In this document: piece after piece, positions 1-38,033 of the stretch
Position numbering within the stretch: position 1 is the first letter of the stretch
Layout: the number at the start of each line of letters is the position of its first letter
From: Candidatus Zipacnadum vermilionense
Lineage (GTDB): Bacteria > Armatimonadota > Zipacnadia > Zipacnadales > Zipacnadaceae
Reading direction: 5' to 3'
Length of the DNA stretch: 38,033 nt
Assembly (NCBI GenBank): GCA_029821755.1
Contig: JALGSV010000032.1
Coordinates: forward strand, 1 to 38,033
The notes under the pieces: model-generated
What the model saw: the letters and a program-made list of their open reading frames with translations, nothing else
Told to the model about the DNA's origin: nothing
The model's database searches: none
Translations under genes and position numbers: made by a program

Positions 1-15
1 AGAAGCACAACTATC

Positions 16-663
16 ATGCCCGTCCTTGGCACCATCGCGGAAATCAAGCCCCACGGCCGCTCCAAGCAGCGATACGAGGTCTGGATCGACGGGGAAATCG
101 TGCTGGAGGCCGATCAGGAGGTGATTGCCCAGGGGGGCCTGCGCTCAGGCCGACCCCTGACCGAAGAACAAGTCGTCGAACTGCGCCAAGCCGATCAGGC
201 TCTGGAGGCCTCTCGGCAAGCCCTGCGGTTGTTGTCCCACCGCTCGCGCAGCCGCCATGAACTGGTCGTGGCCCTGCGCCGCAAGCGCTACCCGGAGGAG
301 ATCGTCGACCTCACCATGCAGCGCCTGGAGAGCGCCGGCCTCATTGACGACGAGGCTTTCGCGCAGCGGATGGTGGAGCAGTACAGCCGCCACCGTCAAC
401 TCGGACGTTATGCGGTTTACCAAAAGCTACGCCAGGCTGGCTTGGACGCTGACCTGGCCAAGCGCACCCTCGCCGACAACACCAGCGAGGACGACGAGTT
501 GGAGCGGGCCCGGAGGGTGGCACAAAAGTACCTCGACCGCGCCACCGAGACCGACAACCGTCGTCGGCGGGCCAGAGTGTACAGTCTTCTGCAGCGTCGA
601 GGTTTTGACGCCGGCCTAGCCCGGCAAGTGACGGAGGAGAAGGTAACCGAAATCGATGAATGA
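16..663 (+). CDS. recX: Regulatory protein RecX
   Basis: RecX-family protein of 215 residues, a modulator that binds RecA filaments and limits recombinase activity in the cytoplasm. The body is built of the three-helix repeats typical of the family: a block around residues 60-110 with SRHELVVALRRKRYPEEIVD and the following LIDDEAFAQRMVEQYSR, then KLRQAGLDADLAKRTL, then a C-terminal repeat with LLQRRGFDAGLARQV. The N-terminal 50 residues form a short beta-rich extension seen in many longer RecX proteins. The ATG has no clear ribosome binding site and the reading frame is open to the window edge, so the start could lie further upstream. recA is not in the window. RNase Y follows 158 bp downstream on the same strand. 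Confidence 0.88.
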   Translation: MPVLGTIAEIKPHGRSKQRYEVWIDGEIVLEADQEVIAQGGLRSGRPLTEEQVVELRQADQALEASRQALRLLSHRSRSRHELVVALRRKRYPEEIVDLTMQRLESAGLIDDEAFAQRMVEQYSRHRQLGRYAVYQKLRQAGLDADLAKRTLADNTSEDDELERARRVAQKYLDRATETDNRRRRARVYSLLQRRGFDAGLARQVTEEKVTEIDE

Positions 664-821
664 CGAGCGCTAGATAACTGGTGGTCCCGGCCAGGCTCCG
701 GATCCAGTCCCTCCTAGGCTCCCTATTTGTCGTTTATCAACCATCGCCTATCAATTCCCCGTCGCACCTTGTCAATCTATCGGAATGCCGCACATTTCAC
801 AGACAGGGAGGTGGTCGCTTC

Positions 822-2366
822 ATGCCCACCCTTTTCGATATGCCCTGGTTGCTCCCAGCGGGTATGGCCGGCGTAGCCGTCCTGGCCGTAATCATTTACC
901 ACCTGATCACCGTCAACGGCTTGCGCGCCCGGCTCTGCCAAATCGAGCAAGACGCGGAGGAGCAATCCAAGCGCCTTGAGACCGAACGACGCGAATTACA
1001 GGTAGCCGCCCGCGAGGAGACCCTGAAGTTGCGTTCGCAACTGGAGCAGGAACTGCATCGTGAGCGGGCCGATCTTGAGAGAATGCGCCGGCGCCTCGAA
1101 GAGCGCGATGATAACCTGGACAAGCGCAAAAGCGAGCTTGAGCGCCAGACCCAGGATCTGACGCGCCGTGATAAGGACCTGACCGCCGCCGGCGACCGCA
1201 TTGACGGGCTGGTAGTCGAGGCGCAGCAACGCCTCGAGCAAGTGGCGGAAATGACCCCCGACCAGGCTCGGGAGCAGCTCCTGGCCCAGGTCGAGGAAGA
1301 GTTCCGCCCTGACCTAGCCAAGCGCATCGTGGGCCTCGAAGAGGAACTCCACGAGGAAGGCGAACGCCGCGCTCGCAAGATCATTTCGCAGGCCATCCAG
1401 CGCTGCGCCGTGGACCAGACCGCCGAGACCACCGTCTCGGTCGTCCCCCTGCCCAGCGACGAGATCAAAGGCCGCATCATCGGTCGCGAGGGCCGCAACA
1501 TCCGCGCCTTTGAGAAGCTCACCGGCGTGGACCTGATCGTCGACGACACCCCCGAGGCCGTAGTTATCTCCAGCTTCGACCCGGTGCGCCGCGAGGTAGC
1601 CCGCCTGGCTCTCGAGGAGCTTCTCACCGACGGCCGCATCCATCCGGGCCGTATCGAGGAGCTGGTCGACAAGTCGCAGCAAGCCGTCGACGAGATGATC
1701 CGGGAGGCCGGCGAGCACGCCACCTTCGAGACCGGCGTCACCGGCATGCATCCCGAACTAGTGCGCCTGCTGGGCAAGCTGCGCTTCCGCACCAGCTTCG
1801 GCCAGAACGTCCTGCGCCACTCCATCGAGGTCTCGCACCTCGCGGGGGCCATGTCCGGAGAAATCGGGGCGCGGGTCAACATCGCCCGCCGCGCCGGCCT
1901 CCTCCACGATCTGGGCAAGGCCATCGACTTCGAGCGTGAAGGCCCCCATGCCCTCATTGGTGCCGAGATCGCCACCAGCCGCGGCGAGAGCAAAGACGTG
2001 GTCGAGGCCTTCGTCTCCCACCACGACGACGAGCCGGTCAAATCGGTGGAGGGCGCCCTGGTGCAAGCCGCCGACGCCATCTCCGCCGCCCGCCCCGGCG
2101 CCCGCCGCGAGGCGCTCGAGTCGTACCTCAAGCGCCTGGATGAGCTGGAGAGGATCGCCAGCGAGTTTGAGGGCGTAGAGAAGAGCTTCGCTATCCAGGC
2201 CGGCCGTGAGATCCGCGTGATGGTCAAGCCGGAGCGCATCGACGACCTCGCCGCCCACCGCCTGGCCCGCGCCATGGCCTCCCGTATCGAGGGAGCCATG
2301 GACTACCCCGGCCAGATCCGGGTCACGGTAATCCGCGAGACCCGCGCCATCGAGTTCGCCAAGTAG
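822..2366 (+). CDS. rny: Ribonuclease Y (RNase Y)
   Basis: RNase Y, the membrane-anchored endoribonuclease that starts mRNA decay in many bacteria lacking RNase E. The 514-residue product has the full family layout: an N-terminal membrane helix (about residues 9-29), a long charged coiled coil (about 35-180), a KH RNA-binding domain with the loop [10 protein letters not shown] near 217-226, and an HD domain with RHSIEV (His333) and the metal pair His362-Asp363 in LLHDLGKA. An upstream in-frame ATG would add 47 residues of unlike character. I chose 822 because GGGAGG sits 9 bp upstream and the product then begins directly with the membrane helix, matching the usual length near 520. ymdB follows 89 bp downstream, the same pairing known from Bacillus. 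Confidence 0.96.
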
Positions 2367-2455
2367 CAGACCAGACAATCAGGAGGGGCCGGCTAGGCGG
2401 TCTGCGTACGCCGTGCGCGGCCACCCCGGCGGCCCCTCCCTCGGAGCCATACTTT

Positions 2456-3244
2456 GTGAGAATCCTCTTCCTCGGAGACATTGTCGGCCGTCCCGGTCGC
2501 CGTTGTGTAGCGGCCCTCCTGCCCGACTTGCTGGAGGAGTACCGCGTTGACTTCGCCATTGCCAACGCCGAAAACGCCGCCGCCGGCCTGGGCCTGACCG
2601 AGAAGATCGCCCGGGAGCTGCTAGACATGGGCCTTGACGTCCTCACCAGCGGCAACCACATCTGGCACCAGAAGGAGGCGCTCCAGTTCCTACCCCGCCT
2701 TCCGGAGGTCCTGCGCCCGGCCAACTACCCTCCCGCCGCCCCCGGTTACGGTTGGGGCGTCTACCGGGCCCACAACGGTGAGGATGTAGCGGTGGTAAAC
2801 CTCCAGGGCCGCATCTTCATGGATCCCATGGATTGCCCCTTCCGGGGAGCCGACGCCATCCTCTCCGAGCTGCCCACCGTGGCCGCGACCGTGGTCGACT
2901 TCCACGCCGAGGCCACCTCAGAGAAGGCCGCCCTGGCTCGTTATCTCGACGGCCGCGTTACGGCCGTGATCGGCACCCATACCCACGTGCAGACCGCCGA
3001 TGAGACCATCCTGGCCGGCGGCACCGCCTTCTTGAGCGATGTCGGGATGACCGGGCCCAGCGACTCAGTTATCGGCGTCATTCCGGAGACCAGCGTAGCG
3101 CGGTTCGTGACTGGAATCCCGGCCAAGTTTGAGGTGCCCAAGCGAGGGCCTTGTATATTGTCGGCCGTGATGATAGAATCTGGGCCAAATGGGGGCACTG
3201 CCCATGCCATCCAACGCATTATAAAACGGCTTTCTTCGGAGTAA
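2456..3244 (+). CDS. ymdB: YmdB-family metallophosphoesterase
   Basis: Cytoplasmic dinuclear-metal phosphoesterase of the YmdB/TIGR00282 family, which hydrolyses cyclic nucleotides in vitro and affects the switch between motility and biofilm in Bacillus. The 262 residues match the family length. Metal ligands are all visible: Asp8 in FLGDIVG, Glu39-Asn40 in ANAENAA, Asn67 in SGNHIW, His150 in DFHAE, and His175/His177 in GTHTHVQ. Translation starts at GTG; the next residues MRILFLGD are the typical N-terminus. It lies between rny and spoVS on the same strand, and the spoVS start overlaps or closely follows its stop, so the three are probably co-expressed. Confidence 0.94.
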   Translation: MRILFLGDIVGRPGRRCVAALLPDLLEEYRVDFAIANAENAAAGLGLTEKIARELLDMGLDVLTSGNHIWHQKEALQFLPRLPEVLRPANYPPAAPGYGWGVYRAHNGEDVAVVNLQGRIFMDPMDCPFRGADAILSELPTVAATVVDFHAEATSEKAALARYLDGRVTAVIGTHTHVQTADETILAGGTAFLSDVGMTGPSDSVIGVIPETSVARFVTGIPAKFEVPKRGPCILSAVMIESGPNGGTAHAIQRIIKRLSSE

Positions 3245-3327
3245 CGATGGACCCCAGCAATCACGTCCCAGAAGACGCCCACCCGCCGGTGGGTGTCCTC
3301 GCCGAACGCAGCAAGGGAGGCAAGCTT

Positions 3328-3612
3328 GTGAACGTGCTCAGGATCGGGGCACACTCCGACCCCAACAAGGTGGCCGGGGCGTTGGCTGGCACCATTCGCG
3401 AGCAGGGCCGGGCCGAGATGCAGACCATCGGCGCCGGTGCCCTGAACCAGGCCATCAAGTCCATCGCCATCGCCCGGGGCTTCCTCGCCCCCTCCGGCGT
3501 GGACCTGGTTTGCTATCCGGCCTTTGTGGATGTCGAGGTAGACGGTAACGAACGCACCGCCATCCGGCTGTTTGTGGCACCCAAGGGGCACTTTGAACCC
3601 AAGGGGCACTAA
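3328..3612 (+). CDS. spoVS: Stage V sporulation protein S (SpoVS)
   Basis: Small Alba-fold protein of the SpoVS family. It is required for sporulation in Bacillus but is also widespread in non-spore-formers, where it probably binds nucleic acid. The 94 residues contain the hallmark stretch VAGALAGTIREQG, then IGAGALNQAIKSIAIARG, APSGVDLVCYPAF and ERTAIRL. I chose the GTG at 3328 because AAGGGAGG lies 7 bp upstream and this start gives the usual family length near 86-95. An in-frame ATG at 3247, 2 bp after the ymdB stop, would add 27 residues and also has a weak GGAG; it remains possible. A strong terminator follows 22 bp after the stop, ending the recX-rny-ymdB-spoVS block. Confidence 0.93.
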   Translation: MNVLRIGAHSDPNKVAGALAGTIREQGRAEMQTIGAGALNQAIKSIAIARGFLAPSGVDLVCYPAFVDVEVDGNERTAIRLFVAPKGHFEPKGH

Positions 3613-3634
3613 GCCGCGTAGTCTGGAGACAACG

Positions 3635-3666
3635 ATGCCTGCCACCCGGTGTGGCAGGCATTTTCG
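3635..3666 (+). terminator. Rho-independent terminator after spoVS
   Basis: A perfect 11-bp inverted repeat (ATGCCTGCCAC at 3635-3645 and its complement at 3651-3661) with a 5-nt loop CCGGT, followed directly by TTTT. It lies 22 bp after the spoVS stop and should end transcription of the rny-ymdB-spoVS unit. Confidence 0.88.
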
Positions 3667-3675
3667 TCTATCCGC

Positions 3676-3730
3676 GGGGGACATCATGCTTGGCCCCGCA
3701 TCGCCCGCGGGGCCAAGCATGATGTCCCCC
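3676..3730. repeat. 24-bp perfect inverted repeat
   Basis: Arms at 3676-3699 and 3707-3730 are exact reverse complements over 24 bp, with the 7-nt loop ATCGCCC. The arms begin GGGGGACATCATGC and end in GGCCCCGC. No T-run follows, so it is not a standard terminator. It lies directly beyond the spoVS terminator and before the methyltransferase gene. The outer GGGGGAC/GTCCCCC ends resemble the GTGTCCCCCG units at 29480-29525, which suggests a dispersed palindromic repeat. Confidence 0.85.
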
Positions 3731-3822
3731 GATCAGTCAACTGCCGTCTTGACTGCCTTCCCAGCTGCCATTGTGCCTGCCTCTGTGCCCGCCGTTGTGC
3801 TTGTCGTCGCGCTTGTTGTCCT

Positions 3823-4647
3823 ATGCCCCACCACCGCCTCTACCTCGCCGACAGCCGTCGTATGCCTGAGTTGGACGACACCTCCGTCCACCTCGTGGTC
3901 ACCTCGCCCCCCTATTGGTGCATCAAGGACTATGCCCATCCCGGCCAGATCGGCTACGAGCAACCCTACGAGGACTACCTCGCCGACCTACGCCAGGTCC
4001 TCTCCGAGTGCTTCCGCGTGCTGCATCCTGGCTGCCGCGCGGCGGTGAACATCGGCGACCAATACCTGCGCGCCACCGAGCACGGCCGCTACCGCGTCCA
4101 GCCCCTCCCCGCCGACCTGATCGGGATCGGGCAGGAGCTGGGCTACGACTTCATGGGGCAGATCATCTGGCGCAAGGTCTCCACCACCCACACCTCCGGC
4201 GGCGGCCAGTGGATGGGCTCCACCTACTACCCCCGCGACGGCCAGATCACCTACGAGCACGAGTACATCCTGCTCTTCCGCAAGCTCGGCACTCCTCCGA
4301 AGCCCTCCGCCGAACAGAAGGAGCGCAGCCGCCTATCTAAGGAGGACCGCTCCCGCTGGTTCCGCGGCATCTGGGACGACCTCCCCCCCGCCCGCCAGCA
4401 GTCCCACGTCGCCATGTTCCCGCTAGACCTCCCCCGCCGCCTGATCCTCATGTACTCCTTCCACGGCGAGACCATCCTCGACCCCTTCGCCGGCAGCGGT
4501 ACCACCCTCGCCGCCGCCGAACAGGAGGGCCGCAACTCGGTGGGCTACGAGCTAAACCCCGATTTCGAGCGCATAATCAAGGAAAAGGTGCAATCCAGCC
4601 AGACGGGCGAGGGCTTCAGCCTGGAGGTAGCGAGACGGATTGACTGA
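3823..4647 (+). CDS. Site-specific DNA methyltransferase, N4-cytosine/N6-adenine type
   Basis: DNA amino-methyltransferase of 274 residues that transfers a methyl group from S-adenosylmethionine to the exocyclic amine of cytosine or adenine. The catalytic motif IV is TSPPY at residues 27-31, near the N-terminus, and the AdoMet-binding motif I is DPFAGSGT at 220-227, near the C-terminus. This order is that of beta-class enzymes; an SPPY rather than DPPY motif is more common in N4-cytosine enzymes. The end GYELNPDFERI is the usual motif II/III region. The frame stays open upstream to 3649, but those residues are Cys/Arg-rich and unlike the family, so I start at the ATG before HHRLYLADS. No restriction endonuclease gene adjoins it, so it looks like an orphan methyltransferase. 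Confidence 0.88.
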   Translation: MPHHRLYLADSRRMPELDDTSVHLVVTSPPYWCIKDYAHPGQIGYEQPYEDYLADLRQVLSECFRVLHPGCRAAVNIGDQYLRATEHGRYRVQPLPADLIGIGQELGYDFMGQIIWRKVSTTHTSGGGQWMGSTYYPRDGQITYEHEYILLFRKLGTPPKPSAEQKERSRLSKEDRSRWFRGIWDDLPPARQQSHVAMFPLDLPRRLILMYSFHGETILDPFAGSGTTLAAAEQEGRNSVGYELNPDFERIIKEKVQSSQTGEGFSLEVARRID

Positions 4648-4660
4648 GGGGAGGGAGAGT

Positions 4661-4789
4661 GCTATCATTGATAGTGATGGGGGGGCCTGCGACCTACTCG
4701 CCCTGGCCGAGGCCTATAACGCCAACCTGATCACCGCCGACCGCCGCCTCTGCGAGCAGGTGCCGGTGGTGGAGATGTTTCTGAAGTAG
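4661..4789 (+). pseudogene. C-terminal remnant of a PIN-domain toxin (VapC-like)
   Basis: A 42-codon open stretch without a proper start translates to a peptide with ACDLLALAEAYNANLITADRRL and ends VPVVEMFLK before TAG. The pattern ALAE...LITADRRL is the signature of the last third of VapC-type PIN nucleases, including the conserved ADRRL turn. The first two thirds of the gene, and an antitoxin, are absent. It begins 13 bp after the methyltransferase stop. It is best read as debris of a type II toxin-antitoxin module. A 17-nt piece of its 3' end recurs at 5687-5703. Confidence 0.6.
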
Positions 4790-5964
4790 GGGGCCCGCCG
4801 GCCTGAGTTGTCAAAGATCGCCACGGCCACGCCCCGAGGGACCTGCCTACGTCTGCCGGGGCCGAGAGGGGTGGCGTCTCGGCGCCGGGGGAGGAGCTGG
4901 AGGGGGCGAGAGTTTCGTCCCCTACTCCCCATCCCGCCGGGGAGGGGAGGTTGATGGCGTTGAGTGGAAGGTCGGAGGACCTTCAGTCGGAGCCGGGGCC
5001 CGGCGCAGAGCGTCCGGGGTGGCTGCGGAGCAGCCGGTTAGCACGGTGGGCACCAAGAAGCAGGCGCCGGGTTGATAGATGGTCTGCACGTACGTCTGGT
5101 TAACGGCCGCATTATAGCAGATATGTTCTAGATGTCAAGGGGTTTGGGGAAAAAAGGGGAGAGAACCTCACCCCCCTGCCCCCTCTCCCGCGCCTGCGGC
5201 TTGGGAGAGGGGGAGGAGAGGCGGAACCTCACCCGGGCGCACGCCGTGCGTGTGCTTGGCCCCCTGCCGCGCCTGCGGCTTGGGAGAGGGGGAGGAGAGA
5301 CGGGAACCTCACCGCTGCGCACGCCGTGCATGTGCTTGGCCCCCTCTCCTGCGCCTGCGGCTGGGGAGAGGGGGAGGCGGAACGGTCGGGGAACGGCTGA
5401 CTTTCGTGTCAAGTTTGAGAGGGCCGGTTGGCTTCTCAGGGAAGGCCGCTGGGTGGCGGAGTCCGCCTCATCCCCGGCGCGGGGTTGCGCCGGACCCTCT
5501 TTTCGCGCCTGCGCTGAGAAGAGGGTGGAGAAGCAGCCGGTGCCACCCCGGTACAAGCGGAGAAGTTTGCGCTACCCGGAAGGAGTTCCGTCCGGGGGGC
5601 GGCTGATCTGACTGTGTGCCCTAACCCCGTTGAGACCTACGTCCAGGAACTGTGGGACTTGCACCTGTCTGGCGGGCCGTACTGGCGGTGGAGATGTTTC
5701 TGAGGCGCGAGGCGCGTCGCACCCGTTTCGAGCGATCATCGAGGCGAGGACGGATTCGTCGTAGAGAATACGATGGATTATTTACGGCATCGCCGTAGTG
5801 AGCAGCAGGACTCAATTCTCCCACGGCGAAAGGAACTGATGCCAAGGGATAGCAAATGCGCGGCATCGGGACGACGGTGCAAGGGAGCGATAGGCCCATG
5901 TGGAGACGGAGAACCGTCTTGGTCGTCTCACTGGCGGCGCGGGGCGGCGAGTCCAGGAGGTAAT
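4790..5964. other. Gene-free, repeat-rich intergenic region
   Basis: About 1.2 kb between the PIN remnant and the 23-residue-repeat protein gene. Open frames exist here only because the DNA is GC-rich and repetitive; their products are Arg/Gly/Pro-rich, lack domains and have no ribosome binding sites. It holds three tandem palindromic units (5164-5377) and, at 5687-5703, a second copy of the 17-nt end of the PIN remnant (in frame LAVEMFLR). I see no RNA gene or clear promoter in it. Confidence 0.6.
5164..5377. repeat. Three tandem palindromic CCCTCTCC/GGAGAGGG units
   Basis: Three diverged units starting AACCTCAC at about 5164, 5225 and 5304. Each contains GCGCCTGCGGCT(T/G)GGGAGAGGGGGAGG, and the second and third also share CGCACGCCGTGC(G/A)TGTGCTTGGCC. 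Where intact, CCCTCTCC pairs with GGAGAGGG around the GCGCCTGCGGC centre. A related single unit occurs between the creatininase and argG genes (8783-8822), so this is a dispersed REP-like family. Confidence 0.8.
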
Positions 5965-7173
5965 ATGATGAACGCCAGGCAGTTCCGCATCCTGATCGTG
6001 CTGACGGTGGTATCTGGTTTTCTGGGGGGCGCAGTCTCTAACCTGCTGCTGCGCGGCGCTCCGGCTACGGCCCAGACGGCGGGGGTCGGGGTCCAGGAGG
6101 TGGTCAGGGCCAAGAGCTTTGAGTTGGTAGACGCTCAAGGCAAGCTGCGGGCTATGCTGACCCTCGGTCCCAACGACAGCCCTGGCCTCGTACTGAGCGA
6201 CGCCACTGGGAAAGGGCGGGCCATGCTGGTGATCCTCGCCGACGGCAGCCCCGCCCTGATGCTGAACGATGCCGCCGGTAGGGGGAGGGCCACGCTCAGC
6301 GTCGAGCCTGACGACAGCCCTGTCCTGGCACTTCTCGACGCCGCGGCCAAGACGCGCACGCAACTGAGCCTGCTTGCCGATGGTAGCCCAGTCCTGGGGC
6401 TATATGATGCCGCCGGCAAGGAGCGGGCGGAACTGGGCCTCGATGCCGACGGCAGCCCTAACCTGGTGCTGGCCGACGCCGCCGGAGAAACGCGAGTGGG
6501 CCTGGGCGCCCCCGCCGAAGGCCCCGGCCTAGCGCTGACCGATACTGGGGGCCAGAAGCGGATCCTGCTGGGCATCACGCCCGACGACAGCCCTAACCTG
6601 CTGATGGCCGATGCCGCCGGGAAGCCCCGAGCGAGCCTGTTCCTCCGTGCCGACGGCAACCCGAGTTTGTGCCTGGACGATGCCGCCGGCGAGACGCGGG
6701 CGGCCCTGGACACGACTGCTGACGGCAGCCCCGGGTTGGCGCTATACGATGCCGGCGGTCACGGACGGGTCTTGGTGAGACTACTACCCGACGATCCATT
6801 CCTTGCGCTGTCCGATGGTGAAGGGAAGCCAAGGGTGATGCTCCATGCTGAAAAGGGGCTGAATCTGTACGCTCCCGCCGACCGCGGCCAATTGGTGCTA
6901 AGCGCTGAAGCCGAGTCCCTCGGGCTGTCGCTGCTGGACGGCGAAGGTGGTCCGCGCGCCAGCCTCTGCATGATGAAGGACGTGCCAAGTCTCAACCTCT
7001 GGGACGCGAAGGGCAAGAGCAGCGCGCTGTTGGCGGTGTCCCAGGCGGGCAGTCCTGGTCTCAAGCTCTATGATGCCGAAGGTCAGGGTCGGGCCAGACT
7101 CGGGCTGGCTCAAGGCCAGCCGCTGCTTGTCTTCTGGGGGGCCGACGGCAAGGTGAGCTATGGTGCGCCTTGA
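5965..7173 (+). CDS. Exported or membrane-anchored protein with about 15 tandem 23-residue repeats
   Basis: A 402-residue protein of unknown function. After an N-terminal hydrophobic segment (about residues 8-29, FRILIVLTVVSGFLGGAVSNLLL) acting as signal peptide or anchor, the rest is nearly all tandem repeats of about 23 residues with consensus LxADGSPxLxLxDAAGKxRAxL. The regular spacing of aliphatic strands and DG/AG turns suggests a beta-solenoid outside the membrane. Repeats degrade in the last quarter (residues about 300-400) and the chain ends FWGADGKVSYGAP. The start is set by AGGAGGT 4 bp before the first of two adjacent ATG codons; the second ATG is equally possible. The frame is open further upstream, but without a ribosome binding site. 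I do not recognise a named family. Confidence 0.82.
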   Translation: MMNARQFRILIVLTVVSGFLGGAVSNLLLRGAPATAQTAGVGVQEVVRAKSFELVDAQGKLRAMLTLGPNDSPGLVLSDATGKGRAMLVILADGSPALMLNDAAGRGRATLSVEPDDSPVLALLDAAAKTRTQLSLLADGSPVLGLYDAAGKERAELGLDADGSPNLVLADAAGETRVGLGAPAEGPGLALTDTGGQKRILLGITPDDSPNLLMADAAGKPRASLFLRADGNPSLCLDDAAGETRAALDTTADGSPGLALYDAGGHGRVLVRLLPDDPFLALSDGEGKPRVMLHAEKGLNLYAPADRGQLVLSAEAESLGLSLLDGEGGPRASLCMMKDVPSLNLWDAKGKSSALLAVSQAGSPGLKLYDAEGQGRARLGLAQGQPLLVFWGADGKVSYGAP

Positions 7174-7279
7174 GCTGGCTCACTGCGAGCGGCTTGTCGG
7201 CCACGCGACGACCGAACACCCGGAGTCAACCGTCACCCTATTCAAGGCCAACGGTGATGTCCTCTGGCAGGCACCGTGA
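7163..7279 (+). pseudogene. Possible C-terminal remnant of a second repeat protein
   Basis: In the frame overlapping the end of the repeat-protein gene, a 38-codon stretch ends VTLFKANGDVLWQAP before TGA. This closely mirrors the end of the upstream protein (LLVFWGADGKVSYGAP), with the same aliphatic run, the (A)(D/N)G turn and the final AP. It looks like the tail of a decayed duplicate copy. The first 20 residues show no resemblance, and there is no ribosome binding site. Confidence 0.35.
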
Positions 7280-7346
7280 AGACGGGGTAGCCCGGCGCGG
7301 TAGGACCTGGCCGCACAAGTCGCGGCGCCTTGCTAGGAGGATGGCT

Positions 7347-7931
7347 ATGAGATACCTGCGGACTTTGCTCCAGGACAACTTCCCCTTGGAGTTCCTGGCG
7401 GCGCTGTGGCCGAAGATATGGAGTCCGGCCAGCACCATGTGGTCCGACCTCCCCGTGTTCGAACTGGAGGACGAGTGTTTCCTACGGTACTGTGAGCCGT
7501 GCGAAAGGAGCCTTCGCGCCCTGTATCTGGGGCGCTCAAGCAGACTAGCCCCAAGAGAGAGTGACAGCTATTACCGCGCCATCCGGGAGCTGGGCGAGGC
7601 GCCACTGATCCTCCTTCGTGTCCGGTGGCGCCGGTACAGTCTGATCCATGAGGCCACTCACCATAGCAATATCGATCGCGACTTCCTGGACCGCAAGCGA
7701 GACGAGTCCCACGCCTTTCTTTCGGAGATACTGGCATATCGTTGGGACACTCCCAGGGGCACGCTGAAGGACTACCTGTGCGCTGCAAGAGAACTCAGTG
7801 ACGGGAGGATGCAAAGGGTTCTCTGGAGTGCGGTGGCGGGGCGGGATGGGCGCGTTGTGCCCGATTTCAGAGCAAGATGTGAGATTGTCGATAAAGTGGC
7901 GGAAGCCTGGGATCCGTCCTGCACGGAATAG
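7347..7931 (+). CDS. Hypothetical protein with HEXXH (HEATHH) motif
   Basis: A 194-residue protein I cannot assign to a named family. The notable element is LIHEATHH, with His101, Glu102 and His105 forming an HEXXH zinc-binding motif, followed 22 residues later by Glu127 in AFLSEILAYRW on a predicted helix. That spacing fits a gluzincin-like third ligand. No signal peptide or membrane segment is seen, so it is probably cytoplasmic. AGGAGG lies 6 bp before this ATG; another in-frame ATG at 7341 abuts the Shine-Dalgarno sequence and is less likely. The reading frame is open upstream, but codons there look non-coding. It may be an unrecognised small metallopeptidase-like protein, but HEXXH also occurs by chance. 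Confidence 0.6.
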   Translation: MRYLRTLLQDNFPLEFLAALWPKIWSPASTMWSDLPVFELEDECFLRYCEPCERSLRALYLGRSSRLAPRESDSYYRAIRELGEAPLILLRVRWRRYSLIHEATHHSNIDRDFLDRKRDESHAFLSEILAYRWDTPRGTLKDYLCAARELSDGRMQRVLWSAVAGRDGRVVPDFRARCEIVDKVAEAWDPSCTE

Positions 7932-7994
7932 GGGGCAGCGTTGCACAGACCCCGCATTCTCCGACGCGGTGCACCACCACACCACCCACCCCTC

Positions 7995-8014
7995 GGGCGC
8001 GATGAATCGCGCCC
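7995..8014. repeat. Intergenic palindrome GGGCGCGAT/ATCGCGCCC
   Basis: A 9-bp perfect inverted repeat separated by GA, followed by CCTACA, in the gap before the creatininase gene. It has no T-run. Its layout resembles the other gene-free palindromes in this window, for example at 27288-27316, which is also followed by CTACA-like sequence. Confidence 0.6.
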
Positions 8015-8040
8015 CTACATGCTCGTCGTTTCCCCGGCTA

Positions 8041-8070
8041 TTGACGACCTCCCCCTCCTCCCGGCATAAT
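8041..8070 (+). promoter_or_regulatory. Sigma-70 promoter for the creatininase gene
   Basis: TTGACG at 8041-8046 and CATAAT at 8065-8070, spacer 18 bp. Transcription would start near 8077, giving a leader of about 25 nt with GGAGG before the ATG at 8102. Confidence 0.55.
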
Positions 8071-8101
8071 AGTCTTCACGCCGCTGAACCGGAGGCCCCC
8101 G

Positions 8102-8794
8102 ATGAAAGTCCAGTACGAAGAGATGCTGCCCCATGAATTTGAGGCCGCTCTGGCCGCGTTTCCGGTGGCCTATGTGCCGGTGGGGTCGCTGGAGTGGCAT
8201 GGGCAGCACCTGGCGCTGGGGAATGATGCGCTCAAGGCGCACGGGATTCTGGTGCGCACCGCGCAGAAATATGGCGGGGTGGTGCTGCCGCCGACCTACT
8301 GGGGGCATATGGCGCCGTGGAAGCCGGGGTGCCATCCGGGTCTGACGCAAGAGACCGTGGATCGGCTGTATACCGAGATCTATACCGGGCTGGTGACGGC
8401 GGGGTTCCGCGTGGTCATCGGCGTGACCGGACATGACGTGGAGCCGCAGGTGGCCTCGCTGCAACAAGGGGTGGACGCCCTAGCCGCCGAGGGGAAGGCC
8501 GTGGGATGGGCGATGACGGAGGGCGAGCGGGTGGAGGAAGAGCCGCTGGGCGGGATGGACCACGCCGCGCATTGGGAGACCTCCCTCCTCATGGCCCTGC
8601 GGCCGGAACTGGTGGAGATGGAGCGCATCGCCGAGGAGAACCTGGACACCCAGGAGGGCCAGAACGCGGCGGGCATCTGGGGCCGCGACCCGCGGGTGCA
8701 TGCCTCGGCGGAGCTCGGCGAGAGGGCGATTGAGCTCATGGCGGACCGGATCGGGGCGAAGGCGCGGGAGCTACTGGAGAGCCTCACCCCCTAA
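8102..8794 (+). CDS. Creatininase-family amidohydrolase
   Basis: A 230-residue member of the creatininase/MftE family, metal-dependent amidohydrolases of the cytoplasm. The family motif PVGSLEWHGQHLALGNDAL carries the metal ligands Glu31, His33 and Asp42; a conserved GHD follows at 110-112, and the later metal ligand Glu159 sits in HWETS. The length is normal. Substrates in this family vary widely (creatinine, formamide intermediates of riboflavin synthesis, peptide processing), so the substrate is not predictable here. GGAGG precedes the ATG. It stands between an unknown gene and argG with a repeat in between, so an operon with argG is not certain. Confidence 0.85.
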   Translation: MKVQYEEMLPHEFEAALAAFPVAYVPVGSLEWHGQHLALGNDALKAHGILVRTAQKYGGVVLPPTYWGHMAPWKPGCHPGLTQETVDRLYTEIYTGLVTAGFRVVIGVTGHDVEPQVASLQQGVDALAAEGKAVGWAMTEGERVEEEPLGGMDHAAHWETSLLMALRPELVEMERIAEENLDTQEGQNAAGIWGRDPRVHASAELGERAIELMADRIGAKARELLESLTP

Positions 8795-8822
8795 CCCCCT
8801 CTCCTTGCAGGAGAGGGGGAAC
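8783..8822. repeat. REP-like palindrome between creatininase and argG genes
   Basis: CCCCCTCTCC, a short loop TTGCA, then GGAGAGGGGG: a 10-bp palindrome preceded by CCTCACC. It is a single member of the family seen in tandem at 5164-5377. It overlaps the last codons of the creatininase gene and its stop. Confidence 0.7.
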
Positions 8823-8866
8823 AGAGTTAGAACAAGCGCCGCAGGGCGCATCTAGGAGGGGTACCC

Positions 8867-10099
8867 ATGTCTGATATGAGCGGCGAGTACTGCATCGAGC
8901 TGCAGCAGTGCAAGAAGGTAGCGGTGGCCTATTCGGGGGGGTTGGATTCGGCGCTGGCGCTGAAGCTGCTGCCGGATAAGTACGGGGCAGAGGAAGTGCT
9001 GGCGGTCACCTGCGACGTCGGGCTGACCGAGGCCGAGCTGGAGGACTGCCGCGTTAAGGCCGACCTGTGCAACGTGCCCTGGACGCTGATGGAGGCCGAG
9101 GAGGAGTTCGTCAACGACTTCATCACCAAGGCCATCTACGCCAACTCGAACTACGAGGGCTACCCGGTGGCCACTTCCATGACCCGGCAGCTTATCGCGC
9201 GGCGAGTGGCGGAGTGGGCCGTGGAGCAGGGCTGCGACGCGATCTGCGAGGGCTCGACCGGCAAGGGCAATGACCAATACCGGATGGCCAACGTCTTCGG
9301 GATGTTCGCGCCGGACCTGAAGGTGATCGTGCCCGTGCGGGACTTCAACTTCACCCGCCAGGAGGAGAAGGTGCTCTCGGGCGAGTACGGCATCCCCTAC
9401 AACCCCGGCATCGGCGACGACCGGACAATGTGGTGCCGCTCGATTGGGTCGGGCGAGGTGGACAACCTGCAGATGCGCATCGCCCAGGAGGACTACATGT
9501 GGTGGCGCTACCCGGAGAATGCGCCGGATAAGGCCACGGAGATCGAGATCGAGTTCCAGGCGGGCCTGCCGGTGCGGGTGAGCAGCGAGGGCGAGACCGT
9601 AACCGGCCTGGGGGCGATTATCCACTACCTCAACTGGGTGGGCGGGGAGAACGCCATCGGGAAGATCGACATGTTCGAGGACGGGATGATCGGGCTCAAG
9701 TCACGGGAGGCCTACGAGGCCCCGGGGGCGACAATCATCCTGAACCTGCACCAGGACATGGAGCAGCTCTGCCTGACCAAGGAGCAGATCCAGTTCAAGC
9801 CGCAGGTGGAGCGCCAGTGGGCGTACATGGTCTACCACGGCGGCTGGTTCCACCCGATCACGCAGGACTGCGCGGCCTTCTGCGAGTCCAGCCAGTGGGC
9901 GGTCAACGGGGTCTACCGGGTGCTGCTGTACAAGGGGAATGTGGACATCATCGGCCGGGAGAGTAGCACGGGCCTGTTCGCGCCGGAGCTGCGGAGCCTG
10001 GCGACGGCGGGCTGGGACCAGCGCGAGAGCGGCCCGGCGACGAAGATACATGGGATGCAGTACAAGATCCTGGCGAAGCGAGGGCTGAATCTGGACTGA
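8867..10099 (+). CDS. argG: Argininosuccinate synthase
   Basis: Joins citrulline and aspartate using ATP to form argininosuccinate, the next-to-last step of arginine synthesis. The 410 residues match the family length. The ATP-pyrophosphatase loop AYSGGLDS (SGGLDS at 23-28) opens the nucleotide-binding domain; EGSTGKGNDQYR, further on, is the aspartate/citrulline-binding signature, and VPVRDFNFTRQEE and GRESSTGLFAPELRSLA-like segments complete the synthetase domain. The start is set by AGGAGGG 6 bp before the ATG. No other arg gene is nearby (argH absent), so it appears to be a stand-alone gene ended by a strong terminator. Confidence 0.97.
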   Translation: MSDMSGEYCIELQQCKKVAVAYSGGLDSALALKLLPDKYGAEEVLAVTCDVGLTEAELEDCRVKADLCNVPWTLMEAEEEFVNDFITKAIYANSNYEGYPVATSMTRQLIARRVAEWAVEQGCDAICEGSTGKGNDQYRMANVFGMFAPDLKVIVPVRDFNFTRQEEKVLSGEYGIPYNPGIGDDRTMWCRSIGSGEVDNLQMRIAQEDYMWWRYPENAPDKATEIEIEFQAGLPVRVSSEGETVTGLGAIIHYLNWVGGENAIGKIDMFEDGMIGLKSREAYEAPGATIILNLHQDMEQLCLTKEQIQFKPQVERQWAYMVYHGGWFHPITQDCAAFCESSQWAVNGVYRVLLYKGNVDIIGRESSTGLFAPELRSLATAGWDQRESGPATKIHGMQYKILAKRGLNLD

Positions 10100-10130
10100 G
10101 GGCAGGCAGCAGCCAGACGAAGAAACGAAG

Positions 10131-10160
10131 AGAGCCCACCCCGTGAGGGGTGGGCTCTTT
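10131..10160 (+). terminator. Rho-independent terminator after argG
   Basis: A perfect 12-bp stem (AGAGCCCACCCC at 10131-10142, complement at 10147-10158) with loop GTGA and trailing TTT, 31 bp after the argG stop. It also separates argG from the convergent minus-strand gene. Confidence 0.88.
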
Positions 10161-10218
10161 GGTTTGGTGCGCTGCTCTGCTCGAGTGGGATGGCGGGTCA
10201 CGCCGCAAAGAGCACTGT

Positions 10219-10659
10219 CTATTGGATCTGGAACTCCTGAATGCTGTTTCTGAAACCGGGAGCCAGCTTCCAGCAGAACGCTCGCGAGAAGGTGGAGGTG
10301 GCTATCCACGGCTGCTCTGCCAGCAGGCGCCGGAACGCTGTTTGCGCGCTACCACCGAAGGCGATGCCGAGGACCTGGAGGTTCTCAACCTCCGGTTCGG
10401 CAGACTCTGACCCAGGTTCGTGGGTGAATCCCTCATCGGTCACGAATACGTACGGAGTCGGCTCCGCCTTGTCGATCATTTGATGCACGCGGGCGTAGTG
10501 CCACGCGCTAGACCGCGAGTGCTCCTCCCAGTCCTCCTCACCGGAGGGACCAGCCTTCCAGCAGGCCTCGCAGACTGCAGCGGCATTGAGGGGCCGAAGG
10601 TTGTCGCACTCGACGCAGTAGCCGGGCGCTTCTCGCCATTTGTCGTCTTTGCAGCCCAT
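10219..10659 (-). CDS. Small zinc-ribbon protein of unknown function
   Basis: A 146-residue protein of no recognised family. The N-terminal part has a CxxC-x11-CxxC arrangement (Cys15, Cys18, Cys30, Cys33) typical of a zinc ribbon, followed by an acidic stretch (GEEDWEEHSRSS) and a predicted mixed alpha/beta remainder with YVFVTDEGFTHEPG. Its ATG lies 2 bp after the TGA of the upstream nuclease-like gene, so the two are almost surely translated from one mRNA and likely act together. No membrane segment or signal peptide is visible. The strict pairing suggests a partner, accessory or regulatory role for the upstream protein, but nothing in the sequence proves this. Confidence 0.7.
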   Translation of the reverse strand: MGCKDDKWREAPGYCVECDNLRPLNAAAVCEACWKAGPSGEEDWEEHSRSSAWHYARVHQMIDKAEPTPYVFVTDEGFTHEPGSESAEPEVENLQVLGIAFGGSAQTAFRRLLAEQPWIATSTFSRAFCWKLAPGFRNSIQEFQIQ

Positions 10660-10661
10660 GG

Positions 10662-11441
10662 TCAGAGCCTCGCGGTGCGTTCCAGCACGCCGAACTCGTC
10701 GCGATGCGCACCGTGCTCGGTGGCAAGATTGTAGAGCCCCTCAAGTTGATGGTATCGGCGGAAGACGAATTTGTGGCGGTACTGACTAAGCGGAGCCTGT
10801 TCGAGGAGCCGCTGGAAGAGGTGCTCTTCCTCGTCGCCTGGCGCAACCACGAATAGGCGCGCCGGAAACCTCGCGGGGATCTTGAGCAGCCGATCCATCC
10901 CGTCCCGCACCCGAGTGGTATGTTCAACCTCGAAGGCGTAGACCGGGAAGAGTCCGTCGTCGTCTTCGTCGAACCACAGTACATCTATCTGCCTGATGCG
11001 GGAGAGATTGCGGCTCGGGAACACCGAGGCACAGTCGCGAACACTCACCAACTGCCCCAGCTTCTCCCCTTGGAAGGACCGCATGGTCTGGTCAGTTGCC
11101 GGAACGAAGGTCTCGTATCCGTAGAGCCTTCCCAACGACACGAGCATCCCCTGCGCTATGGAATGGTTGATCTCCTCGTCTGCGCCGTCAATGCTCTGCG
11201 CCTGCGGCGTGGGGACCGTAGTCTCGACCAGACGGTACACTCCGCTGCGCGCTGGGGGTACCGGCTCGAACATGGAGTATTGCCGCACTACGCGGCGAAT
11301 AGTGTCACGCCAGGTGGGGTTGGTGGCCGTCTTCTCGTGGCCCGCAACGCGTTCGTTGATGTCGCGCAGGTGAGCCTCACCGCCGAGGTCCCGCAGGGCC
11401 TCGGCGACTACGTCCTTCCAGGTGGGTTGGGTCGGCTGCAT
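10662..11441 (-). CDS. Winged-helix protein with PD-(D/E)XK-nuclease-like domain
   Basis: A 259-residue protein. Residues 1-75 look like a winged-helix/HARE-HTH domain: TWKDVVAEALRDLGGEAHLRDIN, then NPTWRDTIRRVVRQYS, ending in a wing SGVYRLVE. A linker leads to a C-terminal domain with IDVLWFDE (Asp153) and VYAFEVEHTT (Glu171, Glu173), a D-x(n)-ExE(H) arrangement like PD-(D/E)XK nucleases whose core lysine is replaced, then RFPARLFVVAP. This layout is shared with restriction-type and DNA-modification-sensing enzymes. I chose the ATG at 11441 over a GTG at 11459 because a purine-rich AGTGAGAG sits before it. A consensus promoter lies 78 bp upstream. The zinc-ribbon gene follows after 2 bp. A defence role is inference. 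Confidence 0.72.
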   Translation of the reverse strand: MQPTQPTWKDVVAEALRDLGGEAHLRDINERVAGHEKTATNPTWRDTIRRVVRQYSMFEPVPPARSGVYRLVETTVPTPQAQSIDGADEEINHSIAQGMLVSLGRLYGYETFVPATDQTMRSFQGEKLGQLVSVRDCASVFPSRNLSRIRQIDVLWFDEDDDGLFPVYAFEVEHTTRVRDGMDRLLKIPARFPARLFVVAPGDEEEHLFQRLLEQAPLSQYRHKFVFRRYHQLEGLYNLATEHGAHRDEFGVLERTARL

Positions 11442-11518
11442 GCCTCTCACTCTTTCCACGCGGAGATGACGTGCGTCGGATAAGGACTGGTGGGTACGGG
11501 CTGGCGACTGACGATGCG

Positions 11519-11547
11519 GGTATACACGATCTCTCGGTGCGTGTCAA
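11519..11547 (-). promoter_or_regulatory. Sigma-70 promoter for the nuclease-like/zinc-ribbon operon
   Basis: Read on the minus strand: TTGACA (11547-11542), a 17-bp spacer and TATACC (11524-11519). Transcription would start near 11512 and give a leader of about 70 nt before the ATG at 11441. Confidence 0.7.
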
Positions 11548-11604
11548 CCGGCCGGCCAGCTCCGATGCTTCCGAGCTTCTCTGCTCGGCCAGGACCCCAA
11601 CCAC

Positions 11605-11640
11605 AAAGAGACCATCCCCTATCGAGGTGGTCTCTTTCCC
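11605..11640. terminator. Terminator-like hairpin in a divergent gap
   Basis: AAAGAGACCA (11605-11614) pairs with TGGTCTCTTT (11628-11637), a 10-bp stem with T-rich ends in both directions. No gene ends here on either strand, so it may be the leftover terminator of a lost gene or insulation between the divergent units. Confidence 0.5.
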
Positions 11641-11762
11641 TGTCAGCGCAGGGGCAGGCGGCGGGGGTGCGGGGAGAAGGCGTTCGGGGGCGCTAAGAGG
11701 GATTGGGGGGCGGGTCGGAGGAGGGTGTTGGGTCCGATAGTCGGCAGAACCAGGAGGTAACA

Positions 11763-12641
11763 GTGCTCAGGAATCCTACCCGGCACGCTTTCCGTGCCCT
11801 GCGACTGCTGTTCGTGATCGGCCTGACTCTACTGGCGGCGGCCCTATGGGCAGCGCCGCGCAATGTCATCCTGATGGTCGGGGATGGCATGGGATCGGAT
11901 ATCGTAGCGGCCGCCGGCGCCTACCAGTACGGCGCCCGCTACCACACCTTCGGAGGCGACCAGCGTCTCGTGCTGGAGACTCTCACGGGCCGGTACTATA
12001 CCACCACCCATTCGACCAACGGCGCTGGCTATGACTTCACCTGGGAGGACGGCTCCCCGGAATACCCGAAGAAGAATGCTACCGATAGCGCCGCCGCCGC
12101 TACGGCCCTGGCCACCGGCGTGAAGACCTACAACGGAGCCATCAATATGGACGATCAGAGGCGTCCGCTGGTCGCCATTACCGCCCTGGCCCGACAGAGC
12201 GGATTGAAGATCGGGGTGGTCGCTAGCGTCCGGTTCTACGATGCCACTCCGGCCTGTTTCGCCGCCCATAACGTCAATCGCGGCAACGCAACGGCGATCA
12301 CCCATGAGATGCTCATGGTCACCCAGCCGGACGTGCTGATGGGCGCGGGCGACCCCGACAGTGCCCCCGCCGACCATGACACCGGCTACCTGAACCAAGT
12401 GCAGCCGACCGCCGCCGGCCAACTCCCCACGGTCGCCTGGGGCACCGACGGCGGGTGGGGTGGCCACACCAATCGCCTGGTCCCCCTCTACTGCCAGGGC
12501 AAGGGCAGCGAAGCCTTCGCCAACTACGCGTTTCGGGTCCGCGACTTCGAGCACGGCCTGGTCAGCGTGGTAGACAACACGGCGGTCTTCCAGGTGATGA
12601 AACGGGCCCTGCCGGTGGAGAGTCTCGTGGTGGCGAACTAG
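11763..12641 (+). CDS. Alkaline phosphatase-like protein lacking a central block
   Basis: Exported alkaline phosphatase superfamily protein of 292 residues; intact relatives are usually 430-550. The N-terminal half is well kept: signal peptide (about residues 11-31), the first metal site NVILMVGDGMG (Asp41), the nucleophile region NATDSAAAATALATGVKT (Ser109), and ATPACFAAHN. The C-terminal part keeps ADHDTG (Asp204-His205) and GGHTN (His235) followed by VVDNTAVFQVMK. The block between DVLMGAGDPD and ADHDTG, which normally carries the GxIDWAxHxND metal ligands, is missing, with the frame intact. The enzyme may therefore be inactive or altered. It starts at GTG with AGGAGG 6 bp upstream. It ends convergently with the oxidoreductase gene. 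Confidence 0.82.
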   Translation: MLRNPTRHAFRALRLLFVIGLTLLAAALWAAPRNVILMVGDGMGSDIVAAAGAYQYGARYHTFGGDQRLVLETLTGRYYTTTHSTNGAGYDFTWEDGSPEYPKKNATDSAAAATALATGVKTYNGAINMDDQRRPLVAITALARQSGLKIGVVASVRFYDATPACFAAHNVNRGNATAITHEMLMVTQPDVLMGAGDPDSAPADHDTGYLNQVQPTAAGQLPTVAWGTDGGWGGHTNRLVPLYCQGKGSEAFANYAFRVRDFEHGLVSVVDNTAVFQVMKRALPVESLVVAN

Positions 12642-12719
12642 GGGGGCCGTGGGCGTTGAACCCCGGCAACCTGGAGCGTCTACCATCGGCGCCGGCGGAG
12701 GTGCTCTCCAAACACGCTC

Positions 12720-13829
12720 TTAGGCTTGCGGGTCAATCGCCGTCGAGACCGACTCGGCCAGGATTTCCTCGGCCGTTACCTCTCTCCCCAGCCGATCCGA
12801 CAGGTAGATGCCCTCGCTGACCAGCATGGTCTGGAGGGCTAGCTTGGCGGTCGGGAGGAGCGGAACGCGGCCCTGGAGAGCGGCTACCCAGTGCTGCTGG
12901 CTGGAGTCGTAGGCGTCGGCGTTCTCGCCCAGCTTGTGCAGGCGGAACTTGGCGTTATCCAGGTCGAAGGTGGCATCCATGTTCATGTCCTCCACCGTGG
13001 TGAAGAAGCCGAACGGCTCCAGGCGAATCCCGCCCTGCGAACCCACGATGCTGCTGCCCTCGAAGCCCCCCAGGTAGATGGCCCAGGCCTCGACGATGTC
13101 CAGGGTCGCCCCGCCGGCGAACTTGACGAAGCCCAGGCCCAGCTCCTCCACGTCGTAGCCGCTGAACTCGCGGCGGGCGGCGTTCATGTCCAGCTCCTGG
13201 TAGGTCTTGCCGCTGAGGCGCTCGACCTGGGGCATGTCCAGGAGGTAAAGCATCTGGGAGATGTGGTAGACCCCCATGTCGTACATGGCCCCGCCAGCGG
13301 CGACGGCCTTCTGCACGAACTGCTCGCGCCCGTAGCCATCCACGAAGGGGCGCCCGCGGCGCCGGAAACCGGTGGAACGGGCGTGGTAGACACGGCCCAG
13401 GCGACCAGCGTCGATCAGGGTCTTGGCGGCCTTGGTCTCCATAGTGTAGAGCGTGGAGAGCTGGATGTGCAGCATTTTGCCGGTCTCTTGCGCGGTCTCC
13501 ATCATGGTCACGGCATCGCGGTAGGAGCCGGCCATCGGTTTCTCGCAGTAGACGTGCTTGTCCGCCCGCAGTGCGGCGACGGTCATGGGCATGTGCAGGT
13601 TGTTGTGCAAGCAGACGTCCACGGCGTCAATATCGTCGCGGGCGAGCAGCTCCTGGTGGTCGGTGCAGGTGAACTCGGCGCCGTACTGCTCGGCCACCTC
13701 CGCCAGGTCGGTGGAGTGAGCGTCGCACAAAGCGACAACCTGCGCGTCGGGGACATTGGTGGCGTAGTCCTGCAAGTGAGATTTGGCGATCTGGCCGACG
13801 CCGATGATGCCGATGCGGGTTTTGCTCAT
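12720..13829 (-). CDS. Gfo/Idh/MocA-family NAD(P)-dependent oxidoreductase
   Basis: A 369-residue sugar/inositol-type dehydrogenase. The N-terminal Rossmann fold opens with IGIIGVGQIAKSHL (the GxGxxA-type dinucleotide loop) and continues to VVALCDAHS at the end of the second strand. The family catalytic signature is YCEKPMAGSYRDA with the conserved Glu-Lys-Pro. The C-terminal half is the mixed beta-sheet substrate domain with the YDMGVYHISQMLYLL segment. The substrate is unknown. The frame continues upstream for 119 codons, but those residues are Arg/Gly-rich; the ATG before SKTRIGIIG is the natural start. It lies downstream of a sugar isomerase/epimerase-like gene on the same strand, a common pairing in pathways that oxidise and isomerise cyclic polyols or sugars. 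Confidence 0.88.
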   Translation of the reverse strand: MSKTRIGIIGVGQIAKSHLQDYATNVPDAQVVALCDAHSTDLAEVAEQYGAEFTCTDHQELLARDDIDAVDVCLHNNLHMPMTVAALRADKHVYCEKPMAGSYRDAVTMMETAQETGKMLHIQLSTLYTMETKAAKTLIDAGRLGRVYHARSTGFRRRGRPFVDGYGREQFVQKAVAAGGAMYDMGVYHISQMLYLLDMPQVERLSGKTYQELDMNAARREFSGYDVEELGLGFVKFAGGATLDIVEAWAIYLGGFEGSSIVGSQGGIRLEPFGFFTTVEDMNMDATFDLDNAKFRLHKLGENADAYDSSQQHWVAALQGRVPLLPTAKLALQTMLVSEGIYLSDRLGREVTAEEILAESVSTAIDPQA

Positions 13830-13912
13830 GGTGAGGGGCCTTCCGTTGTGGGGTTGGGTCAAGGGTTGCGTCCGGTAGCGCAGTTCTCCGCTCCCCGTCC
13901 GACATGCATGCG

Positions 13913-13944
13913 GTGGGGAGGGCGGGCTAGAAAGCCCGCCCCAC
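13913..13944. repeat. Intergenic palindrome between isomerase and oxidoreductase
   Basis: GTGG....GGCGGGCT, loop AGAA, AGCCCGCCCCAC: an 8-bp core stem extended by outer GTGG/CCAC pairs. It is followed by GCGGACGGG, which is also found near 24376 (CCCCACACGGACGGG), so this is another dispersed repeat. It could act as a weak processing or termination signal between the two genes. Confidence 0.6.
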
Positions 13945-13954
13945 GCGGACGGGT

Positions 13955-14719
13955 CTACAGCGCCCACCTCGCCAGGACCCGCCGCACCTCCGCCAATTGC
14001 CAGGCGACCTCGGCGTATTCGTTCTTCGCCGAGTGGTGCTCGATGCCCCAGTGTCCCTGGTAGCCGGCGTCGCGGAGCATCGTCATCTTCTCCTCCAGAC
14101 AGGTGTCCACGACGTTGGCGGCAACGTGCGTGTGCATGGCCCACGGCGCCACCGAGGCGTCGCCGGCGTCGGGGTCCTCGGCCCAATTGGTGAAGTGCAG
14201 CAGGTAGCCGAAAGCCGGATGGTCTACGGCCTCGCGCAGGCGGGCCATGTTCTCCTGCGACCGCGCCGGGCCGTAGTGGTTCTCCGGACCGACGCGGAAA
14301 CCGTGGTCGCCGGCGAACTGGGCGTACTCCCGGAAGCGCGCCACGGTGTGGTCGAACTGCTCGTCAGTCATCTCCAGCTCGCGGCCCCCCATATCAATAC
14401 GGACCGTCTGGGCGCCCAGGGTCACCGCCGCCCGCAGGTGGGCCAGGGAGTTCTGGTACTGCTTCTCCCGCAGGGCCGGATCATCGTCCCAGACCTGGCA
14501 CTGATCGCAGCACAGGTTGGCCATCCCCATCTCCTTCTCGTCCATCTCCTCCCGCACCTTGCGGATGAAGTCCTCCTCGACGGTGGGCAAGAAGCCGTTC
14601 CAGATATCGGCCATGTCCACGCGATAGCGGAACTTGCAGGTCTCCAGGTAGCCGAAAACGTCCATCTTCCCGGCGCCGCGCAAGCCGTGGAAGGCGTAAG
14701 AGGCAATCGAGATGTTCAT
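13955..14719 (-). CDS. Sugar phosphate isomerase/epimerase-like TIM-barrel protein
   Basis: A 254-residue protein of the xylose-isomerase-like/AP-endonuclease-2 TIM-barrel superfamily. Typical strands with metal-binding acids are visible: ISIASYAFHGL at the N-terminus, QTVRIDMGG in the middle, FRVGPENHYGP (a Glu-Asn-His metal/substrate site), and GYQGHWGIEHH near the C-terminus. Asp/Glu/His at these strand ends coordinate the divalent metal in the family. It probably isomerises or epimerises a sugar or cyclitol; the substrate is not predictable. It precedes the Gfo/Idh/MocA oxidoreductase by 125 bp on the same strand, with a palindrome in the gap. A cyclase gene ends 108 bp upstream. Confidence 0.84.
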   Translation of the reverse strand: MNISIASYAFHGLRGAGKMDVFGYLETCKFRYRVDMADIWNGFLPTVEEDFIRKVREEMDEKEMGMANLCCDQCQVWDDDPALREKQYQNSLAHLRAAVTLGAQTVRIDMGGRELEMTDEQFDHTVARFREYAQFAGDHGFRVGPENHYGPARSQENMARLREAVDHPAFGYLLHFTNWAEDPDAGDASVAPWAMHTHVAANVVDTCLEEKMTMLRDAGYQGHWGIEHHSAKNEYAEVAWQLAEVRRVLARWAL

Positions 14720-14827
14720 GGGTTAGACCTCACACTTCAGATCCTAGACTTCAGACGGGGGGCGGTTCGGGGGAAGGGGGGAGGATTCCTTCTCAGGCGC
14801 GAACGGCCACCTCTCGCCTCCCCAGCC

Positions 14828-16315
14828 CTAATCCCGGTTTACCCGCCACAACCTCACCGGAGCCTCGAAGCCCCTTAGCTCTACCTCGCCCAGGTCCTCC
14901 CAGGCGACGGGTTCCGTCAGGTCCTGCCGGGTCTGCTCGCTTAGCACTACCTCTCCCGGGCCGGCTACCGACTGGATGCGGAAGGCGCGATTGACCTCCT
15001 GGCCGATCACCGTGTACTCGAGGCGCTGCTCGGAGCCGACCTCGCCGGCCACCACCTCGCCGCTGTTCAAGCCGATGCCCAGCCCTAGTTGGGGCCGGCC
15101 CTGGGCGGCGCGGCGGCGGTTGAGGACGGCTACCGCCTCCTGCATCCCCAGGGCGCAGCGCAACGCTCGCTGCGGATGGTCGGACTGCGGCAGGGGCGCG
15201 CCGAAGACTGCCATGATTCCGTCGCCCAGGAATTTGTCCAGCGTCCCCTGGTGCTGCAGAATCGCCTCCACCATCACCTCAAAGTACTGGTTGAGAGTGG
15301 CGATGACCTCCATCGGCGGCCAGCCCTCGCATTGGCGGGTGAAGCCGCGGACGTCAGCAAAAAGCACGGTGGCCTCCACCTTCTTCCCGCCCAGGTTGAC
15401 GGCCTCGGGGTCGGCCATGATGCGCCGGGCCACTTGCTCGCTCAGGTGCCGGACCAGCGCGCCCTTAAGTTGCTCTCGCTCCCGCAGGCCCCGGGCCATG
15501 TCGTTGAAGGTCTCCGCCAGTTGTTGGAACTCATCCCCGGTACGTATCTCGGCGCGCGCCTCGTAGTCGCCCTCGCCTACCGCCTGCACGCGCTCGGTCA
15601 GGTGCGAGAGCGGCCGGGTCACGCGGCGCGCCAGGGCCGCCCCCACCACCCACGAGACCACCAGGCCCAGCAGCAGGGCCTCCGCCGTGCCCAGCTTGAG
15701 TCGCCAGGTCAGCGCCCGCACCGTCTCCAAGGAGGCGTCCACGCCCACGATCCCCACCTGACGCCCGCCGCGGTCCCGTAGGGGAGCGTAGGCGGAGAGC
15801 CAGTCGCCCCATTCGTCCACCGCGGCCTGGCGCTCGGCGGTCGGCACCCCTTCGCGCAGGGCACGGAGCATCTCGGGCGTAGGGCGGTCAAAGAGGTCGC
15901 CCGGCCCGGGGGCGGGGAAGGGCGGGGCGGAGGAGAAGTCCAGTTCCATACTGCCGGGGGGATAGGAGTCCACCACAAAGTGGACCTCCTGGCCCTGCAG
16001 CCGCATGGTGTACAGGTCGGAGACGCGGTTGAGCCGATTGGCGCGGCGCAGTAACTGCAGTTGCTGTTGGAGCCGCCGGTAAGTCTCGGTATCGGCATCC
16101 GCGGCCGTCCGCACCCGCTCGTGAGCCTCCACGTCCAGGGCGACCGTGGAGCTCTCGGCCACGGCCAGGAGCTTGTGCCGGAACTCGCCCAACAGCGCTC
16201 CCCGCGCGAGGGCATAATAGAAGGCTGCTCCACACAGCACCAGGCCGCTGGTGAGCACCACCAGCGCCATGGTAAGCTTGATCTGGAATCTACGGCCTCG
16301 CAAGGGATATTCCAT
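14828..16315 (-). CDS. Membrane adenylate/guanylate cyclase (class III) with HAMP domain
   Basis: A 495-residue signal transducer that makes a cyclic nucleotide. It has an N-terminal membrane helix (about 14-36), an extracytoplasmic sensor region (38-207, CACHE-like), a second helix (about 211-229), a HAMP linker (230-282), and a class III cyclase domain (about 312-445). Metal-binding Asp321 (FADVRGFT) and Asp365 (KFLGDG), purine-contacting Lys361, and transition-state Asn442 and Arg446 are present. The usual adenine-specifying Asp of the IGDxVN motif is replaced by Gln439 (IGQEVN), so nucleotide preference is uncertain. No strong ribosome binding site is seen. The next genes on this strand are the sugar isomerase and oxidoreductase. 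Confidence 0.93.
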   Translation of the reverse strand: MEYPLRGRRFQIKLTMALVVLTSGLVLCGAAFYYALARGALLGEFRHKLLAVAESSTVALDVEAHERVRTAADADTETYRRLQQQLQLLRRANRLNRVSDLYTMRLQGQEVHFVVDSYPPGSMELDFSSAPPFPAPGPGDLFDRPTPEMLRALREGVPTAERQAAVDEWGDWLSAYAPLRDRGGRQVGIVGVDASLETVRALTWRLKLGTAEALLLGLVVSWVVGAALARRVTRPLSHLTERVQAVGEGDYEARAEIRTGDEFQQLAETFNDMARGLREREQLKGALVRHLSEQVARRIMADPEAVNLGGKKVEATVLFADVRGFTRQCEGWPPMEVIATLNQYFEVMVEAILQHQGTLDKFLGDGIMAVFGAPLPQSDHPQRALRCALGMQEAVAVLNRRRAAQGRPQLGLGIGLNSGEVVAGEVGSEQRLEYTVIGQEVNRAFRIQSVAGPGEVVLSEQTRQDLTEPVAWEDLGEVELRGFEAPVRLWRVNRD

Positions 16316-16424
16316 ATCGATGAGGCTTCGCGGCGCCGGCGCGTTTGCCGACGCCCGCGGCGTGGTACATTGAGAGCAGAGGACCTGCCCGCCCCCTTCA
16401 CGTCAGCAGGAGACTCTCTACGCC

Positions 16425-16982
16425 ATGCGCCTTGTTCTCTGCAGCGTGACCCTAGCCCTGCTTGCCTGCGCCGCCCGCGCCGGTGACAACGTACCGGGGC
16501 CGGGGGAGATCGGCGTCTACGGACAGGTCGTTTCCGTCGATACCGTCCGCGGCACCTTCACCCTGAACGTGTCCCAGTTCCGTACGCCCGGAGGGAAGGC
16601 CTGCCTGAACCCGCCCAAGCCCAAGGTGGTGAAGGTAGGGGCGCAAGCGGTGATGAGCTTCCTGGGCGAGGCTCCCGGTGGACGCGGCCCGGTAGCGTCC
16701 GACTGCCGGGTGGGACGGAGAGCGTACGCGGTGGGCGTGGACAGCGGAGCCGGGTCGGTACTGACCGCCCGCTGGGTGGCCCTGGGGACCCCCTCCGCCC
16801 CACCAGCAGTGCCGCCCGCCGTGGCGGGTCAATCCGCCCCCACCCAGCAGTCACCGGCTCCCGCCGCCTCGAGGCGGCAGGGACGCGACTTCCGCTCGCC
16901 CTGGTTTCTCTCCGGCGTGGCTCTACTGGCGCTGTCAGCGCTTGGCGGGATCCTCCTCGCCCGGCGGTACCTGCACTGGTAG
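16425..16982 (+). CDS. Exported protein with C-terminal membrane anchor, unknown function
   Basis: A 185-residue protein. It has a signal peptide (residues 1-20, ending AARA-GD), a beta-rich domain of about 100 residues beginning IGVYGQVVSVDTVRGTFTLNV, which looks like a small OB-like or barrel fold, a Pro/Ala/Gln-rich linker (about 125-155), and a C-terminal membrane helix (SPWFLSGVALLALSALGGILLA) followed by RRYLHW. The helix-plus-basic-tail ending is like cell-surface sorting signals, but there is no PEP motif before it. It starts 109 bp from, and divergently to, the cyclase gene. I do not recognise the family. Confidence 0.7.
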   Translation: MRLVLCSVTLALLACAARAGDNVPGPGEIGVYGQVVSVDTVRGTFTLNVSQFRTPGGKACLNPPKPKVVKVGAQAVMSFLGEAPGGRGPVASDCRVGRRAYAVGVDSGAGSVLTARWVALGTPSAPPAVPPAVAGQSAPTQQSPAPAASRRQGRDFRSPWFLSGVALLALSALGGILLARRYLHW

Positions 16983-17172
16983 ATCCCTGATCTTACCGGG
17001 GACGGGCCGGATGGGACCCGTCTCGCGCGCAAACGACGCGCGCAAGCCACCCATGCGGCCCCTCCACGAGGCTCCCAACACGCCCGGACTCACTTGCCCC
17101 TTCTCCTCGCCGCAAGAATATGTTAAGCTAACCAACAGTGCCAACTATGAATCCTCGAGGGAGGGGATTTCT

Positions 17173-17370
17173 ATGGTGTTCCTGGCTCGTTTGGCGATCC
17201 TGCTGGCCGTAGTGTCGCTGATTCTGGGTACGGTGAGCCGCTACTTGGAGATAGACTTGCTGCCCATCGGCGCGCCCCTGACCTGGCTACGCCTGGCCGG
17301 GGTCCTGCTGCTATTCGCCCTCGCCCTGCTGCTGGACCAGGTCCTGACGCACCTGCAAACCAAGGACTAG
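17173..17370 (+). CDS. Small two-helix membrane protein
   Basis: A 65-residue hydrophobic protein with two predicted membrane helices (about residues 3-21 and 37-58) and a short polar tail HLQTKD. The start has a strong GAGGGAGGGG Shine-Dalgarno stretch before the ATG. The longer open frame upstream is Arg/Pro-rich and unlikely to be coding. A GTTA-AGC-TAAC palindrome lies about 45 bp upstream and could be an operator. The function is unknown. Confidence 0.65.
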   Translation: MVFLARLAILLAVVSLILGTVSRYLEIDLLPIGAPLTWLRLAGVLLLFALALLLDQVLTHLQTKD

Positions 17371-17399
17371 GGCCGGCGCCGTCTCCCGCCCAGCGCACC

Positions 17400-17443
17400 A
17401 AAAAGGGGACCAATGCGTTCCCCCTCGGGGGGCATTCGTCCCC
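17400..17443 (-). terminator. Rho-independent terminator of the PEP-CTERM protease gene
   Basis: Read on the minus strand: GGGGAC...GTCCCC outer stem, GCATT/AATGC-type middle pairs and CCCCC/GGGGG core, followed by TTTTT (plus-strand A at 17400-17404). It lies 28 bp after the stop of the minus-strand metalloprotease gene and between convergent genes. Confidence 0.8.
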
Positions 17444-17471
17444 GGTGCTTCCCTGCCGTTCCGCCGTTGCC

Positions 17472-18677
17472 CTACTTCTTCCTCCGCCGCAGTCTCGCCA
17501 CCGCCCCGACCAGCCCCAACCCCACCAGGATCAGCGTCCCCGGCTCCGGCACCCGCGAGTCGTCCAGCGTGGCGAAGAGGGCGTAGTTGCCCGTATCCGT
17601 GCTGCCATCGCGCACTTGCAGGTAGTAGGTCCCGTCCTGCTGCAGTAGGTAGTTGAGCAGGATCGAGTCGCCGCTGTACACGGTGCCCCCGTTGAAGGTA
17701 TTGCCGCTGAAGTAGATGTCGTCGTTGCTGAACAGCACCGTGCTTCCGTCGGGGGCGTAGAGGGTCAGGAGCGAGTCAATCGAGTCGACGAAGCGCACCT
17801 GGCTGATAGTATTGGCCGTGAACATCTCGTTGCGCTGGCCGGTGAAACTGTAGTAGTCGTACTCGCCGGCGGCGCTGAGGCTACCGTACCCGGCGAAGCC
17901 GTATACGTCAGAGATAGGCAGGTAACCGAAGGGCAGCGCCAGGGCGGTGCCTACCGTATCGTGCGCCCCGACCGGCTCGTAGTAGTTGGTCCCCGGGCTG
18001 GCGGTCAGACCGTCGGCGTACTCCAGTTTCGCCAGCTCCAGGGTGCTGAAGGTGCGCAAGGTTTCCCGGCCCGCCTCCCCCAGACCGGTCGGACCGGTGG
18101 CCATGATGTGCTCATTCTGCCAGCCCTGGGTGTTGGAGTAGGTGGTGGGGTCGATGCGGCGGTCGCCGTAGGCATCGGGGTGCTGCAGGCCCAGGTTGTG
18201 CCCTAGCTCGTGGGCCGCCGTCCCCGCCAGGGCGGTGGTGAGCTGGGCGATCTGCTGATCGCGGTTGACCGAGCCGCTGAACTCGTTGATGGTGAAGTCG
18301 AAGTTCGTGGAGTAGATGCTGGCGGAGTCGTTCAGGTTGAGGTTGAGCCAGTCAATCTCCTGTGCCTGGCCGAGCAGGCCGCGGTTAGTAGTGCTGACGC
18401 CGAAGTGGATGCTCTCGTAGTCTCCGGTGGGCAGTGTATCCGTGAAGGAGATGTCGAAGCCCGAATAGATGGTGTTGCACTGACCCTGGATGGTGCTCTT
18501 GATCAACGTCTGCTCGAGGGCGGTGAAGGGGTCGACGGTGGCGTAAGCGGCCAGTTCACTCAGGCGCGTGGAGAAACCGGTGTAGTCGAGCCAGACGGAG
18601 ATGCTGGCCTGGGTGCTGAGGGTGACCCAAACCAGACTGCAGGCGACGAGTATCCAATAGGGCTTACGAACGCGCAT
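17472..18677 (-). CDS. PEP-CTERM-anchored metalloprotease (HELGHNLGLQH)
   Basis: A 401-residue secreted zinc metalloprotease-like protein. It has a signal peptide (about 1-24), a metzincin-type zinc site HELGHNLGLQH at 156-166 (three His ligands plus Glu157), a downstream beta-rich region with a pre-peptidase-like C-terminal segment (EYDYYSFTGQRNE... TYYLQVRDGS), and a PEP-CTERM sorting signal at the end: VPEPGTLILVGLGLVGAVARLRRRKK (about 376-401). The signal implies export, then cutting and anchoring by an exosortase. The ATG at 18677 is preceded by AGGAG 11 bp upstream, and a consensus promoter lies 59 bp upstream. The longer frame to 18767 lacks this support. Confidence 0.9.
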   Translation of the reverse strand: MRVRKPYWILVACSLVWVTLSTQASISVWLDYTGFSTRLSELAAYATVDPFTALEQTLIKSTIQGQCNTIYSGFDISFTDTLPTGDYESIHFGVSTTNRGLLGQAQEIDWLNLNLNDSASIYSTNFDFTINEFSGSVNRDQQIAQLTTALAGTAAHELGHNLGLQHPDAYGDRRIDPTTYSNTQGWQNEHIMATGPTGLGEAGRETLRTFSTLELAKLEYADGLTASPGTNYYEPVGAHDTVGTALALPFGYLPISDVYGFAGYGSLSAAGEYDYYSFTGQRNEMFTANTISQVRFVDSIDSLLTLYAPDGSTVLFSNDDIYFSGNTFNGGTVYSGDSILLNYLLQQDGTYYLQVRDGSTDTGNYALFATLDDSRVPEPGTLILVGLGLVGAVARLRRRKK

Positions 18678-18735
18678 GAGGCACTGCTCTCCTGGAGGCG
18701 CCCGGTCTGCCTCCTCCCCTCGGAATGTCGGGGCC

Positions 18736-18764
18736 ATTGTAGGCACGACGGTGTCGGGTGTCAA
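18736..18764 (-). promoter_or_regulatory. Sigma-70 promoter of the PEP-CTERM protease gene
   Basis: On the minus strand: TTGACA (18764-18759), 17-bp spacer, TACAAT (18741-18736). The predicted start near 18729 gives a leader of about 50 nt to the ATG at 18677. Confidence 0.78.
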
Positions 18765-18825
18765 CACACGGCCTGCGCCGGGGTGCGGTCCCTATTTGTC
18801 GGCGATCGGCCGACGACGGCTCGGA

Positions 18826-18845
18826 CACAGGTCTGGAGACCTGTG
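18826..18845. repeat. Intergenic palindrome CACAGGTCT/AGACCTGTG
   Basis: A 9-bp perfect inverted repeat with a GG centre, between the protease promoter and the insertion element. It has no T-run. It is one of several such gene-free palindromes in the window. Confidence 0.6.
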
Positions 18846-18893
18846 CCACTAGGGCCGCCCCGGCGGCTAACCTGCCGGGGGGAGGGCGGGGCC

Positions 18894-20398
18894 GCATACG
18901 AGTGGCCGTCCCTCAATTGCTCGGCGGTTGCGCCTTTAGGCCGCCGAGGCCGAGTGCCCGGCGGTTAGACGATAGGTTACCCAGCGATGCAGGCGAAAAG
19001 CCCACAAAATAAGCGCAGTGGCGGGCGGTTGCGGCCCCTGGTGGCCGCCCTCGCTGCCTGCCCCGGCCCCCGCCTGGATCAGTTTGCGCAAGTTGTGCCC
19101 GATGCAGGTCAGCGACCACTCCGCCTGCGCCCCACTTGTGCCTCGCAACAGGAACCGGCGCAGGCCCCAGTTGTGCTTGAAGCGGCCGAAAACCGGTTCC
19201 ACAATCTGCTTGCGCTGAGCGTACATCGCCTGCCCCGCCTCGCTGGCCATCCGACGCTCCAGCCGCCCCCGCGCCGAGTCGGCCAGCGGTACATGCACTT
19301 CCTTCTTCCCGCACCGGGCCCGGCAGGCCGCAGCCTGCGGACAGCTCCGGCACTGGTGGGTCCGATAGATTTGCCGGCCCTCCCGCACCCGACAGGGGCG
19401 CAGCCACTGGCCGGCCGGACAGCGGTAGGCCCCCGCGGCCTCCACCCACTCCAACTCGGCGGCGCCGCTGGCCCGGCGCGGCAGGTACAACCGCGTTCCG
19501 GTCGCCTCCAGCCGGGCTACATCCACCTCGGTCAGGTACCCGCCGTCGGCGCTCACGGCTTGCGGCGGCTGCCCGCAGTTGTCCTGCACTTGCTGGGCCA
19601 GCGGCCCCAGCAGCCCCTGGTCCGCCGGTTCGGTCCGCACCTGTTGCGCCACGATCACCGGGTGGTCGGCGTCCACCGCGAGCTGAGCGTTGTAGGCCGG
19701 GATGAGGCCCTCGCTGCTGTGCATGAAGCCGGCTTCCTCCGTCGCCGCGGCGGGCATAGAGGCGGGCTCCCCGGGCGGCTCCTCGGGCAAATCGCCGTCG
19801 GCTACTTTCGCCTCGGCCAGCGCCTGGCGCAACTCGGCCAGCGCCGAGGCCAGCCCCGCTTTGCTGCGGTTGGCCCGCAGCTTGGTGCCGTCGATCGCGA
19901 CGTGCGCGAGGCTCACCAACCCCGCCGCCTGGCACAGGCCGACGGTCTGCTCGAACAAGCTATCGAAGTCAGCGGCATGGCGCTGGCGGAAGCGGCACAA
20001 GGTGCGAAAGTCCGGCCGCAGGCCGTGGGCCAGGAACTTGAAAGCGTCATCGCGCTGACAGGCCCGGTCTAGCTGTCGACTGCTGCGCAGGCCCAGGCAG
20101 CAGCCATAGACCCAGACTTTGAACAGCACGCGCGGCGGGAAGGCCGGGTGGCCGACTCACGCATAAGCGGCGTCCAGGGCGGCAAAGTCCAACTGGTCGA
20201 CGGCGGCGTCGAACGCCAGTAACTCGGGGGCGGCGACGACGACCTGGCGTAAGCTGAAATACGCCATTTGATACTGGTCCCGGTCGGGCAGATCGAAGAA
20301 GCGTCCGTCACTGATCATGCCCTCTATTTCGCCAGCCACCGCCGCGTACCCTGTTAGAACCAGGCCAAGGGCCGAATTGTGGGACGACCACTACATGC
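18894..20398 (-). mobile_element. IS1182-like insertion sequence
   Basis: About 1.5 kb bounded by imperfect terminal inverted repeats. The left end 18894-18925 (GCATACGAGTGGCCGTCCC...) aligns with the reverse complement of 20371-20398 (GCATGTAGTGGTCGTCCCA...), sharing GCAT, AGTGG, CGTCCC, CAATT and CGGC in order. It encloses one transposase frame on the minus strand. I see no clear target-site duplication; the flanks are G- or C-rich on both sides. Confidence 0.8.
18936..20318 (-). pseudogene. IS1182-like DDE transposase, interrupted by an in-frame TGA
   Basis: The transposase frame runs from about 20318 (ATG before ISDGRFFDLPD; a GTG at 20339 is also in frame) to 18936. An N-terminal DUF772-like helix-turn-helix half is followed by a DDE catalytic core with Asp in AIDGTKLRAN, Asp in SADGGYLTEVD, and Glu in QIVEPVFGRFKHNWGLRR. 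A Cys-rich insert (CRSCPQAAACRARC) is typical of the family. At 20159-20157 a TGA interrupts the same frame, between DFAALDAAYA and VGHPAFPPRVLFKVW; homologous elements usually have a small residue there, so a GGA-to-TGA change fits. Translation could only resume at a later start (20129), which would lack the N-terminus. The element is therefore probably inactive on its own. Confidence 0.82.
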
Positions 20399-20471
20399 CG
20401 CCCCCCCTGCAACTACCGTCTGCCTTCCCTTTCCCGCCTCTCCCCGCGCGCCGGGTAAGGCTCCCCGCCGT

Positions 20472-21206
20472 TTACCCCGCCGGCACCAGCAGCACCAGCA
20501 TCCGCGGGACGCCCTGCTCGCCGCCGGGCCAGGGGCGGCCGTACTGGAAGTGGACCACCACCTGGCCCTCGTGCATCGTACGGAAGACCCAGCGGTGGCT
20601 GCCGCCGGCACCGGGCAAGACCCGGCCGGGGCGGGGATGGTAGCGGTCTACCAGCTTGCGCAGGGCCGTGGCCGGGTTCCACCAGGACCGCCAGCCAAAG
20701 CCGGTGGTGGGATTCTCCGGCAGGACCACGGTCACCAGTTCGTTCACATCCACCACATGGTTGGGGACGAAGTCGGCTTGGGTGAGCTTGACCGGCTGCT
20801 TGTGCGAACCCCCCGTGCCGCCCGCCTGGCCGACGATGTGCACGTGCAGGCTGCGAGGCAGCTCGGACTCGCCGCCGGCCCAGGGCCGCGCGTACCGGAT
20901 AGCCACCCACACCTCCCCCGGCGCCATCGCCACCAGGGTGAAGAAGTGCGTCCCACCGCTCCCGACCCGGGCTCCCGCCGGCGCGGCGACGTACTCATCA
21001 CGGGTCTGCCGCAGCGCCTCCGCCGGGGCCCAGGTGATGGTCCACTGGTAGCCGGTAGTCGGGTTCTCCGCCAGGGCCAGTTGCAGTTCCTGCCCGGTCT
21101 GCAGGCCGACGTCCTGGAGCAGGTCGCCCTCGCGCAGCAGCAGGTTCGCCCCCGCCGGGGCGAGCAGGACCAGTAACAACGGACAGCAAGCGAGTGAGAG
21201 TCTCAT
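20472..21206 (-). CDS. Exported tandem chagasin-like cysteine-protease inhibitor
   Basis: A 244-residue protein with signal peptide (about 1-20) and two chagasin/I42 inhibitor domains in tandem (about 25-125 and 140-240). In each domain all three loops that block papain-type proteases are visible: NPTTG(Y/F)xW (48-55 and 165-172), G(S/A)GG (82-85 and 199-202) and RPWxGGE (107-113 and 224-230). It should inhibit papain-family cysteine proteases outside the cytoplasm, either its own or those of competitors or predators. The ATG at 21206 has AAGGAG 7 bp upstream; a GTG 18 bp earlier is less likely. It is the last of four exported-protein genes on this strand. Confidence 0.9.
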   Translation of the reverse strand: MRLSLACCPLLLVLLAPAGANLLLREGDLLQDVGLQTGQELQLALAENPTTGYQWTITWAPAEALRQTRDEYVAAPAGARVGSGGTHFFTLVAMAPGEVWVAIRYARPWAGGESELPRSLHVHIVGQAGGTGGSHKQPVKLTQADFVPNHVVDVNELVTVVLPENPTTGFGWRSWWNPATALRKLVDRYHPRPGRVLPGAGGSHRWVFRTMHEGQVVVHFQYGRPWPGGEQGVPRMLVLLVPAG

Positions 21207-21278
21207 CCGGTTTCTCCTTCTCACGGATACGGGCGGCCGCGGGCGGCGCGGTCTGCGTGTACGACGCGGTGGCCCCCT

Positions 21279-22040
21279 CTACATCTTCGGCATATTGGGC
21301 ATCCCGGGCATGCCCTCGGTCACCTTGATGTCCTTGGGCAGCACGAATTCGCTATCCGGCACCGCATTTATCTTGTCGTACTTGTGAAGGATGACCTGCT
21401 TGCCCGTCTGCATCTGCCGGGGCAGGCCATACTCCTTGTCTATCCAGACGGTCGCGCTGGCGCCCGCCGCTCCCGGCGTCGTATGCTTCCAGCACTCGAC
21501 GCCGTCCAGCGTGTCCGTGGTCCAGGCGGGGGCTTCCAGGTCTTTCAGGTCCGACATCTTGGGCATATTCGACATGCCGGGCATCTCGCCTTCAGATCCC
21601 TCGGCCTCTTTGTTGGGGCTTTCCATCTTCATCGCTGTCTTGGCCTTGGGGTCCACCATGTACGTGACGTTCTTGTCCATCAGCATCAGCATGTACCCGG
21701 TGCCGCCGGGAATATCGGCCTTCATCGCCACCGGCTTGCCGTTCTCCATCTTCATGTAGTGCTTACCCATGTCCTTGCCGTCTATGGTCATGGTCATGAT
21801 GTAGCTCTTGAGCTGGGCGTGCTTGGCGGCGAAGTCGGCCGCAGGGCCCTCGTCTTTACCGGTCTCGCCGGCGGCGGGGGTGGTCTCCCCCGGGCCGGAG
21901 CTTGCCGGGCCGCCGGGGGGCCCCGCGGCAGGGCCTCCCGCCGAGGTCACCGGTGTCTGTCCCCGTTTCGGGCAACCGAGGGAAACCGCCAGAACTACCA
22001 GTAGAACGATCAGCACAACCAGTTGCAGTGCACGTGTCAT
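21279..22040 (-). CDS. Methionine-rich lipoprotein, LolA-like sorting-domain family
   Basis: A 253-residue lipoprotein with lipobox VSLGC (Cys23), then a Gly/Pro/Ala-rich linker (about 25-62). The folded part (about 65-245) contains YIMTMTIDGKDMGKHYMKMENGKP, a run typical of outer-membrane-lipoprotein-sorting/LolA-like beta sheets, and VECWKHTTPG...ATVWIDKEYGLPRQMQTG, the classic x-WIDxxxGLPxR motif of that superfamily. It is unusually Met-rich, with MPGMSNMPKM in the middle and MPGMPNMPKM at the C-terminus. The start has GGGAGG 8 bp upstream. It is a paralogue of the next gene upstream and probably sits in the same transcript. The function is unknown; lipid handling is one family role. Confidence 0.78.
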   Translation of the reverse strand: MTRALQLVVLIVLLVVLAVSLGCPKRGQTPVTSAGGPAAGPPGGPASSGPGETTPAAGETGKDEGPAADFAAKHAQLKSYIMTMTIDGKDMGKHYMKMENGKPVAMKADIPGGTGYMLMLMDKNVTYMVDPKAKTAMKMESPNKEAEGSEGEMPGMSNMPKMSDLKDLEAPAWTTDTLDGVECWKHTTPGAAGASATVWIDKEYGLPRQMQTGKQVILHKYDKINAVPDSEFVLPKDIKVTEGMPGMPNMPKM

Positions 22041-22120
22041 TCGTCATTCCTCCCTTACGTGAGTGGGTACGGCCGGCCTCCGCAGGGAGCCGGAGGCTTG
22101 CACCGAGCCCTACCCGTGGC

Positions 22121-22963
22121 CTAGTGGGCCGGGGTCAGCGCTGGGGCCGGACTGGTCTCACCGGCCTCCGCCGGCGCCGGTTGGCTCGGCGGAGGCGGCG
22201 CGGCCGTGGTGCCGGTGGCATGAGTGGCCGGAGGCGTAGCGGCCGTGCCCGTCGTCGCCGGCACGGTGATCTCCTTGACCTCGTAGCCGGTCGGCATCGT
22301 GAAGACGCTTTCCGGTAGCTGGTCGATCTTCTCGTGGGTGTACATGGTCACGACCTGACCGTGCGTCGCTTTCTGTGGCAGGCCGTTCTTCTTGTCCATC
22401 CACATTTGGACCTGCGTGCCTTTGTCGTCAGTCCAGTCCAGCCGCCAGCACTCGACCTGCCCCAGCTTGTCGTCGCTGATGATCGGGTTCTTGGCGGCCA
22501 GAGCCATGGGGCTGATCAGCTTGCCCAGGTAGCCCTTGCCCTGCTTGCCCAGGGCCTGCTTGGTAGCAGTCTCCTTGCTCGTATTCAGCAGGTACTGGGC
22601 CTGCTCGGCGCGCAGCACCAGGATGTACCCGCTGGAGGTGGTCGCCCGGACCACCGAGGGCTTGCCTGCCTCGGCCTTGACCGCCGCTTTCATGACGGTC
22701 TTGTCGCCGATCTTGATGGTGACGTTGTAGTTGAGCACTTTCTCATGGGCGGCCACGATCTTTCCCATCTCCCCGGTGGGAGCCGTGGGCGTTACCGTGG
22801 TGGCGTCGGGTGACTCCGTTCCCGGAGTGGCAGGAACGGCATTGGGCAGATTCGGGTTCACGGGCAGAGGCGGAGGGGCCGGGGTGCGGGGACAGCCCGC
22901 GACCATCGTCACCAATGCCAGCAGGGCCAACAACACTACAGCTACCAGTACCAAACGCGACAT
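22121..22963 (-). CDS. Lipoprotein, LolA-like sorting-domain family (paralogue)
   Basis: A 280-residue lipoprotein with lipobox MVAGC (Cys24) and a Pro-rich linker. The domain (about 65-240) parallels the downstream paralogue: VLNYNVTIKIGDKTVMKAAVKAEAGKP, YILVLRAEQAQYLLN, QVECWRLDWTDDKGTQVQMWMDKKNGLPQKA, and VTMYTHEKIDQLPESVFTMPTGYEV. It ends in a low-complexity Ala/Thr/Pro tail (about 245-280). GGGAGGGAG precedes the ATG. The pair probably arose by duplication. The low-complexity ends suggest an extended surface or periplasmic spacer. Confidence 0.78.
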   Translation of the reverse strand: MSRLVLVAVVLLALLALVTMVAGCPRTPAPPPLPVNPNLPNAVPATPGTESPDATTVTPTAPTGEMGKIVAAHEKVLNYNVTIKIGDKTVMKAAVKAEAGKPSVVRATTSSGYILVLRAEQAQYLLNTSKETATKQALGKQGKGYLGKLISPMALAAKNPIISDDKLGQVECWRLDWTDDKGTQVQMWMDKKNGLPQKATHGQVVTMYTHEKIDQLPESVFTMPTGYEVKEITVPATTGTAATPPATHATGTTAAPPPPSQPAPAEAGETSPAPALTPAH

Positions 22964-23061
22964 GGGAATCTCCCTCCCTGTAATGGCGGGCCGCCGCGCT
23001 GGCGGCCCTCGTACACGTCCGCCAGGTTGTCAGACACCGTGGGACTCGTACTGGCAGGCGC

Positions 23062-23105
23062 GGGCGGGTATTCCGCGGAGATACGGCCCCGCGGAATACC
23101 CGCCC
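23062..23105. repeat. 17-bp perfect intergenic inverted repeat
   Basis: GGGCGGGTATTCCGCGG (23062-23078) and its exact complement at 23089-23105, with a 10-nt loop. It directly abuts the stop of the small lipoprotein gene at 23106, so it may end or stabilise that transcript, but there is no T-run. Confidence 0.75.
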
Positions 23106-23330
23106 TCACCGGTTACTCGCGCGCTCAAAAGCCGGCGCGGGGCCCATGGTCTTGCCCGCAGCCGGGCCAGCGGGCTTGGCGGGCGCCGCCGGCGTCTCGG
23201 GTACGCCGGGGGTGGTAGCGGCATGGGGGACGGGGGCCGTGGCCTCGGGCACCGTCTTCTTCCCACATCCGGCCCCCAGGGCCACGAGCAGGGCGAACAG
23301 AGCAATCGCCAACAGAATCGAGCGGAACAT
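23106..23330 (-). CDS. Small lipoprotein
   Basis: A 74-residue protein made of a hydrophobic leader with lipobox LGAGC (Cys22) and then a Lys/Pro/Ala/Thr-rich unfolded tail. It resembles the linker parts of the two larger lipoproteins downstream. GGAGGAAG lies about 8 bp before the ATG. It is the first gene of the minus-strand exported-protein group. A longer open frame upstream to 23486 has no ribosome binding site. Function unknown. Confidence 0.62.
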   Translation of the reverse strand: MFRSILLAIALFALLVALGAGCGKKTVPEATAPVPHAATTPGVPETPAAPAKPAGPAAGKTMGPAPAFERASNR

Positions 23331-23480
23331 AAGGTCTTCCTCCAAAGCAGAGACGAACCTGGGGCTTCTGGGCGAGTGCAAGCACTTCTTCGCCTTCCGC
23401 GCAGTTTCTCCTGCCGCTACGCAGGGTTTTATCCTCTTCTTGGTGAAAATAGCGCTCACTAACGTTGGCAAGTTTTCCCT

Positions 23481-23783
23481 ATGCACGAGATAGTCACGTT
23501 GGACCAGTTCAACCGGATCATGCTGGTGGTCGCCTTGGCGGGTTTGCCGCTGGGGGCGATCCTGGGCGCGTTACTGCGGCGGCTCCGGCAAGGCCTGGCG
23601 CTGGGGATGCTGGGGCCGCTGGCCGGACTGGCCTGGCTGCTGTTGCGCTGGACCGTGCGAATTGACCCGGCCACTCACTACGTCGGCCTGTACCGCCCGG
23701 GCGTGCTGGCGGCCGACGTAGTGATCTTCGTGGCTGTAGGAGTCGGGTGGGGCTGGCTGTATCGCAGGGCTTTCACACCATAA
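23481..23783 (+). CDS. Small membrane protein, unknown family
   Basis: A 100-residue protein with three hydrophobic segments (about 13-33, 40-57 and 75-92) and Arg-rich turns (LLRRLRQG), so probably an integral membrane protein. It has no clear Shine-Dalgarno sequence. It lies 14 bp before the first pyruvate-kinase-C-like gene on the same strand and is likely co-transcribed with that pair. Confidence 0.55.
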   Translation: MHEIVTLDQFNRIMLVVALAGLPLGAILGALLRRLRQGLALGMLGPLAGLAWLLLRWTVRIDPATHYVGLYRPGVLAADVVIFVAVGVGWGWLYRRAFTP

Positions 23784-23797
23784 GGAGGCAGAAAAAG

Positions 23798-24352
23798 ATG
23801 GCAAGTATAGCGACACTGCTGTTTGAGAAACCGGGTCCCGGTAACACGGAGGCGACGCTGCAGGCGACCCTGACGCGGGCGCAGGAGTTGGGGATTACCC
23901 AGTTTGTGGTGGCCTCCAGCACCGGCCGTACCGCCCTGCAAGCGGCGGAGGTCCTGGGCGGGCAGGGGCGGGTAATCGGCATTCACCTGGCAAGGTCGGT
24001 CTACGTCGGCCCCGACCCCGACCTGGTCGCCCAGGCCGAGGCGAAGGGCGTAACCTTCTTCACCGGCCCGAGCAGTCTGATGGGGGCGCTTGACTCCGCC
24101 CTCGCCGACAAGGGCGCCTTCCCCGCCGTCCACGTCATCGCCTACACCTACTACACCTTCTCCCAGGGGACGAAGGTGGCGGTGGAGGATGTCCTGATGG
24201 CCGCCGACGCGGGCTTGTTGGACATGGACCAGGAGGTCCTCAGTCTCGCCGGCACCAACGAGGGCTGCGACACGGCGCTGGTAATCAAGCCGGCCTACTC
24301 CAACAAGTTCTTCGAGCTGCAGGTGAGGGAGATTATCGCGAAGCCGAGGTAG
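23798..24352 (+). CDS. Pyruvate kinase C-terminal-domain-like protein 1
   Basis: A 184-residue protein consisting only of a domain like the C-terminal alpha/beta domain of pyruvate kinase, without the catalytic barrel. Recognisable blocks are NTEATLQATLTRAQELG, FVVASSTGRTALQAAEVLGG, and the C-terminal LMAADAGLLDMDQEVLSLAGTNEGCDTALVIKPAYS. Stand-alone proteins of this kind are known in archaea and bacteria, but their reaction is unclear; nucleotide or effector binding is plausible. AAGGAGG sits before the ATG. A close paralogue follows 47 bp downstream, sharing the ending (V/L)REIIAKPR. Confidence 0.8.
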   Translation: MASIATLLFEKPGPGNTEATLQATLTRAQELGITQFVVASSTGRTALQAAEVLGGQGRVIGIHLARSVYVGPDPDLVAQAEAKGVTFFTGPSSLMGALDSALADKGAFPAVHVIAYTYYTFSQGTKVAVEDVLMAADAGLLDMDQEVLSLAGTNEGCDTALVIKPAYSNKFFELQVREIIAKPR

Positions 24353-24399
24353 GCTCGGAGGGCGAGCAAACCTGCCCCACACGGACGGGAGATTGTCTC

Positions 24400-24960
24400 A
24401 TGCCGACCGTTACGACCCTTCTCTTCGATAAGCCAGGCCCGGACAACACCGAGGCGACCCTCCAGGCGGTTCTCTCCCGTGCCCAGACTTTGGGGATCAG
24501 CCAGTTCCTCGTCGCCTCTTCCACCGGACGCACGGCCCTCCGTGCCGCCGAGGTCCTGGGGCCGCAGGGCCGGGTCGTTGCGGTCACTCACTCCGCAGCG
24601 CACTGGGGGCAATGGACCGCGCCTGACCCGGACCTGCTCGCCCGCACTCGCGCCCGGGGCGTCACCGTCCTGACCTGCACCCACGCCTTCGGCGGCCTGA
24701 ACTTCCTGCTGGAGAAGCAAGGCGATCTTCCCCCGACGCGCGTCATGACCTACACCCTGTTCACTTTTTGCCAGGGGATGAAGGTCTGCGTAGAGTGCGC
24801 CCTGATGGCCGCCGACGCGGGGCTGCTGGACATGGAGCAGGAGGTCCTGTGCGTCGCGGGTACGGAGGCCGGGGCGGATACGGCGGTGGTGCTCAGAGCG
24901 GCCTACGGCAACCGCGCGTTTGACCTGAGGGTAAGGGAGATCATCGCGAAGCCGAGGTAA
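24400..24960 (+). CDS. Pyruvate kinase C-terminal-domain-like protein 2
   Basis: A 186-residue paralogue of the preceding gene product. Shared blocks include TLLFDKPGPDNTEATLQAVLSRAQTLGI, ASSTGRTALRAAEVLG, CQGMKVCVECALMAADAGLLDMEQEVL, and the identical end REIIAKPR. The middle (about residues 65-110) differs most, with AAHWGQWTAPDPDLL here against ARSVYVGPDPDLV, so ligand specificity may have diverged. No clear ribosome binding site is seen before its ATG. Confidence 0.8.
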   Translation: MPTVTTLLFDKPGPDNTEATLQAVLSRAQTLGISQFLVASSTGRTALRAAEVLGPQGRVVAVTHSAAHWGQWTAPDPDLLARTRARGVTVLTCTHAFGGLNFLLEKQGDLPPTRVMTYTLFTFCQGMKVCVECALMAADAGLLDMEQEVLCVAGTEAGADTAVVLRAAYGNRAFDLRVREIIAKPR

Positions 24961-24966
24961 GGGTCC

Positions 24967-25026
24967 GTGTGGCGCGGGCTTTCCAGCCCGCGATCCCTAG
25001 GACTGCTGGGAAGCCCGCCTCATGCG
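24967..25026. repeat. Nested inverted repeats after the pyruvate-kinase-like pair
   Basis: An inner hairpin CGCGGGCT-TTCC-AGCCCGCG (24973-24992) lies within a larger imperfect inverted repeat whose right arm reads CTGGGAAGCCCGCC...CGACAC. It follows the second gene by 6 bp. It has no T-run. Confidence 0.6.
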
Positions 25027-25105
25027 ACACGCAGCCAGGTAGTAGGTCAGTCTGAGTCAGGACGAGAAGGGGGCGCGGGGGCGGAGGGGCGCGAGAAGCT
25101 TGCGC

Positions 25106-25807
25106 TTACCAACTAGAGGGCTTGGAGAATGAACCGTTCTTGTCAGAGATGGTCGGGGGGAACTCGGAGTTGACTATCATCCAAGTGGGAATGTCGCGGA
25201 TATATGTGGCCACTCTATCCAATTGCCTGGTCCTATTCTCGGGATTCCTGACCTTCTTGACCCTGTGCGGTCTGCAGACATGGACTGGTTTGCCTACATC
25301 CTGCACCACCAGGCGAATGGCTTCGGCTAGATCAGTGTCGCCGGACACGACAAGGGCAAGCTCAAAGGTGCGAGTTGGATCGGTTTGGTGTGCGTCGTGC
25401 ACTAAGTGCGCGGCGAGATTCACATCTGAACCCTTCTCTTCTGAGCGCATGACGCGAACCATTTCTGGCTTCATGCCCACGACGTTATCTCCCGATGCCT
25501 GCTGTGCCTCCAGGCCAAGCACGGATGACTCAGTAGGCATCCATTTCGCCCAACGCGCGAACTTGCCTTCGATGCGTTCGACGATCCCGAGGGTGTCAAG
25601 TGCCCGCCAATAGGTGCGTTGCCGATTTCGTTGGTCGGGGTCATCCGTCCTTCTCTCTACGAGCGCCGGGAAGTACTTGACGCGCTCGATGGTGTCGTCA
25701 GGGCGGAGCTGCTGGCTGAGGGCTCTGAGGTCTATCCATTTGCACTCGGTCCGTTTGGCCGCACCATGATAGAAGTTAAAGCCGTCAACGTAGACCCAAC
25801 AACGCAT
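25106..25807 (-). CDS. NYN-domain (LabA/DUF88-type) predicted ribonuclease
   Basis: A 233-residue protein of the NYN family, PIN-like metal-dependent nucleases thought to process RNA in the cytoplasm. The acidic active-site residues are all visible: Asp8 in YVDGFNFYHG, Asp128 in EEKGSDVNLAAH, and Asp157/Asp159 in VVSGDTDLAEAI. The ATG at 25807 has GGGAGGG 5-7 bp upstream. A promoter with near-consensus boxes lies about 100 bp upstream, and between them is a hairpin followed by six U residues that ends just 8 nt before the Shine-Dalgarno sequence. Expression may therefore be controlled by attenuation. It stands alone. Related solitary genes are often in phage-defence or stress settings. Confidence 0.88.
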   Translation of the reverse strand: MRCWVYVDGFNFYHGAAKRTECKWIDLRALSQQLRPDDTIERVKYFPALVERRTDDPDQRNRQRTYWRALDTLGIVERIEGKFARWAKWMPTESSVLGLEAQQASGDNVVGMKPEMVRVMRSEEKGSDVNLAAHLVHDAHQTDPTRTFELALVVSGDTDLAEAIRLVVQDVGKPVHVCRPHRVKKVRNPENRTRQLDRVATYIRDIPTWMIVNSEFPPTISDKNGSFSKPSSW

Positions 25808-25821
25808 CGGCTTCCCTCCCG

Positions 25822-25852
25822 AAAAAAGCAGGCCACCTCTTGCGAGGTGGCC
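25822..25852 (-). terminator. Terminator/attenuator in the NYN gene leader
   Basis: On the minus strand: GGCCACCTC (25852-25844), loop GCAA, GAGGTGGCC (25839-25831), then TGC and six T. This is a textbook intrinsic terminator, yet it lies inside the leader of the NYN gene, 15-20 nt before the start codon. A second stem, CCCAGGC/GCCTGGG, precedes it. The arrangement suits transcription attenuation or a riboregulator. Confidence 0.75.
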
Positions 25853-25896
25853 CACGGCCCAGGCCGCAATGCCTGGGGCTGGTTTTATGTATGGTT

Positions 25897-25925
25897 ATCA
25901 TACACAGGTGTGACACGGAAGTCAA
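25897..25925 (-). promoter_or_regulatory. Sigma-70 promoter of the NYN gene
   Basis: On the minus strand: TTGACT (25925-25920), 17-bp spacer, TATGAT (25902-25897). The predicted start near 25890 leaves a leader of about 80 nt containing the terminator-like hairpin. Confidence 0.78.
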
Positions 25926-26101
25926 GGCCATTTTCCGGTTCTTGGGGCTTTTCTTGCCTTCTTCCGGTTACAGCCAGGCCAGGGATGTCTTGACAGAGGA
26001 CGACTCCCGGGATAGCAGCGGGCGTTGCCGATCACGTTTGGTCAATCGGCGAGATCGTTGCCCTACTCTCAAACTGATCCACTACCCGCGGCCCGGTGCG
26101 G

Positions 26102-26130
26102 TTGACATCCTCCCTCCCCCGGCGTAAAGT
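26102..26130 (+). promoter_or_regulatory. Sigma-70 promoter of ilvC
   Basis: TTGACA at 26102-26107, 17-bp spacer, TAAAGT at 26125-26130. The start near 26137 would give a leader of about 125 nt. Confidence 0.6.
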
Positions 26131-26142
26131 AATCTCTCAACT

Positions 26143-26168
26143 GGACGCCGCTGTGCGTCCGGGGTTTT
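26143..26168 (+). promoter_or_regulatory. Terminator-like hairpin in the ilvC leader
   Basis: GGACGC, loop CGCTGT, GCGTCC, then GGGGTTTTG. The 6-bp GC stem with a trailing U-run sits just after the predicted transcription start and about 90 nt before the ilvC Shine-Dalgarno sequence. It could be an attenuator. No Ile/Val/Leu-rich leader peptide or T-box sequence is visible. Confidence 0.45.
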
Positions 26169-26260
26169 GTCTTACCTGATTCAACCAGAACGCACCGGTG
26201 CGAATCCGAATTCGCTGGGAAACCTGTGCTACCCGTTAACGCACGAAGGGAGTCCTTTTC

Positions 26261-27259
<999 letters not shown>

Positions 27260-27287
27260 ACGGCCGCTGAACGGCGCCCGCGGATGG

Positions 27288-27316
27288 GCGCTGAGCCTGC
27301 CCCGCAGGCTCAGCGC
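27288..27316. repeat. 13-bp perfect palindrome after ilvC
   Basis: GCGCTGAGCCTGC, loop CCC, GCAGGCTCAGCGC. It lies 28 bp after the ilvC stop without a T-run. It could stabilise the transcript end; it also fits the set of dispersed intergenic palindromes in the window. Confidence 0.75.
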
Positions 27317-27437
27317 TACCTACAAGCATCCGGCCCACTCCCCTCCCCGCGAGAAGGACGACTCCGTGGCCGCCTCACTCGTGACTCGCGTCCTCTCGAT
27401 CTGATCGTCTCGCCCGCGTTTCTCAAGCCCACCCCCG

Positions 27438-27602
27438 GTGATTGCTTCGACTCCTCCCAACGCCCTGACCGACCTGTTCCCCGACCACCAGCGCTACGCG
27501 GACTACGTGAAGGTGATAGACGTCCCGGCGGTGACCGGCGGGGCGAAGGTGCAGGTAGTGGCGGATGCCCAGGAGCAGCGGGCGATTTGCTTTCTGGAGT
27601 AG
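27438..27602 (+). pseudogene. C-terminal coding fragment, copy 1 (VIDVPAVTGG...AICFLE)
   Basis: A 54-residue frame from a GTG, without a ribosome binding site, reading ASTPPNALTDLFPDHQRYADYV and then a 27-residue end DVPAVTGGAKVQ...AICFLE before TAG. The last 84 nt recur at 29335-29418 with mostly synonymous changes, which shows that this frame was protein-coding in the recent past. I do not recognise the family. It may be a truncated gene or the tail of one. Confidence 0.5.
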
Positions 27603-27890
27603 GAATCAGGTATTGTGTCCCCAATTGGGCAAGAGGCAGGACCTGACTGCCTGCAGGTCTGACAGGGCGCTGTTTGGGTTACTGCTTGAGTGTGGGGCAG
27701 GCTTCTGCCTGCTCGCCAAACTCGGCTGGAACTGGTTTCAGAACCCCTCCAAAGGGGTCCCTCTAGTCCAACCTGTTGGTGTGACCCCCCTTGCTTGGTG
27801 GGGCGGATCAGAGTTTCAGAACGCCCCGACGGACCCGGTTGGGGCTTTGAAACAGCTTCTAGCGTCCCGGTCAGGAAAGGCGGCAGCTCT
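27603..27890 (+). promoter_or_regulatory. Structured leader of the polyferredoxin gene
   Basis: Gene-free 290 bp with several hairpins: GGCAGGCTTCTGCC near 27700, ACCCCT-CCAA-AGGGGT near 27744-27759, and GTTTCA...GCCCC...GGGGC..TGAAAC at 27813-27853. The decamer GTTTCAGAAC occurs at 27735 and again at 27813, exactly 78 bp apart, each opening a CCCC/GGGG hairpin. It may be a structured RNA leader or a dispersed repeat. No clear promoter is seen. Confidence 0.4.
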
Positions 27891-29336
27891 ATGGCTCGCG
27901 CTGCTAGTCGCCCGCGTCTTACCCCCGCCCGTGCGTTGCGTCTGGTCTCGCTGCTCGGTGTCTGGGTGTTTATTACCATCAACGCGGCCCTGCACCAGAA
28001 GACCGGCGGCGGCCCTGAGGGGTGCCCTACGGTGGATGCCTTCTGCCCCTTCGGCGGCCTGGAAACGCTCTACAAGTGGGCTGCGGAGGGGACCTTCCTC
28101 CCGCGTATCTTCCCCTCTTCCCTGCTGCTCTTGGCGGGGACCGTGCTGCTCGCCCTGGTTCTGCGCCGCGCTTTCTGCGGTTGGATCTGCCCTCTGGGAG
28201 CCATGCAAGAGCTGTTTGCCGGCGTGGGCCGACGCCTGGGCTGGCGGCGCTCTACCCAGGGCAGCAAGCTGGACGCCGCGCTCCGGCCGCTCAAGTACGT
28301 GGTGCTAGTAGTGATAATCGCCGGCACCTGGCTGACGGGGGAGTTGGTCTTCCGCCCCTATGACCCCTGGGCGGCCTGGGCGCATGTGCCGGCCGGTCTG
28401 GGAGAATTGCACGAAGAGTTCCTCATCGGCACCCTGGTCTTGGGGCTGACCCTACTGGGGTCGGTGCTGGTGGATCGGCCTTGGTGTCGCTACCTGTGTC
28501 CCCTCGGGGCGTTGCTCGGCGGGGTCTCACATCTGGGGGCGACCCGGGTGGTTCGCCGGGAAGAAACTTGCCGACACTGCGGCGCTTGTGACCGGGCCTG
28601 CCCGGTGGACATTCCGGTCGAAGCGCTGTCCCAGGTCCGCACCACGGAATGCCTCTCCTGCGCGGAGTGTGTGGCGGTCTGTCCCGTTCCAGACACGCTG
28701 CAACTACGTGCCGGGCGCCGGGTCCTTTCGCCGCTAACCTTCGGTATCGCGACCTTGGGCATATTCTTTGGGTTGATCCTGATTACGCAGGCCACCGGGG
28801 TATGGCGGGCCCGTCCTGTCACCATGGCCGAGATCACCGGACAGGGCGCGACCCTCGATGCCGCCAACATTCGCGGGTTCATGTCCCTGCAGCAGATCGC
28901 TGAGAGCTATGGCGTGTCTGCGCCGGAGATACTGCGCGTCCTAGCGCTACCTCCTGACACCGACCTCTCCCGGCAAATCCGGCACCTGATGCCGGCGGCA
29001 GGGCGCGAAGTCGACGAGGTGCGGCAAGCAGTTGTCCAGTTGTTGGGCCAACCTGGGTCAAGCGGCGGTCCGACTACGCCGGCTCCGCCTTCGGCTGCAG
29101 GCGGATCGGGGGACGGCTCCGGCGGGGCCGGGGAGGCCCAGGGCCTGACCGGGATGACCACGCTGCGCCAGGTGGAGGAGCAGCACCAAGTGCCGGCGGA
29201 CTGGCTGCTCGACAAGCTGGGATTGCCTGCCGATACTGACCGCGAGACGCCGCTGCGGGACCTGTTGAGGCCCCGGGAGCAGGAGGTGCAGGAAGTGCGG
29301 GAGGCGGTCGAGGAGTATAGGCGTTCGGGGCCCTGA
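27891..29336 (+). CDS. NapH-like membrane polyferredoxin with duplicated C-terminal domain
   Basis: A 481-residue membrane iron-sulfur protein, likely an electron carrier to or from the membrane. Membrane helices lie at about 17-34, 74-92, 134-150, 177-194 and 283-301. CGWICPLG (96-103) and CRYLCPLG (199-206) are the NapH/RdxA-type cysteine motifs; two 4Fe-4S clusters follow (Cys227, 230, 233, 237 and Cys254, 257, 260, 264). The C-terminal part, after a Gly/Pro/Ser linker (388-418), carries two copies of a small helical domain: GFMSLQQIAESYGVSAPEILRVLALPPDTD (329-358) and MTTLRQVEEQHQVPADWLLDKLGLPADTD (422-450). I start at the ATG with AGGAAAGG about 10 bp upstream; the longer frame lies in the structured leader. 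No partner reductase is adjacent. Confidence 0.87.
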   Translation: MARAASRPRLTPARALRLVSLLGVWVFITINAALHQKTGGGPEGCPTVDAFCPFGGLETLYKWAAEGTFLPRIFPSSLLLLAGTVLLALVLRRAFCGWICPLGAMQELFAGVGRRLGWRRSTQGSKLDAALRPLKYVVLVVIIAGTWLTGELVFRPYDPWAAWAHVPAGLGELHEEFLIGTLVLGLTLLGSVLVDRPWCRYLCPLGALLGGVSHLGATRVVRREETCRHCGACDRACPVDIPVEALSQVRTTECLSCAECVAVCPVPDTLQLRAGRRVLSPLTFGIATLGIFFGLILITQATGVWRARPVTMAEITGQGATLDAANIRGFMSLQQIAESYGVSAPEILRVLALPPDTDLSRQIRHLMPAAGREVDEVRQAVVQLLGQPGSSGGPTTPAPPSAAGGSGDGSGGAGEAQGLTGMTTLRQVEEQHQVPADWLLDKLGLPADTDRETPLRDLLRPREQEVQEVREAVEEYRRSGP

Positions 29337-29418
29337 CGTCCCGGCGGTAACCGGCGGGGCGAGGGTCCAAGTAGTAGCGGATGCCCAGGAGCAGCAGGCG
29401 ATCTGCTTTCTGGAGTAG
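29335..29418 (+). pseudogene. C-terminal coding fragment, copy 2 (DVPAVTGG...AICFLE)
   Basis: 84 nt beginning at the polyferredoxin stop codon, reading DVPAVTGGARVQVVADAQEQ and then QAICFLE before TAG. It matches 27519-27602 at 77 of 84 positions; five of the seven changes are synonymous third-position changes and the other two are Lys/Arg and Arg/Gln. It has no start codon of its own. It is the tail of an unknown gene, placed so that the pair of copies brackets the polyferredoxin gene. Confidence 0.55.
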
Positions 29419-29479
29419 CGGCGGGGTTCATTGCGCCCAGTGCCGTGGGAGAGGATACCTGTTCCCGCTCGAGATAAGT

Positions 29480-29525
29480 ATGGTGTCCCCCGATTTTCCC
29501 CGATGGTGTCCCCCGATTTTCCCCG
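29480..29525. repeat. Two perfect tandem 23-bp repeats
   Basis: Two identical head-to-tail 23-bp units beginning ATGGTGTCCCCCG and ending TTTTCCCCG. Similar GTGTCCCC sequence occurs at about 27614, and GTCCCCCG at 3724. They lie between the fragment copy 2 and the convergent end of the HEPN-motif gene. Confidence 0.8.
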
Positions 29526-29584
29526 GGCCGCCCCGGCCAGTTCCCGCAGCAGGCCATTCTCAGCTCCCGGCACCGCTTCTGCCC

Positions 29585-30913
29585 TCACCGCGGGGCGAGT
29601 GCCTCGAAGTACTTGGTAAGGAAATCGTCTTGCCGCAAGCGAAGGATCGTCTGCTCCACCTCGTGACGGTCCACCGGTCCTTGGTGAGCACAGGAGTTGC
29701 GCAGACGCTTCAGGTCATTAAGCAGGGACTGGGTCCTCGAACACCGCAGGAAGTCAGGGTCCCAGCGAGTTGCCAGAAAGGCTCGAACTGCTTCCGGCGT
29801 GGGCTCGTTGGAGCGAGGGATGATCTCCCAGGCTATCTGCTCGTTCCTCAGACGCTCATAGCGCGTGCCGTCCGGGCGCTTCGCGCGGTGGCGCTTCGCG
29901 CGGCGCTCCCAGTCTCGAAAATCCCTGATCCATTGGCGCTCAATTGCTCCCCAGTAGGCGATGGCGATGTTTCGTGCGCTGCGCCTGAAGCTAGTCTGGC
30001 TGAGCACCTTCGCCTCTATGAGGATGCGCTGCACGATATAGTCAAGACGGTCCCACACGCCCGGCATCTGCCGTTGCAGATCCACCTCTGCCTGCTCGTA
30101 AAGCTCGGGCATCCTGGACTCCTCTTCCAGGGCAGCTAGCTGAAGCTCCAGTCTTCCATAGAGATCCCACTCAATCTCGCCGTTGGCGGCCTTCCTGTCC
30201 AGGATAGCCAAGTGGGTATTGGCTTCCTCGTGACGACCAACATCGCCGTAGAGAATCCGCAAGGCCTCGTGGTAGTAAACCCAGACCTCTGGGAATTGCT
30301 CCCAGAGCTCCTCTTCGTTTGACTGCAGGCAGAACTCGTAGATGCTGATGGCGTGAAGCGGTTTGCCCTGATTGAGGTATCTCTTTGCCAGTTCCAGGGA
30401 GGTGAATACGGGCTCGAGGCTAAGGAAACCGTCGTAGTGTTCGCCGAAGTACCTGTCGAGAAACTCCTGCCAAGCATTGTCGAGAGCTACCTCCTCAAGC
30501 GGCCAATCGCCAAAGGGCAGTTGGTCCAGGAACGGCGGTAGCACATCGATATCGCCCCTAGGCTCAAACGCTAGGTACATTGCATAGTCAATTGCTCCCG
30601 CGCACAATGAATGCTGGCGCACCAGAACCTCGAGAATTCGACCATGAACGAAAGGAGGAGCGATGTCGTTGAGATACTCCCGGGTGGCCCCTGAAGCCAG
30701 GGCGGCAAGTTCTGGCCGCCAGCGAGGTGCATTCTCGTGGAGTTGCTCAAGCAGGGCTGCACCTTTCGCCTCGATCTCCTCTCCGACGTCACCCCATGGC
30801 CCCAGATAGACCTGTCGGCCCCGCCCCTTGGGCCGTAGCCGGTTGGCCGCGCGTGCTGATTCCGACTCACGTTTGAGCGCCCCAATATCGTGCAGCCAAT
30901 CAGAGTATGTCAT
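29585..30913 (-). CDS. Large helical protein with HEPN-type RNxxxH motif
   Basis: A 442-residue, mostly helical, charged protein of no family I can name. The middle (about 165-300) has TPR-like helix pairs (LAKRYLNQGKPLHAISIYEFCLQ and the following). The C-terminal 90 residues end in LLNDLKRLRNSCAHQGPVDRHEVEQTILRL, where Arg405-Asn406 and His410 form the Rx4H motif of HEPN ribonucleases. Many HEPN proteins cut RNA in anti-phage or toxin systems, but non-catalytic HEPN domains also exist. GGAGG lies 7 bp before the ATG. It is a single gene; the tgt gene ends 87 bp upstream on the same strand. A defence role is inference from the motif. Confidence 0.72.
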   Translation of the reverse strand: MTYSDWLHDIGALKRESESARAANRLRPKGRGRQVYLGPWGDVGEEIEAKGAALLEQLHENAPRWRPELAALASGATREYLNDIAPPFVHGRILEVLVRQHSLCAGAIDYAMYLAFEPRGDIDVLPPFLDQLPFGDWPLEEVALDNAWQEFLDRYFGEHYDGFLSLEPVFTSLELAKRYLNQGKPLHAISIYEFCLQSNEEELWEQFPEVWVYYHEALRILYGDVGRHEEANTHLAILDRKAANGEIEWDLYGRLELQLAALEEESRMPELYEQAEVDLQRQMPGVWDRLDYIVQRILIEAKVLSQTSFRRSARNIAIAYWGAIERQWIRDFRDWERRAKRHRAKRPDGTRYERLRNEQIAWEIIPRSNEPTPEAVRAFLATRWDPDFLRCSRTQSLLNDLKRLRNSCAHQGPVDRHEVEQTILRLRQDDFLTKYFEALAPR

Positions 30914-30999
30914 TCAGTGTCCTCCAAGGCGCGGGATGCGACACCTGTCTCGTGCGGGAACGCCCAATGCTTTCCCCGGCTGTGCAAGTTGCTGTTCCC

Positions 31000-32112
31000 T
31001 CAACTTCCCATCCCCCTCGCCACCTCACCCCTCAACTCCCCCAGCCTTCCCTCCCCTATCGCCTCTCTCAGCTTCCTCATCAACCCCGCGTAGAACTGCA
31101 GGTTGTGCAGGCTGAGCAGCCGCCAGGCGGTGACTTCCTTCTGCCTGAACAGGTAGTGCAGGTAGGCCCGCGAGTAGCGTTGGCAGGCCGGGCAGGGGCA
31201 GCCCTCCTCCAGGGGGCGCTCGTCCTCGCGGTGGGCGCTGTTCTTCAGGCGCAGCGTCCCCGACCAGGTGTAGACCAGGCCGTGCCGGGCGTTGCGGGTG
31301 GGCAGGACGCAGTCGAACAGATCCACCCCCCGCATGACGCAGTCCACGATGTCCAGCGGCGTCCCTACACCCATCACATACCGCACGCGGTCCTCGGGCA
31401 GGTACGGCAGGCAGGTGTCCACCGCCTCCAGCATCTGCTCCCGGCTCTCCCCCACCGATACCCCGCCGATGCTGTAGGCGGGGAAGTCCAGCGCTACCGT
31501 CCGCTCCGCCGACTCCGCCCGCAGGTCGGGGTAGACGCTCCCCTGCACGATCCCGAACAGCACCTGGTCCGGGCGCTGGTGCGCCTCCCGGCTGCGCTCG
31601 GCCCAGCGCAGGGTGCGCTCGAAGGAGGCCCGAGCGTAGTCGTGCTCGCACGGGAAGGGCGCGCACTCGTCAAAGCACATGACCAGGTCCGCGCCCAGCT
31701 CATTCTGGATCTGCAGGGATCGCTCCGGGGTCAGCAGCAGCCACTCCCCGGTCTTGGGGGAGCGAATCCGGACGCCCTCCTCGGTGAGGTTCTTCGGCTC
31801 GGCCAGGGAGAAGACCTGGTACCCGCCGGAGTCGGTGGCCAGCTTCCCGCCCCAGTCTATGAACCGGTGCAGCCCGCCCTGCCGCGCGATCACGTCCTCC
31901 CCCGGCGCGACGGACAGGTGGAAGGCGTTGCAGATGGCGATCTGCAAGCCGGTGCTCTCCAGGTCGGCAGTATCCAGCGCGCGGATAAGGCCGCGGCTGG
32001 CACAGGGCATGAAGGCGGGGGTATCCAGGGGTCCGTGGGCAGTCTCCAGCACCCCGCAGCGGGCGGAGCCGCTGCGGGCAGTGAGGGTGAAGTTACCGGG
32101 AGGGTGAGTCAA
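31000..32112 (-). CDS. tgt: tRNA-guanine transglycosylase (queuine tRNA-ribosyltransferase)
   Basis: Replaces guanine-34 by preQ1 in tRNAs with GUN anticodons, the committed step of queuosine insertion. The 370-residue product has the TIM-barrel signatures ATDSGGYQVFSL (active-site Asp), FGIVQGSVYPDLR, and YSIGGVSVGES. The zinc site is CPCPACQRYSRAYLHYLF with a distal His in LLSLHNLQFY. The start is a TTG at 32112, which gives the normal N-terminus (THPPGNFTLTARSG) after a weak GAGAGA. It follows queA by 16 bp and ends a four-gene operon. Confidence 0.94.
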   Translation of the reverse strand: MTHPPGNFTLTARSGSARCGVLETAHGPLDTPAFMPCASRGLIRALDTADLESTGLQIAICNAFHLSVAPGEDVIARQGGLHRFIDWGGKLATDSGGYQVFSLAEPKNLTEEGVRIRSPKTGEWLLLTPERSLQIQNELGADLVMCFDECAPFPCEHDYARASFERTLRWAERSREAHQRPDQVLFGIVQGSVYPDLRAESAERTVALDFPAYSIGGVSVGESREQMLEAVDTCLPYLPEDRVRYVMGVGTPLDIVDCVMRGVDLFDCVLPTRNARHGLVYTWSGTLRLKNSAHREDERPLEEGCPCPACQRYSRAYLHYLFRQKEVTAWRLLSLHNLQFYAGLMRKLREAIGEGRLGELRGEVARGMGS

Positions 32113-32128
32113 GGTTGTCTCTCGCGGC

Positions 32129-33220
32129 TTACAGAATCAACATACAGTCCCCGTAGCTATAGAATCGGTATCTCTCCTCCACCGCCGCCGCGTAGGCCGC
32201 GAGGACTAGCTCCCGCCCGGCGAAGGCCGAGACCAGCATCAACAGCGTCGAGCGCGGCAGATGGAAGTTGGTCAGGAGCATATCCACCGCCCGGAACCGG
32301 TACCCCGGATAGAGGAATATCTCCGACCAGCCCTCCCCGGCGTGCACGCGCCCTTGCTCGTCGGCGACCGTCTCCAGCGTCCGGGTTACGGTGGTTCCCA
32401 CGGCCAGCACCCGCCCCCCGACCGCCCGCCGCTGGTTGATCAAAGCCGCGGCCGCCTCACCCACCCAGTAGTACTCCCCGTGCATCCGATGCTCCGCCAC
32501 CCGCTCGACGGTAACCGGGCGGAAGGTCCCCAGGCCGACGTGGAGGGTCAGGCGAGCGACAGCTACGCCCTGGGCCTCCAGGACCGAGAGCATCTCGGAG
32601 GTGAAGTGCAGCCCCGCCGTCGGAGCGGCCACCGCCCCGGGCGTCTCGGCGTAGACGGTCTGGTAGCGCTGCCGGTCGACTTGCTCGTGGGCGGTGTCTT
32701 CCTCCTGATGCGGACGGCGAATGTACGGCGGCAACGGCGTCAGGCCGACCTCTTCCAGCGCCTCCAGCAGTTCTCCATCGCAGTCCAGCCGCACCTGCAC
32801 CAGCCCCTCCTCGCCCTGCTCCAACACGGTCGCCGTCAGCCGTCCGCCGAAGTCGAGCTCCGTCCCCACGCGCAGGCGCTTGGCCGGGCGGGCCAGAGCC
32901 TCCCAGAGATGGCACGCCGGCGGGCCGGATTCGCGGCGCAGACGCCTCTCATCCGGCCCCTCCAGGGGCCGGAGCAGGAGCAACTCCGTCCGACCGCCGG
33001 TGGGGCGCCGCGTCACCAGACGGGCGGGCAGTACCCGCGTGTCGTTGAGCACGAAGCAGTCGCCCGGTCGCAGGTACTCGGGCAGGTCCGCGAACCGCCG
33101 ATGCCCCCAGCTCCCCGCCCCCCGGTCCAGCACCAGCATCCGCGAGGCGGCGCGGTCGGCCAAAGGCTCCTGGGCGATGAGGTCCTCCGGCAGGTTGTAG
33201 TCGAAGTCGGAGACGAGCAT
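32129..33220 (-). CDS. queA: S-adenosylmethionine:tRNA ribosyltransferase-isomerase
   Basis: Transfers and isomerises the ribosyl group of AdoMet onto preQ1-tRNA to make epoxyqueuosine. The 363-residue protein starts LVSDFDYNLPEDLIAQEP, the family hallmark, followed by VLNDTRVLPARL. GAVAAPTAGLHFT and the C-terminal LLTNFHLPRSTLLMLVSAFAG are conserved. It lies directly upstream of tgt, the enzyme acting before it in the pathway. It begins 17 bp after the stop of a URO-D-like gene, so all are likely on one mRNA. Confidence 0.96.
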   Translation of the reverse strand: MLVSDFDYNLPEDLIAQEPLADRAASRMLVLDRGAGSWGHRRFADLPEYLRPGDCFVLNDTRVLPARLVTRRPTGGRTELLLLRPLEGPDERRLRRESGPPACHLWEALARPAKRLRVGTELDFGGRLTATVLEQGEEGLVQVRLDCDGELLEALEEVGLTPLPPYIRRPHQEEDTAHEQVDRQRYQTVYAETPGAVAAPTAGLHFTSEMLSVLEAQGVAVARLTLHVGLGTFRPVTVERVAEHRMHGEYYWVGEAAAALINQRRAVGGRVLAVGTTVTRTLETVADEQGRVHAGEGWSEIFLYPGYRFRAVDMLLTNFHLPRSTLLMLVSAFAGRELVLAAYAAAVEERYRFYSYGDCMLIL

Positions 33221-33237
33221 GGGATCGGCGGAACTCG

Positions 33238-34341
33238 CTACCTCCCCGTCACTTCCTTCAGCCTCTCCACGAAGTACAGGAAGTTCTCATAGCTCGCATC
33301 ATGCGGCAGGCCGTGGTCGAAGAAGGGGACCAGGCCGCCGCTGGCGATGGTGCGGCGGATCTTGTCTATCTCGTGGTCAATCGCGGCCCGCCCGAAGTGC
33401 AGCGCCCGCTTGTCCACCCCGCCCATCATCAGCAGACGCGGGTACTGCTCGCGGCAGGCCGCGACGTCCATGCCGCTGTTGGCCTCCATGGGCACCAGCC
33501 CGTCTATCCCCGCCTCCAGCCATATCGGGATCAACTCCCCGATCTGCCCGTCGCTGTCCAGGAAGATGAAGGGCACCCCCTTCTCCCGCAGCTTGGCGAC
33601 CATCACCTGGTACCGCGGCAGCATCATTTCCCGCACGTGCCGCACGCTCAGCAGCGAGCCGGTCTTGTAGGCCATGTCCTCCCACAGGCAGACCGCGTCG
33701 GGCGTGAAGTCAGAGAAGAGGGCATCACACAGCGGCAGGAATAGCGCCACCATGGTGTCCATCATCTCTTCCACCAGGGCCCGGTCGTCGTAGAACAGGT
33801 ACGACAGCCGCTCCATCCCGCACAGATCCCGCAGCGTGCCGTAGAGGCTGGCGGCCTGGTTGAGTGCCACCATCAGCGGCGCCGTCCGCCCCTCCCAATC
33901 CGCCTTCTGCCGCTCCCAGGCTTCGCCAACGCGATCCGGAGTCCATTGCAGGCGCTCGTGGAAGGTCTCCCAGTCGGCTCTTCCGCTGATGGGGAAGGCC
34001 TCGAAATGCGGCATGGACTTGTACGCGTCTACAGTGAACTCCGTGCAGGTCACGCCCATGTCGCTGATGTAGGTGACCTTGTCCGCGGTCTCGGCCAGCA
34101 CGCGCTTCTCAAAGCGCGGATAGACCAGCAGCTCCGCCTGCGGCTGCGCCCACAGGTGCGGGTCGAGCCCGAAGTGTTCCCCCATCCTGGTGATGTCGGA
34201 CAACTCCGGCGGCATGCCCTCCTCTATCCAGCGGCCCCGGGTGCTGGCCCATATGCCGCCCAGCGTCGCCAGGGTCGTCCCCGGCGCGGAGAAGGTCATG
34301 ACGCGGTGGAAGAGCTCGCGAGGGGTGAGTCGATCGGGCAT
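33238..34341 (-). CDS. Uroporphyrinogen decarboxylase-family protein 1
   Basis: A 367-residue TIM-barrel protein of the URO-D/cobamide-methyltransferase superfamily. Blocks such as FSDFTPDAVCLWEDMAYKTGSLLS, VPFIFLDSDGQIGELIPIWLEAGIDGLVPMEANSGMDV, and MMGGVDKRAL are typical. It lacks the HxC...C zinc site of corrinoid:CoM methyltransferases and the N-terminal arginine loop of true HemE, so its substrate is unclear; a methyl-transfer role is possible. It is a tandem paralogue of the upstream gene (24-bp gap) and lies 17 bp upstream of queA. Confidence 0.85.
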   Translation of the reverse strand: MPDRLTPRELFHRVMTFSAPGTTLATLGGIWASTRGRWIEEGMPPELSDITRMGEHFGLDPHLWAQPQAELLVYPRFEKRVLAETADKVTYISDMGVTCTEFTVDAYKSMPHFEAFPISGRADWETFHERLQWTPDRVGEAWERQKADWEGRTAPLMVALNQAASLYGTLRDLCGMERLSYLFYDDRALVEEMMDTMVALFLPLCDALFSDFTPDAVCLWEDMAYKTGSLLSVRHVREMMLPRYQVMVAKLREKGVPFIFLDSDGQIGELIPIWLEAGIDGLVPMEANSGMDVAACREQYPRLLMMGGVDKRALHFGRAAIDHEIDKIRRTIASGGLVPFFDHGLPHDASYENFLYFVERLKEVTGR

Positions 34342-34365
34342 GTTGTCCCGAGCCGGAGCCGCCCG

Positions 34366-35472
34366 TCAGGCCCGGCCCGTTACCTCCTTCAGGCGTTTCG
34401 CGTAGTAGCGGAAGTTGTCCCAACTGATGTCATGCGGCACGGCGTGATCGGTCCAGGGCAGATACCCGCCGCCGGCCACCACTCGCGCCACTTTCTCCAT
34501 CTCCCGGTCGATGGCCTCCGGCCCGCGCGCCAGCGCCCGCTTGTCTACCCCACCCATCAGCAACAGCCGCGGGTAGCGCTCCCGGTAGACTTCCACGTCC
34601 ATTCCGGCGTTGACCTCCATAGGCATGACCCCGTCGATCCCCGCCTCCAACCACAGGGGGATCAACTCCTCCACGTTCCCGTCGCTGTCCAGGAAGAGGA
34701 AGGGCACCCCCAGCTCCCGCAGCCTCGCGGTCATCGCGCGGTAACGCGGGACGAGTAGCTCCCGGACATGGCGCGGGCTGACCAGCGGCCCGTTCTTGTA
34801 GGCCATGTCCTCGAAGAAGCAGACGGCGTCCGGCGTGAAGTCACGATACAGAGCCTCGGCGGTGTGCAGGAACAGCTCCACCAACACGTCGAGCATCTCC
34901 TCCAGCCAGGCCGGATCGTCGTGCCAGAGATATGACAGACGCTCCATCCCCAGCATATCCCGCAGCGCCCCGTAAAGACTAGCCCCGTGGTTGGGCTCGA
35001 TAACCACCGGGGCCTCGCGCTCGCGCAGGTCGGCCTTCTGCCGTTCCCAGGCCTCCCCGACCCGCCCCGGGGTCCAGCGCAGGCGCTCGCGGTAGCTCTC
35101 CCAATCCGCGTGCGACTGCACCGGGAAGGCCAGATACTGGGGCATGCTCTGCCGGAGGGGATCCTTGAAGCTAACGGAGGTGATCCCCAGGCTGTCGCGG
35201 CGGGTAATCTTCTCCTCCGTCTCCTCCAGCACTCGGCTGTCGCAGGGCGGGTAGACGAAAACCTCCGCCTGCGGCGTCACCCACATGCTGGGGTCCAGGC
35301 CCAGGTAGGCGCGCAGGACGTCCTGATCGGCGCACTCGGGAGGCATCCCCTCGCCAATCCACCGCTCAATCGCGCTCGGCCAGACCCAGACTAGCGTAGT
35401 CAGGGACCGTCCCGGGGCGGCGAAGGAGAGTACCTCGTGAAAGAACGTGCGGAGGGTAGAGGGGGAATCCAT
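34366..35472 (-). CDS. Uroporphyrinogen decarboxylase-family protein 2
   Basis: A 368-residue paralogue of the next gene product. Shared blocks are YRDFTPDAVCFFEDMAYKNGPLVS, FLFLDSDGNVEELIPLWLEAGIDGVMPMEVNAGMDV, and LMGGVDKRALARG. The substrate is unknown. The ATG at 35472 has AGGTGG 6 bp upstream; an in-frame ATG 24 bp earlier falls next to a terminator hairpin and is less likely. It is the first gene of the URO-D/URO-D/queA/tgt run. The terminator of the upstream stalk-domain gene lies just before it, so a promoter for the operon must sit in a very short space or the hairpin is read through. Confidence 0.85.
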   Translation of the reverse strand: MDSPSTLRTFFHEVLSFAAPGRSLTTLVWVWPSAIERWIGEGMPPECADQDVLRAYLGLDPSMWVTPQAEVFVYPPCDSRVLEETEEKITRRDSLGITSVSFKDPLRQSMPQYLAFPVQSHADWESYRERLRWTPGRVGEAWERQKADLREREAPVVIEPNHGASLYGALRDMLGMERLSYLWHDDPAWLEEMLDVLVELFLHTAEALYRDFTPDAVCFFEDMAYKNGPLVSPRHVRELLVPRYRAMTARLRELGVPFLFLDSDGNVEELIPLWLEAGIDGVMPMEVNAGMDVEVYRERYPRLLLMGGVDKRALARGPEAIDREMEKVARVVAGGGYLPWTDHAVPHDISWDNFRYYAKRLKEVTGRA

Positions 35473-35488
35473 AGCACCACCTGCGGAA

Positions 35489-35512
35489 ACGGCCATCCCG
35501 AAGGATGGCCGT
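35489..35512 (-). terminator. Terminator with UUCG tetraloop
   Basis: On the minus strand ACGGCCATCC-TTCG-GGATGGCCGT followed by TTTCC: a 10-bp perfect stem closed by a C(UUCG)G tetraloop. It follows the stalk-domain gene (stop at 35586) and precedes the URO-D-like operon. The short T-run makes it moderate as a terminator. Confidence 0.6.
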
Positions 35513-35585
35513 ATCTACCAAAGCGAGACGGCACAGCAGGGGGCCGTCGTGGCACCGGCCGCTATACCTATCGTTATACCTGCCG

Positions 35586-36137
35586 TCAATACGCGCTGAT
35601 TCTGATCTTCCCCTGGTCCTCGGTAACCACCAGGTTGAAGGCTTGCGCGATCAGGTCCAGCGAGACGTAGCGCATCCCTCGCTGCCAGCGCGAGGGGACC
35701 TTCACCGGCTGGCTGAAGCCGTCCACTGTCGCCCGCTTGGCGTACAGCGTCGAGGACAGCGTGTGCCCCTTGCCGGTGATGATGACAGTCATGTTGTCGG
35801 CTGAGAAAGAGGCCCCCAGGCCCAACTTCCTCACCGAGTCGGCCGGGATCATGTAGGCCTCTCCTACCTTGATGACGTCCGGCCCCAGGTCGGTGGCCTT
35901 GCCGTTAAGCTTGACCTGCATGTAGTAGATTGCCGGGGCGATCTCCGGATACGCGGACCACACGTAGTATTCCGGCGACACCAGGTTCTGCTCCCCAGCC
36001 ACCCAGCAGGGGTCGGGCGTCCACACATAGAGGAAAGTATCCGGCCAGGGGCCGTGCCAGGAGGGGACATCGCCCCGGGCCAGGCCCGTGGCTCCCACCA
36101 GGATCACGACGGTCAGCAGCGCAGCAAGACTTCTCAT
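35586..36137 (-). CDS. Exported stalk-domain protein (copper amine oxidase N-terminal-like)
   Basis: A 183-residue exported protein with signal peptide (about 1-21, LLTVVILVGATGLARG). The second half has two copper-amine-oxidase-N-like stalk repeats: YMIPADSVRKLGLGASFSADNMTVIITGKGHTL and MRYVSLDLIAQAFNLVVTEDQGKIRIS, the usual pattern of 'x-Ala-Asp/Ser...Leu-Gly...' followed by an 'I-x-I' strand. Such domains occur in surface proteins as spacers or ligand binders. GGGAGG precedes the ATG at 36137. The N-terminal half (SWHGPWPDTFLYVWTPDPCW) is not recognised. Confidence 0.75.
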   Translation of the reverse strand: MRSLAALLTVVILVGATGLARGDVPSWHGPWPDTFLYVWTPDPCWVAGEQNLVSPEYYVWSAYPEIAPAIYYMQVKLNGKATDLGPDVIKVGEAYMIPADSVRKLGLGASFSADNMTVIITGKGHTLSSTLYAKRATVDGFSQPVKVPSRWQRGMRYVSLDLIAQAFNLVVTEDQGKIRISAY

Positions 36138-36245
36138 AACCAGCGCCCTCCCGAAACAGCGGCGAATGAACGTCCCTCCGGCGGGCAGATTATGCCTCAA
36201 AAGACCCATGAATGCAAGGGGCATGACTTCGCCGCGGGGCCTGGC

Positions 36246-37250
36246 CTACCCTAAGGCCTCCGCCCGCAGCGCCGAGATGGCCATTACGTTGGCTATCTCC
36301 TCCGCGGTTGAGCCGCGCGACAGGTCCATCCCCGCCCGCGCCAGGCCTTGCACCAGCGGCCCGTACGCCTCCCCGCCGGTCAGACGCTGCACCAGCTTGT
36401 AGGCGATATTGCCCGCGTCCAGGTCGGGGAAGATCAACACGTTAGCGCGGCCCTGCAGCTTGTCCCCGGGGGCCTTGGAGGTGGCTACCGCCGGGACCAC
36501 CGCTGCATCGCCCTGTAGTTCGCCCTCGATCAACAGCTCCGGCGCCTTGGCCTGGGCGAGTCCGGTCGCCTCGACGACCTTGTCCACATCCGAATGGCAG
36601 GCGCTGCCCTTGGTGGAGAAGGAGAGCATGGCCACGCGCGGCTCGCAGTCCAGATACAACCGCGCGCTGTGGGCGGTAACGATGGCGATGTCCGCTAGCT
36701 GCTCCGCGGTCGGCTGAGGAACCACCCCGGCGTCCGCAAAGATGAATACACCCTTCTCCCCCATCGCAACCTGTGGCGTAGTCATGATGAAGCAGCTGGA
36801 GACCACCGAAATTCCCTTCTCCAGACCAACAACACGCAGCAGCGGCCGGAGGGTTTCGGCGGTGGAGTGCACGGCTCCGGCGACGCTCCCCTCCGCCTTC
36901 CCCGACCGCAGCAGGCACGCCGCCGTCACCATGGGGTCGGCCACCTGCTCGTAGGCCTCCTCCTCCGTCGCCCCCTTGCTTTGGCGGGCCTCCAGATACA
37001 CCGCGGCGCAGTCCTCCCGCACACGTGTGTCTAGCGGGTCCACCGTCTCCAGGTCACTCACGTCCAACCCGGCTTGTTCGGCCCGGTAGCTAATCTGCTC
37101 GGGGGACCCCACCAGGACGGGGTGCCCCAGTCCGCCATCGGCGGCCTGGCGCGCGGCCTGCAGCGTACGGGCGTCGTCGGTCTCCGGGAGGGCAATGCGC
37201 TTGTCCAGAGTGGCAGCGCGACGGCGAATATCAGCGATGATCTCGTGCAT
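36246..37250 (-). CDS. pta: Phosphate acetyltransferase
   Basis: Interconverts acetyl-CoA and acetyl phosphate. The 334-residue protein is a full-length single-domain Pta: RIALPETDDARTLQAA at the N-terminus, GAVHSTAETLRPLLRVVG, SSCFIMTTP and FADAGVVPQPTAEQLADIA, then MLSFSTKGSACHSDVDKV and the C-terminal ANVLIFPDLDAGNIAYKLVQRL. The ATG at 37250 has TGAGG 6 bp upstream. A strong promoter lies about 80 bp upstream. No ackA gene adjoins it in the window. Confidence 0.93.
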   Translation of the reverse strand: MHEIIADIRRRAATLDKRIALPETDDARTLQAARQAADGGLGHPVLVGSPEQISYRAEQAGLDVSDLETVDPLDTRVREDCAAVYLEARQSKGATEEEAYEQVADPMVTAACLLRSGKAEGSVAGAVHSTAETLRPLLRVVGLEKGISVVSSCFIMTTPQVAMGEKGVFIFADAGVVPQPTAEQLADIAIVTAHSARLYLDCEPRVAMLSFSTKGSACHSDVDKVVEATGLAQAKAPELLIEGELQGDAAVVPAVATSKAPGDKLQGRANVLIFPDLDAGNIAYKLVQRLTGGEAYGPLVQGLARAGMDLSRGSTAEEIANVMAISALRAEALG

Positions 37251-37330
37251 GGTTACCTCAGTGTACGGACGGAGTCCCTCACGCCCAAATCTATCCCGGG
37301 ACACGGAGGATTGCGCCCCAACCGCCGCAC

Positions 37331-37359
37331 AATATAGCACGTTACGAAGCCCTTGCCAA
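37331..37359 (-). promoter_or_regulatory. Sigma-70 promoter of pta
   Basis: On the minus strand: TTGGCA (37359-37354), 17-bp spacer, TATATT (37336-37331). It points to pta and is divergent from the promoter at 37397-37425, 38 bp away. Confidence 0.78.
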
Positions 37360-37396
37360 GTTGAACGCTAGACACCCACGGCCCGAGCGCGGCAAC

Positions 37397-37425
37397 TTGA
37401 CAGTGGCCGGAATCGCCCATATAAT
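37397..37425 (+). promoter_or_regulatory. Perfect consensus sigma-70 promoter
   Basis: TTGACA at 37397-37402, exactly 17 bp, TATAAT at 37420-37425. Both boxes match the consensus at all positions. It drives the membrane coiled-coil protein gene; the leader is about 46 nt with AAGGAGGG before the ATG at 37478. Confidence 0.9.
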
Positions 37426-37477
37426 GATGTTAAGTGGAGGATACGCAATTGCCGACCTGTATGAAGGAGGGCGACGT

Positions 37478-38033
37478 ATGGCCGACGACAAGGTAGAGAA
37501 GGATTCGGTAGACGCCGACGACCTAGACGTTTTCCTGGAGCCCGTCACCCGCAAGAAGCGCGGAGCCAGCTGGGGGACGGTCGTAGTCGTACTTGTTATC
37601 ATCGCCACCCTCGCGTTGCTGGCTCTCGCCTATCAGCGCGGGGTGCAGCGGACGGCCCAGGCTAAGGCGGACCGCGAAAGTACCCGCGTACTGGGCCAGG
37701 AGAAGGTAGGTGCTGATCTCATGTCGGCCGCGGCGAAGGTCAGAGAGGGCGACCTCAAGGCCGGTGTCAAGGCGCTCGACGACGCGGCGCTGGCCCTGGC
37801 GGCCATGATCCAGGAAGCCGAGATGGCCGAGGACGACGACGCCATCAATGTCCTGGCGATGCGCAAGAACGCCCTTGATAACGCCAAGAAGAAGCTGATG
37901 GAACAGCAGCAGGCCGTGGACGCCCTCGTGGCCGAGGCGGCCACCAATCTGGAGAGCGAAGCGGCCGGCATCAGTGGCGGCATGGCGAAGCCAAAGCCGG
38001 CCCCCGCGCCGGAAGCCGCGCCCGCCGAGGCGC
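37478..38033 (+). CDS. Single-pass membrane protein with coiled coil (runs off the window)
   Basis: Incomplete at the 3' end; 185 codons are visible. The first 30 residues are acidic (ADDKVEKDSVDADDLDVFLE), then a basic KKR leads into one membrane helix (about residues 35-55, TVVVVLVIIATLALLALAY), then a long Ala/Glu/Lys-rich helical region (60-160) with heptad-like spacing, and a Pro/Ala-rich segment at the window edge. The topology suggests an inner-membrane anchor with an extracytoplasmic helical part. AAGGAGGG lies before the ATG, and a perfect consensus promoter is upstream, so it is probably expressed well. No family recognised. Confidence 0.72.
   Translation, partial: MADDKVEKDSVDADDLDVFLEPVTRKKRGASWGTVVVVLVIIATLALLALAYQRGVQRTAQAKADRESTRVLGQEKVGADLMSAAAKVREGDLKAGVKALDDAALALAAMIQEAEMAEDDDAINVLAMRKNALDNAKKKLMEQQQAVDALVAEAATNLESEAAGISGGMAKPKPAPAPEAAPAEA

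Follow-up and report, generated by a model that had tools for sequence, protein, structure and literature searches.

In the window, a 38,033-nt stretch of DNA from Candidatus Zipacnadum vermilionense, a short structured RNA element stands directly in front of a gene for a NYN-domain nuclease. We consider it likely that the two form a two-component mobile module, in which a structured RNA of about 65-75 nt is the antitoxin and a NYN/PIN-like RNase of the HEC-09 family is the toxin. The RNA element has a conserved structure, is coupled to the NYN family in either orientation and is repeated in some plasmids. The nuclease keeps its active-site residues, and the distribution of the pair is patchy and mobile.

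All parts of the module in the window lie on the minus strand. The promoter consists of a -35 hexamer TTGACT (25920-25925) and a -10 hexamer TATGAT (25897-25902) with a 17-nt spacer, which jointly match the consensus at 10 of 12 positions. A small RNA of about 68 nt (25822-25890) is predicted from this promoter, with its start placed 7 nt past the -10 hexamer and its end at the U-run. It contains a single-stranded 5' flank, ACCAGC (25878-25883), which is the version present here of the A-N-C-C-C element that is conserved on the 5' side of stem 1; stem-loop 1, CCCAGGC-ATTGCG-GCCTGGG (25858-25877), which was found by folding and covaries in homologues; stem-loop 2, an intrinsic terminator of 12 pairs, GTGGGCCACCTC-GCAA-GAGGTGGCCTGC (25828-25855); and a U6 tract (T6 in the DNA; 25822-25827). 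These are followed by a Shine-Dalgarno sequence, GGGAGGG (25814-25820), and by the nuclease gene (25106-25807; 233 aa), which starts with ATG at 25807, is coding from 25109 to 25807 and has its stop codon at 25106-25108. A GTG at 25855, given as the start in the naive ORF list, was rejected in favor of this ATG. The leader folds at -49 kcal/mol, compared with -37.3 kcal/mol in shuffles (z = -3.4), and the RNA (L002:2208-2278, minus strand) is matched with 28.9 bits and E = 6.6e-07 by a covariance model built from sequences that do not include it. The neighboring upstream gene is ilvC, which lies on the plus strand in divergent orientation, and therefore no transcript from the ilvC side reaches its end at the hairpin. 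The sequence-only reading had recognized a near-consensus promoter, two stems of which the second is followed by U6, the close spacing of U6, Shine-Dalgarno sequence and ATG, and a site at which no gene ends, and on all of these points it was right.

Its call of a NYN nuclease was likewise confirmed by a Pfam NYN match of 26.3 bits. The PADLOC profile HEC-09 matches the window protein with E = 1e-31, which places it in that family, and also matches 28 of 28 members of one alignment of relatives (A1) and 5 of 5 of another (A2), 33 scanned in all; phrog_7929 is matched by 30 of 30 members of a further alignment (A8). The protein has a NYN/PIN-like fold and a conserved acidic active site: D8, N11, D128, D157 and D159 are invariant in the alignment of 28 relatives, the predicted structure has a pLDDT of 93.4, and its clearest matches in the PDB are VPA0982 and the NYN domains of mouse and human MARF1. 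Fold and acidic active site are shared with MARF1 and the LabA-like NYN nucleases, but the window family is a separate subfamily with a C-terminal KPxxW. To our knowledge, no adjacent RNA is known for the eukaryotic or LabA-like members.

The two-hairpin leader is conserved in homologues. When 96 non-redundant homologues (below 80% identity) were scored by a fixed fold-based rule, 65 had such a leader within 60 nt of the start. Positives were far fewer among the controls: 7 of the 130 other genes taken from these loci and 10 of the 96 dinucleotide-shuffled sequences. The fold-based detector was used because a strict hairpin detector, which found 49 of 96, missed many members. The common order is promoter, A-N-CCC, a stem-loop of variable sequence, a short linker, the terminator hairpin and the gene; thus, in the window and most homologues the RNA is upstream and co-directional with an intrinsic terminator between it and the gene, and seven relatives depart from this order. 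Of 76 forward leaders detected by a fold-based rule, 38 are directly preceded by a sigma-70 match of 9/12 or better. Several homologues that are negative by the rule have a variant leader, either an internal-loop stem, CCCYGGAGCUUCGGCGAAGGG (L008, L009, L011, L023 and L024), or long imperfect stems in the enterobacterial clade. Nucleases without a detectable RNA are few: covariance-model and fold searches of the loci found no RNA near the NYN gene for L039, L047, L091 and L174, which are among the divergent ones. In a Phaeobacter plasmid (L016), a near-perfect inverted repeat of 22 pairs lies upstream of the RNA at about 2820-2870.

Stem 1 is maintained as a structure. In 13 sequences aligned by MAFFT only, and thus free of structural information (A5), 33 cells showed changes on both sides with pairing kept, compared with 10.6 after shuffling (0 of 500 shuffles reached this value), and the signal was destroyed when the partners were slid. 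In 38 RNAs, 120 both-side cells were counted against 36.5 in shuffles (0/500), with both-side changes at all seven pairs of the stem; this alignment was made by the covariance model and is biased towards the structure fitted. The key columns of the A-N-C-C-C element are A in 32 and C in 35 of 38 RNAs (A7). A broad MAFFT alignment (A4) gave no pairs in RNAalifold because MAFFT had shifted the register of stem 1 between lineages, and it was replaced by the register-consistent A5 and the covariance model. The long-stem enterobacterial RNAs (A9) were left out of the covariation scoring because their alignment mixes two registers.

The placement of the RNA bears on the first alternative, that the RNA is only a cis attenuator or autoregulatory leader, whose terminator limits transcription of the nuclease and which the RNase cuts or binds. 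The mostly co-directional position of the RNA, with a terminator right before the gene, fits such a role, and RNases controlling their own leaders are known. However, an attenuator would always lie in cis and upstream of its gene, and in at least seven relatives the RNA is on the opposite strand to the NYN gene. Searches with the covariance models located it there in relatives without a leader: in Paenarthrobacter (L017, E 8e-11) and a mycophage (L021, E 5e-6), it lies downstream of the gene in convergent orientation; in L055 (E 9e-7), L083 and L109, it is upstream and divergent; and in Rhizobium (L042), it is divergent at about 1 kb from the NYN gene. In L123, the opposite-strand RNA was detected by folding. 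Most of these RNAs are preceded by a TTGAC-type promoter of their own and followed by a terminator-like hairpin. An RNA on the opposite strand cannot attenuate the nuclease mRNA, and any effect that it has on the nuclease must therefore be exerted in trans. In addition, folds of the leaders gave two independent hairpins only, with no antiterminator pairing among them, and both tandem copies and orphan RNAs occur. We therefore regard attenuation alone as unlikely, although attenuation may be one of two roles of the RNA element. The sequence-only reading had proposed that the hairpin attenuates the nuclease mRNA, to be checked by looking for covarying stems in the leaders of homologues and to be abandoned if the hairpin were not conserved. 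The hairpin is conserved, stem 1 covaries and the terminator is indeed inside the leader, but the claim is too narrow for a covarying stem 1, tandem copies, RNAs without a gene and RNAs on the opposite strand.

The copies of the RNA vary in number and in company. On 4.6-kb Escherichia coli plasmids, the RNA unit, which consists of ACAACCC and a hairpin, is present as four tandem copies in L020 and as five in both L180 and L181, at a spacing of 29-33 nt, and L076 has two complete stem1-stem2 units. When the covariance model (R2) was run on 291 genomes of the phylum, 11 of its 16 matches were beside NYN genes, 3 were beside NYN remnants (L187, L194 and L197), a count of broken genes that errors in metagenome-assembled genomes (MAGs) may inflate, and 2 were orphans without NYN (L188 and L196). 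The orphan L188, in genome G017, keeps the promoter and both hairpins, and no NYN gene was found in that genome. The orphans could be relics of recent gene loss. RNAs that outlast their nucleases, together with the small number of nucleases that lack a detectable RNA, are what one would expect of a pair in which the nuclease is the dangerous partner, although the numbers are small and come from MAGs. Separately, genome G041 (L005, L011/L012, L013/L197) has a full NYN gene with RNA, a second, diverged copy that was matched in two pieces, and a third that breaks off after about 20 codons but retains an intact RNA.

A second alternative is that the RNA serves the nuclease as a cofactor or guide, either activating it or directing it to the RNA or DNA of invaders, in the manner of RNA-dependent defense. 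Stable coupling, placement that allows action in trans and the standing of HEC-09 as a candidate defense family would suit this role. However, stem 1 is kept in shape and not in sequence, the loops are mostly short, no variable spacer-like part is present and the tandem units in E. coli plasmids are near-identical. A guide or cofactor also predicts orphan nucleases about as frequent as orphan RNAs, and the scan of the phylum tends in the opposite direction, in small numbers. This role thus appears rather improbable. It is very improbable that the roles are reversed, with the RNA as the harmful or targeted component and the NYN RNase as an antidote that degrades it; RNase antidotes exist, GhoS being an example, but RNAs with intact promoters are retained at sites where the nuclease is missing or broken. 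Finally, terminators are common between genes, but it is hardly credible that the element is a plain terminator, or an insulator against transcription from upstream, with a second hairpin present by chance; this reading was rejected, given the enrichment over control genes and shuffles, the covariation of stem 1 and the near-exclusive linkage to NYN in the 291 genomes.

The module has a mobile distribution, with small plasmids, prophages and patchy presence. NYN relatives occur in 25 of the 291 genomes of the phylum, in one of three within the genus, in 357 plasmid records (those fetched include Proteobacteria, Leptospira, Actinobacteria and an acidobacterium), in a mycobacterial prophage and in more than 100 IMG/VR loci; a named relative belongs to Candidatus Zipacnadia. 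Single-sequence scans of genome and viral contigs gave few or no relatives, and alignment queries gave many. Nuclease family and RNA are found together in at least five bacterial phyla, in plasmids and in phages. In a genus mate of the window (G001), the interval between PK_C and ilvC has another ORF and no NYN gene.

Several further observations concern the surroundings of the module and its distant relatives. The adjoining PK_C-like gene (24400-24960) has two neighboring copies in G001 (L205:2785-4021). The ilvC gene (26261-27259, plus strand) has its own promoter, TTGACA-17-TAAAGT, and a leader hairpin, CTGGACGCCGCTGTGCGTCCGG, followed by GGTTTT (26102-26162, plus strand); this hairpin looks unconserved because the nucleotide match to G001 and G002 starts only downstream of it. 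A DDE transposase gene (DUF772 and DDE_Tnp_1_6) lies at 18936-20129 on the minus strand. A diverged NYN relative (about 25% identity), which is accompanied by a longer stem-1 RNA, is present in L051 and about 200 Klebsiella/Escherichia plasmid records; it occurs widely on Klebsiella plasmids, including many large ones. On a Cupriavidus plasmid (L050:1471-2412), the NYN protein is longer at its C-terminus and is annotated as an antitoxin Xre/MbcA/ParS toxin-binding domain protein, which is a possible link to type II modules.

We propose that the module works as follows. The strong promoter would make the short RNA, and because of the terminator few of the transcripts would extend into the nuclease gene, which would keep the RNA in excess of the protein. 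The RNA would bind the nuclease by shape and, as its antitoxin, hold it inactive. If the short-lived RNA disappeared, as it might after loss of the plasmid or during a phage infection that stops transcription, the RNase would be freed, and its presumed toxicity, which the transcribed RNA would otherwise neutralize, could serve phage defense or plasmid maintenance. The earlier guess that RNase and RNA interact fits this scheme, which presumes binding. The reading as antitoxin and toxin is favored because the anatomy equals that of ToxIN and AbiF-RCd22. Known type III toxins have folds other than NYN, and this was counted against it, as were the nucleases near which no RNA was found and the chance that the orphan RNAs are relics. 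A role in defense is also weakened by one set of Pseudomonas in which the presence of HEC-09 went with phage susceptibility and not with resistance (PMC12447246).

The order of promoter, structured RNA (with repeats in some members), Rho-independent terminator and RNase gene is shared with the type III systems ToxIN, CptIN and TenpIN, which likewise reside on plasmids and phages. In contrast to them, the nuclease is NYN/PIN-like (Pfam NYN; VPA0982 and MARF1 in the PDB) and does not have the ToxN/AbiQ endoribonuclease fold, the RNA may be on the opposite strand or downstream, and neutralization is putative here. Tandem repeats as in type III antitoxin RNAs are absent from the window, which has one unit, and from most relatives; they are present in L020, L180 and L181, where the variation in copy number resembles type III antitoxin arrays. 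We do not claim a type III system proper, because the nuclease has a different fold, most members lack repeats and the order of the genes is not constant. AbiF-RCd22 resembles the module in that a short structured RNA and a terminator stand ahead of a prophage-borne nuclease gene and the shape of the stem outweighs its sequence; in that system, most transcripts end at the terminator without reaching the toxin gene, and the protein is neutralized by the short RNA in cis and in trans (PMC12373285). However, AbiF is a HEPN toxin paired with the abiF RNA (RF03085), and the window protein shows no HEPN/Abi_2 domain by Pfam or structure match. RF03085 has no match in the window or 15 loci at the gathering threshold, and relaxing the cut-off to E <= 1 for the window leader and 12 loci gave none either. 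More broadly, no Rfam family passes the threshold at the window leader and 15 loci, and none recurs at E <= 1 in the leader and 12 loci; a hit to BjrC68 on the window leader (19.4 bits against a cut-off of 39) did not recur in the 12 other loci and was taken as chance.

A full-text search, with preprints and most subscription papers outside its scope, found no description of NYN paired with an RNA antitoxin, type III, toxin-antitoxin or abortive infection, and a single paper that names HEC-09. HEC-09 (phrog_7929) of PADLOC is the same protein family as the window nuclease, but its entry is a candidate protein only, and an RNA partner is undescribed in the sources found. On balance, we lean towards the view that the HEC-09 NYN nuclease and its hairpin RNA are an undescribed class of RNA-neutralized toxin or defense system, which would be independent of ToxIN and AbiF, with gene orders foreign to type III, and is represented in five or more phyla and on numerous enterobacterial plasmids. 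If so, NYN would be the third unrelated nuclease fold, after ToxN and HEPN/AbiF, under the control of a small structured RNA, and RNA neutralization of RNases would be a recurrent design rather than two special cases. HEC-09, a defense-database entry of putative function, would also gain a testable mechanism. A covariance model for the NYN-linked RNA is supplied, and the E. coli plasmid modules with four to five repeats are directly testable in laboratory E. coli. Moreover, because the RNA is free to lie at different places relative to the gene, an antitoxin effect in trans can be told apart here from attenuation of transcription; in type III loci, the two are confounded.
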